IMG/VR virus record: IMGVR_UViG_3300034062_004332
Span: 1 to 64,000 of that record
Source: a virus
Strand: one strand, 5' to 3'
Length of the DNA stretch: 64,000 bases
This document shows positions 1-64,000 of the stretch, piece by piece (positions within the stretch are counted from its first letter, which is position 1; every line of letters begins with the position of its first letter). The translations under genes were made by a program, and so were the position numbers. The notes beneath the pieces are model-generated. The model saw nothing but the letters and a program-made list of their open reading frames with translations, was not told the origin of the DNA and ran no database searches.

Positions 1-10
1 ATCATCTTTC

Positions 11-343
11 TTACCAGGGGTAGATCTTAAAGTTCTTAAGCACTGGGCCGTCGCCATCTAGAAGTACATAGTCGTAGTTGAATTCAAGTGCGTGCGCAAG
101 GATTGGAAAGATCCATGCAGGTGGATCAATCTCGTGCAGATCATCTAGGTTCTCAGGGACAAAGTAGATACAACCAAAGCCGCCCTTACCTTCATAGATA
201 GGGCCGAACTTCTCATCTCTAAGTGCTTCCTCGCTGGGAGCGTGGGCAGTAGATAAGTGCATGGCGCGAACCGTGCATGTAGGTTCGGTGAAGTCGATCG
301 GTGTATTCATTGGAGGGTTGGGGTCGATTTCAAACAGTGCCAT
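11..343 (-). CDS. Small early protein, DUF5983-like
   Basis: This 110-residue protein is the most downstream gene of the leftward early-type run. The segment MHLSTAHAPSEEAL in the first third and the ending YDYVLLDGDGP...YPW match my memory of DUF5983, a small family of plasmids and phages (STaH near the start, a D-x-DG motif and a terminal aromatic-Trp). No biochemical role is known to me. Its ATG follows an A/C-rich leader without a Shine-Dalgarno sequence, and its start lies inside the end of the upstream gene. The family call is from motif recall only. Confidence 0.7.
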   Translation of the reverse strand: MALFEIDPNPPMNTPIDFTEPTCTVRAMHLSTAHAPSEEALRDEKFGPIYEGKGGFGCIYFVPENLDDLHEIDPPAWIFPILAHALEFNYDYVLLDGDGPVLKNFKIYPW

Positions 344-530
344 TGTGTTTGGATTCTGTAGCTAAGTAGGACGCACGTTTGGCCTGCGCAAGGGCGAGCC
401 TCGTAGTAGCATACACCTCCTGCCAGCGTTCGTGTTGGCTGGTGTGACACAGAGTATAAATACGTTCTTTATCGTCAAGCATACGCTTGCTGTTGCACTT
501 AGCGATGTTGAGCCAATCGGATGCGTTCAT
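330..530 (-). CDS. Hypothetical small protein
   Basis: A 66-residue basic, alpha-helical-looking protein with no recognised domain. I chose the ATG two bases after the stop of the upstream membrane-protein gene rather than the TTG six bases further up, because the neighbours in this run are packed stop-to-start. Its 3' end overlaps the start of the next leftward gene by 14 bases, which indicates one transcript. The protein resembles in size and layout the 65-residue product about 1.5 kb upstream (both have a short W-containing N-terminus followed by Cys and Arg-rich helices), but I cannot claim homology. Confidence 0.6.
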   Translation of the reverse strand: MNASDWLNIAKCNSKRMLDDKERIYTLCHTSQHERWQEVYATTRLALAQAKRASYLATESKHNGTV

Positions 531-532
531 GT

Positions 533-670
533 TCAAGACTTAGTGATTTGACCGATGATGAGGAGGAGAAAACCTAAAGCAAATGCAGGGATGTTGAAGG
601 TTACGAGGGAAGCTGCAATGATTGCCACACCGATAAGGCGAAGCATACGGTTGTTGTTAGGTTGTGACAT
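533..670 (-). CDS. Small membrane protein, two hydrophobic segments
   Basis: A 45-residue ORF, too short for most gene callers. After a polar N-terminus (MSQPNNNR) it has two hydrophobic stretches, LIGVAIIAASLVTF and ALGFLLLIIG, separated by a proline turn, so it should form a helical hairpin in the membrane. Its ATG overlaps the stop of the upstream gene in a TAATG junction and the next gene starts two bases after its stop, so translation is probably coupled. The role is unknown; small membrane proteins in early operons often interfere with host functions, but nothing here shows that. Confidence 0.6.
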   Translation of the reverse strand: MSQPNNNRMLRLIGVAIIAASLVTFNIPAFALGFLLLIIGQITKS

Positions 671-843
671 TAGTTGTTGCTCCAGTTTTTGCAAGCGCGG
701 TGGCTGATGTAGTATTTGGCGTCAGGGTCGCCCAGTGTGTATTCTGAGCGAAGGAAGTTAGCTTCACTGCGCGTTTTACATTCGTCAACAGTTTCGAGTT
801 GACGACCTTGGCGGCGTTGGATGTAGAGCATGGTTGTGTGCAT
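670..843 (-). CDS. Hypothetical small protein (57 aa)
   Basis: An unlisted short ORF of 57 residues starting MHTTMLYIQRRQG and ending KNWSNN. It contains two Cys residues and a GDPDAKYYI segment but no domain that I know. The leader just before the ATG reads ACACATTCACATCACACA, nearly the same as leaders of two other genes in this run, which supports the start. A CCCGC-UUCG-CGGG hairpin lies between it and the upstream gene. Its stop overlaps the next start by one base. Confidence 0.6.
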   Translation of the reverse strand: MHTTMLYIQRRQGRQLETVDECKTRSEANFLRSEYTLGDPDAKYYISHRACKNWSNN

Positions 844-880
844 TGTGTGATGTGAATGTGTGCTAGGTTGTTGTGTGTTT

Positions 881-899
881 GGCGCCCCGCGAAGCGGGA
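881..899 (-). repeat. UUCG hairpin, copy 1
   Basis: On the bottom strand this reads CCCGC-TTCG-CGGGG followed by GCGCC, an extra-stable UUCG tetraloop hairpin sitting just after a stop codon. Three more copies lie near 1424, 2395 and 3522. No T-run follows, so it is more likely an mRNA stabiliser or processing site than a terminator. Confidence 0.75.
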
Positions 900-1130
900 C
901 TAATCACACTCATCGAGGAACCATTCTGCATCCTTTAGATACAAGTCAAGTTCCTTAAGATCCACAGGTAAGGGAAGATCCTCGCCGAACTGTATGGATG
1001 CCCAGCAATACGCTGGCCCATACTCTATGGGATCACGGAAGGTTGCATAACTTACGATGTTGATGTCTTCGACTATTGCGTAGACAATCAAGCTATCGTT
1101 TTCGATTACGATGTTTTCGACAGTGTGCAT
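900..1130 (-). CDS. Hypothetical acidic protein
   Basis: A 76-residue acidic protein with an N-terminal beta-rich half (ENIVIENDSLIVYAIVEDI) and an acidic C-terminus ending in LDECD. No family recognised. The start is the ATG preceded at seven bases by a strong AGGAGG on the bottom strand, one of the few clear Shine-Dalgarno sites in this run. The stop of the upstream gene overlaps this ATG (ATGTGATG region), so the two are translationally coupled. Confidence 0.65.
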   Translation of the reverse strand: MHTVENIVIENDSLIVYAIVEDINIVSYATFRDPIEYGPAYCWASIQFGEDLPLPVDLKELDLYLKDAEWFLDECD

Positions 1131-1354
1131 CACATGTCCTCCTGTTTGTTGATGAAGTGTTCGTGAATGTGTTTGATCTGTTGATACATCAAAGGATAAG
1201 TAACTGCCACGTACTCACATAGATTAACCATAGCATCTATGTGTCTACGTTCCCAGCAGTCAGACATAGCTGCTGTTGCTTGATACTTGAGTGTCTCGAT
1301 TAAGAGGTGCGGTTGGAATAGATCCAGTGTCGCCGTGGTTAGTTCGGAGTTCAT
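1130..1354 (-). CDS. Hypothetical small protein, start uncertain
   Basis: A 74-residue mostly helical protein (MNSELTTATLDLF...). The frame is open to a TTG 45 bases upstream, but that TTG lies inside the AACTAAC/ACATT leader element that precedes other genes of this run without being coding, so I prefer the ATG. It holds a CEYVAVTYPLMYQQ segment and two His-rich positions near the C-terminus, and no domain is recognised. Its last codons contain the AGGAGG that serves the next gene. Confidence 0.55.
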   Translation of the reverse strand: MNSELTTATLDLFQPHLLIETLKYQATAAMSDCWERRHIDAMVNLCEYVAVTYPLMYQQIKHIHEHFINKQEDM

Positions 1355-1423
1355 AAGATGTGCAGGTTGGTGTGTTCGTAAGTGTTCGTAAATGTGCAAC
1401 TGAGTTAGTTACATGTGTAAGTT

Positions 1424-1440
1424 GCGCCCCGCGAAGCGGG
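1424..1440 (-). repeat. UUCG hairpin, copy 2
   Basis: Same bottom-strand hairpin as copy 1, CCCGC-TTCG-CGGGG plus GCGC, placed directly after the stop of the gene to its right. The stem and loop are identical to copy 1, while the sequence after GCGC diverges at once, so the hairpin itself is what is conserved. Confidence 0.75.
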
Positions 1441-1441
1441 A

Positions 1442-1807
1442 TCATTCTTCATCCTCCCATTCCCAGAATCCGAAACAAGCACCATCCCCTTCCGATGATC
1501 CAAACGTGCAACCTTCCGGTGCAACATCACTGAGCAGATCGAACAGTTGATCTAGTGCAATCGTGAGCGTTTCGTGTGTGTTGTATGGAATGTCTGCGAA
1601 TGGTTCAGACCACTCACCGTTACACGCTTTAACTACATCGGGTGTTGATTGTAAGTGTTTGAATGTTCTAGTGTTCCATGATTCAGGATCGCTAAAGAGT
1701 AGTTCTTGTTCGTCTTCTAGGACAGCCATAAAAGCTTGCACAAGATCTTGTGTGCGGAGTGTAGCGTTAGACAGAATTGTGTTCTTGTAAGTGTTGGGGA
1801 GTCGCAT
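1442..1807 (-). CDS. Conserved hypothetical phage protein
   Basis: A 121-residue acidic protein. Its C-terminal segment EGCTFGSSEGDGACFGFWEWE is of a type I recall in small uncharacterised phage early proteins, but I know no function. A helical N-terminal half (NTYKNTILSNATLRTQDLVQAFMAVLEDEQ) precedes it. The ATG abuts an AACTAACC box, which also contains the stop codon of the upstream gene, so there is no room for a Shine-Dalgarno site. Confidence 0.7.
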   Translation of the reverse strand: MRLPNTYKNTILSNATLRTQDLVQAFMAVLEDEQELLFSDPESWNTRTFKHLQSTPDVVKACNGEWSEPFADIPYNTHETLTIALDQLFDLLSDVAPEGCTFGSSEGDGACFGFWEWEDEE

Positions 1808-1809
1808 GG

Positions 1810-2007
1810 TTAGTTACCTTTGGTGGATTGGATGTGGGCAGCATAAGCTAAGTCGGTCGCTAGCCTTTGTGATTCACGTTCTCTTAGATAGAGTTCTACG
1901 TTTTCCCTAGTCGGGATGTTGCACGCCAGCGTGGTTAAATCCTGCGCACGTTGACAAGCGCACAATGCAACATTCATCCATTGTGCGCGGGTCATTCTGT
2001 TAGTCAT
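1810..2007 (-). CDS. Hypothetical small protein (65 aa)
   Basis: Short helical protein with WMNVALCACQRAQDL near the start and a basic middle (LRERESQRLATDL). No domain recognised. It overlaps the stop of the upstream gene by four bases (ATGA type), and its own TAA lies in the AACTAACC box that leads into the next gene. Reading frame, spacing and direction fit the operon. Confidence 0.6.
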   Translation of the reverse strand: MTNRMTRAQWMNVALCACQRAQDLTTLACNIPTRENVELYLRERESQRLATDLAYAAHIQSTKGN

Positions 2008-2357
2008 TGTTCGCCCCGGTAGAACAGTTGACGCGAGCCACGTTCAATCTCCCAATCAGTTTCACCCTCAGCATGTGCGTACCAAGTGTGATTCTTCTGG
2101 TAGATACCTGCGCCACAGTATGTATGCAGGAGTGCATTAAGACGTGATTTAGTTGTAGGTGTTTGCCATGAGCAATCGCTGATGTCAAGTTCATCGGGTG
2201 TGATGATTGCAATGGTTGAACCATGCAACCTTACATAAATCCTGTCGATCGTAGTTTCACCGTGAGGGAAACTAACTACTTGGACTTCTGTATTATCGAG
2301 ACGCCAATCGCGGCGCTCGTTGATTGCTGCGATCATTTGCTGTTCGATCTTACGCAT
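2004..2357 (-). CDS. Conserved hypothetical phage protein
   Basis: A 117-residue protein with the segment SWQTPTTKSRLNALLHTYCGAG, which I recall from short proteins of marine T7-like and other aquatic phages, preceded by a beta-rich part containing VRLHGSTIAIITPDELDI. Function unknown. The leader has no Shine-Dalgarno; a UUCG-type hairpin copy with a different loop lies 40 bases upstream of the ATG. The ORF overlaps the next gene by four bases. Confidence 0.7.
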   Translation of the reverse strand: MRKIEQQMIAAINERRDWRLDNTEVQVVSFPHGETTIDRIYVRLHGSTIAIITPDELDISDCSWQTPTTKSRLNALLHTYCGAGIYQKNHTWYAHAEGETDWEIERGSRQLFYRGEQ

Positions 2358-2394
2358 TGATCTAGATGGTGATTGTGTTGGTATTGTATGAAGG

Positions 2395-2412
2395 GCGCCC
2401 CGCGTTAGCGGG
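2395..2412 (-). repeat. Hairpin copy 3, loop variant
   Basis: Bottom strand CCCGC-TAAC-GCGGGG then GCGCC: the stem of copies 1 and 2 is kept although the loop has changed from TTCG to TAAC. Retention of pairing with a changed loop supports an RNA-level role. Confidence 0.65.
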
Positions 2413-2428
2413 ACTAGGTTAGTTAAAG

Positions 2429-2734
2429 TCAGGAATAGTAGCGTCCCATGATTACTTCATCGCCTGATGTATCGGCCCACTTGATAAGTACACCGCTGAA
2501 GTAACTGTCGCCGTGGTATCCATCCCATCCTTTAAGATCGCCAGTGGATTCATTCTCCACACGCATAAAGTCACCCATTGAATACCACCAGCCGTGGTAT
2601 TTAACGAACGACCCATCACGGAACTCGTCATCCGTGAGGAAGTCAAACTGTGAGCGCACAGCTTGGTTGTTGAACAACACAAAACCCGGTACAGTCTGCC
2701 GTGGCTTGTTGTTAGTCTTGATCGTTAGGGTCAC
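2429..2734 (-). CDS. Hypothetical protein, GTG start
   Basis: The frame is open further upstream, but a perfect AGGAGG lies nine bases before the GTG chosen here, giving a 101-residue protein beginning MTLTIKTNNKPRQ. It is rich in Gly, Trp and Tyr (KYHGWWYSMGDF, GWDGYHGDSYFSG), a composition seen in small beta-structured domains; no family recognised. The region upstream of the start holds two hairpins. Confidence 0.65.
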   Translation of the reverse strand: MTLTIKTNNKPRQTVPGFVLFNNQAVRSQFDFLTDDEFRDGSFVKYHGWWYSMGDFMRVENESTGDLKGWDGYHGDSYFSGVLIKWADTSGDEVIMGRYYS

Positions 2735-2771
2735 TGTGACAATCCTCCTGTGAGTGATAATGTGACATGAA

Positions 2772-2823
2772 AGCCCCACACTATACAGTGTGAGGCAATA
2801 GCTGGGCCAGGGCTTACACCTGG
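2772..2823 (-). terminator. Tandem hairpins between early genes
   Basis: On the bottom strand two stem-loops follow the stop of the gene to the right: GGCCAGG/CCTGGCC closing over GTGTAAG, then GCCTCACACT/AGTGTGGGGC with a short TTTC tail. The second could act as a weak intrinsic terminator or attenuator within the run; the T-tract is poor. Confidence 0.5.
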
Positions 2824-2840
2824 CCACCCGTTTGTACGGA

Positions 2841-3050
2841 TCAGCTTAAAACATGAACGTAGTCGATACTTTTAATGCACCAACCTGTTGCGCAGGTTAT
2901 CTCCTCTAGCAGATCATCTTCATCATCTGCATCCCAAATCTGGCCGATTGTTTCCTCAGTGACTTCCTGCTGATAATCAGGATCTATGTCACCCCAAGTA
3001 GGATCGTCAGACGAAAAGTCAAACTCAATGTCGATAACTTGAAACTTCAT
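2841..3050 (-). CDS. Hypothetical very acidic protein
   Basis: A 69-residue protein with strongly acidic centre (DIDPDYQQEVTEETIGQIWD followed by DADDEDDLLEEI) and a C-terminal part with two Cys residues (TCATGWCIKSIDY). The net charge is strongly negative, as in DNA-mimic or protein-binding phage inhibitors, but that is only composition. The ATG is preceded by an AACTAACAGCC version of the leader box. Confidence 0.65.
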   Translation of the reverse strand: MKFQVIDIEFDFSSDDPTWGDIDPDYQQEVTEETIGQIWDADDEDDLLEEITCATGWCIKSIDYVHVLS

Positions 3051-3068
3051 GGCTGTTAGTTAGTGGTG

Positions 3069-3239
3069 TTACTTAAGGTTGAAGCTAGTAGACTTTAGGT
3101 CAGATTCTGTGAATACATCAAAGTAACCATTCGGATAACGTTCGGAATAGTTATCCATGCAATCATTGGCATCATCCTCGTTATGGTAAATGTCAAGGAT
3201 TTGTGAATCGTATTCAGTTAGTTTGACAACGTAGAACAT
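3069..3239 (-). CDS. Hypothetical small acidic protein (56 aa)
   Basis: Unlisted ORF of 56 residues: MFYVVKLTEYDSQILDIYHN, then an acidic stretch EDDANDCMDN and the ending TSFNLK. The predicted beta-alpha-beta pattern resembles tiny early phage proteins of unknown role. It fills an otherwise empty 200-base gap, keeps the operon direction, and its ATG is preceded by an AACTAACCCAACT leader, as for the genes at 3490, 4124 and 4801. Confidence 0.6.
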   Translation of the reverse strand: MFYVVKLTEYDSQILDIYHNEDDANDCMDNYSERYPNGYFDVFTESDLKSTSFNLK

Positions 3240-3259
3240 GACAATGAAGTTGGGTTAGT

Positions 3260-3490
3260 TCAGTGCTCTTGCTTTAAGTTAGACAGTGGAACAAACTTGC
3301 TAGTTGCATAACACCAGACAGAATCCTTACCGATGTTCCCTGCTACTACATTTGCAGGGCCTCTATAAGATACAGGTCGATTACTCCTGTATCGTATAAA
3401 GTATGGATGCGTTTTACATACCCATTGCTCTGTTCGCAGCTGTTGCATGTTTCCACCACGATCCATGTAAATGAGAAAGTTTGTAGTCAT
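3260..3490 (-). CDS. Hypothetical basic protein
   Basis: A 76-residue protein with a basic centre (HPYFIRYRSNRPVSYRGPANVV) and two Cys residues. No domain recognised. Its start sits in the leader AACTAACCCAACTGCACATTCACA-ATG, the clearest instance of the two-box leader of this run. Its stop TGA directly enters the AACTAACCCA box of the next gene. Confidence 0.65.
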   Translation of the reverse strand: MTTNFLIYMDRGGNMQQLRTEQWVCKTHPYFIRYRSNRPVSYRGPANVVAGNIGKDSVWCYATSKFVPLSNLKQEH

Positions 3491-3521
3491 TGTGAATGTG
3501 CAGTTGGGTTAGTTAAGTGTG

Positions 3522-3541
3522 TGCGGCGCTCCGCGAAGCGG
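3522..3541 (-). repeat. UUCG hairpin, copy 4 with compensatory change
   Basis: Bottom strand TTCCGC-TTCG-CGGAGCGCC. Compared with copies 1 and 2 one C-G stem pair has become T-A on both sides (TCCGC/CGGA), a compensatory change that keeps the hairpin. It follows directly on the stop of the gene to its right. Confidence 0.7.
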
Positions 3542-3547
3542 AACCGA

Positions 3548-3814
3548 TCAATAATCAGGCGTGGCCAATGCAACGCGACGAGACAAACAAACACCTTCAA
3601 TAATGTCGCGTTTCAGTTGCTCCTCACGGATAAACTGTTGCGTCTGCTCTGTATCCTTGTCAACACTGTTAGACAATGCGCGGAGTGTCACCACGCTATT
3701 GGCCCACCAGCGTTGCAGTTGTTCATCCGTCAGCATACATACAAACGAATGGAATACATCCATCACAGTATTGATGGACTCTTGATTAACACGATTGCGG
3801 AAAGTGCGGTTCAT
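3548..3814 (-). CDS. Hypothetical helical protein
   Basis: The frame runs open into the next gene, but the ATG chosen here directly follows the leader ACATTCACATCACA shared with two other genes of the run and avoids a 160-base overlap. The 88-residue product is helical with a basic N-terminus (MNRTFRNRVNQ), a LTDEQLQRWWANSV segment and a basic C-terminus. No domain recognised. Confidence 0.65.
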   Translation of the reverse strand: MNRTFRNRVNQESINTVMDVFHSFVCMLTDEQLQRWWANSVVTLRALSNSVDKDTEQTQQFIREEQLKRDIIEGVCLSRRVALATPDY

Positions 3815-3863
3815 TGTGATGTGAATGTAGGGGGAAAATGATGATAGCGATTTGCTGATTGTG

Positions 3864-4124
3864 TCAGCGTAGATGACTGTAGCCTTTAACTTCATCGGCC
3901 CACATAGGGCTAGGGAGTTTAAGGAACTGCCGATACTCTTTGACCGTGCATTTAATACGCTCAGCATCATAAGCTTGCTGACGCCACATACCTGGCACAG
4001 CGTCACTGCCGTAGTATCCTTCATCCCACGCAGCTATAGCTTCCCCATCGGAGAAGAATACATAAACCCTGCGTGGGTTTCCATTGACATCGTTGGATGC
4101 ACAGTAGTGCTTAATTGTTGCCAT
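3864..4124 (-). CDS. Hypothetical small protein
   Basis: An 86-residue protein with a beta-rich first half (RRVYVFFSDGEAIAAWDEG) and a Tyr/Trp-rich second half. The start MATIKHYCASNDVNGNPRRV resembles the segment CKHYMATYDLNGKRNG of the 103-residue protein about 0.6 kb upstream (xHYxA-xDxNGxxR), which may mark a shared motif. Leader: AACTAACCCAAACTG, then ATG after 18 bases, no Shine-Dalgarno. Confidence 0.65.
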   Translation of the reverse strand: MATIKHYCASNDVNGNPRRVYVFFSDGEAIAAWDEGYYGSDAVPGMWRQQAYDAERIKCTVKEYRQFLKLPSPMWADEVKGYSHLR

Positions 4125-4157
4125 GATTAGTTTGATTCAGTTTGGGTTAGTTAAACG

Positions 4158-4403
4158 TCAGCGTTTGATCTGTGCCATCGGATAACGTTGGCGCACAATA
4201 GCTACAGCGTCATCACGATCGGATGCGCGGATGTAGTCATCCCACAAGCCATCTTCATCCTGCACATAATACAAAGGCGCACCACAACCAAAGTAAACAC
4301 CTCCACGGATGTATCCCCCTTGATTGATACGTTCCTTGCGGATGTACACCTTGCCGGTGTACTCCTTGCACAGTTGTGCAACTTCACTGGGCCACATGGT
4401 CAT
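4158..4403 (-). CDS. Hypothetical small protein downstream of RNA element
   Basis: An 81-residue protein (MTMWPSEVAQLCKEYTGKVY...) with a central YIRGGVYFGCGAPLYYVQDEDG and a C-terminal helix. I chose the ATG five residues after the TTG because GGGGAT lies at a proper distance in front of it. It is the first gene after copy 1 of the two-hairpin RNA element, so it is the likely target of any control by that element. No domain recognised. Confidence 0.65.
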   Translation of the reverse strand: MTMWPSEVAQLCKEYTGKVYIRKERINQGGYIRGGVYFGCGAPLYYVQDEDGLWDDYIRASDRDDAVAIVRQRYPMAQIKR

Positions 4404-4441
4404 AACAATCCCCGCCAATGTAGACGGGTGCTAACAACAAG

Positions 4442-4492
4442 TGAGGGTGAATCCCTCAGGGTGGGATACATAATCCCACCGGGAGAGAATCA
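4442..4492 (-). ncRNA. Two-hairpin leader RNA element, copy 1
   Basis: Read on the bottom strand: TGATTCTCTCCC, a hairpin GGTGGGA/TCCCACC, then CTGAGGGATTCACCCTCA as a second hairpin (TGAGGGA/TCACCCTCA). A second copy lies at 4945-4997 with the same flanks and second hairpin but a completely different first stem that still pairs. The element begins at the stop codon of the gene to its right and lies in the leader of the gene to its left. It matches no riboswitch that I know. Confidence 0.6.
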
Positions 4493-4801
4493 AACTAGAG
4501 CTGGCACATACAACTGATCGTTAAATGCTCCAAGCTGTCTAAACTTGTAGTACAGATTCTTATACGCTACACGTTCATCATTGATCTTAAATGTGTAGCG
4601 AAGTTGCCCACCGATAGTCTTACTTACTGTGCATGATAAGCACAACTCACCGTTACGCTTGCCATTAAGATCATACGTTGCCATGTAGTGCTTGCACACT
4701 CCAGGCAATCTATAATCAACAATTCCGTTGCGTTGTTCGTAATTTTCTAACGCAAGTTGCTCAGTCAACTTAACAGCGTTGAGATAATCGTTGCAGTTCA
4801 T
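4490..4801 (-). CDS. Hypothetical protein with Cys pair
   Basis: A 103-residue protein with basic, Tyr-rich C-terminus (NLYYKFRQLGAFNDQLYV) and a CLSC motif near the centre following CKHYMATYDLNGKR. Two further Cys residues could complete a metal site, but spacing fits no family that I know. Its stop codon is the first triplet of RNA element copy 1. The leader contains AACTAACCCAG; no clear Shine-Dalgarno. Confidence 0.65.
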   Translation of the reverse strand: MNCNDYLNAVKLTEQLALENYEQRNGIVDYRLPGVCKHYMATYDLNGKRNGELCLSCTVSKTIGGQLRYTFKINDERVAYKNLYYKFRQLGAFNDQLYVPALV

Positions 4802-4831
4802 GAGATTAAGTTGCGCTGGGTTAGTTATAGA

Positions 4832-4912
4832 TCAGCGGGGAAGTTTGGCCGCTTGCTTACGCTGAAGGCCCGCAGCTTTACGTGCAATGGCTTCGATTTG
4901 CTTGGCAGTCAT
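4832..4912 (-). CDS. Tiny basic peptide (26 aa)
   Basis: ORF encoding MTAKQIEAIARKAAGLQRKQ plus AAKLPR, a short amphipathic, basic helix. It has AGGTGA six bases before the ATG and lies directly after copy 2 of the two-hairpin RNA element, so it could be a regulated peptide or a leader peptide. It is too short to judge by coding statistics; support is the ribosome site, position and direction. Confidence 0.4.
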   Translation of the reverse strand: MTAKQIEAIARKAAGLQRKQAAKLPR

Positions 4913-4944
4913 GATAAATCACCTGTTAATGCAAAGTGGATTTG

Positions 4945-4997
4945 TGAGGGTGAATCCCTCAGGCAAGATGTATGAAACATCCTGCGGGAGAGAATCA
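4945..4997 (-). ncRNA. Two-hairpin leader RNA element, copy 2
   Basis: Same architecture as copy 1: TGATTCTCTCCC, hairpin GCAGGATG/CATCTTGC (one mismatch), then the identical CTGAGGGATTCACCCTCA hairpin. The first stem shares almost no sequence with copy 1 although its position and pairing are kept. It precedes the tiny basic peptide gene. Confidence 0.6.
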
Positions 4998-5900
4998 TAC
5001 AGTGAGCCTCACTGTTACTTAACAACTAGACCAACGTGTTAGCGTCTTGCAAACATTATGGGGCGACACTTACATCTCATGGATGTAATGTTCCATGCCC
5101 TAGTTATCTGTGCGGGGCTACAGATGGCGTTGTACAGTAACAGTGAAGATCACTGTAGGCAGACTAGATACAGTTGGAAGGATAGCGTCAGGATCATTAT
5201 TGATCCTCACTAGATCTAAGTTTGATCCGGTCTGCTGACAGCGTACGTTTAATCAGGCCCCCCATAAAGAGTAAGCCTGACAGCATTTGTGAAACATAAT
5301 CAGCGCACAGATTAGATACAGATCACACAATAACCTAGGCTTAGTTACATTGTCTCGCCATCGTGAGACTACCGCTCAGTGGGGAACAATGCAGACCGGC
5401 GTGGTTACAATAACCAAACCAGTTAGCTATAGGTACAGTGTGACACTGTAACTAACCTGCACGCTGACAATGTAGATACATTGTGCCTGCAACTTAGGTA
5501 AGCTAAGAGTGTTTATCCAATACGTTAGAACGTAAGGCCTACTCAATTCGGCTACATTGTCCTAACTTACCTGTAGATTATGAGAGAATAATTGCGGCAG
5601 GTTTCGTACATCACCTCACGGCTTTCCTACTACGCGCACAACTATTCTGTTGTCAAGGTTCGTCAACCTTTCAACCCTTAAAGTCTGCCGCTCACGTTCA
5701 ACCAAACCGCGCGGCCTTTGCTTACTGATCGGCAGCCCGTATGGGTTGCTTACGTTCGGCGGCTCGCGTGGTGGGCCGTTCGGCCTGACGCAGACTTCTC
5801 AGGTTTTCAAGGTTCAACCGATCCCTGATGGATCAGTGAACCCATATTGGGGGTGGGGGTGCCCCCCATCAACGAACCTTGTGCCGGTCTCTCGATTGGC
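4998..5900. other. Hairpin-dense non-coding region
   Basis: No credible ORF of either strand. Inverted repeats follow one another every 30-70 bases: ACAGTGAG/CTCACTGT (5000), TACATC/GATGTA (5071), ATCTGT/ACAGAT (5106), ACAGTGA/TCACTGT (5139), AGGATCA/TGATCCT (5190), TACAGTGTGACACTGTA (5434), ACAATGTA/TACATTGT (5467), ACGTT/AACGT (5523), AAGGTT/AACCTT (5656) and GGTTCA/TGAACC (5812). Three are ACAGTG/CACTGT type, and TAGATACA recurs three times (near 5165, 5313 and 5472). It could be a replication origin, a long structured leader of the leftward operon, or a structured RNA. Confidence 0.65.
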
Positions 5901-5938
5901 ACACTCCACCGGGTCTGGGGCAAGGGCAGGGAAGGAAC

Positions 5939-6036
5939 TGCGCACACGCACACGCACCCGCGTATGTAACGCGCACACACGCACACATGCGGGCACACGC
6001 ACGCACACACGCACGCGCCCACGCGCACGCACGCGT
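5939..6036. repeat. Alternating CA/CG tract, Z-DNA-prone
   Basis: Almost 100 bases made nearly wholly of CACA, CGCA and CGCG steps on the top strand. Alternating purine-pyrimidine runs of this kind favour left-handed DNA under negative supercoiling. The apparent ORFs through it are low-complexity Arg/Thr or Val/Cys strings and are not genes. It directly joins the hairpin-rich region and ends two bases before the box TATAAATA (6038-6045). Confidence 0.85.
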
Positions 6037-6037
6037 T

Positions 6038-6045
6038 TATAAATA
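6038..6045 (+). promoter_or_regulatory. TATAAATA box
   Basis: Exact match to the octamer of T4-type late promoters, at the edge of the alternating CG/CA tract. No gene follows closely on the top strand and no sigma-gp55 system is visible here, so it may be chance or an easily melted site. Confidence 0.25.
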
Positions 6046-6152
6046 ACTCAGGCACCACCCCCATAGTGTGATACAACAGATACGTTGTTGTAGCTAACTC
6101 ACAAAGTATAAAGAATAGCTAACTGGTTTGTATAAGCTTATGCTTACGATTA

Positions 6153-6199
6153 CGATTGCACTCCGGTTGTTATAGCTCACCGCAATCGGCCTTTTTTTT
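6153..6199 (+). terminator. Intrinsic terminator, no upstream gene
   Basis: CGATTGC and GCAATCG close a 22-base loop, followed by GC and eight T residues. It ends a rightward transcript, yet no protein gene lies upstream on that strand for 6 kb. This suggests that the hairpin-rich region is itself transcribed rightward. Confidence 0.6.
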
Positions 6200-6443
6200 A
6201 TACGCGCGCGTTTCACGTCGGGGGCGGCGAGAAGGTTTTTGGTAGCGAGCGGGTAAAACGGGGTCAAAATCTCTGGTATCAGCATAGTAACAGGGGCGCA
6301 AATGCGCAAAACGCCGCGTGGCTACTGCCAAATGCGCCTTTCAAGTCTTTACGGGGCGCTGTTTTTTGTGTGCGTATGGTGACTTAGGCGCCTAGAAAAA
6401 AATTTCGGCGCGGAAATGCTGCCTAGAATATTTTTAGTCTTCT

Positions 6444-6581
6444 ATGAGCCCTATGACTGGCACTAAAGAGGAGCGTATTCGCAAGCTTGAGGCGGCTCTT
6501 GCCGTTGCTGAGCGGGTCAAAAACGGGTTTTTGGCGGCAAACCTGCGGGAAGCGTTGCGTGATGCGCTACGCGAGGTCTGA
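6444..6581 (+). CDS. Short helical protein (45 aa)
   Basis: Unlisted ORF encoding MSPMTGTKEERIRKLEAALA then a charged, Ala-rich helix ending REALRDALREV. The whole product should be one long amphipathic helix or coiled coil. A TAGAAT box lies 15 bases before the ATG, similar to boxes in front of many rightward genes. The first rightward gene after the non-coding region; a palindrome follows its stop. Confidence 0.5.
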   Translation: MSPMTGTKEERIRKLEAALAVAERVKNGFLAANLREALRDALREV

Positions 6582-6596
6582 CTAACTTCTAATTTG

Positions 6597-6621
6597 CTCC
6601 TAATTTGACTCAAATTAGGAG
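6597..6621. repeat. Perfect 12-bp palindrome
   Basis: CTCCTAATTTGA, one base, then the exact reverse complement TCAAATTAGGAG. No T-run follows. A partial copy (CTTCTAATTTG) lies just upstream at 6586. Perfect symmetry and position between two short genes suggest a dimeric-protein operator; a terminator or att core is less likely. Confidence 0.7.
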
Positions 6622-6635
6622 TTCGCTAGGTCGAT

Positions 6636-6641
6636 TAGACT
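6636..6641 (+). promoter_or_regulatory. TAGACT box before 6673 gene
   Basis: TAGACT 31 bases before the GTG start and 14 bases after the palindrome at 6597. Member of the recurrent -10-like hexamer set. Confidence 0.4.
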
Positions 6642-6672
6642 GACAGCAAGGGTTTTTTAGGGGATTTGCCGC

Positions 6673-6879
6673 GTGGCGTTAGGGCAAGAGGCGGATCAGT
6701 CGCTGGCGGACGTGCGGTTTGGCGACATTGTGCGGGCTTACGGTCCTGAAGCCTCGCTTGGGCCTTTTCTTGAGGAGTTTGCGGACGCTCCAGACGATCC
6801 TTTTGTCGCCACGTCCGCTGCCAAAGTGTTTCTGAAACAGTATTTGAACGAGCTTGGGGACGTTCCGTCTTTTCGGTAA
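6673..6879 (+). CDS. Hypothetical acidic protein, GTG start
   Basis: A 68-residue protein rich in Asp, Glu, Phe and Pro (LEEFADAPDDPFVATSAAKVF). AGGGGAT lies nine bases before the GTG. No domain recognised. It stands alone between the palindrome and tRNA-Arg, with a TAGACT box upstream and no terminator directly behind. Confidence 0.5.
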   Translation: MALGQEADQSLADVRFGDIVRAYGPEASLGPFLEEFADAPDDPFVATSAAKVFLKQYLNELGDVPSFR

Positions 6880-6942
6880 GCTGTTCGTCTCACTGCAGCC
6901 TGCTCGTCGCGTCCTGTGCGCGATTTGTTTAGCTACAGTTGT

Positions 6943-7015
6943 GCGCTCGTGGCCGAATGGATTAGGCAGCATCCTTCTAAGATGCCTCATGGGGGTTCGA
7001 ATCCCTCCGAGCGTG
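6943..7015 (+). tRNA. tRNA-Arg (UCU)
   Basis: Complete cloverleaf: acceptor GCGCTCG/CGAGCGT (first pair G-U), D-arm with AATGGATTA, anticodon loop CTTCTAA giving UCU, and T-arm GGGGG-TTCGAAT-CCCTC. It reads AGA. No CCA is encoded; discriminator is G, as in other tRNA-Arg(UCU). Confidence 0.93.
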
Positions 7016-7021
7016 TTTAAA

Positions 7022-7055
7022 ACATAGGAAAACCGCCCTTTCGAGCGGCTGTTTT
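7022..7055. terminator. Bidirectional terminator after tRNA-Arg
   Basis: CCGCCC-TTTC-GAGCGG with A-rich left flank and CTGTTTTCTTTT on the right; on the bottom strand it reads CCGCTC-GAAA-GGGCGG-TTTTCC. It can end both the tRNA transcript and the convergent gene. Nearly the same hairpin recurs at 10565. Confidence 0.75.
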
Positions 7056-7058
7056 CTT

Positions 7059-7421
7059 TTAGTTCATCGCGTTAAGCGTAAAGTAGATCTCATCTGGGAA
7101 GTTCGAGAAGAATTTAAGGGTTGCGGGACATAGCCAGCCTTTTTCGGTTGCATTGCCCTCAGAATTAAGCTCGTACCACGCGCCTCCGTGCTCCTCTTCT
7201 ATTTTTGTAAGTCGAGTTGAGCAAGTAGGAAACTGTCGCTCGCTAAAAGTAATAGCATAGGTTGTTTTGTTTTTTTGGTCTTCGATATTTTCTATTAGTT
7301 TGTCGATCATTTCTGGGATCCCTAAGACGAAGGGTTCGTGCAGCAGCCCCCGTGCCTCGTCTGTGAAGCACCACGTCCCCGCGTGGCGGTAAATTTCGAT
7401 GGTCATCATGCTGTTGGACAT
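7059..7421 (-). CDS. DUF6717-like protein
   Basis: A 120-residue protein. TIEIYRHAGTWCFTDEARGL, then EPFVLGIPEMIDKL in the first half and HGGAWYELNSEGN...GWLCPATLKFF...PDEIYF in the second match my memory of DUF6717, a small family found in cyanobacteria and other bacteria, with no known activity. It is an isolated reverse-strand gene that ends at a bidirectional terminator. A second in-frame ATG pair (residues 5-6) could be the true start. Confidence 0.7.
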   Translation of the reverse strand: MSNSMMTIEIYRHAGTWCFTDEARGLLHEPFVLGIPEMIDKLIENIEDQKNKTTYAITFSERQFPTCSTRLTKIEEEHGGAWYELNSEGNATEKGWLCPATLKFFSNFPDEIYFTLNAMN

Positions 7422-7492
7422 TTGATGTGTGTAGGGCTTCTACAGTGTACCACGTAGTACGGCGTTCTTAAGTCGTTTTTGGCGGGTTTCCG

Positions 7493-7498
7493 TATACT
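7493..7498 (+). promoter_or_regulatory. TATACT box before 7520 gene
   Basis: CCGTATACTAGATAAAG; the hexamer ends 21 bases before the ATG. Good -10 match, -35 not evident. Confidence 0.5.
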
Positions 7499-7519
7499 AG
7501 ATAAAGATACATAGGTCCG

Positions 7520-10500
7520 ATGCCTCAGCAATTTAATACCGATAATCTGAGGAAGGCTCTAGATCAGTATGCTGAATACGATCGTAATAATTATTATGAG
7601 TATGATGATGCACGAGAGGCTCTTATAGATCGTGCTGTTCAGAACAGATTATTAAATGAATACATAGAAAATGAAATAAGATATGAAAGAGAAAACGACC
7701 CTGCTTACTATGATGATCCTGATTTTGATCCTGACGGACCTATTGAACAGTATGAGATAGATGAGTACGCCAGACGTTTGGGTGTAAATGATTTACCTAA
7801 TGAAGTTCCGTATTCCTCTACTGTTAACGTAGATCCAGATTACGAAGATCTTAATGTTTATAATTTAGTTAATGAGAACCCTAAAGCTAGAGAATTTTTT
7901 ACAAGCAATAGAGTTCAATTTGATCCTACGGAGCGTACTGAAGTAGGTGATCGGTTCTTAAGAGCACTGCGAGCCGGTGCGTTTACTCCAGAGCAGATCA
8001 ATAATCTAGCGAACATACGGGCTATTGGGACTTCCTATGCTTTAGAAGATATTTCCGATGAGTCAACTGCATTCGAGGTTGCGAACTTTGTTAATCGTGC
8101 TGCCACTGGGCGTGATGTGGCTCCATTAGAGCCTATTTATGAAAATACTGCTGAAACGATTAACACAGTAGCTGACTTAAGTTCAATAGAACGAGCTTTA
8201 CGACAGTATTCTTATGACCTGCGTGATACTAGAGAACGTTTAGGGAGGCTTCAGGCTGCTGGATCTACCCCTGTTTCAGGCAGTCCAGAACCTTTAGCTC
8301 AGCGTGGGCAACCGCAACAGCTTTCTCTTTCTGTTGAGTCGGACCCTACACAAGGTCGTTTAGCTTCGCTAACCACGGGTTTTGAGTCGTTACCGACTTC
8401 TTTTAATACAGTCTCTGATCTAACTGAAGCTAGAAATCGTTTACAGAATATTCAGCGAGATCTCAGTGGTCTTATAGGCATAAGGAACGACTCTTCTGAC
8501 AGAGCCCGTGACTTTATTCAATCCTCTGTTTTGCCTTCCGTAAGAGACGCTTTAGGTGATGCTGCCACTGACAGAGCTGTATATAACGCATATAGGAACA
8601 TGATGAATGAGCGTCGCGAAGCTGCGGATAGAGACCGTGATGCGAATGCGCCTAGAGCGAGAAGGAGACCTTACGATGCCTCCGCGCCTATGCCTGTGTT
8701 AGGGCGCAGTTCCGAGGGGATGGCACCTATTACTGGCCTCAACGAAGAACTCCAGCGCGGGCGGATAGAGGAAGTTCGGCAAGCTGTTGCTCAGTTTCCT
8801 GAAGTTGAGCGTTTGCTGCGTGCATCCTTAAAGGATCCAGAAAGATCTCCGATTCGAGGTGCTGCGGCTAAACCGTACCTGGCTTACGCAGATACCCAAC
8901 AGGTTATATCGATGCCTGAGGAAAGAGTACAACTGTATGAAACTCTGCTTGAAACTGAACCTGAGTTTGTTGCGGACCCTGCAGGAGGGCTAAACGTAGT
9001 TCAAGATATTGAAACGTTGTATACTAGCGGGAATCCAGAGTTGCAACAGCGAACATTTGAAACTTTAGATTCTTATGGATTTGGTGATCGTTTGCGTGAA
9101 ATTTCTGTCCCTGCTACGTCCACCACAAGACCTATCGTTGGTGGCGGTGGTTATGTAGGAGGTTTTAAAGAAACGGATGAATCTCGTGCGTTACGGGGGA
9201 AAATAAACGCACGCGCCCAAGCTTTAGAAGCTGCGATGTCGGGTAACGAGGATATTCTTCGTTCTGCTTATCCTGGGTTCTTTGACAGACCTTCGGTTTC
9301 ACGGAAGTTAGAAGTTGTCTACGACCCAGATACTGATACCGTGCGTCCTGCCGGTCCTGGGGACACTAATACCTACGGTATTGCAGTGAGCACAGGTAAT
9401 CCTAGATTGAATCCTACTGAAGCAGTTTATGCTTTAGGTAATAACACTGTATCAGCTAACGCTCTGAGGTTCTTTGCAGACAATCCTGTTTTAGGTTCAA
9501 CTAGTGTTTCTTTTACGACTAGAACTCCGTCTGAAGGGTATAGCTATGAACCTAAAGATTTACCGTCTGCAGTTAGTGACGCCTTCGGTCGGTTCGCCCA
9601 ACGCACGGCCTTACAAGGTCTGCCCCCCGGCACTCTAGTCTCCAACAGCCCTTTAAGCTCTGAAGACTTACTTAGATCGAAGCGAAGAGAAGGCAAAACT
9701 GCGGATACCAGTTCTACTGTTCGAAAGCTAGAAGCGTTTGAAAGCGCTGGACAGCCTCTGCCGAATCTACGAGCTGCTGCGTATACAACAGCCGGTTTTG
9801 GACCTTATACCGGAGGGTCTCAATACGCTTACATTGATGCAGAAGGCAAAGTCGTTCCTGTACAGCTTGAAAGATCTGGGGGCGGTTTTTCTGATGCACT
9901 GCGTTTTAACCCTTATTCCAATGAGATTGAAGTCGGAAGAGGACGTTTGCCTTTAACAACTAAGGCTTACTACTCTACCGATCCCGTCACTGCAGCCACG
10001 CGGGGCTTAGCCGAGCTGGGGCGTGGTATTCGACGTACTCCGGCGGCTTTAGCTCCTGGTGCTGCCGATCTTATCCCTAGTCCCGAAGCCATTCAAACCG
10101 GATATAGAGAGGGGGCTTTGCCCATGGTACGTCAAATGGGTACTGAGTTTGTGCAGAGTCTTCCTGCTGCTGCAGCTTCTGCCGCTGTTTTAGCCACGCC
10201 GGTCGCTGCTCCTTTAGCTCCTGGTATCGGCGCTGGTATGGTTGGGGTCGCTGGCACTCGCGCTTTGAATGAGGTTGTAAGGCAGCAGACTGGTGAAGGC
10301 GTTGTGCCGAAATTGCGCCAAGTCATTGGTACTGCACCTCGAACCGGCGTGGCTTCTCCACAACGTCGTGGTCCCGCTGTCACCCCACAAATCCGTCCGT
10401 TGAACCAAGCGCAGCGTGCTGAAATGCAACGTCGGCAGAATCGCAACGAGCTACAAAAACGTATGGATCTGGCTCGTGAGCGGTTTAACCCCCTGCGCGG

Positions 10501-10537
10501 TGAGTTTGGTGTGACTGAGCTGCTGTTTGGTCGTTGA
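7520..10537 (+). CDS. Large putative virion protein (1,005 aa)
   Basis: The longest ORF of the window. The first ~120 residues are very acidic and Tyr-rich (YAEYDRNNYYEYDDAREAL). The middle holds coiled-coil-like, Arg/Gln-rich stretches. Near residues 870-915 lies an Ala/Pro-rich hydrophobic segment (PAAAASAAVLATPVAAPLAP), and the C-terminus is basic (RRQNRNELQKRMDLARERF). The layout fits an internal or ejection protein of the virion, but I recognise no family. The first 400 bases are more AT-rich than the rest. It is not followed by an obvious partner. Confidence 0.8.
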   Translation: MPQQFNTDNLRKALDQYAEYDRNNYYEYDDAREALIDRAVQNRLLNEYIENEIRYERENDPAYYDDPDFDPDGPIEQYEIDEYARRLGVNDLPNEVPYSSTVNVDPDYEDLNVYNLVNENPKAREFFTSNRVQFDPTERTEVGDRFLRALRAGAFTPEQINNLANIRAIGTSYALEDISDESTAFEVANFVNRAATGRDVAPLEPIYENTAETINTVADLSSIERALRQYSYDLRDTRERLGRLQAAGSTPVSGSPEPLAQRGQPQQLSLSVESDPTQGRLASLTTGFESLPTSFNTVSDLTEARNRLQNIQRDLSGLIGIRNDSSDRARDFIQSSVLPSVRDALGDAATDRAVYNAYRNMMNERREAADRDRDANAPRARRRPYDASAPMPVLGRSSEGMAPITGLNEELQRGRIEEVRQAVAQFPEVERLLRASLKDPERSPIRGAAAKPYLAYADTQQVISMPEERVQLYETLLETEPEFVADPAGGLNVVQDIETLYTSGNPELQQRTFETLDSYGFGDRLREISVPATSTTRPIVGGGGYVGGFKETDESRALRGKINARAQALEAAMSGNEDILRSAYPGFFDRPSVSRKLEVVYDPDTDTVRPAGPGDTNTYGIAVSTGNPRLNPTEAVYALGNNTVSANALRFFADNPVLGSTSVSFTTRTPSEGYSYEPKDLPSAVSDAFGRFAQRTALQGLPPGTLVSNSPLSSEDLLRSKRREGKTADTSSTVRKLEAFESAGQPLPNLRAAAYTTAGFGPYTGGSQYAYIDAEGKVVPVQLERSGGGFSDALRFNPYSNEIEVGRGRLPLTTKAYYSTDPVTAATRGLAELGRGIRRTPAALAPGAADLIPSPEAIQTGYREGALPMVRQMGTEFVQSLPAAAASAAVLATPVAAPLAPGIGAGMVGVAGTRALNEVVRQQTGEGVVPKLRQVIGTAPRTGVASPQRRGPAVTPQIRPLNQAQRAEMQRRQNRNELQKRMDLARERFNPLRGEFGVTELLFGR

Positions 10538-10561
10538 TCTGACTTTGTACGGATACAGGAA

Positions 10562-10583
10562 AGCCGCCCTTTCGAGCGGCCCT
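10562..10583 (-). terminator. Hairpin terminator, convergent genes
   Basis: GCCGCCC-TTTC-GAGCGGC; on the bottom strand GCCGCTC-GAAA-GGGCGGC-TTTCC. Close copy of the hairpin at 7022, here between the end of the 1,005-residue gene and the reverse-strand short gene. Confidence 0.6.
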
Positions 10584-10620
10584 CCGAGAAGTTGTGGGAA
10601 CTTCACGCAGAATCTTAGCG

Positions 10621-10758
10621 TCAAACCATCTCGATGTGGGAGATGACGTAGCCTTCTGCTAGTAGTTGCTTTTTTCGCTTAGTTAACTCTTTCTCTGGTA
10701 CGTCGATCAGTTGGAAGATGCCAGAGCGATAGGCGTGGATCCGAGCCAGCTTGATCAT
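10621..10758 (-). CDS. Short basic protein (45 aa)
   Basis: Unlisted ORF beginning MIKLARIHAYRSGIFQLIDV with the middle PEKELTKRKKQLLAEGY and the ending VISHIEMV. Beta-alpha-beta pattern; the KRKKQLLAEGYxxSH helix could contact nucleic acid. AAAGG lies seven bases before the ATG. It is convergent with the large gene and ends at a terminator. Confidence 0.5.
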   Translation of the reverse strand: MIKLARIHAYRSGIFQLIDVPEKELTKRKKQLLAEGYVISHIEMV

Positions 10759-10788
10759 GAGCCTTTCTGTGACAGCTCATTCTATTGC

Positions 10789-10794
10789 TAGACT
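10789..10794 (+). promoter_or_regulatory. TAGACT box before 10819 gene
   Basis: TTGCTAGACTGATC, 24 bases before the GTG start; it lies between divergent genes, so it probably drives the rightward one. Confidence 0.45.
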
Positions 10795-10818
10795 GATCTT
10801 TAGAGACGGTAAGCAGCC

Positions 10819-11268
10819 GTGGATGAATACGAAGGTTTAACTCCTGCTGAGTATGAGGCTGACCGTTTGCGGGCTAAACAGATTCGCTTTCAGGATCTGC
10901 CTGTACAAATACAACGTAATATCTTAAGACTTAGAGAGCCTGGTGCTTTTAGAGAGATATTTAAAGGGGCTAGCAACAACGGGGAGTCTGGCGAGTTTTC
11001 AAATCGTTATATGGCTGATATGCAGCAAAATTTGCGTTCTCCTGAGCCTCCTGTGCGTAAGGCGGCTACCGGTTTGATGGAGGAGTATATCGCTCAACTT
11101 GCTCCGCAGAACGTTCGTAATGTAACGGCGCCTAGCACTATGCCGTACATCAAAACTCCTTCCGAGAAAAGAGCTGATGAAATGCTGATGCAGCGTTTAG
11201 GGAATCAGCTTTCACCAAATGACATGAGATTCTTCTTAGAAGGTAACTACGGTTACTCTGGAGTGTAG
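10819..11268 (+). CDS. Hypothetical protein, possible virion-associated
   Basis: 149 residues, GTG start. Charged N-terminal helices (LTPAEYEADRLRAKQIRFQD), a central RSPEPPVRKAATGLMEEYIAQ and a C-terminal LSPNDMRFFLEGNYGYSGV. No domain recognised. Composition and short helices resemble the set of coiled-coil proteins near 18-20 kb. Convergent with the methyltransferase, stop next to stop. Confidence 0.6.
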   Translation: MDEYEGLTPAEYEADRLRAKQIRFQDLPVQIQRNILRLREPGAFREIFKGASNNGESGEFSNRYMADMQQNLRSPEPPVRKAATGLMEEYIAQLAPQNVRNVTAPSTMPYIKTPSEKRADEMLMQRLGNQLSPNDMRFFLEGNYGYSGV

Positions 11269-11895
11269 TTAGCTCTTAATACACCAGAGCTGCCAGCCGG
11301 TACAAAAAGCCTTTTCGAGACAATCTAGGGCGTTCAGTGCACCATCTGCACCACTTCGAACGTCCTCGTGGCCATAATCGTCAATGATGACGGCCCCACC
11401 ACGCCGAACGTGGGGTACGTACAGGGCGATGTCGCGACAAACGGCGGTCGGAGTGTGCTCCCCGTCGATGTACAGGATGTCAATCTCCTGGTTTTGCTCC
11501 TGAAGGGTGCGAGCAAAGTCGGGATATAGGTCCCACGAGGCGCCTTTCAGTACTGTAACTTTGCCAGGATGCTTACTTTTGGCGATATTTGACTTGGCTG
11601 TGTACTCAATTTGATCCAGCGTGGGGAAATTTTCTCGTGCCTGCTGGTATTCGATGTTTCCTAGGAAGGGATCGATGCAGTACAGGCGGCTGTCGGGGTG
11701 CTCCATCCAGTTATCGGACCACCAGCACGATGATGCGCCTTCGTAGACGCCGATTTCAACGATGATTCGCTTTTCGTCGGGTTTGAAGTGCAGTTTTTCG
11801 GCTGTAGGTTCTTGGGATACCTTGTAATACGCCCCTGTGAGCTGCTCGTACCAGTTGTGGGCAATCTGATATTTCTGATCGAGAAGCAGTTGCAC
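11269..11895 (-). CDS. Class I SAM methyltransferase (Methyltransf_24 type)
   Basis: A 208-residue enzyme of the Rossmann methyltransferase fold. Motif I is IIVEIGVYEGASS (residues ~45-57), motif II ends in LYCIDPF, and the region EIDILYIDGEHTPTAVCRDI followed by RRGGAVIIDDYG carries the DGxH and DDY residues typical of Methyltransf_24 and sugar or macrocin O-methyltransferases, which use the second Asp pair for a metal. Target unknown; with the nearby glycosyltransferases a sugar target is the best inference. Isolated reverse-strand gene. Confidence 0.85.
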   Translation of the reverse strand: MQLLLDQKYQIAHNWYEQLTGAYYKVSQEPTAEKLHFKPDEKRIIVEIGVYEGASSCWWSDNWMEHPDSRLYCIDPFLGNIEYQQARENFPTLDQIEYTAKSNIAKSKHPGKVTVLKGASWDLYPDFARTLQEQNQEIDILYIDGEHTPTAVCRDIALYVPHVRRGGAVIIDDYGHEDVRSGADGALNALDCLEKAFCTGWQLWCIKS

Positions 11896-11947
11896 GTTTT
11901 TCTGGGTCTGTGTCCGTATACTACCAGTGTTCTGTTGGTCTGGATTG

Positions 11948-12145
11948 ATGCCCCGCCCGTTGTTCTACGTGATTCAGGAGGAACTGGATCTGTATGGGAG
12001 CATGTGGCCGCCTAAGTTGTCTATGTTATTGGAGCTGATTGCGGATAAGGTTGAGAAACGAGGTGACAAAGGGTGGGACTTGGATCCGGGTGAGACTGCC
12101 GAGTGGTTGCGAGAAGAAGCCAGACTGGCACGCGAGGTTGATTAG
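11948..12145 (+). CDS. Hypothetical small acidic protein
   Basis: 65 residues from the ATG (a GTG seven codons earlier is possible). MPRPLFYVIQEELDLYGSMW then a helical, acidic part ending in ETAEWLREEARLAREVD. A TATACT box lies 25 bases upstream of the ATG, which favours this start. No domain recognised. Precedes tRNA-Thr. Confidence 0.55.
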   Translation: MPRPLFYVIQEELDLYGSMWPPKLSMLLELIADKVEKRGDKGWDLDPGETAEWLREEARLAREVD

Positions 12146-12210
12146 TTAGCTATTTCAATGTGCGGTTAATCACGTCATGACGGCAGCCGTGGTATATACT
12201 GAGGCACGAT

Positions 12211-12282
12211 GCCGGGCTAGCTCAGCGGTAGAGCAGCGCTTTTGTAAAGCGAAGGTCAGCGGTTCAAATCCGTTGTTCGGCT
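12211..12282 (+). tRNA. tRNA-Thr (UGU)
   Basis: Acceptor GCCGGGC/GTTCGGC with two G-U pairs, D-arm GCTC-AGCGGTA-GAGC, anticodon stem GCGCT/AGCGA-type with loop TTTGTAA (UGU), T-arm AGCGG-TTCAAAT-CCGTT. Reads ACA. TATACT 10 bases upstream may be its promoter. No encoded CCA. Confidence 0.93.
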
Positions 12283-12352
12283 TGTCTTGGGTGATACCAC
12301 GGGTGCTGGGTTTGTATGGTTTAATCTGTTGTAGCTGTTACTGGGCCTAGGT

Positions 12353-12568
12353 TTGTATCAGTTGGAAACAGTGTGCCCTACATGCGGCAACGGGTTTGTG
12401 CTCCGTGGCACTAGACTGCGAGAGTGGTTCAAGTCAGTTAAAGCAAAACCAGATAAAAAAGGACCATACTGCTGTTATACGTGTTCTGCAAAAGCCAATT
12501 TGATCCATGCTCAGCAAAAAAGATCTACAAAAAGTCGGGCTAAAGCCGCCGAAGTCACACAGAGTTGA
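12353..12568 (+). CDS. Small zinc-finger-like protein
   Basis: 71 residues from a TTG start. VCPTCGNGFVLRG near the N-terminus and YCCYTCSAKAN 30 residues later provide two CxxC pairs, as in a treble-clef or zinc-ribbon fold; this resembles the N-terminal ribbon found in front of HNH nucleases. The C-terminus is basic. It overlaps the next gene by 62 bases in another frame. The TTG start is unsure. Confidence 0.55.
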   Translation: MYQLETVCPTCGNGFVLRGTRLREWFKSVKAKPDKKGPYCCYTCSAKANLIHAQQKRSTKSRAKAAEVTQS

Positions 12569-12953
12569 GTTACTTGAGCAACTGGAGTTATTTAAAGATT
12601 TTGTTTTTAAACATGAGTCCATGATGAGCGCGGACCTTAATAAGCGTGAAATGCTGCAGAGACTAAGGAACGCATGTTATGTGTGCTGTAACTGCGGTAT
12701 AGCGTTTAGTGAACCATATCAACACTCGGCTGCCGTATTTGCGACGTTCCATCAAGGAGCATGTGATGTGTGTGAAGGGGTGGCTGCTGTAACTTCTGTG
12801 CGTGACTTTGGGTATATGTTGTACGGAATTAAGACAATTGAGGGTGCTCTGATTGATGAAATGAACAGCGTGGCCCGACAAGTGCCTAAACCGAGCGTGT
12901 CGGAGAAGCTTGTTGGGAATTTTATGGATCTGTGTGACAAGAAGGGGGTTTGA
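12507..12953 (+). CDS. Cys-rich protein with two CxxC pairs
   Basis: 148 residues. N-terminal charged helices, then CYVCCNCGIAFSEPY and, 25 residues later, CDVCEGV, giving two CxxC knuckles around residues 57-90 and a likely zinc site; a helical C-terminal half follows. No family recognised. It overlaps the preceding Cys-rich gene and lies 3 bases before the next, so the three form a small operon of metal-binding proteins. Confidence 0.65.
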   Translation: MLSKKDLQKVGLKPPKSHRVELLEQLELFKDFVFKHESMMSADLNKREMLQRLRNACYVCCNCGIAFSEPYQHSAAVFATFHQGACDVCEGVAAVTSVRDFGYMLYGIKTIEGALIDEMNSVARQVPKPSVSEKLVGNFMDLCDKKGV

Positions 12954-12956
12954 GTC

Positions 12957-13274
12957 GTGCGGGATTTTGCGGCGAAGTTGGCCACGGAACTGCGATCGGT
13001 TTTGCGCTATGTTCCTGAGCGCCATGGTGAACCTGCGTTTAGGGTGTTAAAGGAATACGAGTTGTCAGGTGAGGTGGATTCTACGGAGGCACGGGTGTGT
13101 GCAAACTGTCGGTTTGCGTCGCAGATGGGTAGCTACCCCAGATACTTAAAGTGTCGATTTAGTCCGCCTGCGGTTGTACCCACGCCAAACGGAAGGGTCG
13201 ATACAGCGTGGCCGACTGTGGAGCGTGACGACTGGTGTTCTAAATGGTTGCCGCATGTATCTCAGTCCGATTAG
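12957..13274 (+). CDS. Small four-Cys (HiPIP-like) protein
   Basis: 105 residues, GTG start. The second half has CANCRFASQ...LKCRFSPP...DDWCSKW, i.e. CxxC, C and WCxxW spaced as in high-potential iron-sulfur proteins and in a common family of short phage/prophage proteins (CRxP-P...DDWCxxW). Iron-sulfur or zinc binding is an inference. Similar four-Cys modules occur in the genes at 14142 and 28119. Confidence 0.7.
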   Translation: MRDFAAKLATELRSVLRYVPERHGEPAFRVLKEYELSGEVDSTEARVCANCRFASQMGSYPRYLKCRFSPPAVVPTPNGRVDTAWPTVERDDWCSKWLPHVSQSD

Positions 13275-13277
13275 AAT
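13272..13277 (+). promoter_or_regulatory. TAGAAT box before 13302 gene
   Basis: GATTAGAATTAGG, 24 bases before the ATG and overlapping the stop of the upstream gene. Confidence 0.4.
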
Positions 13278-13301
13278 TAGGGTCGACATTACATAGTTAT
13301 C

Positions 13302-13907
13302 ATGCCTGTTTCTGCTGCAGTTATACTGCCCATTATTACAGCTGCGCTTAACTGGGATGCACTAGATACCACTCAGCGTAATTACTCTACTTTTAGCCTG
13401 GACACGAACAGAGCTGGTTCTATTGTCAAGATCTCTACAAACAATCCTGGGAGCCACCTGTCAGGGTTATCAATGACTGTTACTCAGTCGCGGCAACGTA
13501 CTGCTTTGCGGACTGCTGGGGATACTAAGAGTATTGTGTTAGGTTTTTATCTTGATCGAGGTATCTTTACCCGCTGGCGTTTCCGTGGCTCTACTGGGGC
13601 TGATTCGCTTACGTTCGGGCCGCAGGGGCACATTATTAGTAAGCAGAGCGGAGGAGTGGTTGACTTCCGCAACGATACCGCGCCTGACAAATTTACATTT
13701 ATGAATCGTATCGATGTGGCGAAGTGCTCTGAAAAGCACGGTTTTCAATGCCACCCACTAAACCATTTACAACGTGTGTTGATTAAGAACTTCGGTCGTG
13801 AAGATACGATTGATTTACAAGGTCGTGTGTATAGATATAGCGATGTGCGTGGGGGCTTGCTGCCGAGCGTACCTGCAGATCGTCTTCGGGTTGAGCTGAT
13901 TCCGTAA
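13302..13907 (+). CDS. Hypothetical beta-rich protein, probably virion
   Basis: 201 residues with a hydrophobic N-terminus (AAVILPIITAALNW) and then beta-strand-rich sequence with many Gly, Ser, Thr. A central RFRGSTGADSLTFGPQGHI and a C-terminal GRVYRYSDVRGGLLPSVP give no family match. Composition suggests a structural or fibre-associated domain. It is followed by tRNA-Met and tRNA-Leu. Confidence 0.6.
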   Translation: MPVSAAVILPIITAALNWDALDTTQRNYSTFSLDTNRAGSIVKISTNNPGSHLSGLSMTVTQSRQRTALRTAGDTKSIVLGFYLDRGIFTRWRFRGSTGADSLTFGPQGHIISKQSGGVVDFRNDTAPDKFTFMNRIDVAKCSEKHGFQCHPLNHLQRVLIKNFGREDTIDLQGRVYRYSDVRGGLLPSVPADRLRVELIP

Positions 13908-13968
13908 GTTTGTTTCAGAATATGTCGTGAGTCACAGCGTTGCGCTGAGGTTGTTATTGTTACGTCGA

Positions 13969-14041
13969 GCGCGTCTAGCAATCTGGTGAATGCAGTGAAC
14001 TCATAATTCACCTTAGGTGGGTTCAATTCCCACGACGCGCA
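13969..14041 (+). tRNA. tRNA-Met (CAU), elongator or lysidine-Ile type
   Basis: Acceptor GCGCGTC/GACGCGC, discriminator A, anticodon stem GTGAA/TTCAC with loop CTCATAA (CAU), T-arm GTGGG-TTCAATT-CCCAC. The first pair is G-C and the anticodon stem lacks three G-C pairs, so it is not an initiator. It could be elongator Met or an Ile tRNA whose C34 becomes lysidine. The D-arm is weak. Confidence 0.88.
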
Positions 14042-14044
14042 CCT

Positions 14045-14127
14045 GCCCTGGTGATGGAATTGGTAGACATAACGGACTTAAAATCCGTAGATCGCAGATC
14101 GTGCGGGTTCGAGTCCCGCTCAGGGCA
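14045..14127 (+). tRNA. tRNA-Leu (UAA)
   Basis: Class II tRNA with a long variable arm (TAGATCGCAGATCGT). Acceptor GCCCTGG/TCAGGGC region, anticodon stem ACGGA/TCCGT with loop CTTAAAA (UAA), T-arm GCGGG-TTCGAGT-CCCGC. Reads UUA. Three bases after tRNA-Met, so co-transcribed. Confidence 0.93.
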
Positions 14128-14141
14128 CCTTCACTAATTCA

Positions 14142-14498
14142 ATGGAATCAGCTACTTTTCGTTGTCCCGGTTGCCACAGCCAGAACACCTTGAATACGAT
14201 CGAAAGCCGTAAGGTTGACTTTTATGTGCGCAGGCGCAAAAAGTGCTCTGTGTGCGATAAACGGGTTACTACTTACGAGTTACCATCTGAGCAATTTGAA
14301 GATCTCAAAAACTCCCAGATGGTTTTAAATAATTTGAAGAAGGTTTTAGAAGCCGGTGGTTTATCTACTGTAACTTCCCGCAAACCCAATTGCGCCTTGT
14401 GTATTTACATGGATGAGTTTGAGGGTTGCACTATGGGGTTCCCTGAGGCAGGAGGTTCGTTTGCGGAAGAGTGCAACCTTTATAAAGAGCTGGTTTGA
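14142..14498 (+). CDS. NrdR-like zinc-ribbon protein
   Basis: 118 residues. Residues ~7-45 (FRCPGCHSQNT...VRRRKKCSVCDKRVTTYE) reproduce the zinc ribbon of NrdR, the repressor of ribonucleotide reductase genes, including the RRR-x-C-xxC-xxRxTTYE signature. The NrdR ATP-cone that should follow is absent; instead the C-terminus has CALCIYMDEFEGC...EECNLYKE, a four-Cys module like those at 12957 and 28119. So it is a fusion or truncated NrdR-type DNA-binding protein. No nrd gene is in view. Confidence 0.75.
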   Translation: MESATFRCPGCHSQNTLNTIESRKVDFYVRRRKKCSVCDKRVTTYELPSEQFEDLKNSQMVLNNLKKVLEAGGLSTVTSRKPNCALCIYMDEFEGCTMGFPEAGGSFAEECNLYKELV

Positions 14499-15388
14499 GC
14501 GTTAAGTCGCTCGCGGCGAAGCATTTCCCGGTAAGCCAAAGCTGGATTTGCAGCGGCCCATTCGCGAAGGTTTTCCTCAGCCACCGTGGCCATAGGCTCG
14601 GCTTGATTTAACCGGCGAATCATTTCTTGGGCTCCGAGTAGTTCGCCGATCCTCTTTTGTTGAGCGTATGTTTCTGCTAACGGGGATGTTGCTTGAACTT
14701 GAGCCGCACCTGGATCCACTGTGGCTGCAGGTAGGCTGGGTGCCGCTGGCGTCGCTGGTGTCGCTGCAGCTTGTCTCGGTGAAGGAGGCGCGACGTATCC
14801 CCGCGTGGCTTCTCTGGGTACTGGCGTTCGATAAGCGGGAGCTGCTGGTGCGGCGAGTTGAAGGTCGGCAGGGCTCGGGGCAGGCAGAGGTTGATTTTGT
14901 CGCTGTTGCTGCTTCCGTTTGTTTTCTTCGTACTCTTTACGAATCTGTGCCATGGTTTGATCTTCTGTCGATCCAACCGGAGTGGGTTTTAAAATTGCAT
15001 ATCCAGCTAGTCTCTGAAGCGGGCCTCCAAAAGGAAGCGATGAAAACACGTAAAAATCCGTAAGTTCTCCGCCTTGTTTTCTTGGAAGTTGTGAAGCTAT
15101 CTTTTCAACTACGGGATCCACTAACAGATTGAGTCCTGCAGCTCTAACTGAGCCCTTCAGTCCTACTGGTTCTGCCGAAGACAGTGGATTTATTACCGAC
15201 CTTACTGAGGGCGGTATTCGTCTATATTGCTCTACTACGGGACGGACAACAGGAGCGTTATAGACTGACCGTATAATTGGTTGTATTTGTCGTTGCACTT
15301 GACCCGCCATGCGCGGGATGTTTTGTATAGCTCGTTGTGCTCGGGCGCCTTGCTGTTGCAGAAACTGAAGTGGGTTCCACGGGGCCAT
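14480..15388 (-). CDS. Pro/Ala/Gln-rich putative virion protein
   Basis: 302 residues. N-terminal Gln/Arg-rich helices (PLQFLQQQGARAQRAIQNIP), a folded part to ~residue 125, a long Pro/Ala linker (~residues 165-225) and a C-terminal helix LREWAAANPALAYREMLRRE. That last motif recurs in the 605-residue protein at 40698 (ELQAWAASNPGLAYELLQNQ). Low complexity and the shared motif point to a particle-associated protein. Reverse orientation among rightward genes; its 3' end overlaps that of the NrdR-like gene by 19 bases. Confidence 0.65.
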   Translation of the reverse strand: MAPWNPLQFLQQQGARAQRAIQNIPRMAGQVQRQIQPIIRSVYNAPVVRPVVEQYRRIPPSVRSVINPLSSAEPVGLKGSVRAAGLNLLVDPVVEKIASQLPRKQGGELTDFYVFSSLPFGGPLQRLAGYAILKPTPVGSTEDQTMAQIRKEYEENKRKQQQRQNQPLPAPSPADLQLAAPAAPAYRTPVPREATRGYVAPPSPRQAAATPATPAAPSLPAATVDPGAAQVQATSPLAETYAQQKRIGELLGAQEMIRRLNQAEPMATVAEENLREWAAANPALAYREMLRRERLNAQTSSL

Positions 15389-15441
15389 TACAAGTTTCTG
15401 CGTGGCTGGTACTCTATTGTCGATTCTACTTCTAATTTGTT

Positions 15442-15897
15442 TTGACGACTCCGTACAAGTGGGATGTCAGATTTTTATCTGCGGCAAAACATATAGCTGA
15501 GTGGAGCAAGGACCCGTCTACGCAAGTTGGTGCGGTTGCTGTGCGCGATCGAAGGATTTTAGGTACGGGGTATAACGGGTTTCCTTATGGTATTATGGAT
15601 TTATCCACGCGGCTTGAGGATCGAGCTGAAAAGCTACTACGCACAGTGCACGCTGAAGCAAATATTGTTGCCCAGGCGGCGCGTAACGGTGTGTGCTTAG
15701 AACACGCAACTGTGTATGTATGGCCTTTTATGCCTTGCAACGCGTGCTGTACGTTGCTGATTCAAACTGGAATAGACCGCGTGGTGTTTCCTGACATCGA
15801 AATCCCTGAGCGCTGGTTAAAGAGTTTTGCGATGTCAAATGAAATGTTTCGTGAAGCTGGAGTTAGGTTGACCTTAATAGATCATCACCTTGTCTAG
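15442..15897 (+). CDS. dCMP deaminase
   Basis: 151 residues of the cytidine/deoxycytidylate deaminase fold. HAEANIVAQAARNG (His-Ala-Glu catalytic and zinc site, residue ~72) and PCNACCTLL (PCxxC, two zinc ligands, residue ~101) are intact, and VGAVAVRDRRILGTGYNGFP is the usual substrate-side strand-turn. It converts dCMP to dUMP for dTMP synthesis, a common phage nucleotide-metabolism gene. Starts at TTG; no better start upstream. The 3' end overlaps the convergent FkbM gene by 35 bases. Confidence 0.93.
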   Translation: MTTPYKWDVRFLSAAKHIAEWSKDPSTQVGAVAVRDRRILGTGYNGFPYGIMDLSTRLEDRAEKLLRTVHAEANIVAQAARNGVCLEHATVYVWPFMPCNACCTLLIQTGIDRVVFPDIEIPERWLKSFAMSNEMFREAGVRLTLIDHHLV

Positions 15898-16585
15898 CGA
15901 TAAACATATTATAAAAAGGTTTAACTACAGAAATTTGGTAGTACATATCAGTGAGATATTTAAATAACTGCTCTTTGGAGTGCTTGTACCATTTGTGCCC
16001 GTTTGCTTCAAAAATAATCGGGGGGTACTGATTTCGTTTTAAGGTATGCGCAGCCCCTTGTAGCACCGCATATTCACTACCTTCGACATCTAACTTGATT
16101 AAACCTACATTTTCGAGGTCGTAATTATCGAGTGCTTTGGTTTGGACTTCTTCTTTGTGTTTAACTTGTTCGGGCGTTTTTTCCAGCGTGGATCCTCCCC
16201 CGTCATCCGACACAACTGACAGCTCTCGGATGTCATTTGCGTTTGCTTTATCTGTAAGTGCTGCACGGATTGGTGTTATATTTTCTTTCTCGTTTATGAA
16301 GATGTTGCCGCAGAGCTGCATGTAGGTCCGTCTTTGAGGCTCGAAAGCCAGAACGGATTTGAATTGATCGGCGAGCAGGATGGAGTACACGCCCATGTGG
16401 GCGCCACCGTCGATGAAATTAGAATTTGGCCGAGCTATAGATTTAGCGTAGTTAACTAAGGCAATTTCAGGGATGCCGACGCTGAACATCTGACAGCGGC
16501 CAGATTCGTCGTCGTGCATGAGGAACGCAGGGTCAGGCACCCGTTGGATCAGCGGTTCGCGTGGCCCCCAGAGGAATGTGGTCAC
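15863..16585 (-). CDS. FkbM-family methyltransferase
   Basis: 240 residues. NFIDGGAHMGVYSILLAD (motif I), LAFEPQRRTYMQL (Glu binding the SAM ribose), VGLIKLDVEGSEYAVLQGA (KxDVEGxE, hallmark of FkbM) and PPIIFEANG are all present. FkbM enzymes O-methylate sugars or small molecules; in viruses they are usually linked to glycan modification. Reverse strand, divergent from the glycosyltransferase 60 bases away, which supports a joint glycan role. Confidence 0.9.
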   Translation of the reverse strand: MTTFLWGPREPLIQRVPDPAFLMHDDESGRCQMFSVGIPEIALVNYAKSIARPNSNFIDGGAHMGVYSILLADQFKSVLAFEPQRRTYMQLCGNIFINEKENITPIRAALTDKANANDIRELSVVSDDGGGSTLEKTPEQVKHKEEVQTKALDNYDLENVGLIKLDVEGSEYAVLQGAAHTLKRNQYPPIIFEANGHKWYKHSKEQLFKYLTDMYYQISVVKPFYNMFIARQGDDLLRST

Positions 16586-16648
16586 TTAACTTTGATTAGG
16601 TGGTAGCATAGTAGCAGGTTTTAAGCGGGTTTCTGACACTCGGTTCGT

Positions 16649-17416
16649 ATGGCAATACCTGTTATCGGCACTGGGGTTGTTAACGCGCCTCATTGGGTTT
16701 ATAGACTGTTCTACAGTATTGATTACCCTGTTGACACTTTTGTTGTATTTAACAACAACGGGCGCGATCAGATTACTAAGGAGTTGGATCTGTTGACTCA
16801 GATTCCTCATAAATACGTCCGCGAGGTTAAGGTGTGCCACCTTCCTCACAACATCGGGTGTAGTGGGTATTGGAATCTATTAATAAAGTGCTATATGATG
16901 AGCCCCTATTGGGTTATCGTGAACCATGATATTATGTTTACACCGGGTTGTCTAGAGCGCATGGTAAGCCACGCCGCTGATGCGGAAACAGGTATTGTCC
17001 ACGGGGAGGATGGGAGTTGGGACGTTTTTCTGATCAAGGATTGGGTGGTGCAGCAGTTTGGTTTATTTGATGAGAATTTAGCTCCTGCGTATTGTGAAGA
17101 TATGGATTATGGAATGCGTTTTAAACACAAGGAATTAAAGCGCTGTAAGTCTATTGGTTTGCCGTATTTTCATGGCGAGACTTCGGGAGACTATGCGGAC
17201 GGCTCGCAAACGTGGCGCTCGGAGCCTGAGTTGGCGGAAAAAATTCACCTGTCCCATGAGCTGAACAAACAGTACCTTCACGCCAAGTGGAGCCCAGCGT
17301 GGCAACATCATGTCGATGGGGAGGTGTACCAAACTCCGTTCAACAACCCGGCTATTCCTCTTGATTTCACTACGTACGATCTACATTTTGTACGCTCTAA
17401 GAATCTGGGTTTTTGA
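16649..17416 (+). CDS. GT-A type glycosyltransferase (family 2-like)
   Basis: 255 residues. Opens PVIGTGVVNAPHWVYRLFYS with VFNNNG like family-2 glycosyltransferases; HNIGCSGYWNLLIK and VIVNHDIMFTPGCLE give the N-x-x-x-x-x-N and D-x-like nucleotide/metal site (NHDI); later DENLAPAYCEDMDYGMRFK supplies the acceptor-side ED motif. Transfers a sugar from a nucleotide donor; acceptor unknown. Pairs with the divergent FkbM gene. Confidence 0.85.
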   Translation: MAIPVIGTGVVNAPHWVYRLFYSIDYPVDTFVVFNNNGRDQITKELDLLTQIPHKYVREVKVCHLPHNIGCSGYWNLLIKCYMMSPYWVIVNHDIMFTPGCLERMVSHAADAETGIVHGEDGSWDVFLIKDWVVQQFGLFDENLAPAYCEDMDYGMRFKHKELKRCKSIGLPYFHGETSGDYADGSQTWRSEPELAEKIHLSHELNKQYLHAKWSPAWQHHVDGEVYQTPFNNPAIPLDFTTYDLHFVRSKNLGF

Positions 17417-17454
17417 TTGGGCGCTAGTAAACTGAGTTAGCGGGTTTTTAGGTT

Positions 17455-17724
17455 GTGCCTTACTATTCCTCACATACTTCGCGTAAGCGGCTTGTAAATT
17501 CCCTCAAGACGATTCTTGATTCGCGGAATATCTCGTCGTTTAAGCTGAGCCGTATTGGGGCGCTTTCACCTACTACTACGCGGCGCATTTATACAGACCC
17601 TGAGTATATACCGTCGCCGGATGTTCTTGAGCAGATTTGTTTAGTTTTAAATGTCGAACCTGGCGATATTTTGAAGATCTCGTCTAATATGGAATCACAG
17701 ATAGCGGTATGCTCCGGTGTTTAG
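17455..17724 (+). CDS. Cro/C1-type helix-turn-helix protein
   Basis: 89 residues, GTG start. A basic N-terminus (SRKRLVNSLKTILDSRN) is followed by a five-helix XRE-like domain with FKLSRIGALSPTTTRRIYTD as helix-turn-helix and SPDVLEQICLVLNVEPGDIL as the final helices. Likely transcriptional regulator. The next gene overlaps its end by eight bases, so it leads the block of coiled-coil proteins and may autoregulate it. Confidence 0.75.
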   Translation: MPYYSSHTSRKRLVNSLKTILDSRNISSFKLSRIGALSPTTTRRIYTDPEYIPSPDVLEQICLVLNVEPGDILKISSNMESQIAVCSGV

Positions 17725-18223
17725 TCCCGCCGATTACGAACTAGCTGCCCGAGTTACGGGACTGCCGGTGCCTAAAACAGCGGCTGAAAAAGCTGCGGCG
17801 ACCCCCGTAGTAGCTCAGGTGTTGCGTGAGTATTCGCGGGCTCTCCCTCCGATGCCTGGTTTTGAAGATGAGGGGGTGATGAATACTTCCGCCACACGGT
17901 CTTTGAACCGACAGCCGGATGTTTCGCAGCCTGAAGCTAAGAACCAGTTAGAGCGCAGATTGCGGGCTGGCGTCACCGATCCCGACGACGTGGCTGAGGT
18001 GATGGAGTTAGTAGATATGCTCACAAACGACCCGTCTTTGATCGATGAGCTGTTACAGATTCTTACTACTATTCAGACTCAGGATGATGCGTCTGGTGAT
18101 TTCTTGAGTCAGCAGCAGCCTTTGGAATATGACACACCCGGCTACGGTGGTCAGTATTCCGTGCTGAACGCACCCAGCTCCAGCCAAATTCCTCCGTCCA
18201 TGCGGTATCAACCTCTTAGCTGA
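17717..18223 (+). CDS. Hypothetical acidic protein in virion-type block
   Basis: 168 residues, GTG start overlapping the regulator. Helical N-terminus (YELAARVTGLPVPKTAAEKA), an acidic centre (DPDDVAEVMELVDMLTNDPS) and a Gln/Ser/Pro-rich tail. No domain recognised. Position in a tightly spaced series of small low-complexity genes suggests an assembly or particle protein. Confidence 0.6.
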   Translation: MFSPADYELAARVTGLPVPKTAAEKAAATPVVAQVLREYSRALPPMPGFEDEGVMNTSATRSLNRQPDVSQPEAKNQLERRLRAGVTDPDDVAEVMELVDMLTNDPSLIDELLQILTTIQTQDDASGDFLSQQQPLEYDTPGYGGQYSVLNAPSSSQIPPSMRYQPLS

Positions 18224-18224
18224 T

Positions 18225-18461
18225 ATGGATAGACGACAGCAACTTTTTGATAGGGACGTGCGAAAAGAGTCGGAACCGCTTGATCCGGTTTCGTTTCTTG
18301 ATATGTACGTTCAATCTAATTTTCCTCAAACGTCTCCTATGCCGTCCGAGGAGCAAAAACAGACTGGAGTTATGCCTTCAATAGAGGAAAACGGGCTAAA
18401 CTTTAAGAAGGCTAAGAAGTTCTCTTCTGGTACTTCTTACGATCGTCCGCAATTGAGTTAA
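18225..18461 (+). CDS. Hypothetical small protein (78 aa)
   Basis: Starts one base after the preceding stop and overlaps the next ATG by one base (TAATG), so it is translationally coupled on both sides. Sequence is polar and charged (MDRRQQLFDRDVRKESEPLD ... KKAKKFSSG). No domain recognised. Confidence 0.6.
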   Translation: MDRRQQLFDRDVRKESEPLDPVSFLDMYVQSNFPQTSPMPSEEQKQTGVMPSIEENGLNFKKAKKFSSGTSYDRPQLS

Positions 18462-19144
18462 TGGCTGCTCCTGCTGTTGCTGCTGCCGCTGCCCCTGCTG
18501 TCGCTGCTGCGGCTCCTGCTGTAGTTAAGGGTGCTGCGGGCGCGGGTATAGCTGCTGGCGCTGCTGAATTATTGCGTGAGTTTGTAGCCGGTCTGTTAGG
18601 TGCAGGCGTGGTTAACGCCATGAACCCTCCTGCAATCCCTAGTGCCGGAACGGATGCTTCGGGCAAGTATTTTATCGGACCCGAAACAGACCTCAGGTTG
18701 ATTCCTGATTATCAAGCTCGTTTACTGCAAAACCGCATCTTCAATGCTCTTGGTTTCAACTTACCGGAACCTAGAACCCCTGAAGAAATTACTGGCGGTA
18801 TTGAAGCACGCCAGATCAGAATGGCGCAGGACTTGACTGAACGCGAGATTCAAAAACTCAGGGAAAGCAAAGCTTTCGATCTCGCTGCGGCCCAACTTCT
18901 GCGGGATGCTGAGATCCGAAAAGCTGAGCTTGAAGCTGTGGCGGGCTTGCGTCGTCAGGAAGTTCAGAGCGCTGGCGATGTTCGCGGTCGTGAGTTAGAG
19001 AGTCTCGGACGTACTCAAGCAGAGCGCCTCCGTAGTTCGTACGGTATGGCGTCTGACGTGCTTCAGAATACGATTGAAAACGTTCTGAGGTCTGGGGTCA
19101 TTAATGACCGCACGGCTCAAGTAGAGTTAGCAAAGATTCAGTGA
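18461..19144 (+). CDS. Ala-rich/coiled-coil putative internal virion protein
   Basis: 227 residues. The first ~45 residues are nearly all Ala, Val, Pro and Gly, as a hydrophobic membrane-active segment; the C-terminal half is a long charged coiled coil (LTEREIQKLRESKAFDLAAA; ELEAVAGLRRQEVQSAGDVR). This two-part layout is typical of ejection or internal core proteins, an inference from composition. Followed nine bases later by a similar protein. Confidence 0.6.
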   Translation: MAAPAVAAAAAPAVAAAAPAVVKGAAGAGIAAGAAELLREFVAGLLGAGVVNAMNPPAIPSAGTDASGKYFIGPETDLRLIPDYQARLLQNRIFNALGFNLPEPRTPEEITGGIEARQIRMAQDLTEREIQKLRESKAFDLAAAQLLRDAEIRKAELEAVAGLRRQEVQSAGDVRGRELESLGRTQAERLRSSYGMASDVLQNTIENVLRSGVINDRTAQVELAKIQ

Positions 19145-19153
19145 GGTAGTTTA

Positions 19154-20014
19154 ATGTCACCTTTTCCCCAGTTTCTTGACATTACTCCTGTCGGACTTCC
19201 CCTTCGTTTAGGGCAGTCCGCTCTGGATCTGACTCCGTTCGGAGCGCCGTTTAGAGTCGCCGGCCAAGTCTTCGATTATTTTGAAGATAAAGAGAAAGCT
19301 GGGATGAAAAAGATAATTGATGATAAGCCCCATATTTACGATCCTAAAACAAATACGTTCGTACCCGATACCAGTACCCCTGAAGCCGCAGCAGCTTGGC
19401 GGAAGAGAGGAACTAAGTCCACGCTTGGTAAAAAACCCGTGGTTTGGGATGACGTAACTAAAGATTGGATTCCTGATTTTTCAGTTCAACCTACTACTTC
19501 TGCCGGTGCTGGTGCTCCTCCTGCGCCCCCTGTTGATTTAGGCGCTCCTCCGGCGGCTCCTGTTCTTCCTGAACCTTTGGCGAAACCCCCGAGCACCGAT
19601 TTCGGTGCTAGTAAGGATTCGCCTTTAAAGGGACAAAAGCCTGACTTTAATCTTCAGGATCTTCTGGCGTTCTCGGAGCGTTTGATTCGGAATTATCAAA
19701 TCCCGATGCGTGAAGCGGAGAGTCAGCGTGAGATTCAACGCAGCATTGTCACCGCAGCTCTAAGAGACCGTGGGCTTGAAGAATTATCTCGCCGTCAGAG
19801 AGAGACTGAGAACATTAGGGCTTGGCGAGATCTGCAAGTGGCTCGGGAACAAGCTCGCGCTGCGCAAGCTATTTCTCTGGCTACCACGGCGTACATTGCT
19901 GGCCAACCTAATGCGAATGTTATAGACGCCATGAATAGAGGTATGGAAGCTGGAATGAAGCAAGTGACTATTCAAGCACCTAACGTTCCTGCTGGTCGTA
20001 ATCTCTTCGGATAA
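19154..20014 (+). CDS. Putative internal virion protein with coiled coil
   Basis: 286 residues. N-terminal folded part, Pro/Ala linker (residues ~115-160: GAGAPPAPPVDLGAPPAAPV), then a charged coiled coil (REAESQREIQRSIVTAALRD; LSRRQRETENIRAWRDLQVA) much like the preceding protein. TAATG overlap with the next gene. No domain recognised; presumed part of the same particle complex. Confidence 0.6.
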   Translation: MSPFPQFLDITPVGLPLRLGQSALDLTPFGAPFRVAGQVFDYFEDKEKAGMKKIIDDKPHIYDPKTNTFVPDTSTPEAAAAWRKRGTKSTLGKKPVVWDDVTKDWIPDFSVQPTTSAGAGAPPAPPVDLGAPPAAPVLPEPLAKPPSTDFGASKDSPLKGQKPDFNLQDLLAFSERLIRNYQIPMREAESQREIQRSIVTAALRDRGLEELSRRQRETENIRAWRDLQVAREQARAAQAISLATTAYIAGQPNANVIDAMNRGMEAGMKQVTIQAPNVPAGRNLFG

Positions 20015-20706
20015 TGGTTTTTGATCCTATTAGTGCTATCGGTGCTTTTGGATCCCTTGCGGGGGGTGCAGGATCTCTTATTGGCGCCCTTGGTGGCGGG
20101 GGTGGGGCTCCTGCTGGAGACTATGCTTCCCTTTACGCTGCTCAGTTATCTCCCGGTAACGTTGCGCTCACTACGGCAGCGCAGCAACTTGCAGCTCTGA
20201 CTGGACCGTATCTGCAGTCTCTAAATACTAATACCGCACTGCAAGCTTCCCAGGCTTTAGGTCAATTTAATCAAGCTGCGTATAAAGATCAAACAAACAC
20301 TGATCTTCTCGCAGGCGTGGCGGGCGCTCTCCAGTCTTCTCTGATCGGTAATCAGGATCTTGCTGCTAAATACAAAACCGCAACTGAATTCCTTGGTCCT
20401 TCTACAGCGGCTAACCTGACGAATCTGTTTGGCCAGTCCGCAGCCGCAATGCAGCAAGAAGTGCTCAAGGGCGAGTCCAGTGCAATGAATACTATTACGG
20501 CTGGTCAAGTGCAGCAGGGCCTCAACGCTGCTAACTTACGGAACCAGACCGTAGCGCGATTAGCTGATACAAATATGGACATACGTAAACAGCAGGAACA
20601 AACGAAAAACCAGTTAGCTTTGCAGCGTGGGCAGGTAGAAGGTCAGTTGGCTCTCAAGCGGTTCGGGGCTGGCATGGCAATGGCCGGTGCTAGGGCGTTC
20701 GCATGA
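20014..20706 (+). CDS. Gly/Ala-rich putative internal virion protein
   Basis: 230 residues. N-terminus MVFDPISAIGAFGSLAGGAG and the Gly-run after it form a hydrophobic, glycine-zipper-like segment; Ala/Gln-rich helices follow, ending KRFGAGMAMAGARAFA. Resembles T7-like gp14-type internal proteins in composition only. Last of the three similar genes; overlaps the next by four bases. Confidence 0.6.
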   Translation: MVFDPISAIGAFGSLAGGAGSLIGALGGGGGAPAGDYASLYAAQLSPGNVALTTAAQQLAALTGPYLQSLNTNTALQASQALGQFNQAAYKDQTNTDLLAGVAGALQSSLIGNQDLAAKYKTATEFLGPSTAANLTNLFGQSAAAMQQEVLKGESSAMNTITAGQVQQGLNAANLRNQTVARLADTNMDIRKQQEQTKNQLALQRGQVEGQLALKRFGAGMAMAGARAFA

Positions 20707-21233
20707 TCTCACAAGCAATCGGGAATTCCAAGACTGTTGCGGACTGGCTGGCGTCTTTAGATAGCTCCAACAAAGACGCGTTTGTTCACTATGCAAAAAA
20801 TGCAGTTAGTGACATCGAAGCGTATCTGTACGCCAGGTTTTTAAAGCCGAGATACGACGGCAGCATCAGCGATCTAACCGCGTGGATTCAAGAGAAGTAC
20901 CCCAAGAGTGACTTGCGAAAAGTCTTGCTTATCGAGATTGACGAGCTGCAAGACGATATTCGTAAAGTTAGAGATATGACCGTGACGGGGATGCTAGATC
21001 ACGCCACGGCGGCAACTAAGATTTCAGCGCTCCAGAAAGAACTGCGGTCACACATTCAATCGGTTCGCGCCATGTCTGATGGCATGGACCGCCGTGGTTT
21101 GTTACTGGCTGGCGCCGATCGTTGTTTGCGCGAGCTGAACCAGACCTTTGATTCGCAGCCGACGATTCAAACGTTGCTCGAAGATGCCGCGATGCTGGTC
21201 TGGTCTGTGCTCGAACGGGAAGAGAAAAGTTAG
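20703..21233 (+). CDS. Candidate terminase small subunit
   Basis: 176 residues, helical, with a basic DNA-binding-like N-terminal domain (YARFLKPRYDGSISDLTAWI) and a central coiled coil (LIEIDELQDDIRKVRDM). Size, helical content and position upstream of the large terminase (with two reverse-strand genes between) fit a small terminase subunit, but no signature is decisive and another helical assembly protein is possible. Convergent overlap of four bases with the GH130-like gene. Confidence 0.45.
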   Translation: MISQAIGNSKTVADWLASLDSSNKDAFVHYAKNAVSDIEAYLYARFLKPRYDGSISDLTAWIQEKYPKSDLRKVLLIEIDELQDDIRKVRDMTVTGMLDHATAATKISALQKELRSHIQSVRAMSDGMDRRGLLLAGADRCLRELNQTFDSQPTIQTLLEDAAMLVWSVLEREEKS

Positions 21234-22315
21234 TCGATTGGTTGCAGTCGTTTAACGATGTTCTCCAGCGGGGTTCTGAAGATCCCCATGAAGGCATCGT
21301 TGACTCCCAGTGACATAACTAGCTCTGTGTTTTCAACGTAGGCACCAAACGGCAGAATCACTGCGGGCTGGAATGACACAATGTTGCCGCCCACGTCGGT
21401 CCAAGAAATCAGACGATCGTGCAGAGATCCAGAAAACAAAGGTTTTGGATCGACATGCGTTACCTTAGTGAAGTCACGGTCGACCATGTAGGCACCCAGA
21501 TGATACAGGAGATATGAAAAGCCTGTATTGTCTCGGGTCATGTGCTTCCAGTGGTAGAAGATCAGATGCCCGTAGCCTAGGTTGATGGGTGCTAGCGAGT
21601 TGAACGTTGGACATCCGCCGGTAACACGATCTAGTGCAGACGTGTCGATTTCTGTGTTTTTATCTTTTTCCGATTCGATAATTAGAGGCCGCGTGGAGTA
21701 CAGGCACTTCAGCTCATCCTTGTGCGAGAAGAAGCACCAGTTCTTCTCCGGTTTGCCTACGACCCGGTTTTGACCGATCGGGGGGATTGCCGGGTACTGG
21801 GCTTCACCATCTTTGTTGATGTAGCAGACAATAACTTTGGGATGGTCAAAGAGTTTCTTGTCCCCTTTGTTGTACTTGCTCGCATAGGTCGATCCGACGA
21901 ACTGGATATACAGTTCCTCGTCAGGTCCTCTGAACAGCCGTGGGTCTTCGTAGCTAAGCCTATGCGGCTTGGACCGAATCTTCTTGGCGCCCAAGATCGT
22001 TGTGTCGTTAGCTAGTTCGCCTAGATATACTTCCGTTGGCGTGTTGTTCAGGTAAAAGTAGTTATTGTCGTAGCGGAAGCAGAATGGCTCAGGTTGCGCT
22101 CGCCACGCGATCAAAGTTCGGTTGCCGTGTTTGATGATGCTGGGACTGAAGTTAGCTACAGCTTTGTCTGGCAGCCCATGTACAATTCGGGTGAATTTGC
22201 CGCCGAGTTGTTCTGCCTGTTGGTAGACGTTTGGGATTCCTTCTTCTTCCGTTCGGATTAGTTGCGCAACGCCGGAATAGGCGTGGAAGTAGCGGTTGGT
22301 TGACTGCATAATCAA
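21230..22315 (-). CDS. GH130/GH43-like five-bladed beta-propeller protein
   Basis: 361 residues. FSPSIIKHGNRTLIAWRAQP opens the first blade, LSYEDPRLFRGPDEELYIQF carries the EDPR motif, EKNWCFF and the ending ELVMSLGVND match glycoside-phosphorylase (GH130) and related mannosyl enzymes. Such enzymes break or form mannosidic bonds with phosphate; some viral relatives act as glycosyltransferases. Overlaps the upstream GT4 gene by four bases, so both form a reverse-strand glycan operon. Confidence 0.75.
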   Translation of the reverse strand: MIMQSTNRYFHAYSGVAQLIRTEEEGIPNVYQQAEQLGGKFTRIVHGLPDKAVANFSPSIIKHGNRTLIAWRAQPEPFCFRYDNNYFYLNNTPTEVYLGELANDTTILGAKKIRSKPHRLSYEDPRLFRGPDEELYIQFVGSTYASKYNKGDKKLFDHPKVIVCYINKDGEAQYPAIPPIGQNRVVGKPEKNWCFFSHKDELKCLYSTRPLIIESEKDKNTEIDTSALDRVTGGCPTFNSLAPINLGYGHLIFYHWKHMTRDNTGFSYLLYHLGAYMVDRDFTKVTHVDPKPLFSGSLHDRLISWTDVGGNIVSFQPAVILPFGAYVENTELVMSLGVNDAFMGIFRTPLENIVKRLQPID

Positions 22316-23484
22316 ACAAGAAGATCAGTAATGGCTTTAGAGAATCCCTTGGCGATGTGCTCCCAGCGATATTCTTTGCGCTGAGTCAGTGCATAGCACG
22401 CATCGGCAACCTCCTCGTAAGTTTCCTTGTTTGTGTACAGCTCATTCAGGCAGTCAACCACGCTGTCGATATTGACTAGACCGCGCACAACCCCAAGATC
22501 TTTATCCGTCACCCAGGTTGCAATTTCAGCAGTCATCCCTGCGCCGTCCCACAGATCGTGGCATACGGTGTGATTAGGGACTACCTGAGGTTTATGGCAC
22601 CCGGCGTGCTCAAAGCTGACAAGGCCCCAACCTTCGCCATCGGCTGTGTTTAACCCAACGTCCGTGGCGTTATAGATCCGGTTGAGAAGTTCATCCGGCG
22701 GCGCATCTAGATAAGAAATTGAATTTGAGGTCAAGACAAGTCGGTTGAATGGGTCCAAACCGTACCGTTCCATTTCCCTTTGGAACATCGGCATGATGTC
22801 CCAACCTAGATCCTTCAGGCCCATGTGTAGATACAACATGGTATCTGGTTTATCTACGGCAAACTTGGCGAATGCCTGAACCGTCAGATCAATACGTTTT
22901 CTGGGTTGGTTTCTGTTGCCATTGAAGACAATGAATTTGTCTTTGGGGAGACCCAGGCTGTCGCGAGCTTCGTCGCGGGACATGGGTTTGAACCGCTCGC
23001 TGTCAACGCCGTGCGGCAGCACTGCCATTCGCTGCGGATTGATCTTGTGTTTCAGTAGACGCTCCGCACTACCCACGGTGAATGTCGTGGCCAGATCCCA
23101 GTGCTCGATGTTGCGGAGCATATCTGGGTAGTAGGCTTCGCTATCTGTAGGGAAGTAAGCCAGAAACTTAAAGTTGTGCTGCTCTTTCAGGAAGTGAATT
23201 TTCTCCCAAACCTGATTAAGCACCCAGATGTCATTGAGCCCGATAAATACGTCAGGTTGGACCTTAGCTACGATCTCGGGGAGCCGCTGCAGCCCAAATC
23301 GATCCGGCGCGTTCACCGTGGCTGCTGGGTAGATGTCGAACGGATACTCGTGCGGATCCCCGACTGAGTTAATCCCGATTACTGTAACGTCGTGATCTTT
23401 ATGTAGGTGATCTAATACGCTGTGTGTTACTCGCCCGAAGCCGGTATTAGAGCACGCGTCTCCATACCAAAGAACTTTCGCCAT
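22312..23484 (-). CDS. GT4-type glycosyltransferase
   Basis: 390 residues, GT-B fold. N-terminal VLWYGDACSNTGFGRVTHS with the Gly-rich acceptor loop, mid-protein VLPHGVDSERFKPMSRDEAR, donor-site FIVFNGNRNQPRKRIDLTVQ and the E-x7-E region ADGEGWGLVSFEHAGCHKPQ are classical family-4 features. Retaining sugar transfer from a nucleotide sugar is expected. First gene of the reverse-strand pair and divergent from the terminase. Confidence 0.92.
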   Translation of the reverse strand: MAKVLWYGDACSNTGFGRVTHSVLDHLHKDHDVTVIGINSVGDPHEYPFDIYPAATVNAPDRFGLQRLPEIVAKVQPDVFIGLNDIWVLNQVWEKIHFLKEQHNFKFLAYFPTDSEAYYPDMLRNIEHWDLATTFTVGSAERLLKHKINPQRMAVLPHGVDSERFKPMSRDEARDSLGLPKDKFIVFNGNRNQPRKRIDLTVQAFAKFAVDKPDTMLYLHMGLKDLGWDIMPMFQREMERYGLDPFNRLVLTSNSISYLDAPPDELLNRIYNATDVGLNTADGEGWGLVSFEHAGCHKPQVVPNHTVCHDLWDGAGMTAEIATWVTDKDLGVVRGLVNIDSVVDCLNELYTNKETYEEVADACYALTQRKEYRWEHIAKGFSKAITDLLV

Positions 23485-23537
23485 TCGGCTGTAGAATCTC
23501 GATAGAGCTACTATAGCAACACTGTCAGGATATTGAC

Positions 23538-26261
23538 ATGCCGAGTCGGGAATCGTTTGCTTACCGCCGTGGGACTCAGTTTAAAGCAGTTCGTGCGCAG
23601 GAGAGCGCTCCAGTAACCGTAGATAACATCTATGCTAAAGCGGCAAACGACTTCCAGACCTTCTGTACGGTACTGGATAAACCACCCGCTAAGCACATGT
23701 TAGAGTGGCACCAGCACTTAATTACAGGTGAGTCTAATAAGTACTTGCTAGATATTGCAGGACCTAATCTTGACATTTTAAGTCCGCGAGGGCCTCTGCA
23801 TCCAGACACAGAGGTTGCAACTCCCTTGGGCTGGAGGCCACTTAAAAATTTAAATATAGGAGATTTGGTTTACGGGGACGACGGTGAGCCAACAGAAGTT
23901 CTAGATGTAATGTCCTACGGTTCCACAAAGTTATTTGAGGTGACGTTTTCGGATGGAACTTCAATGGTTTGTGATGCGTCGCATCGGTTTGATGTCAGAC
24001 GCATGGGGACAGACCCAAAGGGGACCTACCGTACAATGACTTTGCAGGAGATAAAAGATTTTGTTACTACTGGGATTAAAGGTAACTGGAGGACCGGGAT
24101 TCAGCGCACAGTGCGCCAAGCGTTGCCGGGAGAAACACCGTGGCTAGATACAAGAGGTCACAGCAGGTATCAGGTTCCGGTCACTGCTCCTATTAATTAT
24201 CCAGAAGCTGATTTGCCTCTCCACCCTTATTTAATCGGTGTTCTTCTAGGGGATGGAGGTTTAACAGATAAAACTTCTATAAACCTCACAACTATTGATA
24301 CAGATATAGTTGATTTTATTAATACTATCTTGCCTGAAGATACTATTTTAGTTGAGCGGTCGTATGAATCTCGGAAGTACTCATATCAGTTTCAGACGAC
24401 CCAGGGTGTAAAAAAAACTATTATAGATGGCAGAAGAGGAGGCTTTAAAAAAGAAATTTCTCTACATTTAGAGAACTTGGGTATGCGAGGTAAAGGGGCG
24501 TTAGAGAAGTCTATTCCTAAACAATATTTATATGGGTCTGTGGAGCAGCGTGAATGGCTTCTGCGCGGCCTTATGGATACGGATGGCACACGAATGTCTC
24601 GTAGCCAGCATCAAAGCGATTCTGGTCGCGGAGGGTTAGCGTTCGGTAGCTCTAGCCTACAACTTATTACAGACTTTATAGAGCTTGTACGCTCTTTAGG
24701 TGGTGTTGCGTACTTTAATAAACCATATTATCCTCATTACTTTAAAGGCAAAGAAAAGATTGTAAGTAAAAATTTAGCTTATAGATGCAGCTTTGCATTG
24801 CCTGCTGACATCAAGCCGTTTTTCTGCAAACGTAAGTCTGACGCTTATAAGGGTCCAGTATCTTCTAGATCTAATCGAGGTGTCGTTCGATCGATTATAG
24901 ACATTAAACCGTGCGGGGAGAGCCCTGTAATGTGTATCCGCGTGGCTAATCCAAAAGAACGTTTCGTTATAAAAGATTATGTAGTTAGTAAAAATAGCGC
25001 CAAATCTACGGTCTTGAATTTATTTACTGCATGGATTATTGGGAGGCACACCAGCGCTCAGTTGCCTCTACAGATTATTTACGTTTCGTACAACATCAAT
25101 ACGGCTATACCGAAGAGTCGGATTATCAAGCAGATCATCGACTCTGTTGAGTTCAAGAAGGTATTCCCTCGTGTAAAACTCAAGACGGGGATGCAGTCAG
25201 ACGTTGGCTGGTCAATTGATTTTGAGTACGCTGGTATCCCTCGCGTAGGTGATGAAGAATTTACTCTAAGAGCTGCAGGATTAAGAGGATCAATTACATC
25301 AAAAAGGGCTCACCTTGTTATTATAGATGACCCGATCAAGTCAAGTACCGACATTAAGAACCCTATTATTAGAGAAGAGATGAATAACAACTGGTCTTCT
25401 GTGATCTCTCCAATTATTTTTGAAGGTGGACGCTCTATATGTCTAGGGACGCGCTTCCACCCACTCGATATTCACAAAACTCTCTTCGTGGAGTCTAAGG
25501 GCTGGAAGCAGGTTACGCAAGAGGCTTTGACCTATGACAACCATGGTAATGCGATCAGTTACTGGCCCGAGCAGTGGTCTGTGAGCTACCTGCAACAGCA
25601 GAAGGAGCTGGACCCCGTGGCTTTTGCCTTCCAGTATCAACAGCAGCCCGTACTAACCTCTGATTTGATCGTTTCGCCTGAGTTGCTTGTCAAAGGTGAG
25701 GTAGTTACAGAGTTTGATTCGCTAGCGGTCGGCATTGACTTGTCGGCCAGCAGGAATGAAACCAGCGACTACACGGCTTTCGTGTTGGGCGGACGGCTCA
25801 AAGATATGTACTACATAATCGACGCGCACCAGTGTCGAAGTATCGGCAACTTAGAGAAGATTGATTTATTGTGTGACATGTTATTAGAGTGGGGGATTTT
25901 GGTTAAACAGGACAACATCTATGCACCTACATACTCCACGGTGACACTCGTGGTCGAATCCGTGGCGTATCAGGCGTCCTTGGCAGCGGACATCAAACGG
26001 GTCTTAATTAACGAGCGCGAATTGACGAATTTAAATATCCATGAAGTCAAAGGGTTCCGGGGCGACAAGCTGTCGCGTTTCCGAGGTACACTTGGTATCC
26101 TTGAACACAAGAAGGTGGTGTTTAACAAATATCGCAAGTTTGATGCGCTATTTGAACAGTTGATTAATGTGGGTGCTACGTCTCACGATGACTTACTGGA
26201 TGCTTACACACACCTGATCACGTTCCTTCAGCGTCGCGGTAGTTTTTCGATCGAATACTGA
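23538..26261 (+). CDS. terL: Large terminase subunit with intein
   Basis: 907-residue precursor. Residues 86-486 are an intein; the exteins join as SPRG|SAKST, restoring the ATPase P-loop. After the intein come LVIIDDPIKSSTD (Walker B) and VGIDLSASRNETSDYTAFVL (first Asp of the RNase-H-like nuclease) and a C-terminal HDDLLDAYTH with the final acidic residues. The spliced protein of ~506 residues has normal length. It cuts and pumps DNA into the prohead. A TAGAAT and a CTATAG sequence lie ~40 bases upstream. Confidence 0.95.
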   Translation: MPSRESFAYRRGTQFKAVRAQESAPVTVDNIYAKAANDFQTFCTVLDKPPAKHMLEWHQHLITGESNKYLLDIAGPNLDILSPRGPLHPDTEVATPLGWRPLKNLNIGDLVYGDDGEPTEVLDVMSYGSTKLFEVTFSDGTSMVCDASHRFDVRRMGTDPKGTYRTMTLQEIKDFVTTGIKGNWRTGIQRTVRQALPGETPWLDTRGHSRYQVPVTAPINYPEADLPLHPYLIGVLLGDGGLTDKTSINLTTIDTDIVDFINTILPEDTILVERSYESRKYSYQFQTTQGVKKTIIDGRRGGFKKEISLHLENLGMRGKGALEKSIPKQYLYGSVEQREWLLRGLMDTDGTRMSRSQHQSDSGRGGLAFGSSSLQLITDFIELVRSLGGVAYFNKPYYPHYFKGKEKIVSKNLAYRCSFALPADIKPFFCKRKSDAYKGPVSSRSNRGVVRSIIDIKPCGESPVMCIRVANPKERFVIKDYVVSKNSAKSTVLNLFTAWIIGRHTSAQLPLQIIYVSYNINTAIPKSRIIKQIIDSVEFKKVFPRVKLKTGMQSDVGWSIDFEYAGIPRVGDEEFTLRAAGLRGSITSKRAHLVIIDDPIKSSTDIKNPIIREEMNNNWSSVISPIIFEGGRSICLGTRFHPLDIHKTLFVESKGWKQVTQEALTYDNHGNAISYWPEQWSVSYLQQQKELDPVAFAFQYQQQPVLTSDLIVSPELLVKGEVVTEFDSLAVGIDLSASRNETSDYTAFVLGGRLKDMYYIIDAHQCRSIGNLEKIDLLCDMLLEWGILVKQDNIYAPTYSTVTLVVESVAYQASLAADIKRVLINERELTNLNIHEVKGFRGDKLSRFRGTLGILEHKKVVFNKYRKFDALFEQLINVGATSHDDLLDAYTHLITFLQRRGSFSIEY
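23793..24995 (+). mobile_element. TerL intein with LAGLIDADG endonuclease, class 3-like
   Basis: 401 residues between SPRG and SAKST. Splicing block A: PLHPDTEVATPLGWRPLKNL, starting with Pro instead of Cys/Ser. Block B: DGTSMVCDASHRFDV. Endonuclease motifs: LIGVLLGDGG and WLLRGLMDTDG. Block F: ESPVMCIRVANPKERFVIKD with an internal Cys. C-terminus VVSKN then Ser, i.e. Lys in place of the usual penultimate His. Non-nucleophilic first residue plus block-F Cys match class 3 inteins, but the Trp and Thr of their WCT triad appear as Phe and Ser. DNA is AT-richer than the exteins. Confidence 0.92.
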
Positions 26262-26262
26262 A

Positions 26263-27135
26263 ATGCGTTCAATCTGGGTTGCGATCACGGCGTTCCGTCC
26301 TATGGGGCGCCTCTCGGTTTTGTTGGACACTGTTTCACAGTACACTTCGTTTCCTTTTAAGGTTACTGTATGCGTTTATATTGATTACGACTCTCAGGGT
26401 GACTTAGAGTTCTTAGAGAGGTCTCTTGGTCTTTTCAAGAATCTGGATGTACAAGTTAAGGTTGCAAGCCCCGGTTACGAAGGCTGGTATTTGACTTGGG
26501 CGCATAAGACTGATTTAGCTTTAGAGATACTTAATCGACGGCATGACTTTTACATATACCAAGAAAATGATATGACACTGACTTTAGATAACTTCAACTA
26601 CTGGTTGGCGTGGAATCCACGGTTGTCTGATCTGGGGTTCGAGCCCGGCTTTGTTCGGTATGAAGAGTACAACGGACTTAAAGTTCCTTTCGACAATCAC
26701 TATGAATACTCGCTTATTGGCAAGACTCCTAATGTCTGGTCTGACGTAGGATTTACGGTGCCAAAAATATTAGTAGTTGATCATGAAGTTAGTGTATTTG
26801 TACAGGCAGCTAATCCGTATTATGGAGCGATGATTTTAAATCAAGCAGACGGTGAGAAATATATTCGCTCGGATAGCTACGATCCTCAGAAGAGTTACGA
26901 GCGGATTGGGATCCGAAACTGGCCTATTGCGGATCGGAGTTCTATGGGTTTGGCGTTTGAAGGCGTGCCTAATGGGTGTGAGCATCGTCGCTGCGTCCCT
27001 CTAGTCAAAAAAGATGGAAAGTATACGCTCAAACCGTCGAGTTTGATTAAACATAACGACTATAAATACGCCCCAGAGTTAAACAGAAAAGGGGTTAAAG
27101 TTATGGACTATACAGATATGTTTGTTTTACGGTGA
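26263..27135 (+). CDS. GT-A type glycosyltransferase
   Basis: 290 residues. N-terminus IWVAITAFRPMGRLSVLLDT with beta-strand VTVCVYIDYDSQ; the diphosphate-metal site is FYIYQENDMTLTLDNFNYWL (END in place of DxD); a Trp/Tyr-rich C-terminal half follows. Acceptor unknown. It starts one base after the terminase stop and overlaps the next short gene by four bases, so it is expressed with packaging genes, consistent with virion glycosylation. Confidence 0.75.
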   Translation: MRSIWVAITAFRPMGRLSVLLDTVSQYTSFPFKVTVCVYIDYDSQGDLEFLERSLGLFKNLDVQVKVASPGYEGWYLTWAHKTDLALEILNRRHDFYIYQENDMTLTLDNFNYWLAWNPRLSDLGFEPGFVRYEEYNGLKVPFDNHYEYSLIGKTPNVWSDVGFTVPKILVVDHEVSVFVQAANPYYGAMILNQADGEKYIRSDSYDPQKSYERIGIRNWPIADRSSMGLAFEGVPNGCEHRRCVPLVKKDGKYTLKPSSLIKHNDYKYAPELNRKGVKVMDYTDMFVLR

Positions 27136-27284
27136 AACTTTCACGAGGTGCAGAGTACGTAAAAGTCTGCTATATTCTCGATGGCCTCAACTGCACTCAA
27201 GTGCTCAAAAGGCCCGACGCATATCTGTTACGCAAGTATTTAGCTAAGCATGACGGAACAATCTACTGGTTCAATGCAGCCTAA
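27132..27284 (+). CDS. Short hypothetical protein (50 aa), GTG start
   Basis: Unlisted ORF beginning MKLSRGAEYVKVCYILDGLN and ending HDGTIYWFNAA, with helix TQVLKRPDAYLLRKYLAKHD between. Its GTGA start overlaps the preceding stop and its end overlaps the next gene by 35 bases. The pattern suggests a compact helix-turn-helix-like or strand-helix domain, but no family is recognised. Confidence 0.5.
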   Translation: MKLSRGAEYVKVCYILDGLNCTQVLKRPDAYLLRKYLAKHDGTIYWFNAA

Positions 27285-27555
27285 TGATCTGACTGGCGTT
27301 CTTGACGAGCGTGGCAGTCGGTACGGAAGTTTTCGCGGCCACGCTGAAGTGACTCAACGGCTAAAAGAAGTCTTCTGGGAGGAACTGGCAAAGAGAAATA
27401 AAAAGTTAGATGCTGATCAAATGGAAGCTCTGGAAATGATCATGCACAAAATTGGTCGGATCATAAATGGTGACGCTAATTATGATGACTCTTGGAGGGA
27501 TATTGCAGGGTACGCCATGTTAGTTTGTGATCGTTTGAACGGAGTCATTCGCTAG
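27250..27555 (+). CDS. DUF6378-like phage protein
   Basis: 101 residues. LDERGSRYGSFRGHAEVTQR and MEALEMIMHKIGRIINGDAN followed by YDDSWRDIAGYAMLVCDRL match the conserved phage family DUF6378 (RYGxFxxHA; ALxMIxxKIxRIxxG; DSWxDIAGYxxL). Biochemical role unknown to me; the His/Asp/Glu pattern resembles MazG-like nucleotide hydrolases but that is only a thought. Confidence 0.8.
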   Translation: MTEQSTGSMQPNDLTGVLDERGSRYGSFRGHAEVTQRLKEVFWEELAKRNKKLDADQMEALEMIMHKIGRIINGDANYDDSWRDIAGYAMLVCDRLNGVIR

Positions 27556-27575
27556 TACAATCCTGGCGTTTAGGC

Positions 27576-27581
27576 TAGACT
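27576..27581 (+). promoter_or_regulatory. TAGACT box before 27602 gene
   Basis: GGCTAGACTTACAG; 20 bases between box and ATG. Shares TAGACTTA with boxes at 32428, 40021 and 59072. Confidence 0.5.
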
Positions 27582-27601
27582 TACAGAAATAGTTTTTTGA
27601 T

Positions 27602-27895
27602 ATGGATCTTCGAGCGTTTGGTGGGGTTTATCCGTATCGAGCTGAAGTTCCGTACGCTAGCGGTTTTGGGTTTGTTCCAGATCCTACGGGAGCGAGCGGC
27701 GTTAAGTTTGCTGCGTGTAGAGCCTTGTTTATAGAAGCCAAATCCAGTGGAGCAAAAGGTTTTCTCGCTGTGCAGCTCTCTGATGCTCCAGGTCAGGTTT
27801 TGCGGGCAGATCATCTCATAGGAGACACGATTTACCCTATATCTTGTACAGCTGTCTCCAGTGGAGACGTTGAAGGCGTTTTTGTGCTCTACTGA
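27602..27895 (+). CDS. Hypothetical small beta-rich protein
   Basis: 97 residues: Gly/Ala/Tyr-rich with alternating hydrophobic positions (GFLAVQLSDAPGQVLRADHL). Looks like a compact beta-sandwich such as a capsid decoration or fibre domain; no family recognised. First gene of a small operon (TGATGG junction with the next). Confidence 0.6.
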   Translation: MDLRAFGGVYPYRAEVPYASGFGFVPDPTGASGVKFAACRALFIEAKSSGAKGFLAVQLSDAPGQVLRADHLIGDTIYPISCTAVSSGDVEGVFVLY

Positions 27896-28122
27896 TGGCT
27901 GAGATCGCTAAAAAACGAGATCCTCAGAAGTGGGCACGGGCCAAAGCTAAGGCTCGGGCCAAACTTGGCGGCCACAGTGCGCGAGCTATGCAGCTTGCGA
28001 CTAAATACTATAAAGATATGGGTGGGTCCTACGAAGGTAAAAAGTCTTCTAAGAACCGTCTGTCTAGATGGAGTGATGAAAAATGGGAAACTCGTGAAGA
28101 ATACGAGAAGTCCGATAAGTGA
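27895..28122 (+). CDS. DUF5872-like basic protein
   Basis: 75 residues, very basic. KKRDPQKWARAKAKARAKLG and HSARAMQLATKYYKDMGGSY then KGKKSS-like NRLSRWSDEKWETRE match DUF5872, a short domain found in phages and large DNA viruses (DPxKW; HSARAMQxAxxxYK; SLxxWxxxxWxT). Function unknown; charge suggests nucleic-acid binding in the particle. Overlaps its neighbours by one and four bases. Confidence 0.85.
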   Translation: MAEIAKKRDPQKWARAKAKARAKLGGHSARAMQLATKYYKDMGGSYEGKKSSKNRLSRWSDEKWETREEYEKSDK

Positions 28123-28556
28123 GTTCCGTGGAGCACTCTGATTCTCTAAAGCCAAAGCTGTTTCTAGAGAAAACAGTAACGACTTTGGTTGAGAGCTGCC
28201 CCACGGCCACCGTGGACATTGAAGAGAACATCAAAAACCGAAATTGGACAATCGATAAGTTCAAATACGGTCCCTTGAACCCGGATTATCCCGATCCTGG
28301 TTTTTGGGAGGCTAAAGCAAACATGTGGAACACAGATATTGATCATGCGATGTCAGCTCGCTGCGGAAACTGTGCGGCCTTCGATCAGTCTCCGCGAGTT
28401 TTAGAGTGCATTATGGAGGGAATTAATGAAAATCGCGCTGCTCATCCCGAAGACGTAATGGAGTTAGCCGATCTTGGATACTGTCAGTTATTTAAATTCA
28501 AGTGCGCGGCTAAGCGCAGTTGCGACGCGTGGGTTCACGGAGGCCCGATTCAGTAA
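28119..28556 (+). CDS. Conserved phage four-Cys (HiPIP-like) protein
   Basis: 145 residues, GTG start. The first 80 residues are polar; then RCGNCAAFDQSPRVLEC and GYCQLFKFKCAAKRSCDAW provide CxxC, C, C and further Cys. The sequence GYCxxxxFKCxxxRxCxxW is widespread in tailed phages of aquatic bacteria. An iron-sulfur or zinc site of HiPIP type is inferred. Third occurrence of such a module in this window. Confidence 0.8.
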   Translation: MSSVEHSDSLKPKLFLEKTVTTLVESCPTATVDIEENIKNRNWTIDKFKYGPLNPDYPDPGFWEAKANMWNTDIDHAMSARCGNCAAFDQSPRVLECIMEGINENRAAHPEDVMELADLGYCQLFKFKCAAKRSCDAWVHGGPIQ

Positions 28557-28774
28557 TGGCAGATTTAGCTAGAGAAAAAGGGCGCACTGAGCGGTATTTA
28601 CCCCGTGCGGCTTGGGCGCAGCTCAGCCCAGAGGAGCGTAGAGCCACAGACGAGAAGAAAAAGCAGGCCACGCGTGGTGACAAACCCGTGAATACGAGGG
28701 TTTCGAACACGGAAGCGGCGAAAGAAGCGAGACGTAAGGCTTCTTTGTACGCGGCTCGCAAGAAATCCGACTGA
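28556..28774 (+). CDS. Small basic protein with KGRTERYLP motif
   Basis: 72 residues from the ATG that overlaps the preceding stop (TAATG); the open frame upstream is not used. AREKGRTERYLPRAAWAQLS and PEERRATDEKKKQATRG are of a type I recall beside DUF5872 domains in phages and large viruses. Strongly basic; probably DNA- or RNA-binding. Ends the operon that starts at 27602. Confidence 0.7.
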   Translation: MADLAREKGRTERYLPRAAWAQLSPEERRATDEKKKQATRGDKPVNTRVSNTEAAKEARRKASLYAARKKSD

Positions 28775-28826
28775 TTTGGCCTAGAGAGCAGTTGTGTATT
28801 AGCATAGTGTCAGCTTTGAGCGGCTG

Positions 28827-29672
28827 ATGCTTTTCGATTGCTTCCTGTATTTCAATGAAAAGGAGCTTCTTGAGCTTCGCTATGAGATTTTAAAGGACGT
28901 TGTAGACGGTTTTATCATCACAGACGCAAACAGAACGTTTAAAGGCGACCCAAAACCGTTCACTTGCGTAGAAACTCTGCGTGAGTTGGGCATTCCTGAG
29001 GACAAAGTGCAGGTTTTGCACGTTGAGCTGCCCTCTAAAGAGGATATTTTGAACCCGTGGGTGCGGGAATACGCTCAGCGAGACGCTTTGGCGGTCGGAA
29101 TGCGTATGACTCCCCCCGATTCGGTGTTTTTCTTCAGTGATGTTGATGAGATTCCCCGACCGGATTCTCTTTTAGAGGCTGTAGAGCTGGCAAAACAGAG
29201 TCCAGAGCGCTGTGTTCGGCTGTCAATGCCGATGTTTTATGGTCGGGCCGATTTGCGAGTCATAAATCCTGATGGCAAGCCTGATGAAGCACCGAATAAC
29301 TGGATTTGTGGCACTGTTGTACTTCATCAGCACCTAGAGCAGAGTCTTTCGCAGATTCGAATGAACGTAAACGATATTGTTGTCGGTGATTGCGATGCTG
29401 GGTGGCACTTTTCTTGGATGGGGGACGCCGAACGGTTGAAAACTAAGGTGCAGTCGTTCTCCCACTGCTATGACGACATCCCAAACTCCGTGGCTCCGGC
29501 CAACAGCAAAGAAATGCTAGATTTTATGGATTCATACAGAGCTACTGCGGGCGCTACAGATCCTTTGGGGCGTACAGATCATATTTTGATCGATTACCCG
29601 CATGAGTCTTTGCCTCCTGAGCTGTTTAGAATAGATCGAGTCAGAAGCTTCCTGCTTCCGGCTTCGAATTGA
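28827..29672 (+). CDS. GT17-like glycosyltransferase
   Basis: 281 residues. The start MLFDCFLYFNEKELLELRYE and DVVDGFIITDANRTFKGDPK followed by VFFFSDVDEIPRPDSLLEAV match family 17 (beta-1,4-N-acetylglucosaminyltransferase-like): FNE-x-xLLxxR, VDxFxIxE/D, and DVDEIP as metal site. Later HFSWMG and IDYPHESLP agree. It would add a sugar to an existing glycan. Lies directly before the portal gene. Confidence 0.88.
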   Translation: MLFDCFLYFNEKELLELRYEILKDVVDGFIITDANRTFKGDPKPFTCVETLRELGIPEDKVQVLHVELPSKEDILNPWVREYAQRDALAVGMRMTPPDSVFFFSDVDEIPRPDSLLEAVELAKQSPERCVRLSMPMFYGRADLRVINPDGKPDEAPNNWICGTVVLHQHLEQSLSQIRMNVNDIVVGDCDAGWHFSWMGDAERLKTKVQSFSHCYDDIPNSVAPANSKEMLDFMDSYRATAGATDPLGRTDHILIDYPHESLPPELFRIDRVRSFLLPASN

Positions 29673-29693
29673 CGGTAAACGGGTCTAGATCTA

Positions 29694-31922
29694 ATGCCTG
29701 CTGACAATCTGAGCGTTCGTAGCCGCTTTAGTGAGATTCTTGAGGCTGCTCGCACTCAGGATCGCAGCAAGCAGTCAGCGACTATGGTTGTGTTGGGCCA
29801 TCTGCAGCAGATGGTCCTTTTGATGCTTAAAAAGGGGCTGTTTTTCTACTGCGATCAAGATACATACGAAGCGCGGACTAAATTTTTACAGGATCTGATT
29901 GAGCTGAACCGGCTAGACATTCGTTTTCCGGCCATTATCAGGAATTTTCTGATCGACGGGTGCGGCTTGTTCTATTTCAGGCCAGATCAGAAACTTAAGT
30001 ACCAGATTTACTTTTTTAATAAAGATCAGTACAGAGTTTACCATGATGTAAATGGCGCTATTGAAGAAGTCGTCATTCTGTACAGCTATAAAGTTCGTAA
30101 CTCTATGCTGGGGCTTCCCAGTGAGTCTGTTGGTCAAAACAAGCGCTACGTTCGTCTGTCTTTGACAGCAGATACTGTTTCTGAGTACGAATCGAACACA
30201 GAACTGAGTTTTGACCTTGAGCCCGGTGGTCTGCTGACGCCTAAGAGTCAGAAACCAAATGCGCTTGGGTTTATTCCAGCCGTGGAGGTCTTAAATAAGC
30301 CAAACGCTAGCGGCACAGAAGGCGAGGGCGAGTTTGAGCAATTCATGGAAGCGGTCGTGCTCCATGACCAAATGATGACGAACATTGCCAAGAACATTGA
30401 GTTCTTCGGCAACCCCACGCTCGTTAGCTCGCGGCCTCGGAGTGATCTGGTCGAAGCAACTGGCTCGGATCGTAACTTTCGTCCGACTATTAGTAGTCAG
30501 AGTGGTTTCGGCGGAATCGATACTCCGTCCACGCGAGTTTCTGAGCCTTTCGGGGCCGGTAGTGCGTTCGGCGGTCTGCGGGTTCCGCGAATCATTGCCA
30601 ACGTTGAGCCCTCTGACCGGGTTGGTTTCTTGACGCCTGACCCGGTGAACGGGGACATGAACCGTTATGCCCTGCTGCTGCGCGAAGAGATTCGTACAGC
30701 GCTAGGCGGCGTGGATGAGATTTCGATCTCGGCTGGCGCAACTGCAACGGAAATTAAAGGTCTGATGGGTCGGGCTCAAGCCACGGCCATGCGAAAAAAC
30801 AAGAGCTTCTTGACCTACGGGTTCTGTAAACTCCTTGAGATGATTCTGTATCATCAGGAAAATGTATTCCGTCAGACGTTTGTAGAAGTTACAGGACTGA
30901 AGGCGCCGAAGCCTCCGACTGAGCAAACCCAAGAAGCGATTGCTCGGTACGAAAACCGAATAGCGAAGTTCGAGCAGGATGTCGATCGAAAGATTGCTGA
31001 GGCGCTCGAAAAGAACAAGATCCCGCGTGGCGTGTATGGTCTGCCCCCGGACGGCGATCGTACAGTTTCGTATAGATTCCAAGGTGATGTCTACGAAGAT
31101 ACAGCGTATGACATTAACCAAAAGTCTATTGTTGTTCGGAACTTACAAGAACTTGGTGTTGACAGCGTGGAAGCGCTGAAATTCTTGTTCCCCGATAAGA
31201 CTGATTCTGAGCGGGCGGAAATGCTTAAAGGCTTTCCATTCAGAATGGTTCAGCAAACTCAGGGCGCATTCAGCCAATTTCTATTATTATTGAATCAGAT
31301 GTTGCAGACGCCACATCCGCTTGCGCCGAATCAGCCGTTAGCCGCTGACCCTCGGCTCAACTTAACGGCCCTGTTATACAGGACTTTCGACCACCTTGCG
31401 CAGGAATTAACCTACTCGGGCAGCTATGAGCCAGCAGATCCCAGCTTCGATCCCGAGCCCGGTATCCCCGGCGGTAGCGGCCCCGCAGGCAGCGCCTTCG
31501 GTGGATACGGGTTCAACCAGTTACCCGCAATGGGTAGCAACTACCCAGGGGGCACCTTCGGTAGCTATGCCCCAACAGCCGTTGCCGGGAACACCGGCTA
31601 TGGCCCCTTCTACCAACAACCAGTTCAGCCAGTCTCCGTCCAGCTACTCCCCGAGCAATCCGTGGGAAGCGGCAATGAGCAGCCTGGAGCGGGTGGTTTC
31701 CCAAATCTCTCCGTCCCCCAGCCCGACAGCACAGTATCCCTCGTACCAAACGGTGCCGCAGGGTACAGCACAGTACAGTCCGAATTTACAGGCCCAACCG
31801 GCGCAATATCCGGCGGCCCTGGCTCCGCAGACCTCGTACAACAACGTCTCTACAACCCCGAATTCTTATCCGACTTCTACGGCAACTCCGCAACTCAGCG
31901 CAGAAACCGCAGCCGTCGTTAA
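29694..31922 (+). CDS. Portal protein
   Basis: 742 residues, length near N4- and T7-like portals. LIELNRLDIRFPAIIRNFLI and GCGLFYFRPDQKLKYQIYFF, then MEAVVLHDQMMTNIAKNIEF followed by Gly-rich loops, and the helix GVDEISISAGATATEIKGLM with a long stem helix (EAIARYENRIAKFEQDVDRK) fit the clip-stem-wing plan. The last ~165 residues are Gly/Pro/Ser-rich and are encoded by DNA that also encodes the next gene in another frame. It forms the DNA entry ring; assignment rests on fold pattern and position. Confidence 0.85.
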   Translation: MPADNLSVRSRFSEILEAARTQDRSKQSATMVVLGHLQQMVLLMLKKGLFFYCDQDTYEARTKFLQDLIELNRLDIRFPAIIRNFLIDGCGLFYFRPDQKLKYQIYFFNKDQYRVYHDVNGAIEEVVILYSYKVRNSMLGLPSESVGQNKRYVRLSLTADTVSEYESNTELSFDLEPGGLLTPKSQKPNALGFIPAVEVLNKPNASGTEGEGEFEQFMEAVVLHDQMMTNIAKNIEFFGNPTLVSSRPRSDLVEATGSDRNFRPTISSQSGFGGIDTPSTRVSEPFGAGSAFGGLRVPRIIANVEPSDRVGFLTPDPVNGDMNRYALLLREEIRTALGGVDEISISAGATATEIKGLMGRAQATAMRKNKSFLTYGFCKLLEMILYHQENVFRQTFVEVTGLKAPKPPTEQTQEAIARYENRIAKFEQDVDRKIAEALEKNKIPRGVYGLPPDGDRTVSYRFQGDVYEDTAYDINQKSIVVRNLQELGVDSVEALKFLFPDKTDSERAEMLKGFPFRMVQQTQGAFSQFLLLLNQMLQTPHPLAPNQPLAADPRLNLTALLYRTFDHLAQELTYSGSYEPADPSFDPEPGIPGGSGPAGSAFGGYGFNQLPAMGSNYPGGTFGSYAPTAVAGNTGYGPFYQQPVQPVSVQLLPEQSVGSGNEQPGAGGFPNLSVPQPDSTVSLVPNGAAGYSTVQSEFTGPTGAISGGPGSADLVQQRLYNPEFLSDFYGNSATQRRNRSRR

Positions 31923-32370
31923 TCACTTCGGTATCGAGGCTCCCGGCATCCTGAATCAGTATGCCACCACGCTCGAAGATGCTCTGATTCAACAGCAAGC
32001 TGTTCTGGAGCAAACCAGCCAGCGTGCTGCTGCTATGGAGCACATTCTGACTGATGGTGACACTCTGGCGGATTACACCAATCGTTACTTCACTGAAGTG
32101 GAGCCGATTGATGTGCAGACTGCTGACGGCTATTATGACGAAAACGGTCAGTTCTGGCCCGCTTCTCGAACCGCAACTCCTCAGCAGTACGATCAGTTTC
32201 CCGCTGTTCCCGCTAACGCTTCGGCTGCTCCCCGTGGCACCGATCCTCAAGTTCAGTGGAATGCCTTTAGCCAGGTGATGAATCAAGCCCCCGATCAGGC
32301 GTGGCGCTATCTGTCGCAAATGAGCCCCGATGCTCTGCGCAGTAAGCTCCTGTTTATGGATCAGGGCTGA
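31426..32370 (+). CDS. Scaffold-like protein overlapping portal
   Basis: Up to 314 residues; first ~165 overlap the portal C-terminus in the +1 frame. N-terminal half is Pro/Ser/Gln/Thr-rich; the C-terminal part has helices (GILNQYATTLEDALIQQQAV; YFTEVEPIDVQTADGYYDEN). Acidic, helical, between portal and capsid genes: a scaffolding protein is likely. The first ATG has no Shine-Dalgarno; an in-frame ATG at 31675 follows GGGAAGCGGCA and would shorten the overlap to ~250 bases. An intrinsic terminator follows the stop. Confidence 0.75.
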   Translation: MSQQIPASIPSPVSPAVAAPQAAPSVDTGSTSYPQWVATTQGAPSVAMPQQPLPGTPAMAPSTNNQFSQSPSSYSPSNPWEAAMSSLERVVSQISPSPSPTAQYPSYQTVPQGTAQYSPNLQAQPAQYPAALAPQTSYNNVSTTPNSYPTSTATPQLSAETAAVVNHFGIEAPGILNQYATTLEDALIQQQAVLEQTSQRAAAMEHILTDGDTLADYTNRYFTEVEPIDVQTADGYYDENGQFWPASRTATPQQYDQFPAVPANASAAPRGTDPQVQWNAFSQVMNQAPDQAWRYLSQMSPDALRSKLLFMDQG

Positions 32371-32391
32371 TAGACTGAATAGGACGAAGGA

Positions 32392-32424
32392 GAAGACTCA
32401 CCTTAGGGTGGGTCTTTTTTTTTT
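32392..32424 (+). terminator. Strong intrinsic terminator after scaffold gene
   Basis: AGACTCACC-TTAG-GGTGGGTCT stem-loop followed by eight or more T residues. Ends the portal/scaffold transcript; a TAGACTTA box directly behind it restarts transcription. Confidence 0.9.
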
Positions 32425-32427
32425 GTG

Positions 32428-32433
32428 TAGACT
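32428..32433 (+). promoter_or_regulatory. TAGACT box after terminator
   Basis: GTGTAGACTTAGC, 23 bases before the GTG of the next gene and a few bases after the terminator T-run: the placement strongly suggests a promoter. Confidence 0.6.
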
Positions 32434-32456
32434 TAGCTGGAGTTGGCTTAGTTACC

Positions 32457-32654
32457 GTGCCGTTCAAATCAGATAGTCAAAGACGCAAGTTTTACGCAAT
32501 GGCCGAGCGTGGGGAAATTTCAAAAGCCAAAGTAGCTGAATACGAAAAAGAGACGAAAGGGGATCTTCCCGAACGGGTGCCTGGGGCTAAGTCTGAGGCG
32601 AAGAAAAAAGCTAAGATGTATGGTAGAAGAAAAGCATCTGAAAAAAATGCCTAA
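32457..32654 (+). CDS. Small basic conserved phage protein
   Basis: 65 residues, GTG start. MPFKSDSQRRKFYAMAERGE at the N-terminus is a recurrent opening of short phage proteins (MPxKSxxQRRxxYA), and KSEAKKKAKMYGRRKASE ends it. Very basic; role unknown. Overlaps the next gene by eight bases. Confidence 0.7.
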   Translation: MPFKSDSQRRKFYAMAERGEISKAKVAEYEKETKGDLPERVPGAKSEAKKKAKMYGRRKASEKNA

Positions 32655-32889
32655 TCCGCTTGGTCGTCGTCGCGTCGATACCACGCCTGTTGAGGCTAAA
32701 GAAGAGATTTCTAAATTAAAAGAGGAGCTGAATGATCTGCGTAAGCTGTATCTTCAGGATATGGCTAACGTGAGTAGTGACATGCGGGCGCTGGTTTCGC
32801 AGCTTTCCTCTCAGGCTGAAACGCCTCCTGCAGAGGAGCCTGCCGTTGTTGACGCCCCCGTTGAAGTTGTTGACCCCGTAATTGAGTGA
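32647..32889 (+). CDS. Short coiled-coil protein
   Basis: 80 residues from MPNPLGRRRVDT (an ATG nine codons earlier is possible). A basic start, a clear coiled coil (EEISKLKEELNDLRKLYLQD) and an acidic Pro/Val tail (EEPAVVDAPVEVVDPVIE). Size and plan resemble small scaffold or capsid-assembly peptides next to the capsid gene. No family recognised. Confidence 0.6.
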   Translation: MPNPLGRRRVDTTPVEAKEEISKLKEELNDLRKLYLQDMANVSSDMRALVSQLSSQAETPPAEEPAVVDAPVEVVDPVIE

Positions 32890-32896
32890 GGCTTAA

Positions 32897-35404
32897 GTGC
32901 CCTACTTACCTCTACCAAACTTTAACTACGACTCTGGGCCGAGACGCATACAGTCTGGCCCAAATCACGAAGGTTATGTAGTTTTATATTCTGGGGTTGA
33001 GTCTACTGGGGCTAATGACGGTTTTGCTGTACTTGGCGCTCCTCTCAGTGGGACGTTAGCTCTTGGAGCGTGGGATTATGACTCGAACTGGCGGTACGTT
33101 CCGTCCACGCTGCCGAGTCAAAGCGGTTCGCTAAATCCGACGCCATACAACGTCAGCGGTGCGTTAGATACGTATGACGCTACGCGTATTTATACACGGG
33201 ATACCGTAGCTGGAGCCCAGGCGGCGAGTGCGATCGGGCCGGAGACTGGAAAGGTCAATCCGCGTGGTGGGGCACTACAGGCTCGGTCGGATGTCACTCG
33301 GCCTGAGACCTATATGTACTTCGGGGGTGGAGCCCCGGACAATCAAGACTATTCACCGTATAACACACCGGATGCTAACAGCGCTGCTGAGGGTAAAACC
33401 GGCGGCGGGGTTACTCACAGATCGTTTGAGAGTTCGCTGCTGACGAACGTTTTAGGCAGTCAAGGTACATCTGATCGTTCTCAATGGCGGTATCACCAGC
33501 CGGTGTACTGCAAGACGTACACGGAAACTCGCCGGTCTGAAACACCCGGCTTAATGTCCACGCCGCTTCGGTATGTTTATCGAGGCTCGGCTAGTTCATA
33601 TAACTATAACTACGGTAGTGAGCTGCTTGCTAATAAGGGTGGGTTCGAGTTACTGCCTTATGACGATGAAGTTCTTGGCTGTCCGTTCCCTGTCGGTTGT
33701 CCGACAAACTCTGGTTCTTCTGACCAGTTGATTGTTGGTGATACTTTATCTGCAGTTGTTTATTGTCCTTTCGTTAAGATAGAGTGGTTTAATTCTGATA
33801 ATACTTTATTGGGGACTGGTTTAACCTATACTACTACGTCTGCTGATATAGATTATAGAATATATTTTAAAGTTACTTATCCTGATGGATCTACTGACAG
33901 CTCGTCTACTAACTGTTTCCCTGTTGTTATTGCAGACTCTCTCAGATATTGGTATCGCAGATACAGTACGGGTGCCACTAGAGCAAAAGTATACTCGTCT
34001 GTAGTAGATAATAACGGAGATATGTATGTTGTTCAGTATGTAGGTTCTAGTGTTTTTCCTGCTGTATACAAAATTTCTAATGACGTTACGCAGCAGTGGG
34101 GGCGTGTTTATACCTTAGACCCATCTAAGTTAGCTACAGCTGCGAACGACTTTGGGTCTTCTTATTACTTGTTAAATACAGGACAAAATCACATCGATTT
34201 TCTGGCGTGGCAGTGGACGCCTGCAGGGCCTCCTTATGATTATGATTATCCTGTACGTATTTACAGGTATAGAATTAGCAAAGCGGACGGTTCTGTTATT
34301 AGCACTGTCGCTTTAGATTGGAACCCTGCTCCCACATTTCCTCCGCTTTACTTCAGTATAAGAGAAGCCAAAGTAGATAGTGACAATAACTATTACTTTG
34401 TTGGTTCTTTTCCAATACAAGGTGAAATTTTAGTTCCGTGTATCTTAAAATTTACAGAAAGCTTCGAATTTGTTTGGTGTCGTGCTGTTCAAAAGAAAGT
34501 ATATAGAACAGCGTTTGGTGATATTTTATGCTCCGCGACTTTACTTGATGGCGGCAGTCCTCAATTTTTGACCTTAAACATTACCGACTCTAGTATTATC
34601 GGTTGTATGTCTCTATCTAGTACTACTTATGTTGTAAGTAATTATTTTGAGTTGTCTGAATCTGGAAATACTTTAAATAGCTTTTACGCTAAATTTAGTA
34701 CATCTGATTTTGCTAATGATACAAACCCTTTTCAGCCTCGTTCAGTTTGTAGGGACTCAGATGGGAACATTTATGGTGTTGGCGGGTATGAAACAAGCGT
34801 AGCTTTAGGTAGGTTCGCTAGCGTTATTGTATACAAAGATTCTCCATCAGATACTACTGTGTGGGCTAAAGATATAAGGAACACCTTTTATTATGCTAGT
34901 ATATCTTCTATAAATGTTTTAAGTAATCAACTATTAGTAATTAACGAAAAACTTGTATTTGTTGCTCCGTGGACTGCTAATACGCTTCCCGTAACGCATA
35001 ATTTACTACTGTTTGTTTTTGATACTGAGACAGGTGTTTTAGAACAATGTATAGAACTTAAACCTCCAGACGAAATTGGAGATCGTGTAATCATCCAACG
35101 TTTGCCGGAAAATAATAAATTTTTTGTTCAAACGGATAGTGGTTATAGAATAAGACTTGATATTACAGATCTTCCTGCTAATGGAAACTATATCTGTACT
35201 GATAATGTTTCAAATAAATACACTGCTAGTGGTTTAGTTCCTGCAGCCAGCAATCATACTTTTTATCGTTTTACTTCTTGTACTCCTGCGGGGTTTATTA
35301 CGCGAAACATAGGTTCTTATTTTACATCCGTTAGTCCTGTTGTTACAACTTCAGGCGCTACGGGCGGAATGTTTGGAGATTTTGCTGGCCAAGATATTCC
35401 TTAA
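32897..35404 (+). CDS. Large virion protein, composite (835 aa)
   Basis: GTG start, seven bases after the preceding stop. Residues 1-~270 are Gly/Ser/Tyr-rich and encoded by DNA like the neighbours; from ~residue 275 on the DNA becomes strongly AT-rich and the protein reads as repeated beta-strands with Asp-x-Asn/Gly turns (VVDNNGDMYVVQYVG; KVDSDNNYYFVGSF; VCRDSDGNIYGVGGYE), as in a beta-propeller of about six blades. Probably a capsid-decorating or adhesive protein built from two parts. Not a recognised family. Confidence 0.75.
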   Translation: MPYLPLPNFNYDSGPRRIQSGPNHEGYVVLYSGVESTGANDGFAVLGAPLSGTLALGAWDYDSNWRYVPSTLPSQSGSLNPTPYNVSGALDTYDATRIYTRDTVAGAQAASAIGPETGKVNPRGGALQARSDVTRPETYMYFGGGAPDNQDYSPYNTPDANSAAEGKTGGGVTHRSFESSLLTNVLGSQGTSDRSQWRYHQPVYCKTYTETRRSETPGLMSTPLRYVYRGSASSYNYNYGSELLANKGGFELLPYDDEVLGCPFPVGCPTNSGSSDQLIVGDTLSAVVYCPFVKIEWFNSDNTLLGTGLTYTTTSADIDYRIYFKVTYPDGSTDSSSTNCFPVVIADSLRYWYRRYSTGATRAKVYSSVVDNNGDMYVVQYVGSSVFPAVYKISNDVTQQWGRVYTLDPSKLATAANDFGSSYYLLNTGQNHIDFLAWQWTPAGPPYDYDYPVRIYRYRISKADGSVISTVALDWNPAPTFPPLYFSIREAKVDSDNNYYFVGSFPIQGEILVPCILKFTESFEFVWCRAVQKKVYRTAFGDILCSATLLDGGSPQFLTLNITDSSIIGCMSLSSTTYVVSNYFELSESGNTLNSFYAKFSTSDFANDTNPFQPRSVCRDSDGNIYGVGGYETSVALGRFASVIVYKDSPSDTTVWAKDIRNTFYYASISSINVLSNQLLVINEKLVFVAPWTANTLPVTHNLLLFVFDTETGVLEQCIELKPPDEIGDRVIIQRLPENNKFFVQTDSGYRIRLDITDLPANGNYICTDNVSNKYTASGLVPAASNHTFYRFTSCTPAGFITRNIGSYFTSVSPVVTTSGATGGMFGDFAGQDIP

Positions 35405-35491
35405 ACTCAACCGAGGTATTTGCGACATTCACTCTGTATTCCTTCTCTTTTCCAGTTAGATTAACTTTGTAGTTCTTCGGAGGTTGGCGCT

Positions 35492-37931
35492 TTGTTCGTC
35501 GACAATGATTTTCCGAAGCTGCTCGGTGCAGAACTCTACCGTCCGCATCAATAGGTGCCTAAGTGGTGAAAGTCACTTAGCAAATCCCGTGAATTGCTGG
35601 AATCCTTCTTCCAGTGCTTAACAACCCTTCGGGGGAACCTTGACAATCAGACCCGGCCACACCGGGCGCAAAATATTTAAAGACTTCTCTTTGAGCACGG
35701 AGGAGTCGAGGAAATCAGCAGCGAAGCCGCGTGGGAACATGCGGAACGTTCAGAGACTAGATGAAGTAATCCAGACCGGATGAAACATCCACGAGCGCGG
35801 GACACCCTACAGGTAAGCTGAGGGTGATGATATAGTCCGAGCTTACACGATAGTAAAGTGTAAGAACTAGAAGATAAAGAGCTTCTAGGATAACAATCTG
35901 CCTGCGTACGTTGTAGAGATGGCTGCGGAGCCTGTTGTAGTCCATGACTTCAGCAAGCAACCAGGCCAGACTGTGCAGCTTGACCGTTATCGGTTCTAGA
36001 CTATTACCCTGGAACCCTAAGGTGAAAGCCTTAGTTTAACAAACTCCGTGAATTGCTGGAAGCCCTTCAACGCATTAAGCGCGGGTAATCAGCAGCCGAG
36101 CCAGGTGGTAACATCTGGAAGGTTCAGAGCATAGCTGTGTCTAATCTTTCTGCGACGGATTTTGAATTTGTTTTAGGCTGCGGCGTGGGAGATGGGAGTT
36201 TTTCTCTCATTTCTACTAAGCGAGGAGACAGAAACTATTACTACCCTCGTTTAAAAATTACGCACGGTGTTGAACAAGTTGATTATCTGAGGTGGAAAGC
36301 TGATCGCATAAACTCGATCTTTAATCGGACGACCCCTGTATCGTACGTATTCAAGAAAGAGTCCAGAGAAGGCTGGAAAGACTTCGAAGGTTATGAGTAC
36401 AAATTTACTCATTCTGATCTTCGACCGTTTTACGATTTGCTTTATCCCAATCTTCAGGGTTCAAAGAAAATTACTCGCGAGCTTCTCGCTGAGTTAAACG
36501 GTGTCCCCCTTGGACTTCTCTTTATGGATGACGGAAGCGGCGGTCTCTATCTGGAACAAAATAACCGCAAACTAAAAAGCGGTTATAAACGATACGAGTA
36601 TTTAGTTCCTCGTATCGAATTTGCAACCAACGGTTTTACTTCTGAGTGTGTGACGCTTTTAGCTGACTGGATAGCGTCTGTAAGCGGTTGCGGCACACGC
36701 ATTAAACAGAAGACGAATCGAATTTGCATTGTCCAGAAAGACTGTTATAAATTTAGGGATTTTATAGATCCCTATGTGCCGATTTCCTGTATGCGATACA
36801 AACTAGACCTTGAAACTGTAAAAAGTTTCAAGCGAGTCCTTACGGGACAATAAGCAGCCACGAGTGCGGAGCCCCAAACGTAACCAGCCGTGGGTGATGA
36901 TGTATGCCGACCTTACGGGATGATAAACCGTAAGAACTAGAGGATAAAAAGCCTTTAGGTTAACAAATGGGGGCAATCCCGGCTCTAAGGAATCGCGTGA
37001 GCGTACTGCAGAACAAACCATTGGTACTGCGAACAGCAGGAACATTGTCAAGGACAAAGTTCTTGTAACTCTTCGTGAGTACACAGGTCCTGCTGATCCT
37101 AGCGATCCTACTCAACCTAGCACTTTTAAGATTGCTAGAGAGACCCTGATTACCGCGCAGCGTTTACTGCTGGACACTGGTAATCTGACGGCCTTCCATC
37201 AATCTATTGGTTCTCTGACTCTGTTAGACGACTATAGAAGATGGCGCGACAGAGTGTTCATTAATGAACTCCTGAAGGCTGTTTCGAAGGGTCAATCTTC
37301 TGACACCCAAGGTGGTTACTACTACCCTGGTGATCTTGCAGTTGGTGCCCTTTCGTACGCTAACGCCGAGCAAGCCAAGTTCGACGTTAAGGACGATCTT
37401 CTCCGCGTGGTTAAGTCTCTGCGCAAGAGAAACGTCCCGACGTATCAGGATGGTTTTTATCGCTGTGTGTGCGATCCGACCTTCCTTATGCACCTGAGAC
37501 AGAATAGCGACTTCCGTGAAGTTGCTCGCTATCCTGGCAACGGTCAGATCAACCCTCTCATGTCTTCGATGCAGCCTAACGCTGCTATCTACATGGGTCA
37601 GGGTTTCGGTCAGGCTACTTTTGTAGCCGGTGAACCGATCATGCCCACTGGATTTGTGTTCGAAGGCGTTAGATTTTTCGAGAGCACAAACATGCCCTCG
37701 CAGAGTCAAACTGCCACGATCGCTTCTACTAGCGCTTCGTACGAAACTGCCATCGGCATGTTCTTCGGCCCTCAGAGCGTCGGTGTGGGTATCGGCGGCA
37801 ACAACGCTCAAGTGTTGTTGAATAATAACGACGATTTCAGCAGATTTATCATGATGATTTGGAGCCTGTACGCAGGTTTCGAACTCCTGAACGCTGATTT
37901 CGCCACCATCGCTTATTCCTTCAACGCTTGA
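35492..37931 (+). CDS. Major capsid protein, interrupted by two group I introns
   Basis: Exons 35492-35548, 35901-35997 and 36970-37931 join to 1,116 bases, 371 residues. TTG start with CGGAGG eight bases ahead: MFVDNDFPKLLGAELYRPH, then PAYVVEMAAEP...TVQLDRYRF, then W-GNPGSKESRERTAEQ and the main body to WSLYAGFELLNADFATIAYS. The splice sites were set by P1 and P10 pairing and by frame. The order of motifs (PGQTVQLDRYRF; RETLITAQRLLLDTG; QDGFYRCVCDPTFLMHLR) resembles N4 gp56-type coat proteins with the HK97 fold. GAGGTATT-ATG coupling to the next gene. Confidence 0.85.
35549..35900 (+). mobile_element. Group IA-like intron 1, no ORF
   Basis: 352 bases. P1: exon GCAT pairs with GTGC at 35554-35559 region, with T-G at the splice site; P10: AGG pairs with exon CCT. 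Core: AAATCCCGTGAATTGCTGGA (P/Q region), AATCAGCAGC, GTTCAGAGACTAGA and GATGATATAGTCCGAGC (R/S region, P7), then paired TTACAC...GTGTAAGAAC and the terminal G. The core is the same as intron 2 at most positions, so both descend from one intron. Self-splicing RNA; no endonuclease inside. Confidence 0.88.
35998..36969 (+). mobile_element. Group IA-like intron 2 with LAGLIDADG ORF
   Basis: 972 bases. P1: exon GGTTCT pairs with GGAACC 14 bases in; P10: CCC pairs with exon GGG; intron ends ...AGGTTAACAAATG. Core AAACTCCGTGAATTGCTGGA, AATCAGCAGCCGAGCC, GTTCAGAGCATAG, then the endonuclease ORF, then ACGAGTGCGGAGCCCCAAAC and GATGATGTATGCCGACC. Only 97 bases of exon separate it from intron 1. Confidence 0.9.
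36137..36853 (+). CDS. LAGLIDADG homing endonuclease in intron 2
   Basis: 238 residues, GTG start just after the intron core GTTCAGAGCATAG. Two LAGLIDADG-type helices, FVLGCGVGDGSF (residues ~11-22) and PLGLLFMDDGSG (~123-134), each with the acidic catalytic residue, so it is a single-chain pseudodimer. Basic DNA-binding loops follow each (YVFKKESREGWKDFEGYEYK; KLKSGYKRYEYLVPRIEF). It cuts intron-less capsid genes to spread the intron. Bases are AT-richer than the exons. Confidence 0.92.
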   Translation: MSNLSATDFEFVLGCGVGDGSFSLISTKRGDRNYYYPRLKITHGVEQVDYLRWKADRINSIFNRTTPVSYVFKKESREGWKDFEGYEYKFTHSDLRPFYDLLYPNLQGSKKITRELLAELNGVPLGLLFMDDGSGGLYLEQNNRKLKSGYKRYEYLVPRIEFATNGFTSECVTLLADWIASVSGCGTRIKQKTNRICIVQKDCYKFRDFIDPYVPISCMRYKLDLETVKSFKRVLTGQ

Positions 37932-37946
37932 TAGGAGGTATTAACG

Positions 37947-38816
37947 ATGGCTATCAACCCTAATCAGATTGCAGTTTCCAAGATTTACCCTGGAAACTAC
38001 ACAAACGTGCTGAAGTACTGGCACGAAGAGAAGACCGTTGTTTATGACAACGAGAACGGCACCCCTGAGACTCTGACGGGGCAACCCGTTGGCGGTCCTG
38101 TCGGCGTGGTTTTCCGCCCCGGCTGGATTGCTCAGCAAGCCGTGGGTTTTGTTGATCTGTCCTACCAAGCTCTTGGTTCGGTCAATCAGCTTGAGTACTA
38201 CACTCAGCCTTACGCTTCTGGCGGTGCTTCGAACAAGCCGTTTACCAACGGCACTGTGATTATTCCCTCCCCGGATTATCACAAGGATGTTCGCGCTGAC
38301 ATCACCACTGGTATCAAAGTGCCCTCGGGTGCTTTTGTGTACCGTGTGGGTCTCCGTGTTGACGGTGGCGATGTAGTCAGCAGCGGTGTGGTCGGCGGTT
38401 CCGCTACTCCGCAACTTGGCCTTGGCCCCGGCCTTGGCGTTGGTCTCACCACCACGCCGAGCCCGAGTGGTTTCTATGCGACCGTGGTGGGTGCCAGCAG
38501 CCGGATCGAAAACGGCTCCTATAACTCCTCTAACGCATGGAACTCGGCCAACGTGCACCGAGTTACGGCTGAGACCGAGTACGCTCTTGCCACCGTGGGC
38601 AACCTCGGCGGTTCTGCTGCCTCTGGTCTGGCTCAAGCTTCGGGTGTTTATGACCCCCGTGCCGGTGTGGGCAAACTCAGTGGCAAGAACAAAGCTCTTG
38701 CTATCTGTGAGGTGTGCTGGCTTATCCCCGATGAGCCGCCCAAGCGTGACGACATCGTGCTTCAACCGGGTGGTTTGGTTGAATCCAGCACCTATACGTC
38801 TACCGTCCCCTCCTGA
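37947..38816 (+). CDS. Capsid-associated protein, probable decoration
   Basis: 289 residues, starting 15 bases after the capsid stop with AGGAGGT at a good distance. Gly/Ser/Val-rich beta-type sequence (VVGGSATPQLGLGPGLGVGL) with a C-terminal KNKALAICEVCWLIPDEPP. Co-transcribed with the coat protein and followed by a strong terminator, as for head-decoration proteins. No family recognised. Strong GC-rich codon preference indicates high expression. Confidence 0.7.
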   Translation: MAINPNQIAVSKIYPGNYTNVLKYWHEEKTVVYDNENGTPETLTGQPVGGPVGVVFRPGWIAQQAVGFVDLSYQALGSVNQLEYYTQPYASGGASNKPFTNGTVIIPSPDYHKDVRADITTGIKVPSGAFVYRVGLRVDGGDVVSSGVVGGSATPQLGLGPGLGVGLTTTPSPSGFYATVVGASSRIENGSYNSSNAWNSANVHRVTAETEYALATVGNLGGSAASGLAQASGVYDPRAGVGKLSGKNKALAICEVCWLIPDEPPKRDDIVLQPGGLVESSTYTSTVPS

Positions 38817-38840
38817 TCAAACTCAGTTTGTGGATTTCAA

Positions 38841-38866
38841 GCCCCCTCACACGAGGGGGTTTTTTT
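38841..38866 (+). terminator. Strong intrinsic terminator after capsid operon
   Basis: CCCCCTC-ACAC-GAGGGGG followed by seven T residues, 25 bases after the stop of the capsid-associated gene. Confidence 0.95.
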
Positions 38867-38877
38867 ATGCTTGGCGC

Positions 38878-38883
38878 TATACT
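38878..38883 (+). promoter_or_regulatory. TATACT box after capsid terminator
   Basis: GCGCTATACTTTAC, 12 bases after the terminator and 22 before the ATG at 38906; fits a -10 box for the connector genes. Confidence 0.5.
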
Positions 38884-38905
38884 TTACTTAGTCAGTGCTT
38901 TCATA

Positions 38906-39340
38906 ATGACAGTCGCCGCCACGCGGGAGTACACCTTCACGCCTAACGGTGTGAAAGTCTCCATTATCAGTACTCATGATGACGGTGAGTACTTTATGGT
39001 TAAGTCCCTGACAACTGGTAAGGTTTTCTTTGCTCATAAGAACCAGATCGCTGAAAAAGATGTAGAAGTGGAGGAGGGCGAAAAACCCGTTAAGCGCAGG
39101 CGTGGTCGGCAAATAGTTCGGCCCGAAGTTCCGGCGTTGACCAGAATCAACATCAACTCGGCGACTCCAGAGCTGCTGACTCAGATTCTTAAAGGTATCG
39201 GGATGAAGACCGCTATCGAAATTAAAGAACTTCAGCAGTCGTTGCCAGGTGAGCGCTTCTCAAAACTCGATCAATTGAAGTCAATTTCTAACATTGACTG
39301 GGACTCTGTGTTAGAAGGAGATATTGCTTACGTCGAGTGA
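38906..39340 (+). CDS. Helix-hairpin-helix protein, head completion candidate
   Basis: 144 residues from the ATG that follows the TATACT box; the frame also opens through the terminator, which would add a false hydrophobic leader. Central acidic/basic linker (VEVEEGEKPVKRRRGRQIVR), then a ComEA-like helix-hairpin-helix domain: INSATPELLTQILKGIGMKT followed by AIEIKELQQSLPG. Such domains bind DNA without sequence preference. Between coat and connector genes it may sit at the portal vertex. Confidence 0.75.
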   Translation: MTVAATREYTFTPNGVKVSIISTHDDGEYFMVKSLTTGKVFFAHKNQIAEKDVEVEEGEKPVKRRRGRQIVRPEVPALTRININSATPELLTQILKGIGMKTAIEIKELQQSLPGERFSKLDQLKSISNIDWDSVLEGDIAYVE

Positions 39341-39357
39341 AAATTTAAATAGCTGTC

Positions 39358-39363
39358 TAGAAT
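39358..39363 (+). promoter_or_regulatory. TAGAAT box before 39387 gene
   Basis: GTCTAGAATAGGG, 23 bases before the GTG start supported by alignment with the paralogue. Confidence 0.45.
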
Positions 39364-39386
39364 AGGGGCACAGGTGTTTGAGCCCC

Positions 39387-40019
39387 GTGGCGCAACTCTT
39401 AGCTGAAGAACTTGCGCAGATTGAACGCTACTTGCGCGAGCAAGGCGTCATCTTTAACGGCAGTTTTACAGACTCGGCCCGTTTAGACACTGTATACGCT
39501 GCGGTTAACTCCCTGTTTCGGGGGACACCGCAGCTAAAAGTTTCTGCGCTTGATGACTATAACTTTGAGCGCGTTTGTTATCACTTAAATTACAATATCT
39601 CTGCTGTAAGCCCTGCTGATTATGCTCGGCTTATAGAAGCTTGTAACAATATACCTAGTGACTTTTATTACTCTAAAACTATAAATCAGATACAGCGCTG
39701 CGAAACCGCTGAGATTTACACAGAGCTGGCGTCCAATCGGGCCGCGAGCCAACAGGAAGTCATATTGGGTCAAGGCGATGAGGTGCTGAATCGTACGATT
39801 ACGATTCAAGACAACCGCAAGATCATGCGGACGTGGCGAGAGAATTACTTGTACGAGTGCGACAGGTTGTCTGCGATCTTGCACGTTGTAAACTATAAGG
39901 ATCCGGTTATCGCTGAATCGCGTTTTATTGCCACGGAGGGTGATTTCATCCAGAGTCTTCCAGGGCCTGTTGATCCTGCCCGGTTTGACGATCTGTACTT
40001 CTTCAACTCCTGGCGTTGA
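39387..40019 (+). CDS. Connector/neck-like protein, paralogue A
   Basis: 210 residues from a GTG; this start makes MAQLLAEELAQIERYLREQG line up exactly with the N-terminus of paralogue B. Shared throughout: LDDYNFERVCYHLNYN, ADYARLIEACNNIPSDFYY, QRCETAE, TIQDNRKIMRTWRENYLYEC and HVVNYKDPV. Length and helical content fit head-tail adaptors such as T7 gp11-type tail tubular proteins, an inference from size and place. Separate TAGAAT box upstream. Confidence 0.75.
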   Translation: MAQLLAEELAQIERYLREQGVIFNGSFTDSARLDTVYAAVNSLFRGTPQLKVSALDDYNFERVCYHLNYNISAVSPADYARLIEACNNIPSDFYYSKTINQIQRCETAEIYTELASNRAASQQEVILGQGDEVLNRTITIQDNRKIMRTWRENYLYECDRLSAILHVVNYKDPVIAESRFIATEGDFIQSLPGPVDPARFDDLYFFNSWR

Positions 40020-40020
40020 G

Positions 40021-40026
40021 TAGACT
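40021..40026 (+). promoter_or_regulatory. TAGACT box between paralogues
   Basis: GAGTAGACTTAGTTAAAAGGAG: the box starts one base after the stop of paralogue A and lies 18 bases before the GTG of B, with AGGAG in between. Confidence 0.5.
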
Positions 40027-40044
40027 TAGTTAAAAGGAGAGACC

Positions 40045-40665
40045 GTGGCTGACTTAACGGTTCAACAACTAGAGCAGATCTACAGCTATCTAGCTCAACA
40101 GGGGGTCGTAACTCAGCCTACGACTACCGATAGGACTAAGCGCGAGATTGTATATGCTGCGTTAAACCAGATTGGCCGCAATCCCGGTCAAGTATTTGGT
40201 TATAAATTAGATGACTTTAACTTTAGTCGTGTTACATATCACCTTGGGTATAACGTAGCGACAGTCCCTGCTGGTGACTACGCTCGTCTTGAGTTGGCTT
40301 GCACGAGCATTCCAAGTCAGTACTACTTTGACAAAATTGTTCAGCAGATCGAACGCTGCGAAGAGGCTGAGCGTATCTCTGAACTTGCAGGGGGGCGTGG
40401 CACCAGTCGCCAGGAAATTATTCTGGGTGACGTGAGCCGTACTATTAGCGTTCAGGATAAACAGGAAACTGCAAAGATCTGGAGAGAAAATTATATCTTT
40501 GAAACGGATCGTTTAGCCCAGATGTTATATGTAGCTAACTACAAGAATCCGATGGTGAATCGCTATAGATTCGAGCGTAGTGGTGCGTCTTATGTTCAGG
40601 CTTTACCTGGCGCTCCTACAATGTCTCGTGCAGATAGAATTTATTTTGCAACTAACTGGCGATAA
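40045..40665 (+). CDS. Connector/neck-like protein, paralogue B
   Basis: 206 residues, GTG start with AGGAG at eight bases. Tandem duplicate of the preceding gene: LDDFNFSRVTYHLGYN, GDYARLELACTSIPSQYYF, IERCEEAERISELAGG, TISVQDKQETAKIWRENYIF and YVANYKNPMV. Both end in a Tyr/Phe-Asn-Trp-Arg (NSWR and TNWR), so the C-terminus is conserved to the last residue. Probably forms a mixed or stacked ring with A. Confidence 0.75.
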   Translation: MADLTVQQLEQIYSYLAQQGVVTQPTTTDRTKREIVYAALNQIGRNPGQVFGYKLDDFNFSRVTYHLGYNVATVPAGDYARLELACTSIPSQYYFDKIVQQIERCEEAERISELAGGRGTSRQEIILGDVSRTISVQDKQETAKIWRENYIFETDRLAQMLYVANYKNPMVNRYRFERSGASYVQALPGAPTMSRADRIYFATNWR

Positions 40666-40697
40666 AAGCTAATATGGTCTTAGGTCTGAGTCTGTAA

Positions 40698-42515
40698 ATG
40701 CCGATTCTCAATAGTTTATACAGAGGATTGGGCGGCACTGCCCGTTTGAAGCAACTAGCTATGCCCGTGGCTGCTACTTTAGCTCAGCGGGGTGTTAATT
40801 TTCAGCTTATAGATGCTTTAACAACTCCGGGTACAGGTCAGCGTCTTTATAATGCTGCGCAAGAACCTGTTACTAGAGCTTTAGCTGACAGGGATCGGGC
40901 GCGTCAAGTTCAGCGAGCTGCTCAACTTGGGACTCCAGCGCCCCGACCACGCGGGTGGGGTTCTGGTCAACCCCGCCCCCAGACTCCCGCGCCTGCTCCG
41001 GCTCGTGCTCAGGCCCCCTCGCGACCTGCACCCGCACCCGAGAACTGGGGACAAGGCCCTTTGCGCGGGCAAGTAGATATGTACGGTGTGAGAGCACCGG
41101 GCGTGCCGGAGCCTTTTATGCCTCCCGGTTCGTCTACATTTCAACCAAATCTTCCAAACCCCCGTGGCCCTCGTGGTCAGTTTCAGTCGATTTACGGGGA
41201 GCCGAGTGCCGTTATTCAAGGTCGGCAACGAATGGCTGTCCCGGTTGATCCGGGTGTAACTCCTGGCCCCGCTGTTAGTCCCGGTCAGATCGCAATCGAC
41301 TCCCTTGGGTACAACGCTCCCACGGGGCCTTTGGGTCGGCAGCTTCTTGCCACGGATCCTGAAACGTACAAATCTATTTCCGATATGGCGCTTGAAGCGT
41401 CTCGGAACTATGGGCGCACCGTAACGGCAGAGGATCTGCTTAGCGCCCAAACTATGCCTTCTAGATTACTCGGTGAGTACTCTAGTAGTGGCGGCGGCCT
41501 GGTTCCGACGATGGGCCGCATCGGGGCACGTCGGCAGATTCCCGGCAGCACTCAAGCACCTGGCGTTCGTATTGGTAACTCCAGCCAACCTTGGGGCGAA
41601 ATGCCGGTCCGTCCTGCCCGCGTGGTTGATCTGGGCTCTACCGGCAGGCTGACTGAAGGTGCCCCGGCTGTCGCTCGGGCTGTTGACGATGTAACACCCG
41701 CTCAAGCTGAGGCTGTTCAAGCCGTCATGCGCAACGCTGTCGGTGGTACGCAGAAAACCAATCTCAGTAATCTTTATAAGATTCTGGGCGGTATTGCAGC
41801 GGCTGGTGCTGGTGGTGCTGTACTCGCACCGATTGCTTACAACATGTTCGGCGGCGGTGGCGCTAGTGATGCAGGTGTACCTCCGCTGGCACCTGACCTC
41901 GGTGCTCCCGGTGCCTACGATGTTCCTGCTGACACCGATCAGTATGTGCCGCCTGTTGCTGCGGATTATTATGGATCGCCTGGCGCTGCTGTTGGGTCTG
42001 CCACGGGAGGTGTGCCTGGTCAAACTGCACCGGCTGTCATTCGCACGAGCGATGCTGCTAGCAATCAAAGGCAAGCAGCAGCTAATGCTTTAGCTGCCGC
42101 CGCTGCAATGCAACCTAGCGCTCCTGCATCCTACGGAAACATCGGAGCATACTATAAAGCTCGTGGCGCTTACGCAGGTCAACCCGGCGTGGTCGGTAAT
42201 CTGATTGAACAACTTATCCAAGTTGATCCTCGATTCGATCGACCGGAGTTGCAAGCATGGGCTGCCTCCAATCCGGGTTTGGCTTACGAGCTTCTGCAAA
42301 ATCAGCAGATGCCGAATCTTCAGCAGCCAGAAATTACGACAGAGTTAGGGACTAATACTGAAAATAACGCTGTCGGGAACTCTGTCGAAGCAGCTAATGT
42401 TTTGACGGATAACATGGATCCCTCCCTTCGGGATGCCACGCAACCTCGGCTTAGCGTTTCGATTCAGCGTCAGCCGATGTATTACACCAGACCTGGGTTT
42501 GCTGGGAGGATTTAA
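40698..42515 (+). CDS. Large Pro/Ala/Gly-rich virion protein (605 aa)
   Basis: N-terminal helices (YRGLGGTARLKQLAMPVAAT), a long Pro/Arg/Ala-rich disordered stretch (residues ~75-150), a hydrophobic Gly/Ala segment (ILGGIAAAGAGGAVLAPIAY, ~365) and a C-terminal ELQAWAASNPGLAYELLQNQ motif shared with the reverse-strand 302-residue protein. Plan is that of an internal or ejection protein. No family recognised. Two bases before the next ATG. Confidence 0.7.
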   Translation: MPILNSLYRGLGGTARLKQLAMPVAATLAQRGVNFQLIDALTTPGTGQRLYNAAQEPVTRALADRDRARQVQRAAQLGTPAPRPRGWGSGQPRPQTPAPAPARAQAPSRPAPAPENWGQGPLRGQVDMYGVRAPGVPEPFMPPGSSTFQPNLPNPRGPRGQFQSIYGEPSAVIQGRQRMAVPVDPGVTPGPAVSPGQIAIDSLGYNAPTGPLGRQLLATDPETYKSISDMALEASRNYGRTVTAEDLLSAQTMPSRLLGEYSSSGGGLVPTMGRIGARRQIPGSTQAPGVRIGNSSQPWGEMPVRPARVVDLGSTGRLTEGAPAVARAVDDVTPAQAEAVQAVMRNAVGGTQKTNLSNLYKILGGIAAAGAGGAVLAPIAYNMFGGGGASDAGVPPLAPDLGAPGAYDVPADTDQYVPPVAADYYGSPGAAVGSATGGVPGQTAPAVIRTSDAASNQRQAAANALAAAAAMQPSAPASYGNIGAYYKARGAYAGQPGVVGNLIEQLIQVDPRFDRPELQAWAASNPGLAYELLQNQQMPNLQQPEITTELGTNTENNAVGNSVEAANVLTDNMDPSLRDATQPRLSVSIQRQPMYYTRPGFAGRI

Positions 42516-42517
42516 AA

Positions 42518-43063
42518 ATGCCTACGCCTATAGAGGTTACTCCTTACAATTCTAATAATCCTAGTTGGCAGCAGGTTTTTCCGCCTCCGTCAGTTGTTCC
42601 CGGTGATTACAGCTATTCCCCGTCTAGCAGCTCCTACGGGGATGTAATTAAATACAGCGATCAAACACTCGGGCCTGACGCACCTAGTCCTTATACAACT
42701 CCTCCTGCTTCTTCTGTTGCTTCCCAGCCTGCTTCATCCAATTGGATGGACTACCTCAAAGCGGGCGGCCTTGCTTTAAGCGCAGCGGGTGACGCCATCC
42801 GAGCTTTCCGTGGTGAGCCCACGCCTCCTGGCAGCAGTCCTTTCCAGCAATACCTTGCTCAAGAGGAGCAGAAAGAATCTGATAAGCGCCTAGCGCAGTT
42901 GCTTAAAGATGCCATGGGTGCGTCTTCGACTGAGGCTATTACCGGAGTTTTAGATCCTGCTGCTGAGAGACGCAGACAAGGATCTTTTTTCGGAGCTTTA
43001 CCTTCTCTTGCCGGTATTGGTTCGAGTAGCGGTACTCGGATGGCCGGTAGTTTCCTTAGCTGA
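42518..43063 (+). CDS. Ser/Pro-rich putative virion protein
   Basis: 181 residues; GGGAGG lies seven bases before the ATG. First 75 residues are Pro/Ser/Tyr-rich and disordered, then an Ala/Gly helix (YLKAGGLALSAAGDAIRAFR), a charged helix (AQEEQKESDKRLAQLLKDAM) and a Gly/Ser-rich tail. Directly coupled to the 605-residue gene; likely the same assembly step. Confidence 0.65.
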   Translation: MPTPIEVTPYNSNNPSWQQVFPPPSVVPGDYSYSPSSSSYGDVIKYSDQTLGPDAPSPYTTPPASSVASQPASSNWMDYLKAGGLALSAAGDAIRAFRGEPTPPGSSPFQQYLAQEEQKESDKRLAQLLKDAMGASSTEAITGVLDPAAERRRQGSFFGALPSLAGIGSSSGTRMAGSFLS

Positions 43064-43105
43064 GTACCATGGCGTCAACTCCGACACGTATGATCGTTGT
43101 CTTAA

Positions 43106-43702
43106 TTAGTTAAAAGCTTCGGGAAGATAGATTTTCTCTAGTTCATCCACAGGCTTTACCGCAAAGGCTTTGTCTAAAGGCCAACCTTTATCCAGTCTTT
43201 TTCTCATGCTGTTAGGTTTTATCCCTACGTAATCAGCCCAGTCTTTTATACACATAGTTTTACCTTCGTAGGTGTATAAGCGAGTCGCTCTCTTACCACC
43301 TCGGTTACGTGTTTGTTCTTTATGCGTGGCCCAGCGACAGTTTTCCTTGCAGTAGTTTTTATCGTTATCGATTCTCTCTAGTTCCATTTTAGGGTCAGGT
43401 TTCTCTCCCATATCATTTAGAAAAGCTAGGAAATTGTTCCATGCTGGATCATAAGTAATTCCCCTGGCGCCGTATCTTGAATAATTTTTGTGGTTTGGGT
43501 TATTGCAGCGGTCTTTCATCGCGCACCACGATCCGTACTCAGGCGTTCTATTTTTGTTACCTCCGTGCTTAAAAGAGGCACAATTCTTGGAGCAATAGGT
43601 GTACCCACGATCTCGTAGTCGCTTGCGGTGCCAGGCTGCTGCGTTTCCGGTTCGCACATAAAGCTGGCCACAGCGAGCGCACCTGAATTCTGTTTGTAGC
43701 AT
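43106..43702 (-). CDS. HNH homing endonuclease (free-standing)
   Basis: 198 residues. N-terminal zinc-ribbon (FRCARCGQLYVRT...YCSKNCAS), then TPEYGSWCAMKDRCNNPNHK and GARGITYDPAWNNFLAFLND, and the HNH core ELERIDNDKNYCKENCRWAT, the arrangement of phage HNH homing enzymes of the GRGI type. The C-terminal KDWADYVGIKPNSMRKRLDK is a NUMOD-like DNA-binding helix. Lone reverse-strand gene inserted between virion genes, AT-rich; a parasitic element. Confidence 0.9.
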   Translation of the reverse strand: MLQTEFRCARCGQLYVRTGNAAAWHRKRLRDRGYTYCSKNCASFKHGGNKNRTPEYGSWCAMKDRCNNPNHKNYSRYGARGITYDPAWNNFLAFLNDMGEKPDPKMELERIDNDKNYCKENCRWATHKEQTRNRGGKRATRLYTYEGKTMCIKDWADYVGIKPNSMRKRLDKGWPLDKAFAVKPVDELEKIYLPEAFN

Positions 43703-43751
43703 TAGAATACGAGAAGTTTTCGGAGGCCCCTGTCAAAATACCGCAGGCAGG

Positions 43752-44318
43752 GTGTTTAGTCAAATATCCAGTACTAGCACGAACAAGGCTCCCGCGCTTA
43801 TCGACCGCCCGTTCCTTCGGGGCGCCAGGATCAATAACAGCACTCAGACGTGCGATCCGACAAACCCGAACCTAACTGACCTGATTCAGTTAGTCCGCGT
43901 GGGCGATCTTCCGTCTGAAGACGCTGCGCTGGTTGAAGACATCACCATCATTTCAAATGAGGATTACCCAGACAATTCTGGGCGACGCACCTGCGACATA
44001 GGATTATATGTATACGCTCCAAACCAATCTGCGCCTTCTACTTCGGCTGCCATGATGATTGGGCGGTTTGAAGTGGGTCTCAGTGGCTCCACTTTTGGGT
44101 ATCCCCTTCCGATTCAGCTGTTTGGAATCAACGCTCCTGTGCCGCAGGTCGGCGATACCAGCATCGTCGCTCCGATTCAGTTAGGTAAAGGCGAAGGACT
44201 TTACTTAGAGAAGGGTTACATCCTGTGTGTCGGCTATTTGGGTAACGGTCCCGCCGCTGTGTCTGGTGGTCTGAGTCCCTCGGGTATCACAATCTGGAGC
44301 CAGGGCGGGTTCTATTAA
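43752..44318 (+). CDS. Hypothetical beta-rich virion protein
   Basis: 188 residues, GTG start. Contains DLIQLVRVGDLPSEDAALVE, an IGRFEVGLSGSTFGYPLPIQ strand region and a Gly-rich end ITIWSQGGFY. Mostly beta; resembles capsid or tail decoration domains in composition. It is three bases before the next gene and expressed with it. No family recognised. Confidence 0.65.
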   Translation: MFSQISSTSTNKAPALIDRPFLRGARINNSTQTCDPTNPNLTDLIQLVRVGDLPSEDAALVEDITIISNEDYPDNSGRRTCDIGLYVYAPNQSAPSTSAAMMIGRFEVGLSGSTFGYPLPIQLFGINAPVPQVGDTSIVAPIQLGKGEGLYLEKGYILCVGYLGNGPAAVSGGLSPSGITIWSQGGFY

Positions 44319-44321
44319 GCC

Positions 44322-45857
44322 GTGGCCAAACGCTCCGCTGGGGATAACTTTAACCCCAAGCGTTATGAGGGCGCAAAACGCATAGAAAAGAACGGTCACT
44401 TTCATGGAGCCGACTCTTCTTTTCAGCTTTCGCGCCCGATGCCTTTTAAACAAAGGTTTCGCCCGGCTGTAGGTACAAAAGACTTCAGCATTCTTAGTGA
44501 CTACGATTACGCGTCACTTTGGAGCCGATGGCGCCGTGGCTATGAACTGTCAATGTACACCCAGCAGGTGTACCAAGCGTATGAAAATAGCTACAAGTAC
44601 TACTACACTAATGTGATTGGGGTAGGGCCTTACATACCTGGCCTTATGTTTATGTACCCCAATACGCGCAATGACGAGCGTATGTGGTCGGTGTTTATTC
44701 AACCTCAGGGATCGTTTAATTTCAAAGATTTTGGGTTAGCTGTTTCTTCTGTTACTGACTATACAGACACAATATATGCTGTTCAGTTTTCAAATTCTTT
44801 TGGTTTACCTGTATCCTCTTTTAAAGGAGAAGTTATAGCCAATAGAATTGACTCCAGCGGCATCCAACGTAAATTCGGTTTTGGAAACTATACAGTTGTT
44901 GGAGTTGGTCTTAACGGTGTCTTAGACAATAATGTAAATTATTCGTCATTGTATAACACTTTATTCTTGAGTCATGACGAAGCAACGAGTTGGCAAGTAG
45001 TTGACGCTAATACTCTGCAAGTGCCTGCGGCTGGTCCTCCCAGTGTGGGAGATTTTTTCACCACGGAACTCAAAGCGCAGTGTAACTGTCCTGATTTTTT
45101 AAATAGAGAAACTGTCAATCTGTATGAAATTAGTCTCAAAAAGAGATACCCGTACACGGGTGTTCTCAACATGAAGCCTGGTTTTTATGACGCAGGGTCT
45201 CAAAGCCAAGAAGATAGAGTTTTAAGATCTATAGACGATCCAGGTTGGGCTCGAAGTTTTGGTTTTATCTATTTAAACGAGATATACAATATTCCTAATT
45301 ATACTCAAGATACATACTCAGATCCTAATTTGTATTATTTTCAGCCCAAATGGTGTAAACATATTTATGCTGCTATGTGGGATCTGCAGCGTAAATTTAA
45401 TCAGGGTGATGCAGTAGCTGAATGGCTGCCTCAGCCTAACGACGAGCCTACGCACCCTGCTTATCGAGAGATGTTCGACAGGGACCTCGATAAACAAATG
45501 AACTTCTTTAAGCGCGAGCGCGATTACAGATGGTGGCTTCGGTACGGTCCAACAAGATCTGAATTACCTACTCGTGTTTTAAATCCTGATACGTATAATG
45601 TATTTTCTAAATTAACTAACGCTGGAACATTAGACAGTCCTACGGTTGTTTTGGCTTCTGGGCTTACTTTTTTTGACACTAACTCATATACTCCTTTTGT
45701 ACCTCCTTCCGGTTTAGACGTTTATGATGGCGGAACTTACGCTAGCGGTATCCGTCTGCCTCCCGCCCCCGTGGTTACTCTTGATGGAGGGCAGTATGCC
45801 AGCGGTATCTTAATTTCTGCTATTGCGTTTCCTATTAACGGAGGTATCTATACATGA
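44322..45857 (+). CDS. Large virion protein with SWIM-like Cys/His motif
   Basis: 511 residues, GTG start. A helical N-terminal quarter (LWSRWRRGYELSMYTQQVYQ), then CNCPDFLNR (~residue 252) and, ~90 residues on, PKWCKHIYAAMWDLQRKF, which together make C-x-C...C-x-H as in SWIM zinc fingers but with a long insert. The C-terminus has two repeats, DGGTYASGI and DGGQYASGI. Internal AT-rich patches suggest domain exchange. Probably a tail or neck component upstream of the fibre gene, overlap four bases. Confidence 0.7.
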   Translation: MAKRSAGDNFNPKRYEGAKRIEKNGHFHGADSSFQLSRPMPFKQRFRPAVGTKDFSILSDYDYASLWSRWRRGYELSMYTQQVYQAYENSYKYYYTNVIGVGPYIPGLMFMYPNTRNDERMWSVFIQPQGSFNFKDFGLAVSSVTDYTDTIYAVQFSNSFGLPVSSFKGEVIANRIDSSGIQRKFGFGNYTVVGVGLNGVLDNNVNYSSLYNTLFLSHDEATSWQVVDANTLQVPAAGPPSVGDFFTTELKAQCNCPDFLNRETVNLYEISLKKRYPYTGVLNMKPGFYDAGSQSQEDRVLRSIDDPGWARSFGFIYLNEIYNIPNYTQDTYSDPNLYYFQPKWCKHIYAAMWDLQRKFNQGDAVAEWLPQPNDEPTHPAYREMFDRDLDKQMNFFKRERDYRWWLRYGPTRSELPTRVLNPDTYNVFSKLTNAGTLDSPTVVLASGLTFFDTNSYTPFVPPSGLDVYDGGTYASGIRLPPAPVVTLDGGQYASGILISAIAFPINGGIYT

Positions 45858-46795
45858 CTTCAACTCCTGTAACTATTCTTGTTTTACGGTCTAACTTAAA
45901 TTCAGATAGACCTAGCGGCACTATTCTCCAGTTTGGAGAAATGGCCTTGTGCGCTGGGTCAGGTGATCCTGGATTCTATTTTCTTGACACTAATAGCGAT
46001 GTTCGTAAGATCGGTCCTGCGGGGTATGGAACGACAGCTCCTAACGCTATCTATGTAGGAGCCTCGGGCAACTCTGTTGGCGAAGCGTGGACTGATTCAA
46101 ATGTACATAACTATTACAAAGTTTGGAATGGTGTTGATTGGGTTAAGGTAAGTGCAGGGTTTTCTGATACAGCTACGTTATCTTCCGGGGCTGTTCAAGC
46201 ATCAGGTGCTTTACTTGCATCTGGAGCTTATCTAGCTTCTGGTGCTATACAGGCATCTGGGGCTATCTTGTCTTCGGGTGCTCTATTAGCATCAGGTGCT
46301 TATCTTGCGTCCGGTGCTATACAGGCTTCTGGGGCTATTCTAGCTTCAGGTGCTTTACTTGCATCTGGAGCTTATCTAGCTTCGGGTGCAATACAAGCGT
46401 CTGGAGCTATCTTAGCGTCTGGGGCTATTACTAGCGAAACAGCTACACTCGCATCGGGAGCTATTTTAGCTTCTGGTGCTGTCTCTTCCACTTCAAGCAC
46501 TACTACTATTCTGGCTTCAGGTGCTGTTCTAGCGTCCGGCGCAATATTTAGCGAAACAGCAGCACTAGCTTCAGGCGCTATTTTGGCGTCTGGTTCTGTT
46601 TTTAGTGATACAGCAACACTTGCATCCGGCGCTGTTTATGCCTCTGGTGCTAGTTCAATTGCCACGGTGATTGCAAGCGGACTGCCTGATCCGGTGACGA
46701 TTGAATCCGGCGTGGCTTACTTGCAGCTCGAAAGTTCGGGCACGTATCCGTCTGGTTTGTACATACGTGCCGGGAGTGACTGGTACTTTATCTAA
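45854..46795 (+). CDS. Tail fibre with ASGA hexapeptide shaft
   Basis: 313 residues. Residues 1-~100 form a head domain; ~105-270 consist almost wholly of six-residue repeats ASGA-(I/L/Y/V)-(L/Q/S/Y), over twenty copies, with ETATLASGA variants. The C-terminal cap is VAYLQLESSGTYPSGLYIRA. A six-residue period with small residues at fixed places fits a triangular beta-helix or other fibrous shaft. The repeat DNA is itself repetitive, so the copy number may vary by slippage. Confidence 0.8.
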   Translation: MTSTPVTILVLRSNLNSDRPSGTILQFGEMALCAGSGDPGFYFLDTNSDVRKIGPAGYGTTAPNAIYVGASGNSVGEAWTDSNVHNYYKVWNGVDWVKVSAGFSDTATLSSGAVQASGALLASGAYLASGAIQASGAILSSGALLASGAYLASGAIQASGAILASGALLASGAYLASGAIQASGAILASGAITSETATLASGAILASGAVSSTSSTTTILASGAVLASGAIFSETAALASGAILASGSVFSDTATLASGAVYASGASSIATVIASGLPDPVTIESGVAYLQLESSGTYPSGLYIRAGSDWYFI

Positions 46796-47337
46796 CCGCG
46801 CAGAGTTGCTTTAAGCATCCATGAGGACTTAAAGCAGAAGTTGACGGTGTTAGCCAATAGATTCTCGGCATCAGGTGCTTCTACTTCCCGAGCAACTTCA
46901 ATAATTTCTTTAGCCATCATTCCGCACTGTTCAAGATTACGAAGATACACCGTAGACATATCGCGAGCGTCGTTTGATTTAACGTGAATAAACTTAGGAC
47001 AAGCGTTATTCAAACCTCGCTCACACATAGGCATTAGATAATCCATAGAGCGGATTAACTCTGCTACTGTGTCAAACTCTTCAACAAGTTGCGTGTACTG
47101 TTTTTTAAAAAATTTGTGTAGAGGAAAGAATAACGGCCCTTCAATGTTTAAGTGGATTAAGTGCGACTGCATGTACAGTTTATCTAAAAGAGAGCACAGG
47201 GACACCATTTGGTTTATGAGATCGCCAAGCGATGCCCCCGTGGCCTCTTCCGCCTCTGGCATGTTCTCTTCGCCCATATCCGTATCCATTTGATTAGGAG
47301 TGATTTGTTGCTGAGAGAACATACCAGAGAGCGTCAT
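46792..47337 (-). CDS. Dps/ferritin-like protein
   Basis: 181 residues. After a 35-residue polar extension comes LLDKLYMQSHLIHLNIEGPL and FFPLHKFFKKQYTQLVEEFD then TVAELIRSMDYLMP, aligning with the Dps signature HWNV..GpxFxxLHxxFexxyxxxxxxxDxxAER. The four ferroxidase ligands (His, His, Asp, Glu) are all present; the Trp of HWNV is Leu. Dps proteins oxidise iron and shield DNA from peroxide. The segment after helix 2 has extra Cys residues (MCERGLNNACPKF). Reverse strand, convergent with the fibre gene (four-base overlap). Confidence 0.78.
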   Translation of the reverse strand: MTLSGMFSQQQITPNQMDTDMGEENMPEAEEATGASLGDLINQMVSLCSLLDKLYMQSHLIHLNIEGPLFFPLHKFFKKQYTQLVEEFDTVAELIRSMDYLMPMCERGLNNACPKFIHVKSNDARDMSTVYLRNLEQCGMMAKEIIEVAREVEAPDAENLLANTVNFCFKSSWMLKATLRG

Positions 47338-47341
47338 AGGA

Positions 47342-47611
47342 TCAGGCTGCGCAGGCAGCAGGCTCGGTTTCGGTTACGGTTTCTTCAACTTTAGCGTTGG
47401 TGGTTCCTTCGAGATACTCTTCGAGAGCAGACTTTTTGACCCGATACAGGGCCTTTGCACCGTTGGGTTGGAGGTTCACATAGACGGTTTTAGGCCAACC
47501 GCCGGGCTGATTGCCTTCGGAGAGCGCAATACGCTTCCGCACAAACCCACTGCTGCAGTTAAGCAGTTCAGCGGTTTCGGCGATCGTGAGCAGAGTTTTG
47601 CTGTCAGTCAT
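47342..47611 (-). CDS. MerR/excisionase-type DNA-binding protein
   Basis: 89 residues. LLTIAETAELLNCSSGFVRK is a winged helix-turn-helix of the HTH_17/MerR-like class, followed by a two-strand wing (GGWPKTVYVNLQPNGAKALY) and the final helix KKSALEEYLEGT. The acidic tail is disordered. Four bases upstream of the Dps-like gene, so it probably regulates it or is co-regulated. TAATATATT lies in its leader. Confidence 0.75.
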   Translation of the reverse strand: MTDSKTLLTIAETAELLNCSSGFVRKRIALSEGNQPGGWPKTVYVNLQPNGAKALYRVKKSALEEYLEGTTNAKVEETVTETEPAACAA

Positions 47612-47694
47612 GTAGAGCGCTTAGGAGAACGCAACTGGAATATATTACCCTGAAACACGCCTATGGCAACTGACTTTTGCTGTTTAATAATTTT

Positions 47695-48381
47695 TTAATT
47701 TTTATGAAGAGGGCTCGGACTCCTCCTAGCTCTACTGTGTTTGCCTTTAAGTCCTAATTGGTTTTTAAGCTTTGCCACGGTAGCTGTAGATACGTTGAGT
47801 GTTGAGACTATTTCGTTGACGTAGTATCCTTGCTGCAACATATCTACAATTTTATCGTTTCTGTGCTCTTTTTTCCTTGCGTAAGTTTCTTTGATTTTTG
47901 TTATTGTTTGAATTGATCGTTTTTTCCCTAGATGCGCTCGTACGGGATTATTTAATTTAGCTTGTCTTAGTTTTTCTTTATGTTCTTCAGTAAGTTTTTT
48001 ACCTTTACCTTTTTTACTTATCTTCTCTCTAACTTCTTTTCTTTTCGTTGGGTTTAAATATCCCACTAAACCTCCTCTGCCTCCGGCTGCTATGTTAAAT
48101 TGTGGTTTAAATTCTGCTATCCACTTTACTTCTGCTTCGTCAATACTCTCTTCAGTAACAAACTCTAGCACACCTTTTATTCCAACTTTTTTAATTTTAT
48201 TGGGAATAACACCTCCTGTGTAGTAATTAAACCTAGTTCCTGTACTTTTACCTACGTATTTAACTACTCCTTCATACGATATAGCGTATATGTGCGGCAC
48301 AGCGAATGTATTATTAAAGTCGTAAGGAGATTTCCATTTATACTTGAATTGGCTAGGGTCTGGGAGTGAGCTTATGTCCAT
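47695..48381 (-). CDS. GIY-YIG homing endonuclease (free-standing)
   Basis: 228 residues from the ATG MDISSLPDPSQ; the longer frame would run through the gene on the other strand. PHIYAISYEGVVKYVGKSTG is the GIY-YIG strand pair, with Arg in GTRFNYYTGG and Glu in FVTEESIDEAE as catalytic residues; GKGKKLTEEHKEKLRQAKLN is a NUMOD3 DNA-binding motif and YYVNEIVSTLNVSTATVAKL a terminal helix-turn-helix. Strongly AT-rich DNA. Its start overlaps the start of the divergent gene by eight bases. Confidence 0.92.
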   Translation of the reverse strand: MDISSLPDPSQFKYKWKSPYDFNNTFAVPHIYAISYEGVVKYVGKSTGTRFNYYTGGVIPNKIKKVGIKGVLEFVTEESIDEAEVKWIAEFKPQFNIAAGGRGGLVGYLNPTKRKEVREKISKKGKGKKLTEEHKEKLRQAKLNNPVRAHLGKKRSIQTITKIKETYARKKEHRNDKIVDMLQQGYYVNEIVSTLNVSTATVAKLKNQLGLKGKHSRARRSPSPLHKN

Positions 48382-48622
48382 TAGAATTGCTGGAGAAGTT
48401 TTCAAAAATTTTAACGTTCCCAAGCGGGATGTCCAGGGCGGCAAGGAATTTGCCGTGGCGGCTAAAGATGGTGACACGGTTCGCTTAGTTAGATTCGGCG
48501 ATCCGAATATGAAGAATCGCAGCGATGATCCCGATCGTCGTAAAGCGTTCCGCAGCCGTCATAGCTGCGACGAGCCTAAGAGCAAGCTGTCTCCTGGGTA
48601 CTGGTCTTGTAAAGCTTGGTAA
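48374..48622 (+). CDS. DUF6321-like conserved phage protein
   Basis: 82 residues from the ATG after GAGTGAGCTT. FNVPKRDVQGGKEFAVAAKD then GDTVRLVRFGDPNMKNRSDD, RRKAFRSRHSC and SPGYWSCKAW match a short family of T4-like phages and large viruses that I recall as DUF6321 (KPxRTPxHPxKSHxVxAKxGDKVKxIRFG; RRKSFKARH; YWAxKxxW). Function unknown. Disulfide-capable Cys pairs. Divergent from the GIY-YIG gene, which probably targets this locus. Confidence 0.75.
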   Translation: MSIRIAGEVFKNFNVPKRDVQGGKEFAVAAKDGDTVRLVRFGDPNMKNRSDDPDRRKAFRSRHSCDEPKSKLSPGYWSCKAW

Positions 48623-48666
48623 CACTGTGCGTTCTGTGCATTTTAAATTTCTCTGGAGGGTGCCGC

Positions 48667-48672
48667 TAGACT
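48667..48672 (+). promoter_or_regulatory. TAGACT box before 48694 gene
   Basis: CCGCTAGACTGAATAGAG, 21 bases before the ATG. TAGACTGAATAG is shared exactly with 32371-32382. Confidence 0.5.
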
Positions 48673-48693
48673 GAATAGAGACACCGATTCGCT

Positions 48694-48942
48694 ATGGGCG
48701 CTTCCGGTCACGACCACACCCTTTCGTGTAACTTGCAGCTTGAGGATGAGTTTGTATTAACTCAGATTCGAGCTAAAGCTAAAGCTTTAACTAATCAAAA
48801 AGATCGAGATCAGTTCTTTTGGTCTACTGTTTACAGATTTGTGTGCCGCGAACGAGCTTATAAGACAGTAATGAGTGACATGGGTATACGTATAGATACT
48901 AATGTGAAAATAATCGAGGATGACGCTGCTGAAAGTAAATAG
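48694..48942 (+). CDS. Hypothetical small helical protein
   Basis: 82 residues. LQLEDEFVLTQIRAKAKALT and QFFWSTVYRFVCRERAYKTV form charged helices; acidic tail. I recall similar short proteins (LxxEEFxLxxxxxxAxxL) next to structural genes in cyanophages, without function. Own promoter-like box; 60 bases before the lysozyme gene. Confidence 0.6.
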   Translation: MGASGHDHTLSCNLQLEDEFVLTQIRAKAKALTNQKDRDQFFWSTVYRFVCRERAYKTVMSDMGIRIDTNVKIIEDDAAESK

Positions 48943-49003
48943 TCGTTTGATCTAGAATATCCGTATTCAGCTAAAGCTGCGGATTTTACCTTCGGCGTAA
49001 GTC

Positions 49004-50353
49004 ATGTCGGATAGAGCTTTTCTCGAACAGATTCGTCTGACGCCCGAAGGGCAGAAACTGTTGGCTGTTATTCGGTACGCGGAGGGTACGTCAAAATATG
49101 AAGAGCCTCACAGGGTTTTTTTTGGCGGCGGCAGGATCCCAAGCCTGGATCGTCACCCTGATCGCGTTATCCGCACCCGTGGTTCTCAGCGTGGTAGTTC
49201 TGCCGCTGGGGCGTATCAATTTTTAACGCCGACTTGGAATCAGCAAGCGCAAAAGCTTGGCCTTAGAAGTTTTGGTCCGCTTGAGCAAGATGTTGCGGCT
49301 CTCGGTCTAGCTCATAATCGTTTACGTAATTTGGGCGGCTTCTCGTATCTACAACAGCGAGGTTTGACAAGAGAGGCTCTGGCTGCAATGGCTCCAGAAT
49401 GGGCTTCCTTGCCGACCATGGAGGGCCGCAGTTATTACGGGCAACCTGTAAAGAGTGCGGCTGAGTTGCAGAAAGTATATCAACAGTACACATCTAAGCC
49501 TCCCGCGCAACAGCCTACGGCTAGACCTACTTCGGCTCCGCGTTCGGCACAGGCAGCTCCAGCTTCTCAGCCTCGCTCAACTCCACCGCAGAGACCCGCG
49601 CCTGATTACTTCCAGCAAATCATACGTGAGATTCGAGGTGTGTTTGGAGCGACTGGTCAACCACGTAGTTCTGCAGCGGATAACTACTTCGACGCTGCTA
49701 TGCAAGCTGACGCCATGGGTGAGGCGGACACCGCTATGGCGTTATACACAAAAGCTCTAGAAGCTGACGCTATTCCCGCTCCTCGGGGTGCTAATGAGTT
49801 AGATACATTGGGCAGTATTGTTCCTGGGATTATTTCGGAGTACATAACTGCTGCAATGACTCCGGCCCCGGCTCAGGCTGCTGTCGCTGAGACTCAAGCG
49901 CAGCCTGCAGCTACACAGCCAGCTATGGCTACAACTCCTGCCGGTAAAGCTTTGGCTGTGGGGAGAGTTGTTGATCCAAGTCAAGACGTTTTCCCCTCCA
50001 CGGGGGCTCATTTAGATGTGCGGGTTGTCAAAGACGGACAGTATGTAAACCCTGAGTTTGCTAGATCTGTTCTTAAAAATCTGTATGTAGGAGGCAAGCC
50101 TCTATACACACAGCAGGGTGAGAACTGGAATGTCTCTTACCCGATTACTTCTAGGTTCGGTCCACGCAGCGCTCCAGCTCCGGGAGCTTCTACGTATCAC
50201 CGAGGCATTGATTTAGGCGTCGGCGCTGGTACACCTTTGGAGTGGCGTGGTGGAGGCAGTTTTAAGCCGGAGCGAGGGTATGGCGTCATTGAAACAACAG
50301 ATGCTCAAGGAAGACCATATACAATTAAATTGCTTCATACCACATCGAGTTGA
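49004..50353 (+). CDS. Virion lysozyme with permuted M23 peptidase domain
   Basis: 449 residues. Residues ~10-165: LLAVIRYAEGTSKYEEPHRV (catalytic Glu), GSSAAGAYQFLTPTWNQQAQ and LGLRSFGPLEQDVAALGLAH are lambda R/GH104-type lysozyme motifs. A Pro/Ala/Gln linker and helices follow. The end resembles peptidase M23 in permuted order: STGAHLDVRVVKDGQYVNPE first, then PITSRFGPRS...YHRGIDLGVGAGTPL (His399, Asp403) and IKLLHTTSS last. Cuts both glycan and peptide bonds of peptidoglycan, probably during entry. TAGAAT box 45 bases upstream. Confidence 0.82.
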   Translation: MSDRAFLEQIRLTPEGQKLLAVIRYAEGTSKYEEPHRVFFGGGRIPSLDRHPDRVIRTRGSQRGSSAAGAYQFLTPTWNQQAQKLGLRSFGPLEQDVAALGLAHNRLRNLGGFSYLQQRGLTREALAAMAPEWASLPTMEGRSYYGQPVKSAAELQKVYQQYTSKPPAQQPTARPTSAPRSAQAAPASQPRSTPPQRPAPDYFQQIIREIRGVFGATGQPRSSAADNYFDAAMQADAMGEADTAMALYTKALEADAIPAPRGANELDTLGSIVPGIISEYITAAMTPAPAQAAVAETQAQPAATQPAMATTPAGKALAVGRVVDPSQDVFPSTGAHLDVRVVKDGQYVNPEFARSVLKNLYVGGKPLYTQQGENWNVSYPITSRFGPRSAPAPGASTYHRGIDLGVGAGTPLEWRGGGSFKPERGYGVIETTDAQGRPYTIKLLHTTSS

Positions 50354-50427
50354 CGGAACTCTAGTGAACCTCTGTCTATCCATATTGTTTTTGCTAGAGT
50401 TAGTTCAGCTTCGACCGTAGGTTCGCT

Positions 50428-50979
50428 GTGGGAAATTCCCCTGAAAGAGAGTTTCAACGCGCGGCTAATAGAACAATAAACGAAACTCTTGCAAGACAAG
50501 CTGAGCAAACTGCGAATTTAACTGAACAACAGCGTGAATTTATAGGTCCGGGGTACGGTAATTATAAAAAAGTACTAAAGAAGATAGGCGGTGCGTCTGG
50601 CACAACCTTTTCTGAATATGTCGATAGATCCCGCAGAGAATTTTTTGACACTGCCGCTCGCTTAACAGAAGAGGGACAAAGAGGTTTAGAAAGATTTCAA
50701 CCAGATTTAATAACCTCTAGAAGCACTGACTTAACTTCAAAGTATCTGGCTGCTTTAGGCCAAAAGTTTGCGAATGAGATTGAAGGAGTTGCTACACGCG
50801 CTGGCAGCAGATTAGATCGTTTGCCGGGCGAGGCTCAAAAAGCCTTTAGTGCTTCTGCACAAAACCCTGCATTTGAGAACTTAGCCAATGCTCAATACAT
50901 GAATTTCTCTAAGAATCCCCCAACGGTACAGACTGATATTGCGATTACTGGGAGACCTTTTATGACTTACAATGTCTGA
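50428..50979 (+). CDS. Hypothetical helical virion-type protein
   Basis: 183 residues, GTG start. Gln/Glu/Arg-rich helices (EREFQRAANRTINETLARQA; EGQRGLERFQPDLITSRSTD) and a C-terminal AFENLANAQYMNFSKNPPTV. No domain recognised. Overlaps the next gene by eight bases and follows the lysozyme, so it may be an internal or neck protein. Confidence 0.6.
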   Translation: MGNSPEREFQRAANRTINETLARQAEQTANLTEQQREFIGPGYGNYKKVLKKIGGASGTTFSEYVDRSRREFFDTAARLTEEGQRGLERFQPDLITSRSTDLTSKYLAALGQKFANEIEGVATRAGSRLDRLPGEAQKAFSASAQNPAFENLANAQYMNFSKNPPTVQTDIAITGRPFMTYNV

Positions 50980-51259
50980 TGCAATAAAAAGCTCTAGACA
51001 CGAACGCAGAGTCGCTTTCCACGGGTTTGCGCCGGAGGCAAAGCACGATTACAAATTCAACAGACGCTTAGACATTCGGCTAGCAGGCCAAGTGTGGAGC
51101 GAAAGTCCAGCCGAACGGAATCGTCGTTTAGCTAAAGAGCGGATGCGGGAGCGCTCTAAAGCAAACCCAGTTTGGTTCGATCGGACAGACGTGGCCGGCC
51201 CCGATAACGACTACCGCACTCGTGAGGTACTTACGTATAAACCCGTCCCAAATTACTGA
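50972..51259 (+). CDS. Hypothetical basic protein
   Basis: 95 residues rich in Arg, Lys, Trp (RRLDIRLAGQVWSESPAERN; RLAKERMRERSKANPVWFDR). No family recognised. It ends the rightward virion block and its 3' end overlaps the convergent methyltransferase-like gene by 29 bases. Confidence 0.6.
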   Translation: MSDAIKSSRHERRVAFHGFAPEAKHDYKFNRRLDIRLAGQVWSESPAERNRRLAKERMRERSKANPVWFDRTDVAGPDNDYRTREVLTYKPVPNY

Positions 51260-51845
51260 AAGTTTCTTTAAATTCATACATACGTTTTTCTGTATTATAA
51301 AACGCGGGTACGTATAATATAAACCCATGACACTTAACTGACTGCAATTTAGGGAGTCCGTTTTCTTCGCATATCAATCTAGGTCTTTCTTTTAGCACAC
51401 AAATTGGCAAGTCTATGCCAAGTTTTTGTGTTGTAATTAAAGCTACTTCTGTCGACGTTAAAAATATAATGGCTTCGTCGTATTCTTGTTTATTATATTT
51501 ACGTAATGCTAACTCTAGCCACACGCGTTGCGCCGACTTTTTGAATCGAGTTTTTTTAACAAAAAGTCTTGTGTCTTTCGGTTGATCGTTGTGCTCTAGA
51601 AAATCCCTTGGAGGATATAAATAAACTGTTTTAGCTCGCCATTCTTGTGTTAGCCCGTTTTCTAAGAATGTAAAGTAACGAGCTGCGTCAACAATCGTAT
51701 TAGCTAAGTCACTTGACGCTGGGTCTAAGTCTATAGATCCGTTAAAAAACGCCGTGGCGGTTCCGATTACGTCAGGAGGTGAAACGTAGTCACAGACCTT
51801 GGGCAGCTTCTTCGGCTTGTTGGTCGATTCGCTGGCTGATTTCAT
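51231..51845 (-). CDS. Degenerate phage DNA adenine-methyltransferase-like protein
   Basis: 204 residues. YVSPPDVIGTATAFFNGSID followed by LDPASSDLANTIVDAARYFT, LENGLTQEWRAKTVYL and a later EAIIFLTSTEVALI follow the phage N6-adenine methyltransferase (Dam, PF05869-type) line by line. At the catalytic motif IV, where NPPY/F is expected, the protein has YPPR. The SAM-side motif is also weak. It is thus probably inactive as a methyltransferase and may have another role. Last gene of the leftward regulator block; AT-rich. Confidence 0.72.
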   Translation of the reverse strand: MKSASESTNKPKKLPKVCDYVSPPDVIGTATAFFNGSIDLDPASSDLANTIVDAARYFTFLENGLTQEWRAKTVYLYPPRDFLEHNDQPKDTRLFVKKTRFKKSAQRVWLELALRKYNKQEYDEAIIFLTSTEVALITTQKLGIDLPICVLKERPRLICEENGLPKLQSVKCHGFILYVPAFYNTEKRMYEFKETFSNLGRVYT

Positions 51846-52209
51846 CTAAATCCAACAAATGAATGCTCATGCCATCGCTATCTACCATTACGACTACTGG
51901 TGTTGTGTTGTCTGAGTTTTTTTCAATAACATTGAGTGTTTTTTGCAGAAACTCTTTTGTATCGGTATCCATTAACTCTTCAGCTAATATAATGTCATTA
52001 TAGATTTCTTTAGTCGTCATATACAAAGAATTTAAAGGAGACATTGTGTTAAAAAACAGTGCTCCTAATCCTGATGCAGTTCTAAACTCGTTATACAATG
52101 TGGTCATATCACCCAAAATAACTTTGAGTGCGTTCTTTGCGATTCGATTTTGCACCTCTGACTTGCTAAACAGCTTGTTTCCAAGTGCTTTAATGTTGTC
52201 GTTGGTCAT
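51790..52209 (-). CDS. Hypothetical helical protein
   Basis: 139 residues from the ATG five bases after the stop of the upstream gene. Helical (DNIKALGNKLFSKSEVQNRI) with an acidic C-terminal part (IHLLDLDEISQRIDQQAEEA). No domain recognised. Overlaps the methyltransferase-like gene by 56 bases. Confidence 0.6.
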   Translation of the reverse strand: MTNDNIKALGNKLFSKSEVQNRIAKNALKVILGDMTTLYNEFRTASGLGALFFNTMSPLNSLYMTTKEIYNDIILAEELMDTDTKEFLQKTLNVIEKNSDNTTPVVVMVDSDGMSIHLLDLDEISQRIDQQAEEAAQGL

Positions 52210-52213
52210 GTTG

Positions 52214-52528
52214 TTAACCGTAGTTAGTGAAAGAATTCCAAGCATCAGCTAAAACACGATTTAAGTTAAACCTGTAGTTAGCTGTGTTTTTTTCGTCTGG
52301 CGTCAGTTTACAGTAGTGTCTACGTTCAACCAGCCCAGACGATCCGTTAGAAACAATACCTTGAAATATCAGTTTATCGATGGACGCTGAGCTGACGCCA
52401 AGCGAAGTAGCGACTGTCTTTTTGTCGACCAGGACCGTCGTGGGCGCATCCTCAGTGCCAGAAGCGAGGATCTTTAAAGACAAGTCAATGCTTTTAAGAA
52501 CCTCTAGATACTCTTTGTTGATTTCCAT
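52214..52528 (-). CDS. Putative helix-turn-helix protein
   Basis: 104 residues from the ATG (a GTG eight codons earlier is possible). VLVDKKTVATSLGVSSASID then KLIFQGIVSNGSSGLVERRH has the spacing of a helix-turn-helix with wing. C-terminal part NYRFNLNRVLADAWNSF. Member of the leftward block with two or three other DNA-binding proteins. Confidence 0.6.
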   Translation of the reverse strand: MEINKEYLEVLKSIDLSLKILASGTEDAPTTVLVDKKTVATSLGVSSASIDKLIFQGIVSNGSSGLVERRHYCKLTPDEKNTANYRFNLNRVLADAWNSFTNYG

Positions 52529-52577
52529 AATGTGAAGGGGCCGCCGATCCACCTAGTACTAGGCAGATCAGATCGCT

Positions 52578-52600
52578 TGCGTCGGACAGGAAAGGACGAA
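52578..52600. repeat. Hairpin in leader of 52214 gene
   Basis: TCGGACAG/CTGTCCGA, eight perfect pairs over a 13-base loop, inside the ~130-base gap between two leftward genes. No T-run; may be an attenuator or RNA-processing site. Confidence 0.5.
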
Positions 52601-52662
52601 AACTGTCCGAGCCCCATAGTAACCGCACTCCGGTCCTTCTTACGGAATACGGTCGCTTTATT

Positions 52663-53046
52663 TTAGGTCTGTTTAAGCCACGCTGCACCTGACGCGCATT
52701 TAGCCCGCAACGTAGGTTCGTAACTAGACCTGTAGTGGGCGGGGTTTATACAGTTGCTAGTATTGCATAGTTTTTTTAATGGCTCGTTATTTACGTCTGC
52801 TTTATAAAACGCGTAATATAGGTTCTCTATTTTGATGTATTCTCCAAAAATCTTTAAGCGTGTGTAAGACGTAGGCCAACAGTCAGCTAGATCTCTGTTC
52901 TGCAAAGTCAACTGCGAAAAAAGAGCCCGTAGATCGGGCTCTAGATCGCGTACGTCTGGCTGGCGTGGTTCTAAATGAATTTGTTTGAGACACTCCTGGC
53001 AGACTTTTTCGGTTTTCTTGTGGTTTTTGTTTCGTATGCACTTCAT
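52663..53046 (-). CDS. Zinc-binding protein with HNH-like finger
   Basis: 127 residues. N-terminal basic KCIRNKNHKKTEKVCQECLK (CxxC) and C-terminal CNTSNCINPAHYRSSYEPT, which is the C-x4-C-xNPxH zinc loop found at the end of HNH_3 nucleases (CDNPxCVNPxHL). The catalytic His-His pair is not evident, so it may be a DNA-binding relic. The protein coded at 53659 has the same loop (CGDSACLNPHHM). Confidence 0.6.
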   Translation of the reverse strand: MKCIRNKNHKKTEKVCQECLKQIHLEPRQPDVRDLEPDLRALFSQLTLQNRDLADCWPTSYTRLKIFGEYIKIENLYYAFYKADVNNEPLKKLCNTSNCINPAHYRSSYEPTLRAKCASGAAWLKQT

Positions 53047-53474
53047 AGCATCGCTTCAAGTCTCGGCACAAAATCCACAGGATCATCAATCAACAGTTGA
53101 ATAAGTGTATTCAATCGATCGTTAAGTCTTTCTTCTGACTCTTCTCGCTCATTCAGCAGCAGCCAGTATGTGTAAGCGTTTAAGAGATACAGATGAGTTT
53201 GCCGTGCTCTCAACGCTTGCGTTTTCCACTTTTCAAAATCAAAGTTCGATTGATGGCGGCTGTTACCTGTCTTCAGTTCCAGCTCACGAATCTGAATCTG
53301 TAACTCAATGTCCTCGATGGTGTATTTCAGCGAGGAGATTTTGGCTCTGCACTCAGACAGATTGTTTGGTTGTTCGTTGTCTGTGTAAATCCAAGCGGGC
53401 AGATTTTCGATGACATAGCGTTTGTCCCACAAGCAGGACTTCGCGTCAGCGTGGACTGTAAAAGAGTTAGTCAT
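53043..53474 (-). CDS. Coiled-coil protein
   Basis: 143 residues. Centre is a long heptad-type coiled coil (AKISSLKYTIEDIELQIQIR; ELELKTG), followed by another helix (EREESEERLNDRLNTLIQLL). Overlaps both neighbours by four bases, in the same operon as the regulators. No family recognised. Confidence 0.6.
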   Translation of the reverse strand: MTNSFTVHADAKSCLWDKRYVIENLPAWIYTDNEQPNNLSECRAKISSLKYTIEDIELQIQIRELELKTGNSRHQSNFDFEKWKTQALRARQTHLYLLNAYTYWLLLNEREESEERLNDRLNTLIQLLIDDPVDFVPRLEAML

Positions 53475-53803
53475 AGACCAAGTACAGTGTTAATCAGATC
53501 ATTAAACGTGCCGTTAATTACGTACAGCACATGACTCTCAAAGTTAACTTTGATGATTAGTTCGAGTGCGGTAAGTTGCCGCAACGCTCTTTGGAGTCGG
53601 TCTTTAGGAATATAGTATTCTTTTTGGATCTCAGACGTTGAGAGCGGCTGATTGAAGCTTAACAACCGCAGTAACTCGTGGTGACGGCGGATTGCTGCCA
53701 GTCTTTGCGGATTAGTTGAATAGTTCTGAGGGAGATTTTCTTTTGATACTTTTTCTGTAGAAGTTCTACGATCGTTCTGGTTGTGATTTGAAGCTTGATC
53801 CAT
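53471..53803 (-). CDS. Winged-helix regulator candidate
   Basis: 110 residues. RLAAIRRHHELLRLLSFNQP then LSTSEIQKEYYIPKDRLQRA and LRQLTALELIIKVNFESHVL read as a winged helix (helix-turn-helix plus wing). The N-terminal ~45 polar residues overlap the end of the upstream gene by 145 bases, so the true start may be an unusual codon downstream. Transcription regulation of the block is inferred. Confidence 0.55.
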   Translation of the reverse strand: MDQASNHNQNDRRTSTEKVSKENLPQNYSTNPQRLAAIRRHHELLRLLSFNQPLSTSEIQKEYYIPKDRLQRALRQLTALELIIKVNFESHVLYVINGTFNDLINTVLGL

Positions 53804-54354
53804 TCATCAATGTCGTTTTGCATTTGAGGAGTTATCTTTTTAGCTGGGCTCTTACCGATCATCATGTGATGCGGGTTTAAGCAGGCGGAATCACCGCAAG
53901 TAGATAGTACATGATCGTCGGGCGCCAGATCAACACCGTGGTGGACCTGATAAACGCATCGACGGGGGCGCATAATCTGCCCCTCAGAAACAAAACGCTT
54001 TAAGTTTTCAGGTAGGTATAAGTGCTGCTCTTTATCTAAGGCCAGTTTGTTGCGACGAATCCACGCTTCAACGTGATGGGTGCGGCTTTTGCACTGCTTG
54101 TACTCGGTTATGCAGCAACTGCACGCCAAAATCCCGTGAACCGGACTGGCTTTCTTTAAATCGCTCAGTGCGGCGTGGATTTTGTCGGATCGACCGCAGA
54201 GACAAGTCAAGACCGCTTCGGATTCCCAGGCTTCGACCTGAAAATTGCCCCATTTATAGGTCTCAAGGGGCGGCGTGTCGGGCACCGTTATCGGTATTGG
54301 GTCCAGAACCCCGAGACAAAGGGTGAGGGGGCTGATGCCAGGGACAGACAGCAT
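53659..54354 (-). CDS. Cys/His-rich DNA-binding protein, HNH-like finger plus HTH
   Basis: 231 residues. VLTCLCGRSDK and ILACSCCITEYKQCK supply Cys clusters, VLSTCGDSACLNPHHMMIGK is an HNH_3-type zinc loop, and the C-terminal ITTRTIVELLQKKYQKKISL then RTIQLIRKDW a resolvase-like helix-turn-helix. GGAG lies seven bases before the ATG. First gene of the leftward block, facing the divergent control region; probably its main regulator or a former homing nuclease. Confidence 0.65.
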   Translation of the reverse strand: MLSVPGISPLTLCLGVLDPIPITVPDTPPLETYKWGNFQVEAWESEAVLTCLCGRSDKIHAALSDLKKASPVHGILACSCCITEYKQCKSRTHHVEAWIRRNKLALDKEQHLYLPENLKRFVSEGQIMRPRRCVYQVHHGVDLAPDDHVLSTCGDSACLNPHHMMIGKSPAKKITPQMQNDIDEWIKLQITTRTIVELLQKKYQKKISLRTIQLIRKDWQQSAVTTSYCGC

Positions 54355-54728
54355 ACAGAGACTCCAAGTGCTACCAGCATAGCAGAGTGCATACAGCGCA
54401 CACAGTAGATAGCTCAGCCGGTCGGGTTCTATTTTTTTACTCTTACTTTATAAAGGGAATTCCCTTAACCAAATTTCGCCTTTTTTGGACTCTGTAGCTA
54501 AGTGCAGACTTTTGGTGCAGTTCAAACACCCTGTATTTACATAATAATATTTTAAATACGATATAGAATTGCAGTCAAGTGCAGTTTACGTTAAGTCAGG
54601 CGTGATTTAAAAAGAGTTTTGGTAGTACGTTTTGGGGTTCGCCGTGGTAGTTACGATTTCCTGATATTCGGTTATCTGGAACTGCCGTTTTTTGGCACTT
54701 GTTTCTGATTTAAGTGTATCCTTGATAC
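54355..54728. promoter_or_regulatory. Divergent control region
   Basis: 374 bases without a gene between leftward and rightward regulator genes, AT-rich in the middle. AAGTGCAG or close forms recur at 54366, 54500, 54514 and 54577 with an inverted GGCACTT at 54694, suggesting operator sites. AGGGAATTCCCTT (54455) is a palindrome; GTATC-CTT-GATAC (54717) another. TATAAAGTA on the bottom strand near 54445 and TAAGTG/TATCCT near 54711 are possible -10 boxes. A phage switch or early promoter region is the best reading. Confidence 0.5.
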
Positions 54729-54902
54729 ATGCGTTTTAAAAAGACTATGACAACTACTACTCGTACTCGGCAGGGACCCGTACAGGACCCTGAGGCTGAA
54801 TTTTGGGCCGAGTGCCGTAGACGTGCCATGAAGCTCAACGTTCCGGCATGGGCTATCGCTGAGCAATGGTACACACACGATCTGCTTGACAAGCGGTCCT
54901 GA
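54729..54902 (+). CDS. Hypothetical small protein (57 aa)
   Basis: Unlisted ORF beginning MRFKKTMTTTTRTRQGPVQD with the segment PEAEFWAECRRRAMKLNVPA and the ending IAEQWYTHDLLDKRS. An internal ATG six codons later is equally possible. Helical and basic; the MKLNVPAWAIAEQW part resembles a short helix-turn-helix. First rightward gene after the control region. Confidence 0.5.
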   Translation: MRFKKTMTTTTRTRQGPVQDPEAEFWAECRRRAMKLNVPAWAIAEQWYTHDLLDKRS

Positions 54903-54935
54903 GGCTCATACGCTGCGGCAGGCTCACCCATCAAC

Positions 54936-55283
54936 ATGTCTGCCGCACAATCTAAAAATGTAAAAACTTGGGACGCTCGTAGGCAGCGTTTCGATGAAAT
55001 GTTTTCTATGTGTCTTGATGGTAAAACGTTATCTGAGATTGGAGATCATTACGGTATCTCAAAACAAGCTGTAAGTGGGTTCTTACGATGTAATGCAAAC
55101 CCAAAACAGTTTGAAATAATCCAAGAGTGTTTTAATAAACGTTTGACTGGTATTTGGCGTGAAGAAGATATTGTTTTTGCGTTACAGTCTGGTCTTACAT
55201 GTTCTAAAGTTGCTGAAGTTGTTGGTTGTCATGTAAGCACAGTCAAAAGGGTTTCGGCGCGACGTAAGAAAGCACAGGCATAA
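54936..55283 (+). CDS. Double helix-turn-helix regulator
   Basis: 115 residues with two helix-turn-helix units: LSEIGDHYGISKQAVSGFLR (~residues 33-52) and CSKVAEVVGCHVSTVKRVSA (~89-108), each of the sigma-region-4/homeodomain type, linked by an acidic helix. Basic C-terminus. Two units in tandem fit binding to direct repeats such as those in the adjacent control region. Followed by a TATACT box and the fibre genes. Confidence 0.75.
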   Translation: MSAAQSKNVKTWDARRQRFDEMFSMCLDGKTLSEIGDHYGISKQAVSGFLRCNANPKQFEIIQECFNKRLTGIWREEDIVFALQSGLTCSKVAEVVGCHVSTVKRVSARRKKAQA

Positions 55284-55293
55284 CTTAGTCGGC

Positions 55294-55299
55294 TATACT
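55294..55299 (+). promoter_or_regulatory. TATACT box before tail fibre operon
   Basis: CGGCTATACTTAAACC, 22 bases before the ATG of the first fibre gene. Confidence 0.5.
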
Positions 55300-55321
55300 T
55301 AAACCATTAGGTCGGATCGGT

Positions 55322-55915
55322 ATGGCCGCCAGGCGTAAGTTAAATGACGCCCTTGATTACGGGCGCCAGATTCAACCCATCCACGATTTGCAGCAGTTAA
55401 CTTCTGCGGAAGTCTCTGGCGACGATATTCTTGCGGTTCTGGATGTTAGCGAAGTCGAAGCTGACGCTCAGCCTAAGAAGATAACGATCGGTGATTTAGG
55501 CGCCGGTATTGCCTCTGTCGACTCCGTTGCTCGCGCCAGTGGTAACGCTGCTCTCGCTTCTGCGGCTACCAAGCTTCCTTTGTCTGGCGGCACCGTTTCT
55601 GGGCAGTTTACTCAAAACATAGTTTCTCTCGGTTTATACGGTAGTGGTATAAACTGTTCTTTAGGGAATTACTTTACAGCGACTCTAAGTGGTGCAACTC
55701 AGGTTGTAATATCTGGTGCTCCTTCTAGCGTAGCTTACAGTTTTACCTATGAAGTTAGGCATGATACAGGAACTATTACATGGCCTACTGCGGTTGAATG
55801 GCCTTCTGATACCGCCCCGACACTGACGACGGGCAAGACGCATCTGTTTATCTTTGTCACTGACGACGGTGGGTCGAGGTGGCGTGGCGCGAGTTTAGTC
55901 GATTACGATACGTGA
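55322..55915 (+). CDS. Tail fibre protein
   Basis: 197 residues. N-terminal LTSAEVSGDDILAVLDVSEV and ITIGDLG then ARASGNAALASAATKLPLSG as a fibre repeat start, and a C-terminal beta-domain NYFTATLSGATQVVISGAPS plus TWPTAVEWPSDTAPTLTTGK ending DGGSRWRGASLVDY, a module (WPxxVxWPxxxAPxLT...DGGxxWxG) widely present in phage fibres. Likely a particle-bound fibre. Confidence 0.85.
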   Translation: MAARRKLNDALDYGRQIQPIHDLQQLTSAEVSGDDILAVLDVSEVEADAQPKKITIGDLGAGIASVDSVARASGNAALASAATKLPLSGGTVSGQFTQNIVSLGLYGSGINCSLGNYFTATLSGATQVVISGAPSSVAYSFTYEVRHDTGTITWPTAVEWPSDTAPTLTTGKTHLFIFVTDDGGSRWRGASLVDYDT

Positions 55916-55919
55916 TGCT

Positions 55920-56555
55920 ATGAGATCTATTTCTGATAATTTATTGCTAGCTGCTGCTGGAGGTGGGGTTACTGGCCCTCCAATTTCTTTCATAGGGGAG
56001 GCTACTGCTTTGAGGCCTACTGAAAGTGTTGCGGCTCCCGCTCATCAAGCTGGGGATTTATTGATAGTTATCAGTAGTGTTTATATTACTAGATCTTTTC
56101 CTGATTTATCTGGTTTTTCTACTTTAATGGCTTTTGATGCTCGTACCGATGCTCTGCCGACGAACGACGGCAAGATTAAAGTTCAGTATAGGACGGCTGC
56201 TTCTACAAGCTATACTTTAGCGGCTTGGGGTCCCACTGGATATGGAGCTGATCAAGCTACTATTTTAGTTTACAGAGCACCTACAATAGGTGCTTCAGCT
56301 TTTACTACAACAGGTGGTTCGGCTTATCCCGCTCTAACATTTAACAATGCAAATAATACTAGTTGGGGCTTACGGATTTTTGGGAGAGGATCTGCGTATG
56401 CCTTTAATACTCCTGCTCCTGGGTTTACTATGAGAAAGCAACAGTATTTTTGTGTTATTTCTGACTCTAATTCGACTTTATCTTCGCTTTCTTCTAATGC
56501 TGTTTCTGGATTTGGGACCTTTGTGAATGCTGCTAGTATAGAACTAAAAGTTTAG
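55920..56555 (+). CDS. Tail-associated beta-sandwich protein
   Basis: 211 residues. PISFIGEATALRPTESVAAP then HQAGDLLIVISSVYITRSFP and VQYRTAASTSYTLAAWGPTG, AFTTTGGSAYPALTFNNANN follow the pattern of a jelly-roll-like phage surface domain (AGDLLIV...YR...TGAxA). AT-rich DNA relative to its neighbours suggests exchange. Placed between a fibre and an assembly-type protein; probably a receptor or fibre tip component. Confidence 0.65.
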   Translation: MRSISDNLLLAAAGGGVTGPPISFIGEATALRPTESVAAPAHQAGDLLIVISSVYITRSFPDLSGFSTLMAFDARTDALPTNDGKIKVQYRTAASTSYTLAAWGPTGYGADQATILVYRAPTIGASAFTTTGGSAYPALTFNNANNTSWGLRIFGRGSAYAFNTPAPGFTMRKQQYFCVISDSNSTLSSLSSNAVSGFGTFVNAASIELKV

Positions 56556-56559
56556 GTTT

Positions 56560-57018
56560 ATGGAGTACGCCAAACTTGCTGCTGATGGATATGTCGAGCA
56601 GTATCCTTACACAATTTCAGAACTTAGGTCTGCTTACCCTAATGTAAGTTTTCCTACTGTAATCACACCAGATATTCTTGCTGATTTTGGTTTGGCTCCA
56701 GTCACACCGACTGATCAGCCAACCGTTGATCACACTCAGAATCTCACCCGTGGTGTTGAACAGCTTCCCGACGGCAGTTATGCCGAGACGTGGACCGCTA
56801 CTGCTGCGTCTACTGAAGAGGCTGCCGAACGCACAGCAAATAAAGCTGACTCAGTTCGATTCACTAGGAACGAGACCCTGAAGAACTCGGACTGGACTCA
56901 GCTACCAGACTCTCCTGTTGATTCTGTTGTTTGGGCTGCGTACAGACAAGATCTGCGCGACATTCCTCAGCAAGTCGGTTTCCCCTGGACTGTGACATGG
57001 CCCACTGAACCTGCCTGA
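56560..57018 (+). CDS. Tail fibre assembly-type protein
   Basis: 152 residues. YVEQYPYTISELRSAYPNVS followed by an acidic linker and the C-terminal FTRNETLKNSDWTQLPDSPV plus WAAYRQDLRDIPQQVGFPW match phage tail fibre assembly/DUF4376-like proteins (RNxxLxxSDWTQLPDxPVDxxxWAxYRQxLRDxPxQxGFP). These help fold or attach fibres. High confidence in the family motif; the exact partner is unknown. Confidence 0.85.
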   Translation: MEYAKLAADGYVEQYPYTISELRSAYPNVSFPTVITPDILADFGLAPVTPTDQPTVDHTQNLTRGVEQLPDGSYAETWTATAASTEEAAERTANKADSVRFTRNETLKNSDWTQLPDSPVDSVVWAAYRQDLRDIPQQVGFPWTVTWPTEPA

Positions 57019-57020
57019 TT

Positions 57021-57026
57021 TAGACT
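57021..57026 (+). promoter_or_regulatory. TAGACT box before 57047 gene
   Basis: GATTTAGACTTTTAGGAGG: 20 bases before the ATG, with AGGAGG in between; one of the few sites with both box and strong ribosome site. Confidence 0.5.
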
Positions 57027-57046
57027 TTTAGGAGGTTTCAAAGCTC

Positions 57047-57907
57047 ATGAGCGACCCCGTTTACTCTCAGAGCTTTGAGGGCATCATCACAGTTATCACC
57101 GACATTATTGGGACAGTTAGCGGCGTGGGAACAACATCATTTACTCTTTCGCCCGAAGGGTATCCGTCGAATTTCGGAGGTGTTGTTTCTGCGCTGTCGG
57201 ACCTAAACAGCACGATCAGCGGGATTTCGGGCGGCGGCGGGGGCGGGTCTGCGTTAATTGCAGCCGGTTCTGGTATCTATATAACTACCAGCGGCTCTTA
57301 TGATGTCATCAACGCTACGATTACCAGTGCGTCTGGGCTTCTGTACACCGCTGGCTCTGGTTTATATCTAGTCGGTAGTTCTGAGTTTAACGTTGACTTC
57401 GATAAAGTCTTCCAGGGTTCCGTTTCTGGCCAGGTATTAGCTGCAGGAAGTAACACCGTACTGTCTAGCGGTAATTACATCACTATAAGTGGTACGGATG
57501 TCAGTTCTATAAAAACCTACACGGCAGGCGAAACGATTGCTGTTGGGGAGTTCGTCTGTTTCGACGCTGGGTCGCTTGTTAAAGCCTCTGCTGCGAGCGG
57601 CGTGGATCCTGTTCGATATAACACGTTTGGGTGTGCGATTACGGCAGGTAACGTTACAGATACTATTCGGGTTAACTCTGACAACATTGTTACTCTGAGT
57701 GATCCGAATATTACTGCTGAGTCGCAGTTGACTCCTGGTGAGTCCTATTACTTATCTAAGTACTTTGGCCAAGTTACTAAGTACAGTACAGCTTCTGGCG
57801 GCATAACGTTTGCTGAAGGTTACGGTGCCCTCGTTTATGTGGGCCGTGCCTTGAGTACAACTCAGCTTGAGGTTGAGATTCAGCCTAAAATCCTGCTGAC
57901 GGAGTGA
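57047..57907 (+). CDS. Tail fibre/spike protein, Gly/Ser-rich
   Basis: 286 residues. N-terminal helix-like part with TDIIGTVSGVGTTSFTLSPE, a Gly run (ISGGGGGGS), Gly/Ser-rich beta repeats (LYTAGSGLYLVGSSEFNVDF), then a compact domain AGETIAVGEFVCFDAGSLVK ... GYGALVYVGRALSTTQLEVE, the small beta-barrel often found on phage fibres (DUF2190-like in pattern). Strong AGGAGG before the ATG. Confidence 0.75.
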   Translation: MSDPVYSQSFEGIITVITDIIGTVSGVGTTSFTLSPEGYPSNFGGVVSALSDLNSTISGISGGGGGGSALIAAGSGIYITTSGSYDVINATITSASGLLYTAGSGLYLVGSSEFNVDFDKVFQGSVSGQVLAAGSNTVLSSGNYITISGTDVSSIKTYTAGETIAVGEFVCFDAGSLVKASAASGVDPVRYNTFGCAITAGNVTDTIRVNSDNIVTLSDPNITAESQLTPGESYYLSKYFGQVTKYSTASGGITFAEGYGALVYVGRALSTTQLEVEIQPKILLTE

Positions 57908-57910
57908 TCT

Positions 57911-58219
57911 ATGGCTTTACGTACGCCCCTCATTCTTATCAGCGGCGGGTTTTCGCAGCTTCCTTCGGGTGATGTCGTTCCTGGGTTGGATGCAGCGGCC
58001 CAGGCCAGCGGTAACGCAGCCTTGGTTGTTGCTGCTGGTGCGGCGGCTAGTGGAAATGCGGCACTGGTTGTCGCTGGGTCTGCGCTTGTTAGCGGCACCG
58101 TAGCCCAGGCAAGTGGCAACGCTGCTTTAGTTTTGGCCGCCGAAGCTTTGGCTAGTGGTAACGCTGCGTTGGCTAATGCGGGCGGTCCTTCGGTTACGGA
58201 CACACTCTTGCTGCTCTGA
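57911..58219 (+). CDS. Small fibre-like protein with ASGNAAL repeats
   Basis: 102 residues. Centre is five imperfect repeats of about 14-15 residues built on ASGNAALVVAAG (QASGNAALVVAAGAAASGNA and so on). The same unit occurs once in the fibre at 55322. A regular Ala pattern indicates a trimeric coiled coil or fibre shaft. Short polar C-terminus. The repeats are also repeats at the DNA level. Confidence 0.75.
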   Translation: MALRTPLILISGGFSQLPSGDVVPGLDAAAQASGNAALVVAAGAAASGNAALVVAGSALVSGTVAQASGNAALVLAAEALASGNAALANAGGPSVTDTLLLL

Positions 58220-58222
58220 TCG

Positions 58223-59071
58223 ATGCCTTTCAGACGGACTTCAATTCGGGCGACTAAGGCGACAGGTTTTTATTCGCCCAAGCGTTCCCGCGTGGTCGGT
58301 AGTCGTGTCGTTGGTTATGACTCTGATGCTTTGGTGTATATCAATGCAGTTGAGGCCGCTGATGGGCAAGCGTTAGAAGGTTCTGTAAAGGATGCGTATA
58401 ATACTTTTGTAGTTAGTTGTAAATCTGATGGTATTTGGAGCGCTATAAAAGCATCTTGTATTATGGCGGGTGCTAGGACTTTAAGCGGTGCTCTTGTGCC
58501 GTTAGTAGGTGTAGCGCCAAGTGGATTTAACCTTGCTAGTGGGACTTACAGCAGAGTTACCGGGTTAAAAGGTGATGGTGCTGCGATGTATTTGAATAGT
58601 AATCGTTTAAGTTCCGCTGATCCACAAGACAATAGACATCTAGCTGTTTTTGTTACTACTGGAGATACTAAGAGTAGTACTGCAGCGTATATTGGAGGAG
58701 GGGCTAGCGGCTATGCTGGAATTTTACGTGGTCCAACCAATACTCTTTCTTTCTACGTTAGCAATGATTTACAAAGCCTGGTGATGAGTCCTCCTCAAGG
58801 AGATAGAACAGGTCTAAAAAGCGCGGTTAGAAGTTCTGCCACAACCATTTCTGGACGTTCGGGAGGTGTTGTAGCCTTCTCAGGCGGTATAGCGTCTCGG
58901 ACTGACACTTCTTCTCGAACTATTAATGTGTTTGCGCAACTTTATACCAGTGTAAGTGCATATTCAAACTCAAGGATGAGTTACTACTCTATAGGAGAGT
59001 ATTTAGATCTTAATAAACTTGATGCCCGCGTATCCGGCTTGATGGTCGCAATCTCCGGTGCAATCTCTTGA
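58223..59071 (+). CDS. Putative receptor-binding protein, paralogue 1
   Basis: 282 residues. Basic start MPFRRTSIRATKATGFYSPK, a conserved N-terminal module (GSRVVGYDSDALVYINAVEA; GQALEGSVKDAYNTFVVSCK; SDGIWSAIKASCIMAGARTL), a divergent central part and the conserved end YLDLNKLDARVSGLMVAISG. The paralogue at 59478 shares the ends but not the centre. I recall the AYNxFVxxCKxDGIW module from lectin-like tail proteins of aquatic phages. Confidence 0.7.
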   Translation: MPFRRTSIRATKATGFYSPKRSRVVGSRVVGYDSDALVYINAVEAADGQALEGSVKDAYNTFVVSCKSDGIWSAIKASCIMAGARTLSGALVPLVGVAPSGFNLASGTYSRVTGLKGDGAAMYLNSNRLSSADPQDNRHLAVFVTTGDTKSSTAAYIGGGASGYAGILRGPTNTLSFYVSNDLQSLVMSPPQGDRTGLKSAVRSSATTISGRSGGVVAFSGGIASRTDTSSRTINVFAQLYTSVSAYSNSRMSYYSIGEYLDLNKLDARVSGLMVAISGAIS

Positions 59072-59077
59072 TAGACT
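59072..59077 (+). promoter_or_regulatory. TAGACT box after 58223 gene
   Basis: TTGATAGACTTAACTC, overlapping the stop codon and 37 bases before the ATG of the next gene. Confidence 0.4.
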
Positions 59078-59114
59078 TAACTCAGACTACGTGTACCTTT
59101 AGCTTAAGGTCAGC

Positions 59115-59465
59115 ATGACACGCCAGTATACACGACTTGCAAACATACAGCGTGTCCCTAACGCTACAGGTGTTCTGTATACCAACCCATCTGGCACCAA
59201 AACTTTCGTCAAGGGCTTTTCGTTCTACAACGCCGGGGCTGTCTCAGGCACCGTGGCTCTGTTCAACGTGCCAGATGTCGCATCGGCAACGGGTATCCCT
59301 AGTTCGGGTAATAAGATAACCGAGATTATATTGGCGAGCACTGAAACGTTCTTGTTAGAGTATCCGTATCCTATTACTATGATTGATGAGGGGGACAGTA
59401 TTCAAGGTTATGCTACTACAGTGTCTGATGTAACTATTCAGATTCTTGGTGATACGGATGTTTGA
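59115..59465 (+). CDS. Small beta-sandwich tail/head fibre protein
   Basis: 116 residues. RLANIQRVPNATGVLYTNPS and GTKTFVKGFSFYNAGAVSGT then VALFNVPDVASATG... IEEGDSIQGYATTVSDVTIQ give a jelly-roll of about eight strands as in small capsid or tail fibres of aquatic phages. Lies between the two receptor-binding paralogues, so it may be their trimer base. Family not named. Confidence 0.65.
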   Translation: MTRQYTRLANIQRVPNATGVLYTNPSGTKTFVKGFSFYNAGAVSGTVALFNVPDVASATGIPSSGNKITEIILASTETFLLEYPYPITMIDEGDSIQGYATTVSDVTIQILGDTDV

Positions 59466-59477
59466 CGGGGTGTAACT

Positions 59478-60320
59478 ATGCCTATACGTCGGACTTCAAA
59501 TAGAAGTAGTTACGATTCAGGATTTTATAATCCTGAGGTTTATAGTGAAATAGGTAGTCGTGTTGTGGGTTTTGATTCTGATGCACTGATCTACATTAAT
59601 GCAGTTGAGGCAGAGGACGGTGAATCGTTAGAAAGTGGGGTGAAATCAGCTTATAATGCGTTTATAGTTGGATGTAAGGCTGACGGTATTTGGAGTGCTA
59701 TACAGTCTTCTTATATCTTAGCCGGTGCTAGAACATTAAGCGGTGCTTTAACTCCTTTAGCTGGTATACGTCCTACAGGGGTTGGTTTTGGTTCTGGTGA
59801 TTATTATAGAATAACTGGTTTACAGGGTTCGGGTGGGGGTAGACGCCTTGAGACCGGACGGAATAATAATGCAGACGGTCAGAATAATGCACACATGGCT
59901 GTTTACGTCACATTATTAGGTCAATCTGCGGATGAGACTCTCGCTGGAGGAGGGGACACTTCTTTTGTTGGTTCGCGTTATTTTATTCGTCAGACTACAA
60001 CTTCTACGTTTAATACAAACTGTATGTCTGCTAGTAATGTTTCTCGATCTGCCAGTTTTGGTGGCTCTGGTCTGTACGGAGTCGCTAGGCAAAATTCTAG
60101 CCAGATGGAACAACTGACCGGGAACTTGGCCTCTCGCTCTATTTTTTCGTCTTCATCTAGTGCCCCCAGATCCGGTCAGTTGCGTGTATTCACTACTCCT
60201 TTTGGCGGTGTCTGTAACAGTCGCTTGTCTTTTTACAGCGCAGGGAATTATTTAAATTTAGACTTATTGGATGCGCGTGTTACCACTTTAATGAATTCTA
60301 TATCCGGCGCACTTTCTTAG
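59478..60320 (+). CDS. Putative receptor-binding protein, paralogue 2
   Basis: 280 residues; same N-terminal module as 58223 (GSRVVGFDSDALIYINAVEA; ESGVKSAYNAFIVGCKADGI; LAGARTLSGALTPLAGIRPT) and same end (LNLDLLDARVTTLMNSISGA), with an unrelated-looking Ser/Gly/Asn-rich centre. AT-rich in the first part. Two diverged versions suggest two receptors or a recent duplication under host pressure. Confidence 0.7.
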   Translation: MPIRRTSNRSSYDSGFYNPEVYSEIGSRVVGFDSDALIYINAVEAEDGESLESGVKSAYNAFIVGCKADGIWSAIQSSYILAGARTLSGALTPLAGIRPTGVGFGSGDYYRITGLQGSGGGRRLETGRNNNADGQNNAHMAVYVTLLGQSADETLAGGGDTSFVGSRYFIRQTTTSTFNTNCMSASNVSRSASFGGSGLYGVARQNSSQMEQLTGNLASRSIFSSSSSAPRSGQLRVFTTPFGGVCNSRLSFYSAGNYLNLDLLDARVTTLMNSISGALS

Positions 60321-60382
60321 CGTTGTGCTGTCTGCATTTGTCCTCCCGGCGTTTAAACTTATAAGGACTGGTTTCACTTTGT

Positions 60383-60580
60383 ATGCCTACCCCCGACAGA
60401 ACTGAACTTTGGGTTGCCGTGGCTTTGTTCATAGCCTCCGAGGTTATTGGCATGTCAAAAGCAAAGGACAATTCCGTTCTCCAGGCGCTATTGCACGCAG
60501 CTCGTACGATGTTTCCCTTAGAGCTTAAACAAAACAAAACTAAACCCCGAAAACGCGATGAACACGGTCGTTTTATGTAG
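60383..60580 (+). CDS. Small membrane protein, holin candidate
   Basis: 65 residues. One hydrophobic helix (LWVAVALFIASEVIGM) near the N-terminus, an amphipathic centre and a basic tail (QNKTKPRKRDEHGRF). Plan fits small holins or spanin-like proteins; with the membrane protein directly behind it, it may serve lysis. Weak ribosome site. Confidence 0.55.
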   Translation: MPTPDRTELWVAVALFIASEVIGMSKAKDNSVLQALLHAARTMFPLELKQNKTKPRKRDEHGRFM

Positions 60581-60588
60581 TTGACTTT

Positions 60589-60906
60589 ATGATTGACTGG
60601 GCCTTTAGTTTAGTTACATCTTTCGTTTTACTCGGGTTAGTCGAAGCCGTCATTAAACCTGCCGCAGCCTACTGGGTCCGTCGAAAAATCATCCGATGGA
60701 CCCCCGTGGTTTTGGCGTATGTCGACAAGGTGTTTCCCGACCTTGTGACTGGCCGCAGCCCGGAAGACCTTGACCATCTTGTGCGAACCAAGTTTTCCGA
60801 ACTGACCGGCGACGATTGGTCTACCACAAACTTAGATTATTTTTGGCGCCTCTATGACCCTAGAATTACTTTGCACAAACTTGATAATCCAGATCAAGTA
60901 AACTGA
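60589..60906 (+). CDS. Small membrane-anchored protein, possible lysis gene
   Basis: 105 residues. N-terminal transmembrane helix FSLVTSFVLLGLVEAVI, then a basic stretch (WVRRKIIRWTPVVLAYVDKV) and a soluble acidic C-terminus. Eight bases behind the previous membrane protein. Could be a class of holin/antiholin partner. Overlaps the convergent glycosyltransferase by 41 bases. Confidence 0.5.
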   Translation: MIDWAFSLVTSFVLLGLVEAVIKPAAAYWVRRKIIRWTPVVLAYVDKVFPDLVTGRSPEDLDHLVRTKFSELTGDDWSTTNLDYFWRLYDPRITLHKLDNPDQVN

Positions 60907-61783
60907 GTTTTCCTTCTATCTTGTATCTCCAGTTTCTTTTGACTTTTTGCCAAAACTCTTGGCATTGTTTTTGTCTCTGTTCATACTTGTTGTTATCTAA
61001 CACTTCTTCTACTTTGTAGCGACAGTTCTCCCAGCTATCTTGAATGATAAATGGGATTTCATAAATTTCTGCGCTGCGCATAACAGCGTGCCAGTAGGAC
61101 GGGTAAATCGGCAGCCTTAACGTGCGAGCTGTAGCCACTGGGATACACCCCGCTTCAAGCGCCTCATATAGCCGAAAGCTATCCATGCTGTCTTGCCCTG
61201 GCGGACACAGCGCGAATTTGCTTTGCTCCAGCATCTGCGCGTAATCCCTCGTGGTTAGGGCATCGGATGCACAGAACCCCGAGCAGTCGTGTGTTTGATT
61301 CGGCTCCAGATCTTTAAAAACTTCAAGCATCTGCCGCCGTTCACCGTGCGGTGTTCCTGCGAACGACCACAGAAGTCGTCGTTCCTCTGTTGTCTTAGTT
61401 AAATACTCCTGAAAGTGCCGCTTGTACCCCAGTCCGACCGTCAATACTTTCGGATGTTGTACGTACATTGGATGTACATAGTTTCGTATGCAAAAAATGC
61501 ATCCTGGGTCGTGCAGCCATTCGCACTGTTCGTATAGGTTTTCGTCGGACAGTAGAAATACTCCGTAGTGTCTGCTGTTTTGTCTTAGTGCGTCTAGACA
61601 CACCCTGTAGTTAACTGCATGATTGCAGATTACCAGTGAGTTTTTGTCAGTTTTAAATTCTTCAAAGTTTCGTACGATGTGGATTTCGGTTCCTGAGCCA
61701 TAGATACTCAGGATTTCGTTGAGCCAGTCAAGCTCGAACAGCGTGGCGTCTTGTGTAACCCACTGGATATTTATGTTTTTCAA
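60866..61783 (-). CDS. Exostosin-like (GT47) glycosyltransferase
   Basis: 305 residues. LLWSFAGTPHGERRQMLEVF in the middle and YAQMLEQSKFALCPPGQDSM then SFRLYEALEAGCIPVATA with later PFIIQDSW are the exostosin signature (S-x-F-xLxPxG...D-xxRlyEALeaGCIPVv). GT-B-type inverting sugar transfer expected. The reverse-strand position among lysis genes marks an added glycan gene; a sixth such gene in this window. Confidence 0.85.
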   Translation of the reverse strand: MKNINIQWVTQDATLFELDWLNEILSIYGSGTEIHIVRNFEEFKTDKNSLVICNHAVNYRVCLDALRQNSRHYGVFLLSDENLYEQCEWLHDPGCIFCIRNYVHPMYVQHPKVLTVGLGYKRHFQEYLTKTTEERRLLWSFAGTPHGERRQMLEVFKDLEPNQTHDCSGFCASDALTTRDYAQMLEQSKFALCPPGQDSMDSFRLYEALEAGCIPVATARTLRLPIYPSYWHAVMRSAEIYEIPFIIQDSWENCRYKVEEVLDNNKYEQRQKQCQEFWQKVKRNWRYKIEGKLSLLDLDYQVCAK

Positions 61784-61812
61784 GCTGAGTGTGGTGTCAC
61801 TAAGCTGTTATG

Positions 61813-62088
61813 TTAGCCCTGTCTGTCGCTCCCGGTACCTTTGATGAGAAGCTGATCAAGTTTGTCGTTGATGTCTCTTAATCTGCTTCTCATATCTTCT
61901 AACTGAAGTTCTAAATCTACTTTTAATACATATTTTAAGGGCATGTCGTTTATTCTATCTTCTATTTTCTCTATTTTTTCCTTGTAGCTTGTGAAGCGTG
62001 AGTCAACGATCCGCTGCCGTTGTTGGTGGCTCCACGTTATGAAGGCGACTGCCGACGCCACAAAGGTAGCAATAGCTTCGGCTCCCAT
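61813..62088 (-). CDS. Membrane-anchored coiled-coil protein
   Basis: 91 residues. N-terminal hydrophobic ATFVASAVAFITW, then a strict coiled coil (EKIEKIEDRINDMPLKYVLK; QLEDMRSRLRDINDKLDQLL). Short membrane-plus-coil proteins of this kind occur in lysis regions (spanin or holin partners) and as host-takeover anchors. Upstream of the glycosyltransferase on the same strand. Confidence 0.6.
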   Translation of the reverse strand: MGAEAIATFVASAVAFITWSHQQRQRIVDSRFTSYKEKIEKIEDRINDMPLKYVLKVDLELQLEDMRSRLRDINDKLDQLLIKGTGSDRQG

Positions 62089-62177
62089 GGACCCAATCTG
62101 CCCAATCCTAGTTTATACAAGATTTAACTTCCTCATCTTAATGACTTCGTTAAACTAAAGGCAGCCGAGAAACCCGC

Positions 62178-62483
62178 GTGGGCGACAGGCAACTACTTTT
62201 TGAGCTTCAGTGTCTCCAAAAAAGTACAGCCAAGAAAAAGTTCCGACGCGACATCTTTGACTCCTGGGGCTGCTGCGCCTACTGCGGCGTTGACCGACCA
62301 ACTACCCTTGACCATGTACTAGCCAAAGCCCGTGGCGGCCTCACTGTCCGCAACAACTTGGTTGCGGCGTGTGCGATGTGTAATTTTAAGAAAGGCTCTG
62401 TAGATTTTATGGAGTGGTTTAGGAGTCAGAGTTTTTGGTCTGTTGAGCGAGAGTTGCGCTTGTTAGCCTGGATTCATCAGTAG
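62178..62483 (+). CDS. HNH endonuclease
   Basis: 101 residues, GTG start. DSWGCCAYCGVDRPTTLDHV then LAKARGGLTVRNNLVAACAM and CNFKKGS give two CxxC zinc knuckles around a His (LDHV) and Asn (NNL) HNH core. Standard single-domain HNH nuclease: either homing or packaging-associated. Alone between membrane and small basic genes. Confidence 0.9.
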   Translation: MGDRQLLFELQCLQKSTAKKKFRRDIFDSWGCCAYCGVDRPTTLDHVLAKARGGLTVRNNLVAACAMCNFKKGSVDFMEWFRSQSFWSVERELRLLAWIHQ

Positions 62484-62548
62484 TATTCTGTTACAACTCG
62501 CAGTTCTCCGTGAGTCGGCCTATAGTGGTTTGGCCCACATAAAATCAC

Positions 62549-62677
62549 ATGGCCCGCTCTAAAGGATCTACAGACAAGATCGAACCCAAGCCCAAGACCA
62601 CTTCGATCGGCAACAGTCATTTGTCCCGTCCGTCCCGACGTGGCAAGAAGAAGTCGCGAGGACAAGGCAAGGGTTAG
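62549..62677 (+). CDS. Short very basic protein (42 aa)
   Basis: Unlisted ORF encoding MARSKGSTDKIEPKPKTTSI then GNSHLSRPSRRGKKKSRGQG and KG. Extremely Lys/Arg/Ser-rich and disordered, like DNA-condensing peptides. Fills a gap between HNH nuclease and structural gene. Weak ribosome site; the antisense ORF here is a shadow. Confidence 0.45.
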   Translation: MARSKGSTDKIEPKPKTTSIGNSHLSRPSRRGKKKSRGQGKG

Positions 62678-62734
62678 TTATGTCGCCGGGGCTGTTCTTT
62701 TGATCTAAACTAGGTTAAAAGTGCGGCCCTAGGA

Positions 62735-63172
62735 ATGTCTCAGTTTACTAAAGATTCTGAGTTAGATTCTACGCTAGCCAGTGGCCTACAGTCTTCGGCT
62801 TTTCGTACTGGCTCTACCCACTTTGATCAGCGCAGGACCCTCAATGCGAGCGGCGTGGTCGTTAACACCGCTCAAGCTCGGACTTATGTGGCTGACGGCA
62901 ATTATGGTATTGCTGATTACTATCCACTGACTTTTAATGCTACGGGTATTCTTCAGGTCAATATTCGTGACATTAACTCTTGCGGCGATGTCATTATTCT
63001 TAATGCTGCTGGCACTGAGGTGATGACAGCTTCGCCCTCTAAGTTCAGCTCTCGGGATAACAGTGTCACCCGCACAACCATCAACGCGTCTGGCACGCAT
63101 TACGCGTACATTCAGCTTCTTGGTCGCAGCGGTTCTGAGTACAAAGTAGGTATCAGCCTGTCTAGTAGCTGA
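62735..63172 (+). CDS. Pre-peptidase C-terminal-like beta protein
   Basis: 145 residues. GIADYYPLTFNATGILQVNI followed by DVIILNAAGTEVMTASPSKF and TTINASGTHYAYIQLLGRSG reads as the beta-sandwich seen in PPC-type carbohydrate-binding domains (D-YxF...xxVxL...G...YxLxI). Probably a fibre or surface protein. Four bases of gap before the endolysin start. Confidence 0.6.
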   Translation: MSQFTKDSELDSTLASGLQSSAFRTGSTHFDQRRTLNASGVVVNTAQARTYVADGNYGIADYYPLTFNATGILQVNIRDINSCGDVIILNAAGTEVMTASPSKFSSRDNSVTRTTINASGTHYAYIQLLGRSGSEYKVGISLSSS

Positions 63173-63177
63173 GCTTC

Positions 63178-64000
63178 ATGCGAACCAGTCAAGTCGGCGT
63201 AGACCTTATCAAACGTTGGGAAGGTCTGCGCCTCATCGGCTACTTGTGTCCCGCAAATATTCCCACGATCGGTTACGGCTCAACCGGACCTGATGTCCGC
63301 GTGGGGATGCACATTACTGAGGAGGAGGCTGAGGCCAGACTGAAGAAGTCTCTAGTTGTCATTGAGGACACGTTACGAGACATCGTACGTGTACCGTTAA
63401 ATCAAAATGAATTCGATGCACTTGTTAGTTTTTCGTATAACGTAGGTTCGAACGCTTTCCGTCAGTCCACACTTTTACGTTTGCTGAATGACGGTGCTGC
63501 TCGCACTGTTGTGGCGCAAGAGTTTGGGCGCTGGGATAAGGTCAACGGCTCGCCTGTTCCCGGTCTAACGAAACGACGTGAAGCTGAACGAGAGCTGTTT
63601 CTTAAATCTGTAAGGAATCCAGCCTTGGCCAGCTCTATCTACGCCCTGGAAGATACGTGGCTCAAACGTGAGCCAAAACCAGCTTCTGAATTGGTTGCTG
63701 AGAAGAAGCTTTTTGTCCCTAAGGGCAGTGCTCATCAGTGGAAACTGATTGAGATTGTTCCCGGTGAGCCTCACTATCGAGTTCGACTCGAATCTCAGCC
63801 TGATCTACCGTGGTGGTTTTGGCCCCCGCATTTCAAAATCATCAACGATGATGGCGCCGTTCCTCCCGCTCCACCTAAGCTCGCTACAGACGGTGTTCTT
63901 AAAGTTCCTTATTACTCTCAGTTAGATAATAAAACTCAGCCGCATAGAACTTGCTTTAGTAGTTCTTGCGCCATGCTGTTGAAGTATCTCAAACCCAACA
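63178..64000 (+). CDS. Endolysin, lysozyme GH24 plus C39-like peptidase (3' end cut)
   Basis: Open to the window edge, 274 residues visible. Residues 1-~145: GVDLIKRWEGLRLIGYLCPA (catalytic Glu) with NIPTIGYGSTGPD and NVGSNAFRQSTLLRLLNDGA are phage T4/P21-type lysozyme (GH24). A linker domain (~160-235) follows. From ~240: KVPYYSQLDNKTQPHRTCFS and SSCAMLL start a papain-like C39_2 peptidase with its catalytic Cys; the rest lies outside. Cleaves peptidoglycan glycan and peptide at lysis. Confidence 0.9.
   Translation, partial: MRTSQVGVDLIKRWEGLRLIGYLCPANIPTIGYGSTGPDVRVGMHITEEEAEARLKKSLVVIEDTLRDIVRVPLNQNEFDALVSFSYNVGSNAFRQSTLLRLLNDGAARTVVAQEFGRWDKVNGSPVPGLTKRREAERELFLKSVRNPALASSIYALEDTWLKREPKPASELVAEKKLFVPKGSAHQWKLIEIVPGEPHYRVRLESQPDLPWWFWPPHFKIINDDGAVPPAPPKLATDGVLKVPYYSQLDNKTQPHRTCFSSSCAMLLKYLKPN

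Follow-up and report, generated by a model that had tools for sequence, protein, structure and literature searches.

A class 3-type intein with an altered signature in the terminase P-loop of S-EIV1-like viruses

The TerL gene in a 64,000-nucleotide stretch of viral DNA (the window; positions 1 to 64,000 of IMG/VR record IMGVR_UViG_3300034062_004332, a source virus record of 65,686 bases) is interrupted in its P-loop by an intein. We consider it highly probable that this is a mobile class 3 intein, found at a single site in the TerL P-loop of S-EIV1-like (cyanophage-type) viruses and splicing by a route that would begin at Cys381. Judged from its sequence and from those of its relatives, the window intein is an altered-signature class 3 intein that is probably splicing-competent.

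Neither class 3 inteins of phage terminases nor departures from the WCT signature are new (PMC5050341, PMC7891396). In the class 3 pathway, Cys F:4 attacks, the N-extein passes to the +1 residue, and Asn cyclises (PMC7891396, PMC4031507). Among 1701 class 3 inteins, Trp deviates in 6.1% and Thr in 4.6% (PMC7891396). Cys124, His65 and Thr143 of MchDnaB1 form a protease-like triad (PMC7664689), and the block B Trp of MsmDnaBi1 lies in a hydrophobic core pocket (PMC6195587). The full listing of deviants among the 1701 sequences aside, we found in the literature no same-site lineage that combines joint loss of Trp, Thr and the penultimate His (in most members also the F:13 His) with selection, homing and surviving intermediates.

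Results

The insertion site in TerL

The insert is open in frame throughout 23793-24995, and many stop codons interrupt the opposite strand there. PRG/SAKS is uninterrupted at the same place in 216 ORFs from fetched loci (a count that includes loci fetched twice and repeat fetches of one contig; 207 are usable for flank comparison), and other fetched loci have an insert of 361-407 aa precisely between PRG and SAKS. The uninterrupted ORFs, together with the match of the insert to PI-SceI and to class 3 DnaB inteins in an AlphaFold2 model, argue that the insert is not there by chance. The nearest empty alleles are ~81% identical to the window in nucleotides over the flanks. A sequence-only reading had placed an intein exactly in SPRG/SAKST at 23793-24995, and both the ORF and the uninterrupted relatives bear this out. 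The C-extein includes a Walker B motif, LVIIDDP, and a C-terminal RNase H-like nuclease domain, and it matches Terminase_6C (E 1.4e-4) and termin_lrg_T7 (E 7e-9). Synechococcus phage S-EIV1 has the best phage-record relative of the window TerL (53%).

Table 1. Coordinates of the TerL gene, its intein and neighbouring genes in the window, and of the Walker B inteins at two other loci
Feature	Coordinates	Strand	Remarks
TerL ORF	23538-26261	+	907 aa; intein-interrupted
TerL N-extein	23538-23792	+	85 aa; ends LSPRG, the first half of Walker A (P-loop); contiguous with SAKST in intein-less relatives
Intein	23793-24995	+	401 aa, Pro1 to Asn401
Block A	23793-23831	+	PLHPDTEVATPLG; Pro1 where a Cys/Ser nucleophile is expected; Pro1 in 28/28 intact same-site inteins
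Block B	23949-23990	+	SDGTSMVCDASHRF; Asp61 (B:7), His64 (B:10), Arg65 (B:11), Phe66 (B:12; canonical class 3, Trp)
LAGLIDADG homing endonuclease domain	24225-24827 (limits approximate)	+	Pfam LAGLIDADG_3 E 1.8e-5, Hom_end E 0.0013; full-length fold match to PI-SceI
LAGLIDADG motif 1	24231-24260	+	LIGVLLGDGG; acidic residue intact
LAGLIDADG motif 2	24558-24587	+	LLRGLMDTDG; acidic residues intact
Block F	24927-24965	+	VMCIRVANPKERF; Cys381 (F:4), codon 24933-24935; Glu389 at F:13
Block G	24975-24995	+	DYVVSKN; Ser399 (G:5), Lys400 (G:6, penultimate), Asn401 (G:7); then Ser+1
TerL C-extein	24996-26261	+	From Ser+1 of SAKST (remaining Walker A); stop codon included
Galactosyl transferase-like gene	16649-17416	+	Farther upstream of TerL; PHROGs
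Further gene	21230-22315	-	Directly upstream of TerL
Glycosyltransferase-like gene	22312-23484	-	Directly upstream of TerL; PHROGs
Two genes between TerL and the portal-like gene	26263-27135; 28827-29672	+	
Portal-like gene	29694-31922		Downstream of TerL
Class 1 TerL Walker B intein, 337 aa	L003, 5528-6538; S-EIV1 (L096, KJ410740), 3322-4332		
+1-frame ORF in the class 1 intein, 300-319 aa	L003, 5589-6491; L096, 3326-4285	+	Zinc-ribbon and HNH-like motifs

Signature residues and predicted fold

The intein starts PLHPDTEV and finishes DYVVSKN ahead of SAKST. Its first residue is none of Cys, Ser and Thr, which fits class 3 and departs from class 1, where a nucleophile stands at position 1. F:4 is the Cys of class 3 and not the Asp of class 2 (KlbA type). 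The other two signature positions differ from class 3, with Phe66 for Trp at B:12 and Ser399 for Thr at G:5, and Glu389 stands at F:13, a position that is His in many class 3 inteins. AceL NrdHF is functional with Met at B:12, so Trp at this position marks the class without being strictly required.

Profile alignment to solved class 3 inteins places the block B H-x-W on His65/Trp67 of MchDnaB1 and the block F Cys on Cys124. The block F/G piece of this alignment is weak alone (i-E 0.08-0.9), but it falls in the right place and is backed by the full-length alignment of the relatives; a single-sequence PDB search reached only block A/B and the endonuclease, and block F needed the profile. The original assignment of blocks B and F stands in this alignment. 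Alignment likewise upholds the earlier reading of the residues, namely a Pro start, a block F Cys, Phe and Ser in place of Trp and Thr, a penultimate Lys, Asn and Ser+1. Cys381 would be the initiating nucleophile.

An AlphaFold2 model of the intein, made from 38 window and IMG/VR sequences, is confident (pLDDT 89, pTM 0.90). In VIA structure comparisons the model matches PI-SceI (Z 24.7 over 334 residues), which together with Pfam shows that a LAGLIDADG domain with two motifs divides the Hint domain. The class 3 DnaB inteins 6bs8 and 6riy match with Z 17.8 at 1.5-1.8 A (1.5 A over 123 residues), class 1 gp41-1 with Z 17.4, and AceL NrdHF with Z 15.4. The predicted fold confirms an endonuclease-bearing intein; it cannot separate class 3 from class 1, as gp41-1 ties.

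Variation among inteins at the same site

We found 28 intact, distinct inteins at the TerL P-loop site: 27 that were extracted and L382, from the last scan. A partial one, L128, reads VVTNN/S. Pro1, His B:10, Cys F:4, Asn G:7 and Ser+1 are invariant in all 27 tabulated inteins and again in L382. Elsewhere the signature varies. Among the 28, B:12 is Trp in 15 (including L382), Phe in nine and Ile in four, and G:5 is Ser in 25, Leu in two and Thr in one (L382). The penultimate residue, G:6, is Lys in 15, Ser in five, His in five, Cys in one and Asn in one of the 27, and His in L382. The same-site inteins thereby form a series, from WCT-THN through WCS-SHN and WCS-SKN to FCS or ICS with Lys, Ser, Asn or Cys. 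An F-C-S triad with a non-His penultimate residue is common to relatives down to 38-39% identity. Two members, L125 and L297, end SYLSLKN/S; their triad is W-C-L, and with Leu at G:5 the hydroxyl at this position is gone. Cys60 (B:6), a second Cys in block B, is invariant in all 27 tabulated same-site inteins. A disulfide with the catalytic Cys that acts as a redox switch has been described for mycobacterial DnaBi1.

At other sites, Cys F:4 is invariant in all 99 relatives tabulated, and 90 of 97 (clustered at 95% identity) have WCT with a penultimate His; these relatives were retrieved by their resemblance to the query, so the figures hold for its kin rather than for class 3 inteins as a whole. 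Among those that deviate are L118 (FCS-His) and L107 (ICT-His). Residue B:11 is Arg or Lys in all 17 members of the subclade that includes the window and Leu in members of its sister clade. It is Leu or Ile in 93 of the 99 other-site relatives and Arg in one; the GX15bay intein (L097) has Arg at B:11 together with a penultimate His. Three class 3-type inteins, L144 (IMGVR 3300019718), L184 (3300034375) and L115 (Vibrio phage D282), have His or Asn at B:12 and a THN C-terminus.

A tBLASTn search of phage records returned no full-length relative of the window intein above ~32%, which confines the FCS-K type here to metagenomic virus contigs. A scan of bacterial and archaeal genomes yielded distant relatives only; those tabulated as class 3-type are WCT-His, and the others are class 1. 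L205 was excluded as doubtful, having no Cys F:4 at the aligned place. L014 was considered as a natural split intein and rejected, since its contig also has a stop within the C-extein, which makes frameshift errors likelier.

Ancestry

Trees were built with the signature columns excluded and with four helicase inteins as the only class 1 outgroup. The same-site inteins form one clade (SH-aLRT 100 in one tree; ultrafast bootstrap/SH-aLRT 100/100 in another), which groups with class 3 WCT inteins, apart from the class 1 helicase inteins (100/100). Common ancestry with class 3 inteins is thus seen in the tree, and the clade itself contains a WCT-THN member (L382) and WCS-SHN members.

Within the clade, a first subclade has Trp at B:12, Leu at B:11, His at F:13, and His, Lys or Ser at G:6. 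L382 lies inside it, and its WCT triad may be either the ancestral state or a reversal. At B:11 the second subclade (n=17, including the window; 97/97) carries Arg or Lys. None of its members has a penultimate His, and all except L088 have Glu or Gln at F:13. Inside it, the window belongs to a group of 12 (100/99) in which B:12 is Phe or Ile; L004 also carries Phe there but lies apart from this group, near Trp members. Across the same-site inteins, the tree requires at least two changes at B:11, four at B:12, three at F:13, two at G:5 and six at G:6, which indicates that Trp, Thr and His were lost piecemeal.

Selection, movement and splicing competence

We give dN/dS for close pairs only; dS is saturated in most pairs. 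Between the window and L001 (95% identical), the Hint region has dN 0.008, dS 0.41 and dN/dS 0.019. The dN/dS is 0.072 in the endonuclease and 0.007 in the C-extein, with dS ~0.41-0.44 throughout. The low dN/dS and the even dS indicate that intein and host gene diverged together under constraint. Purifying selection on Hint residues could be due in part to folding and endonuclease function.

L053 and L061, both ICS with a penultimate Ser, have inteins that are 98.7% identical in nucleotides and C-exteins that are 92.3% identical. Their fourfold sites are identical at 162/167 positions in the intein and 144/177 in the C-extein (p = 1.7e-6), and an empty allele, L059, has 97.9% identity to the flanks of L061. 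The simplest reading of these sequences would be recent movement of the intein between alleles. Such movement speaks against inactivity of the ICS member, as a TerL intein that could not splice would be unlikely to survive it. L004, the most decayed member, has lost the acidic residues of the endonuclease motifs (LLARGG, LDAAGS) and retains P1, H64, F66, C381, S399 and N401, with Cys as the penultimate residue.

The sequence-only reading had left two options, a class 3 variant or a splicing-impaired intein. The class 3 clade, the invariant Cys F:4, strong purifying selection on the splicing domain and the altered triad shared with distant relatives support the first, and the second is disfavoured. 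A decaying intein would splice poorly or not at all, and its virus would package badly or rely on co-infecting intein-free relatives. This would fit the three signature positions that are off consensus (Trp, Thr and the penultimate His), and a class 3 intein pseudogene, Arsp-FB24, is known (PMC3196547). However, Arsp-FB24 has neither Cys F:4 nor His B:10, and it sits in a decayed host gene (PMC3196547). The altered residues recur here across different viruses with intact ORFs of 907-1252 aa. The two halves of Walker A are joined only through splicing, so an intact P-loop of TerL, which is required for packaging, depends on it. The low dN/dS of the Hint region and the recent movement of the ICS member also argue against impairment, and AceL NrdHF splices fast with comparable changes (PMC7891396). 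Together these lines give strong indirect evidence for splicing, and we regard a splicing-impaired intein as improbable.

A second TerL intein outside the window

A TerL at L003:3746-7483 has two inteins, a class 3-type (FCS) intein in Walker A and a class 1 intein at Walker B. Between L003 and S-EIV1, the product of the +1-frame ORF in the class 1 intein is 57% identical and the in-frame intein 38%, which makes the hidden frame the more constrained one. Pfam scores for its zinc-ribbon and HNH-like motifs are weak and below the curated cut-offs (L003 copy). The ORF is apparently a hidden endonuclease overprinted on the class 1 intein. Out-of-frame HNH elements are known in phage methylases (ShiLan), where there is no intein splicing domain (PMC11855218); in the Walker B inteins of L003 and S-EIV1, by contrast, Pfam Intein_splicing recognises such a domain (E 1e-13 and 1e-11).

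Discussion

How could an intein with this signature splice? For the window intein we infer the chemical steps, a role for Arg65, endonuclease activity and splicing itself as follows. His64, held by Ser399, would distort the Gly(-1)-Pro1 bond, and Cys381 would attack this bond to give a branched thioester at block F. The N-extein would be transferred from Cys381 to Ser+1, Asn401 would cyclise to release the intein, and an O-to-N shift would yield SPRG-SAKST with an intact Walker A. Phe66 would occupy the core pocket of the usual Trp; judged from the pocket in MsmDnaBi1, either Phe or Ile is plausible there. Ser399 would provide the hydroxyl of the usual Thr; among the Thr123 mutants of gp41-1, T123S is the one whose C-cleavage without DTT is least affected (PMC12245125). 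As both cyclisation histidines (F:13 and G:6) are missing, we propose that Arg65 (B:11) probably helps to polarise the carbonyl of the C-terminal scissile bond, a role suggested for Arg69 in AceL NrdHF. The LAGLIDADG domain would home the element into empty TerL alleles.

A close precedent is AceL NrdHF (MCT, with neither G:6 nor F:13 His; PDB 6ZGQ), which splices in minutes via the class 3 route (PMC7891396). Its T144A mutant still splices, ~10-fold slower. Arg69, the residue that follows the block B His, is 2.5 A away from the C-scissile carbonyl, and R69A slows splicing (PMC7891396). Aromatic residues in place of Met70 abolished activity (PMC7891396), so the B:12 position is context-dependent. 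AceL NrdHF and the window intein share the lack of an N-terminal nucleophile, Cys F:4, a non-Trp B:12, Arg B:11, the absence of both histidines, Ser+1 and a phage-like source. Unlike the window intein, AceL NrdHF is split, has no endonuclease, has Met B:12, Thr G:5 and a penultimate Gly, and resides in an unrelated host protein. By alignment with AceL NrdHF, Arg65 would take the position of Arg69, and Arg at B:11 may substitute for the lost histidines, a proposal that draws on a single evolutionary event and a single precedent. The tree puts the Leu-to-Arg change at B:11 and the disappearance of the F:13 His close to one branch, which makes their association essentially a single event rather than independent evidence. 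More tentatively, and short of favouring it, we suggest that the signature was replaced stepwise at one site with Asn cyclisation taken over by Arg B:11, which would amount to a lineage-wide, histidine-free resolution of the branched intermediate with evolutionary intermediates surviving.

Other known systems resemble the window intein in part. MsmDnaBi1 and MchDnaB1 (PDB 6BS8, 6RIX, 6RIY; PMC6195587, PMC7664689) share the Hint fold, the block order, the block B DxxH and Cys F:4, but have the WCT triad, a penultimate His, no endonuclease and a DnaB host. Mycobacteriophage TerL1-c and TerL1-e are also class 3 inteins in phage terminase ATPase domains, but their WCT is reported as highly conserved, and they belong to a different terminase family and virus group (PMC5050341). 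The gp087 intein of Lactobacillus phage LfeInf (KP054477; L118) is class 3-type with the same F-C-S triad, but it keeps the penultimate and F:13 His, occupies another host gene and sits on a long branch outside the same-site clade. Its GenBank start looks too late, since a block A motif, VMTPSG, precedes it. The GX15bay PhoH intein (MK557849) is the best phage-record hit (32% over the full length) and shares Arg B:11, but has WCT, a penultimate His and a PhoH host.

Two other routes to splicing merit consideration. In a class 2-like route, Ser+1 would attack the N-scissile bond directly, with Cys381 merely assisting. Pro1 is not a nucleophile, and known class 2 inteins also have no penultimate His (Ser at G:6; PMC4031507). 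Known class 2 inteins are, however, all KlbA orthologues that need Asp at F:4 (PMC4031507), whereas F:4 is Cys without exception here and the trees show class 3 inteins as the nearest relatives; we consider this route very unlikely. Least likely of all is a class 1 lineage that converged independently on class 3 chemistry, with Phe B:12 and Ser G:5 as class 1 leftovers, since the clade joins WCT inteins and not the class 1 outgroups even with the signature columns dropped, WCT and WCS members share the site, and Phe arises within the subclade of the window and separately in L004.

What does an altered-signature class 3 intein mean for class 3 chemistry? The WCT triad serves to recognise class 3 inteins, and its Thr, like the histidines, is regarded as catalytic. 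That a selected, homing lineage does without Trp, without Thr and for the most part without either cyclisation histidine suggests that its only indispensable residues are Cys F:4, His B:10 and the terminal Asn. Annotation based on the signature would miss or misclassify such inteins. The graded series at one site (WCT-H, WCS-H, WCS-K, FCS-K) offers natural sequences with which to test how the penultimate His was replaced, and the lineage of the window intein is a natural test of which residues class 3 chemistry really needs.
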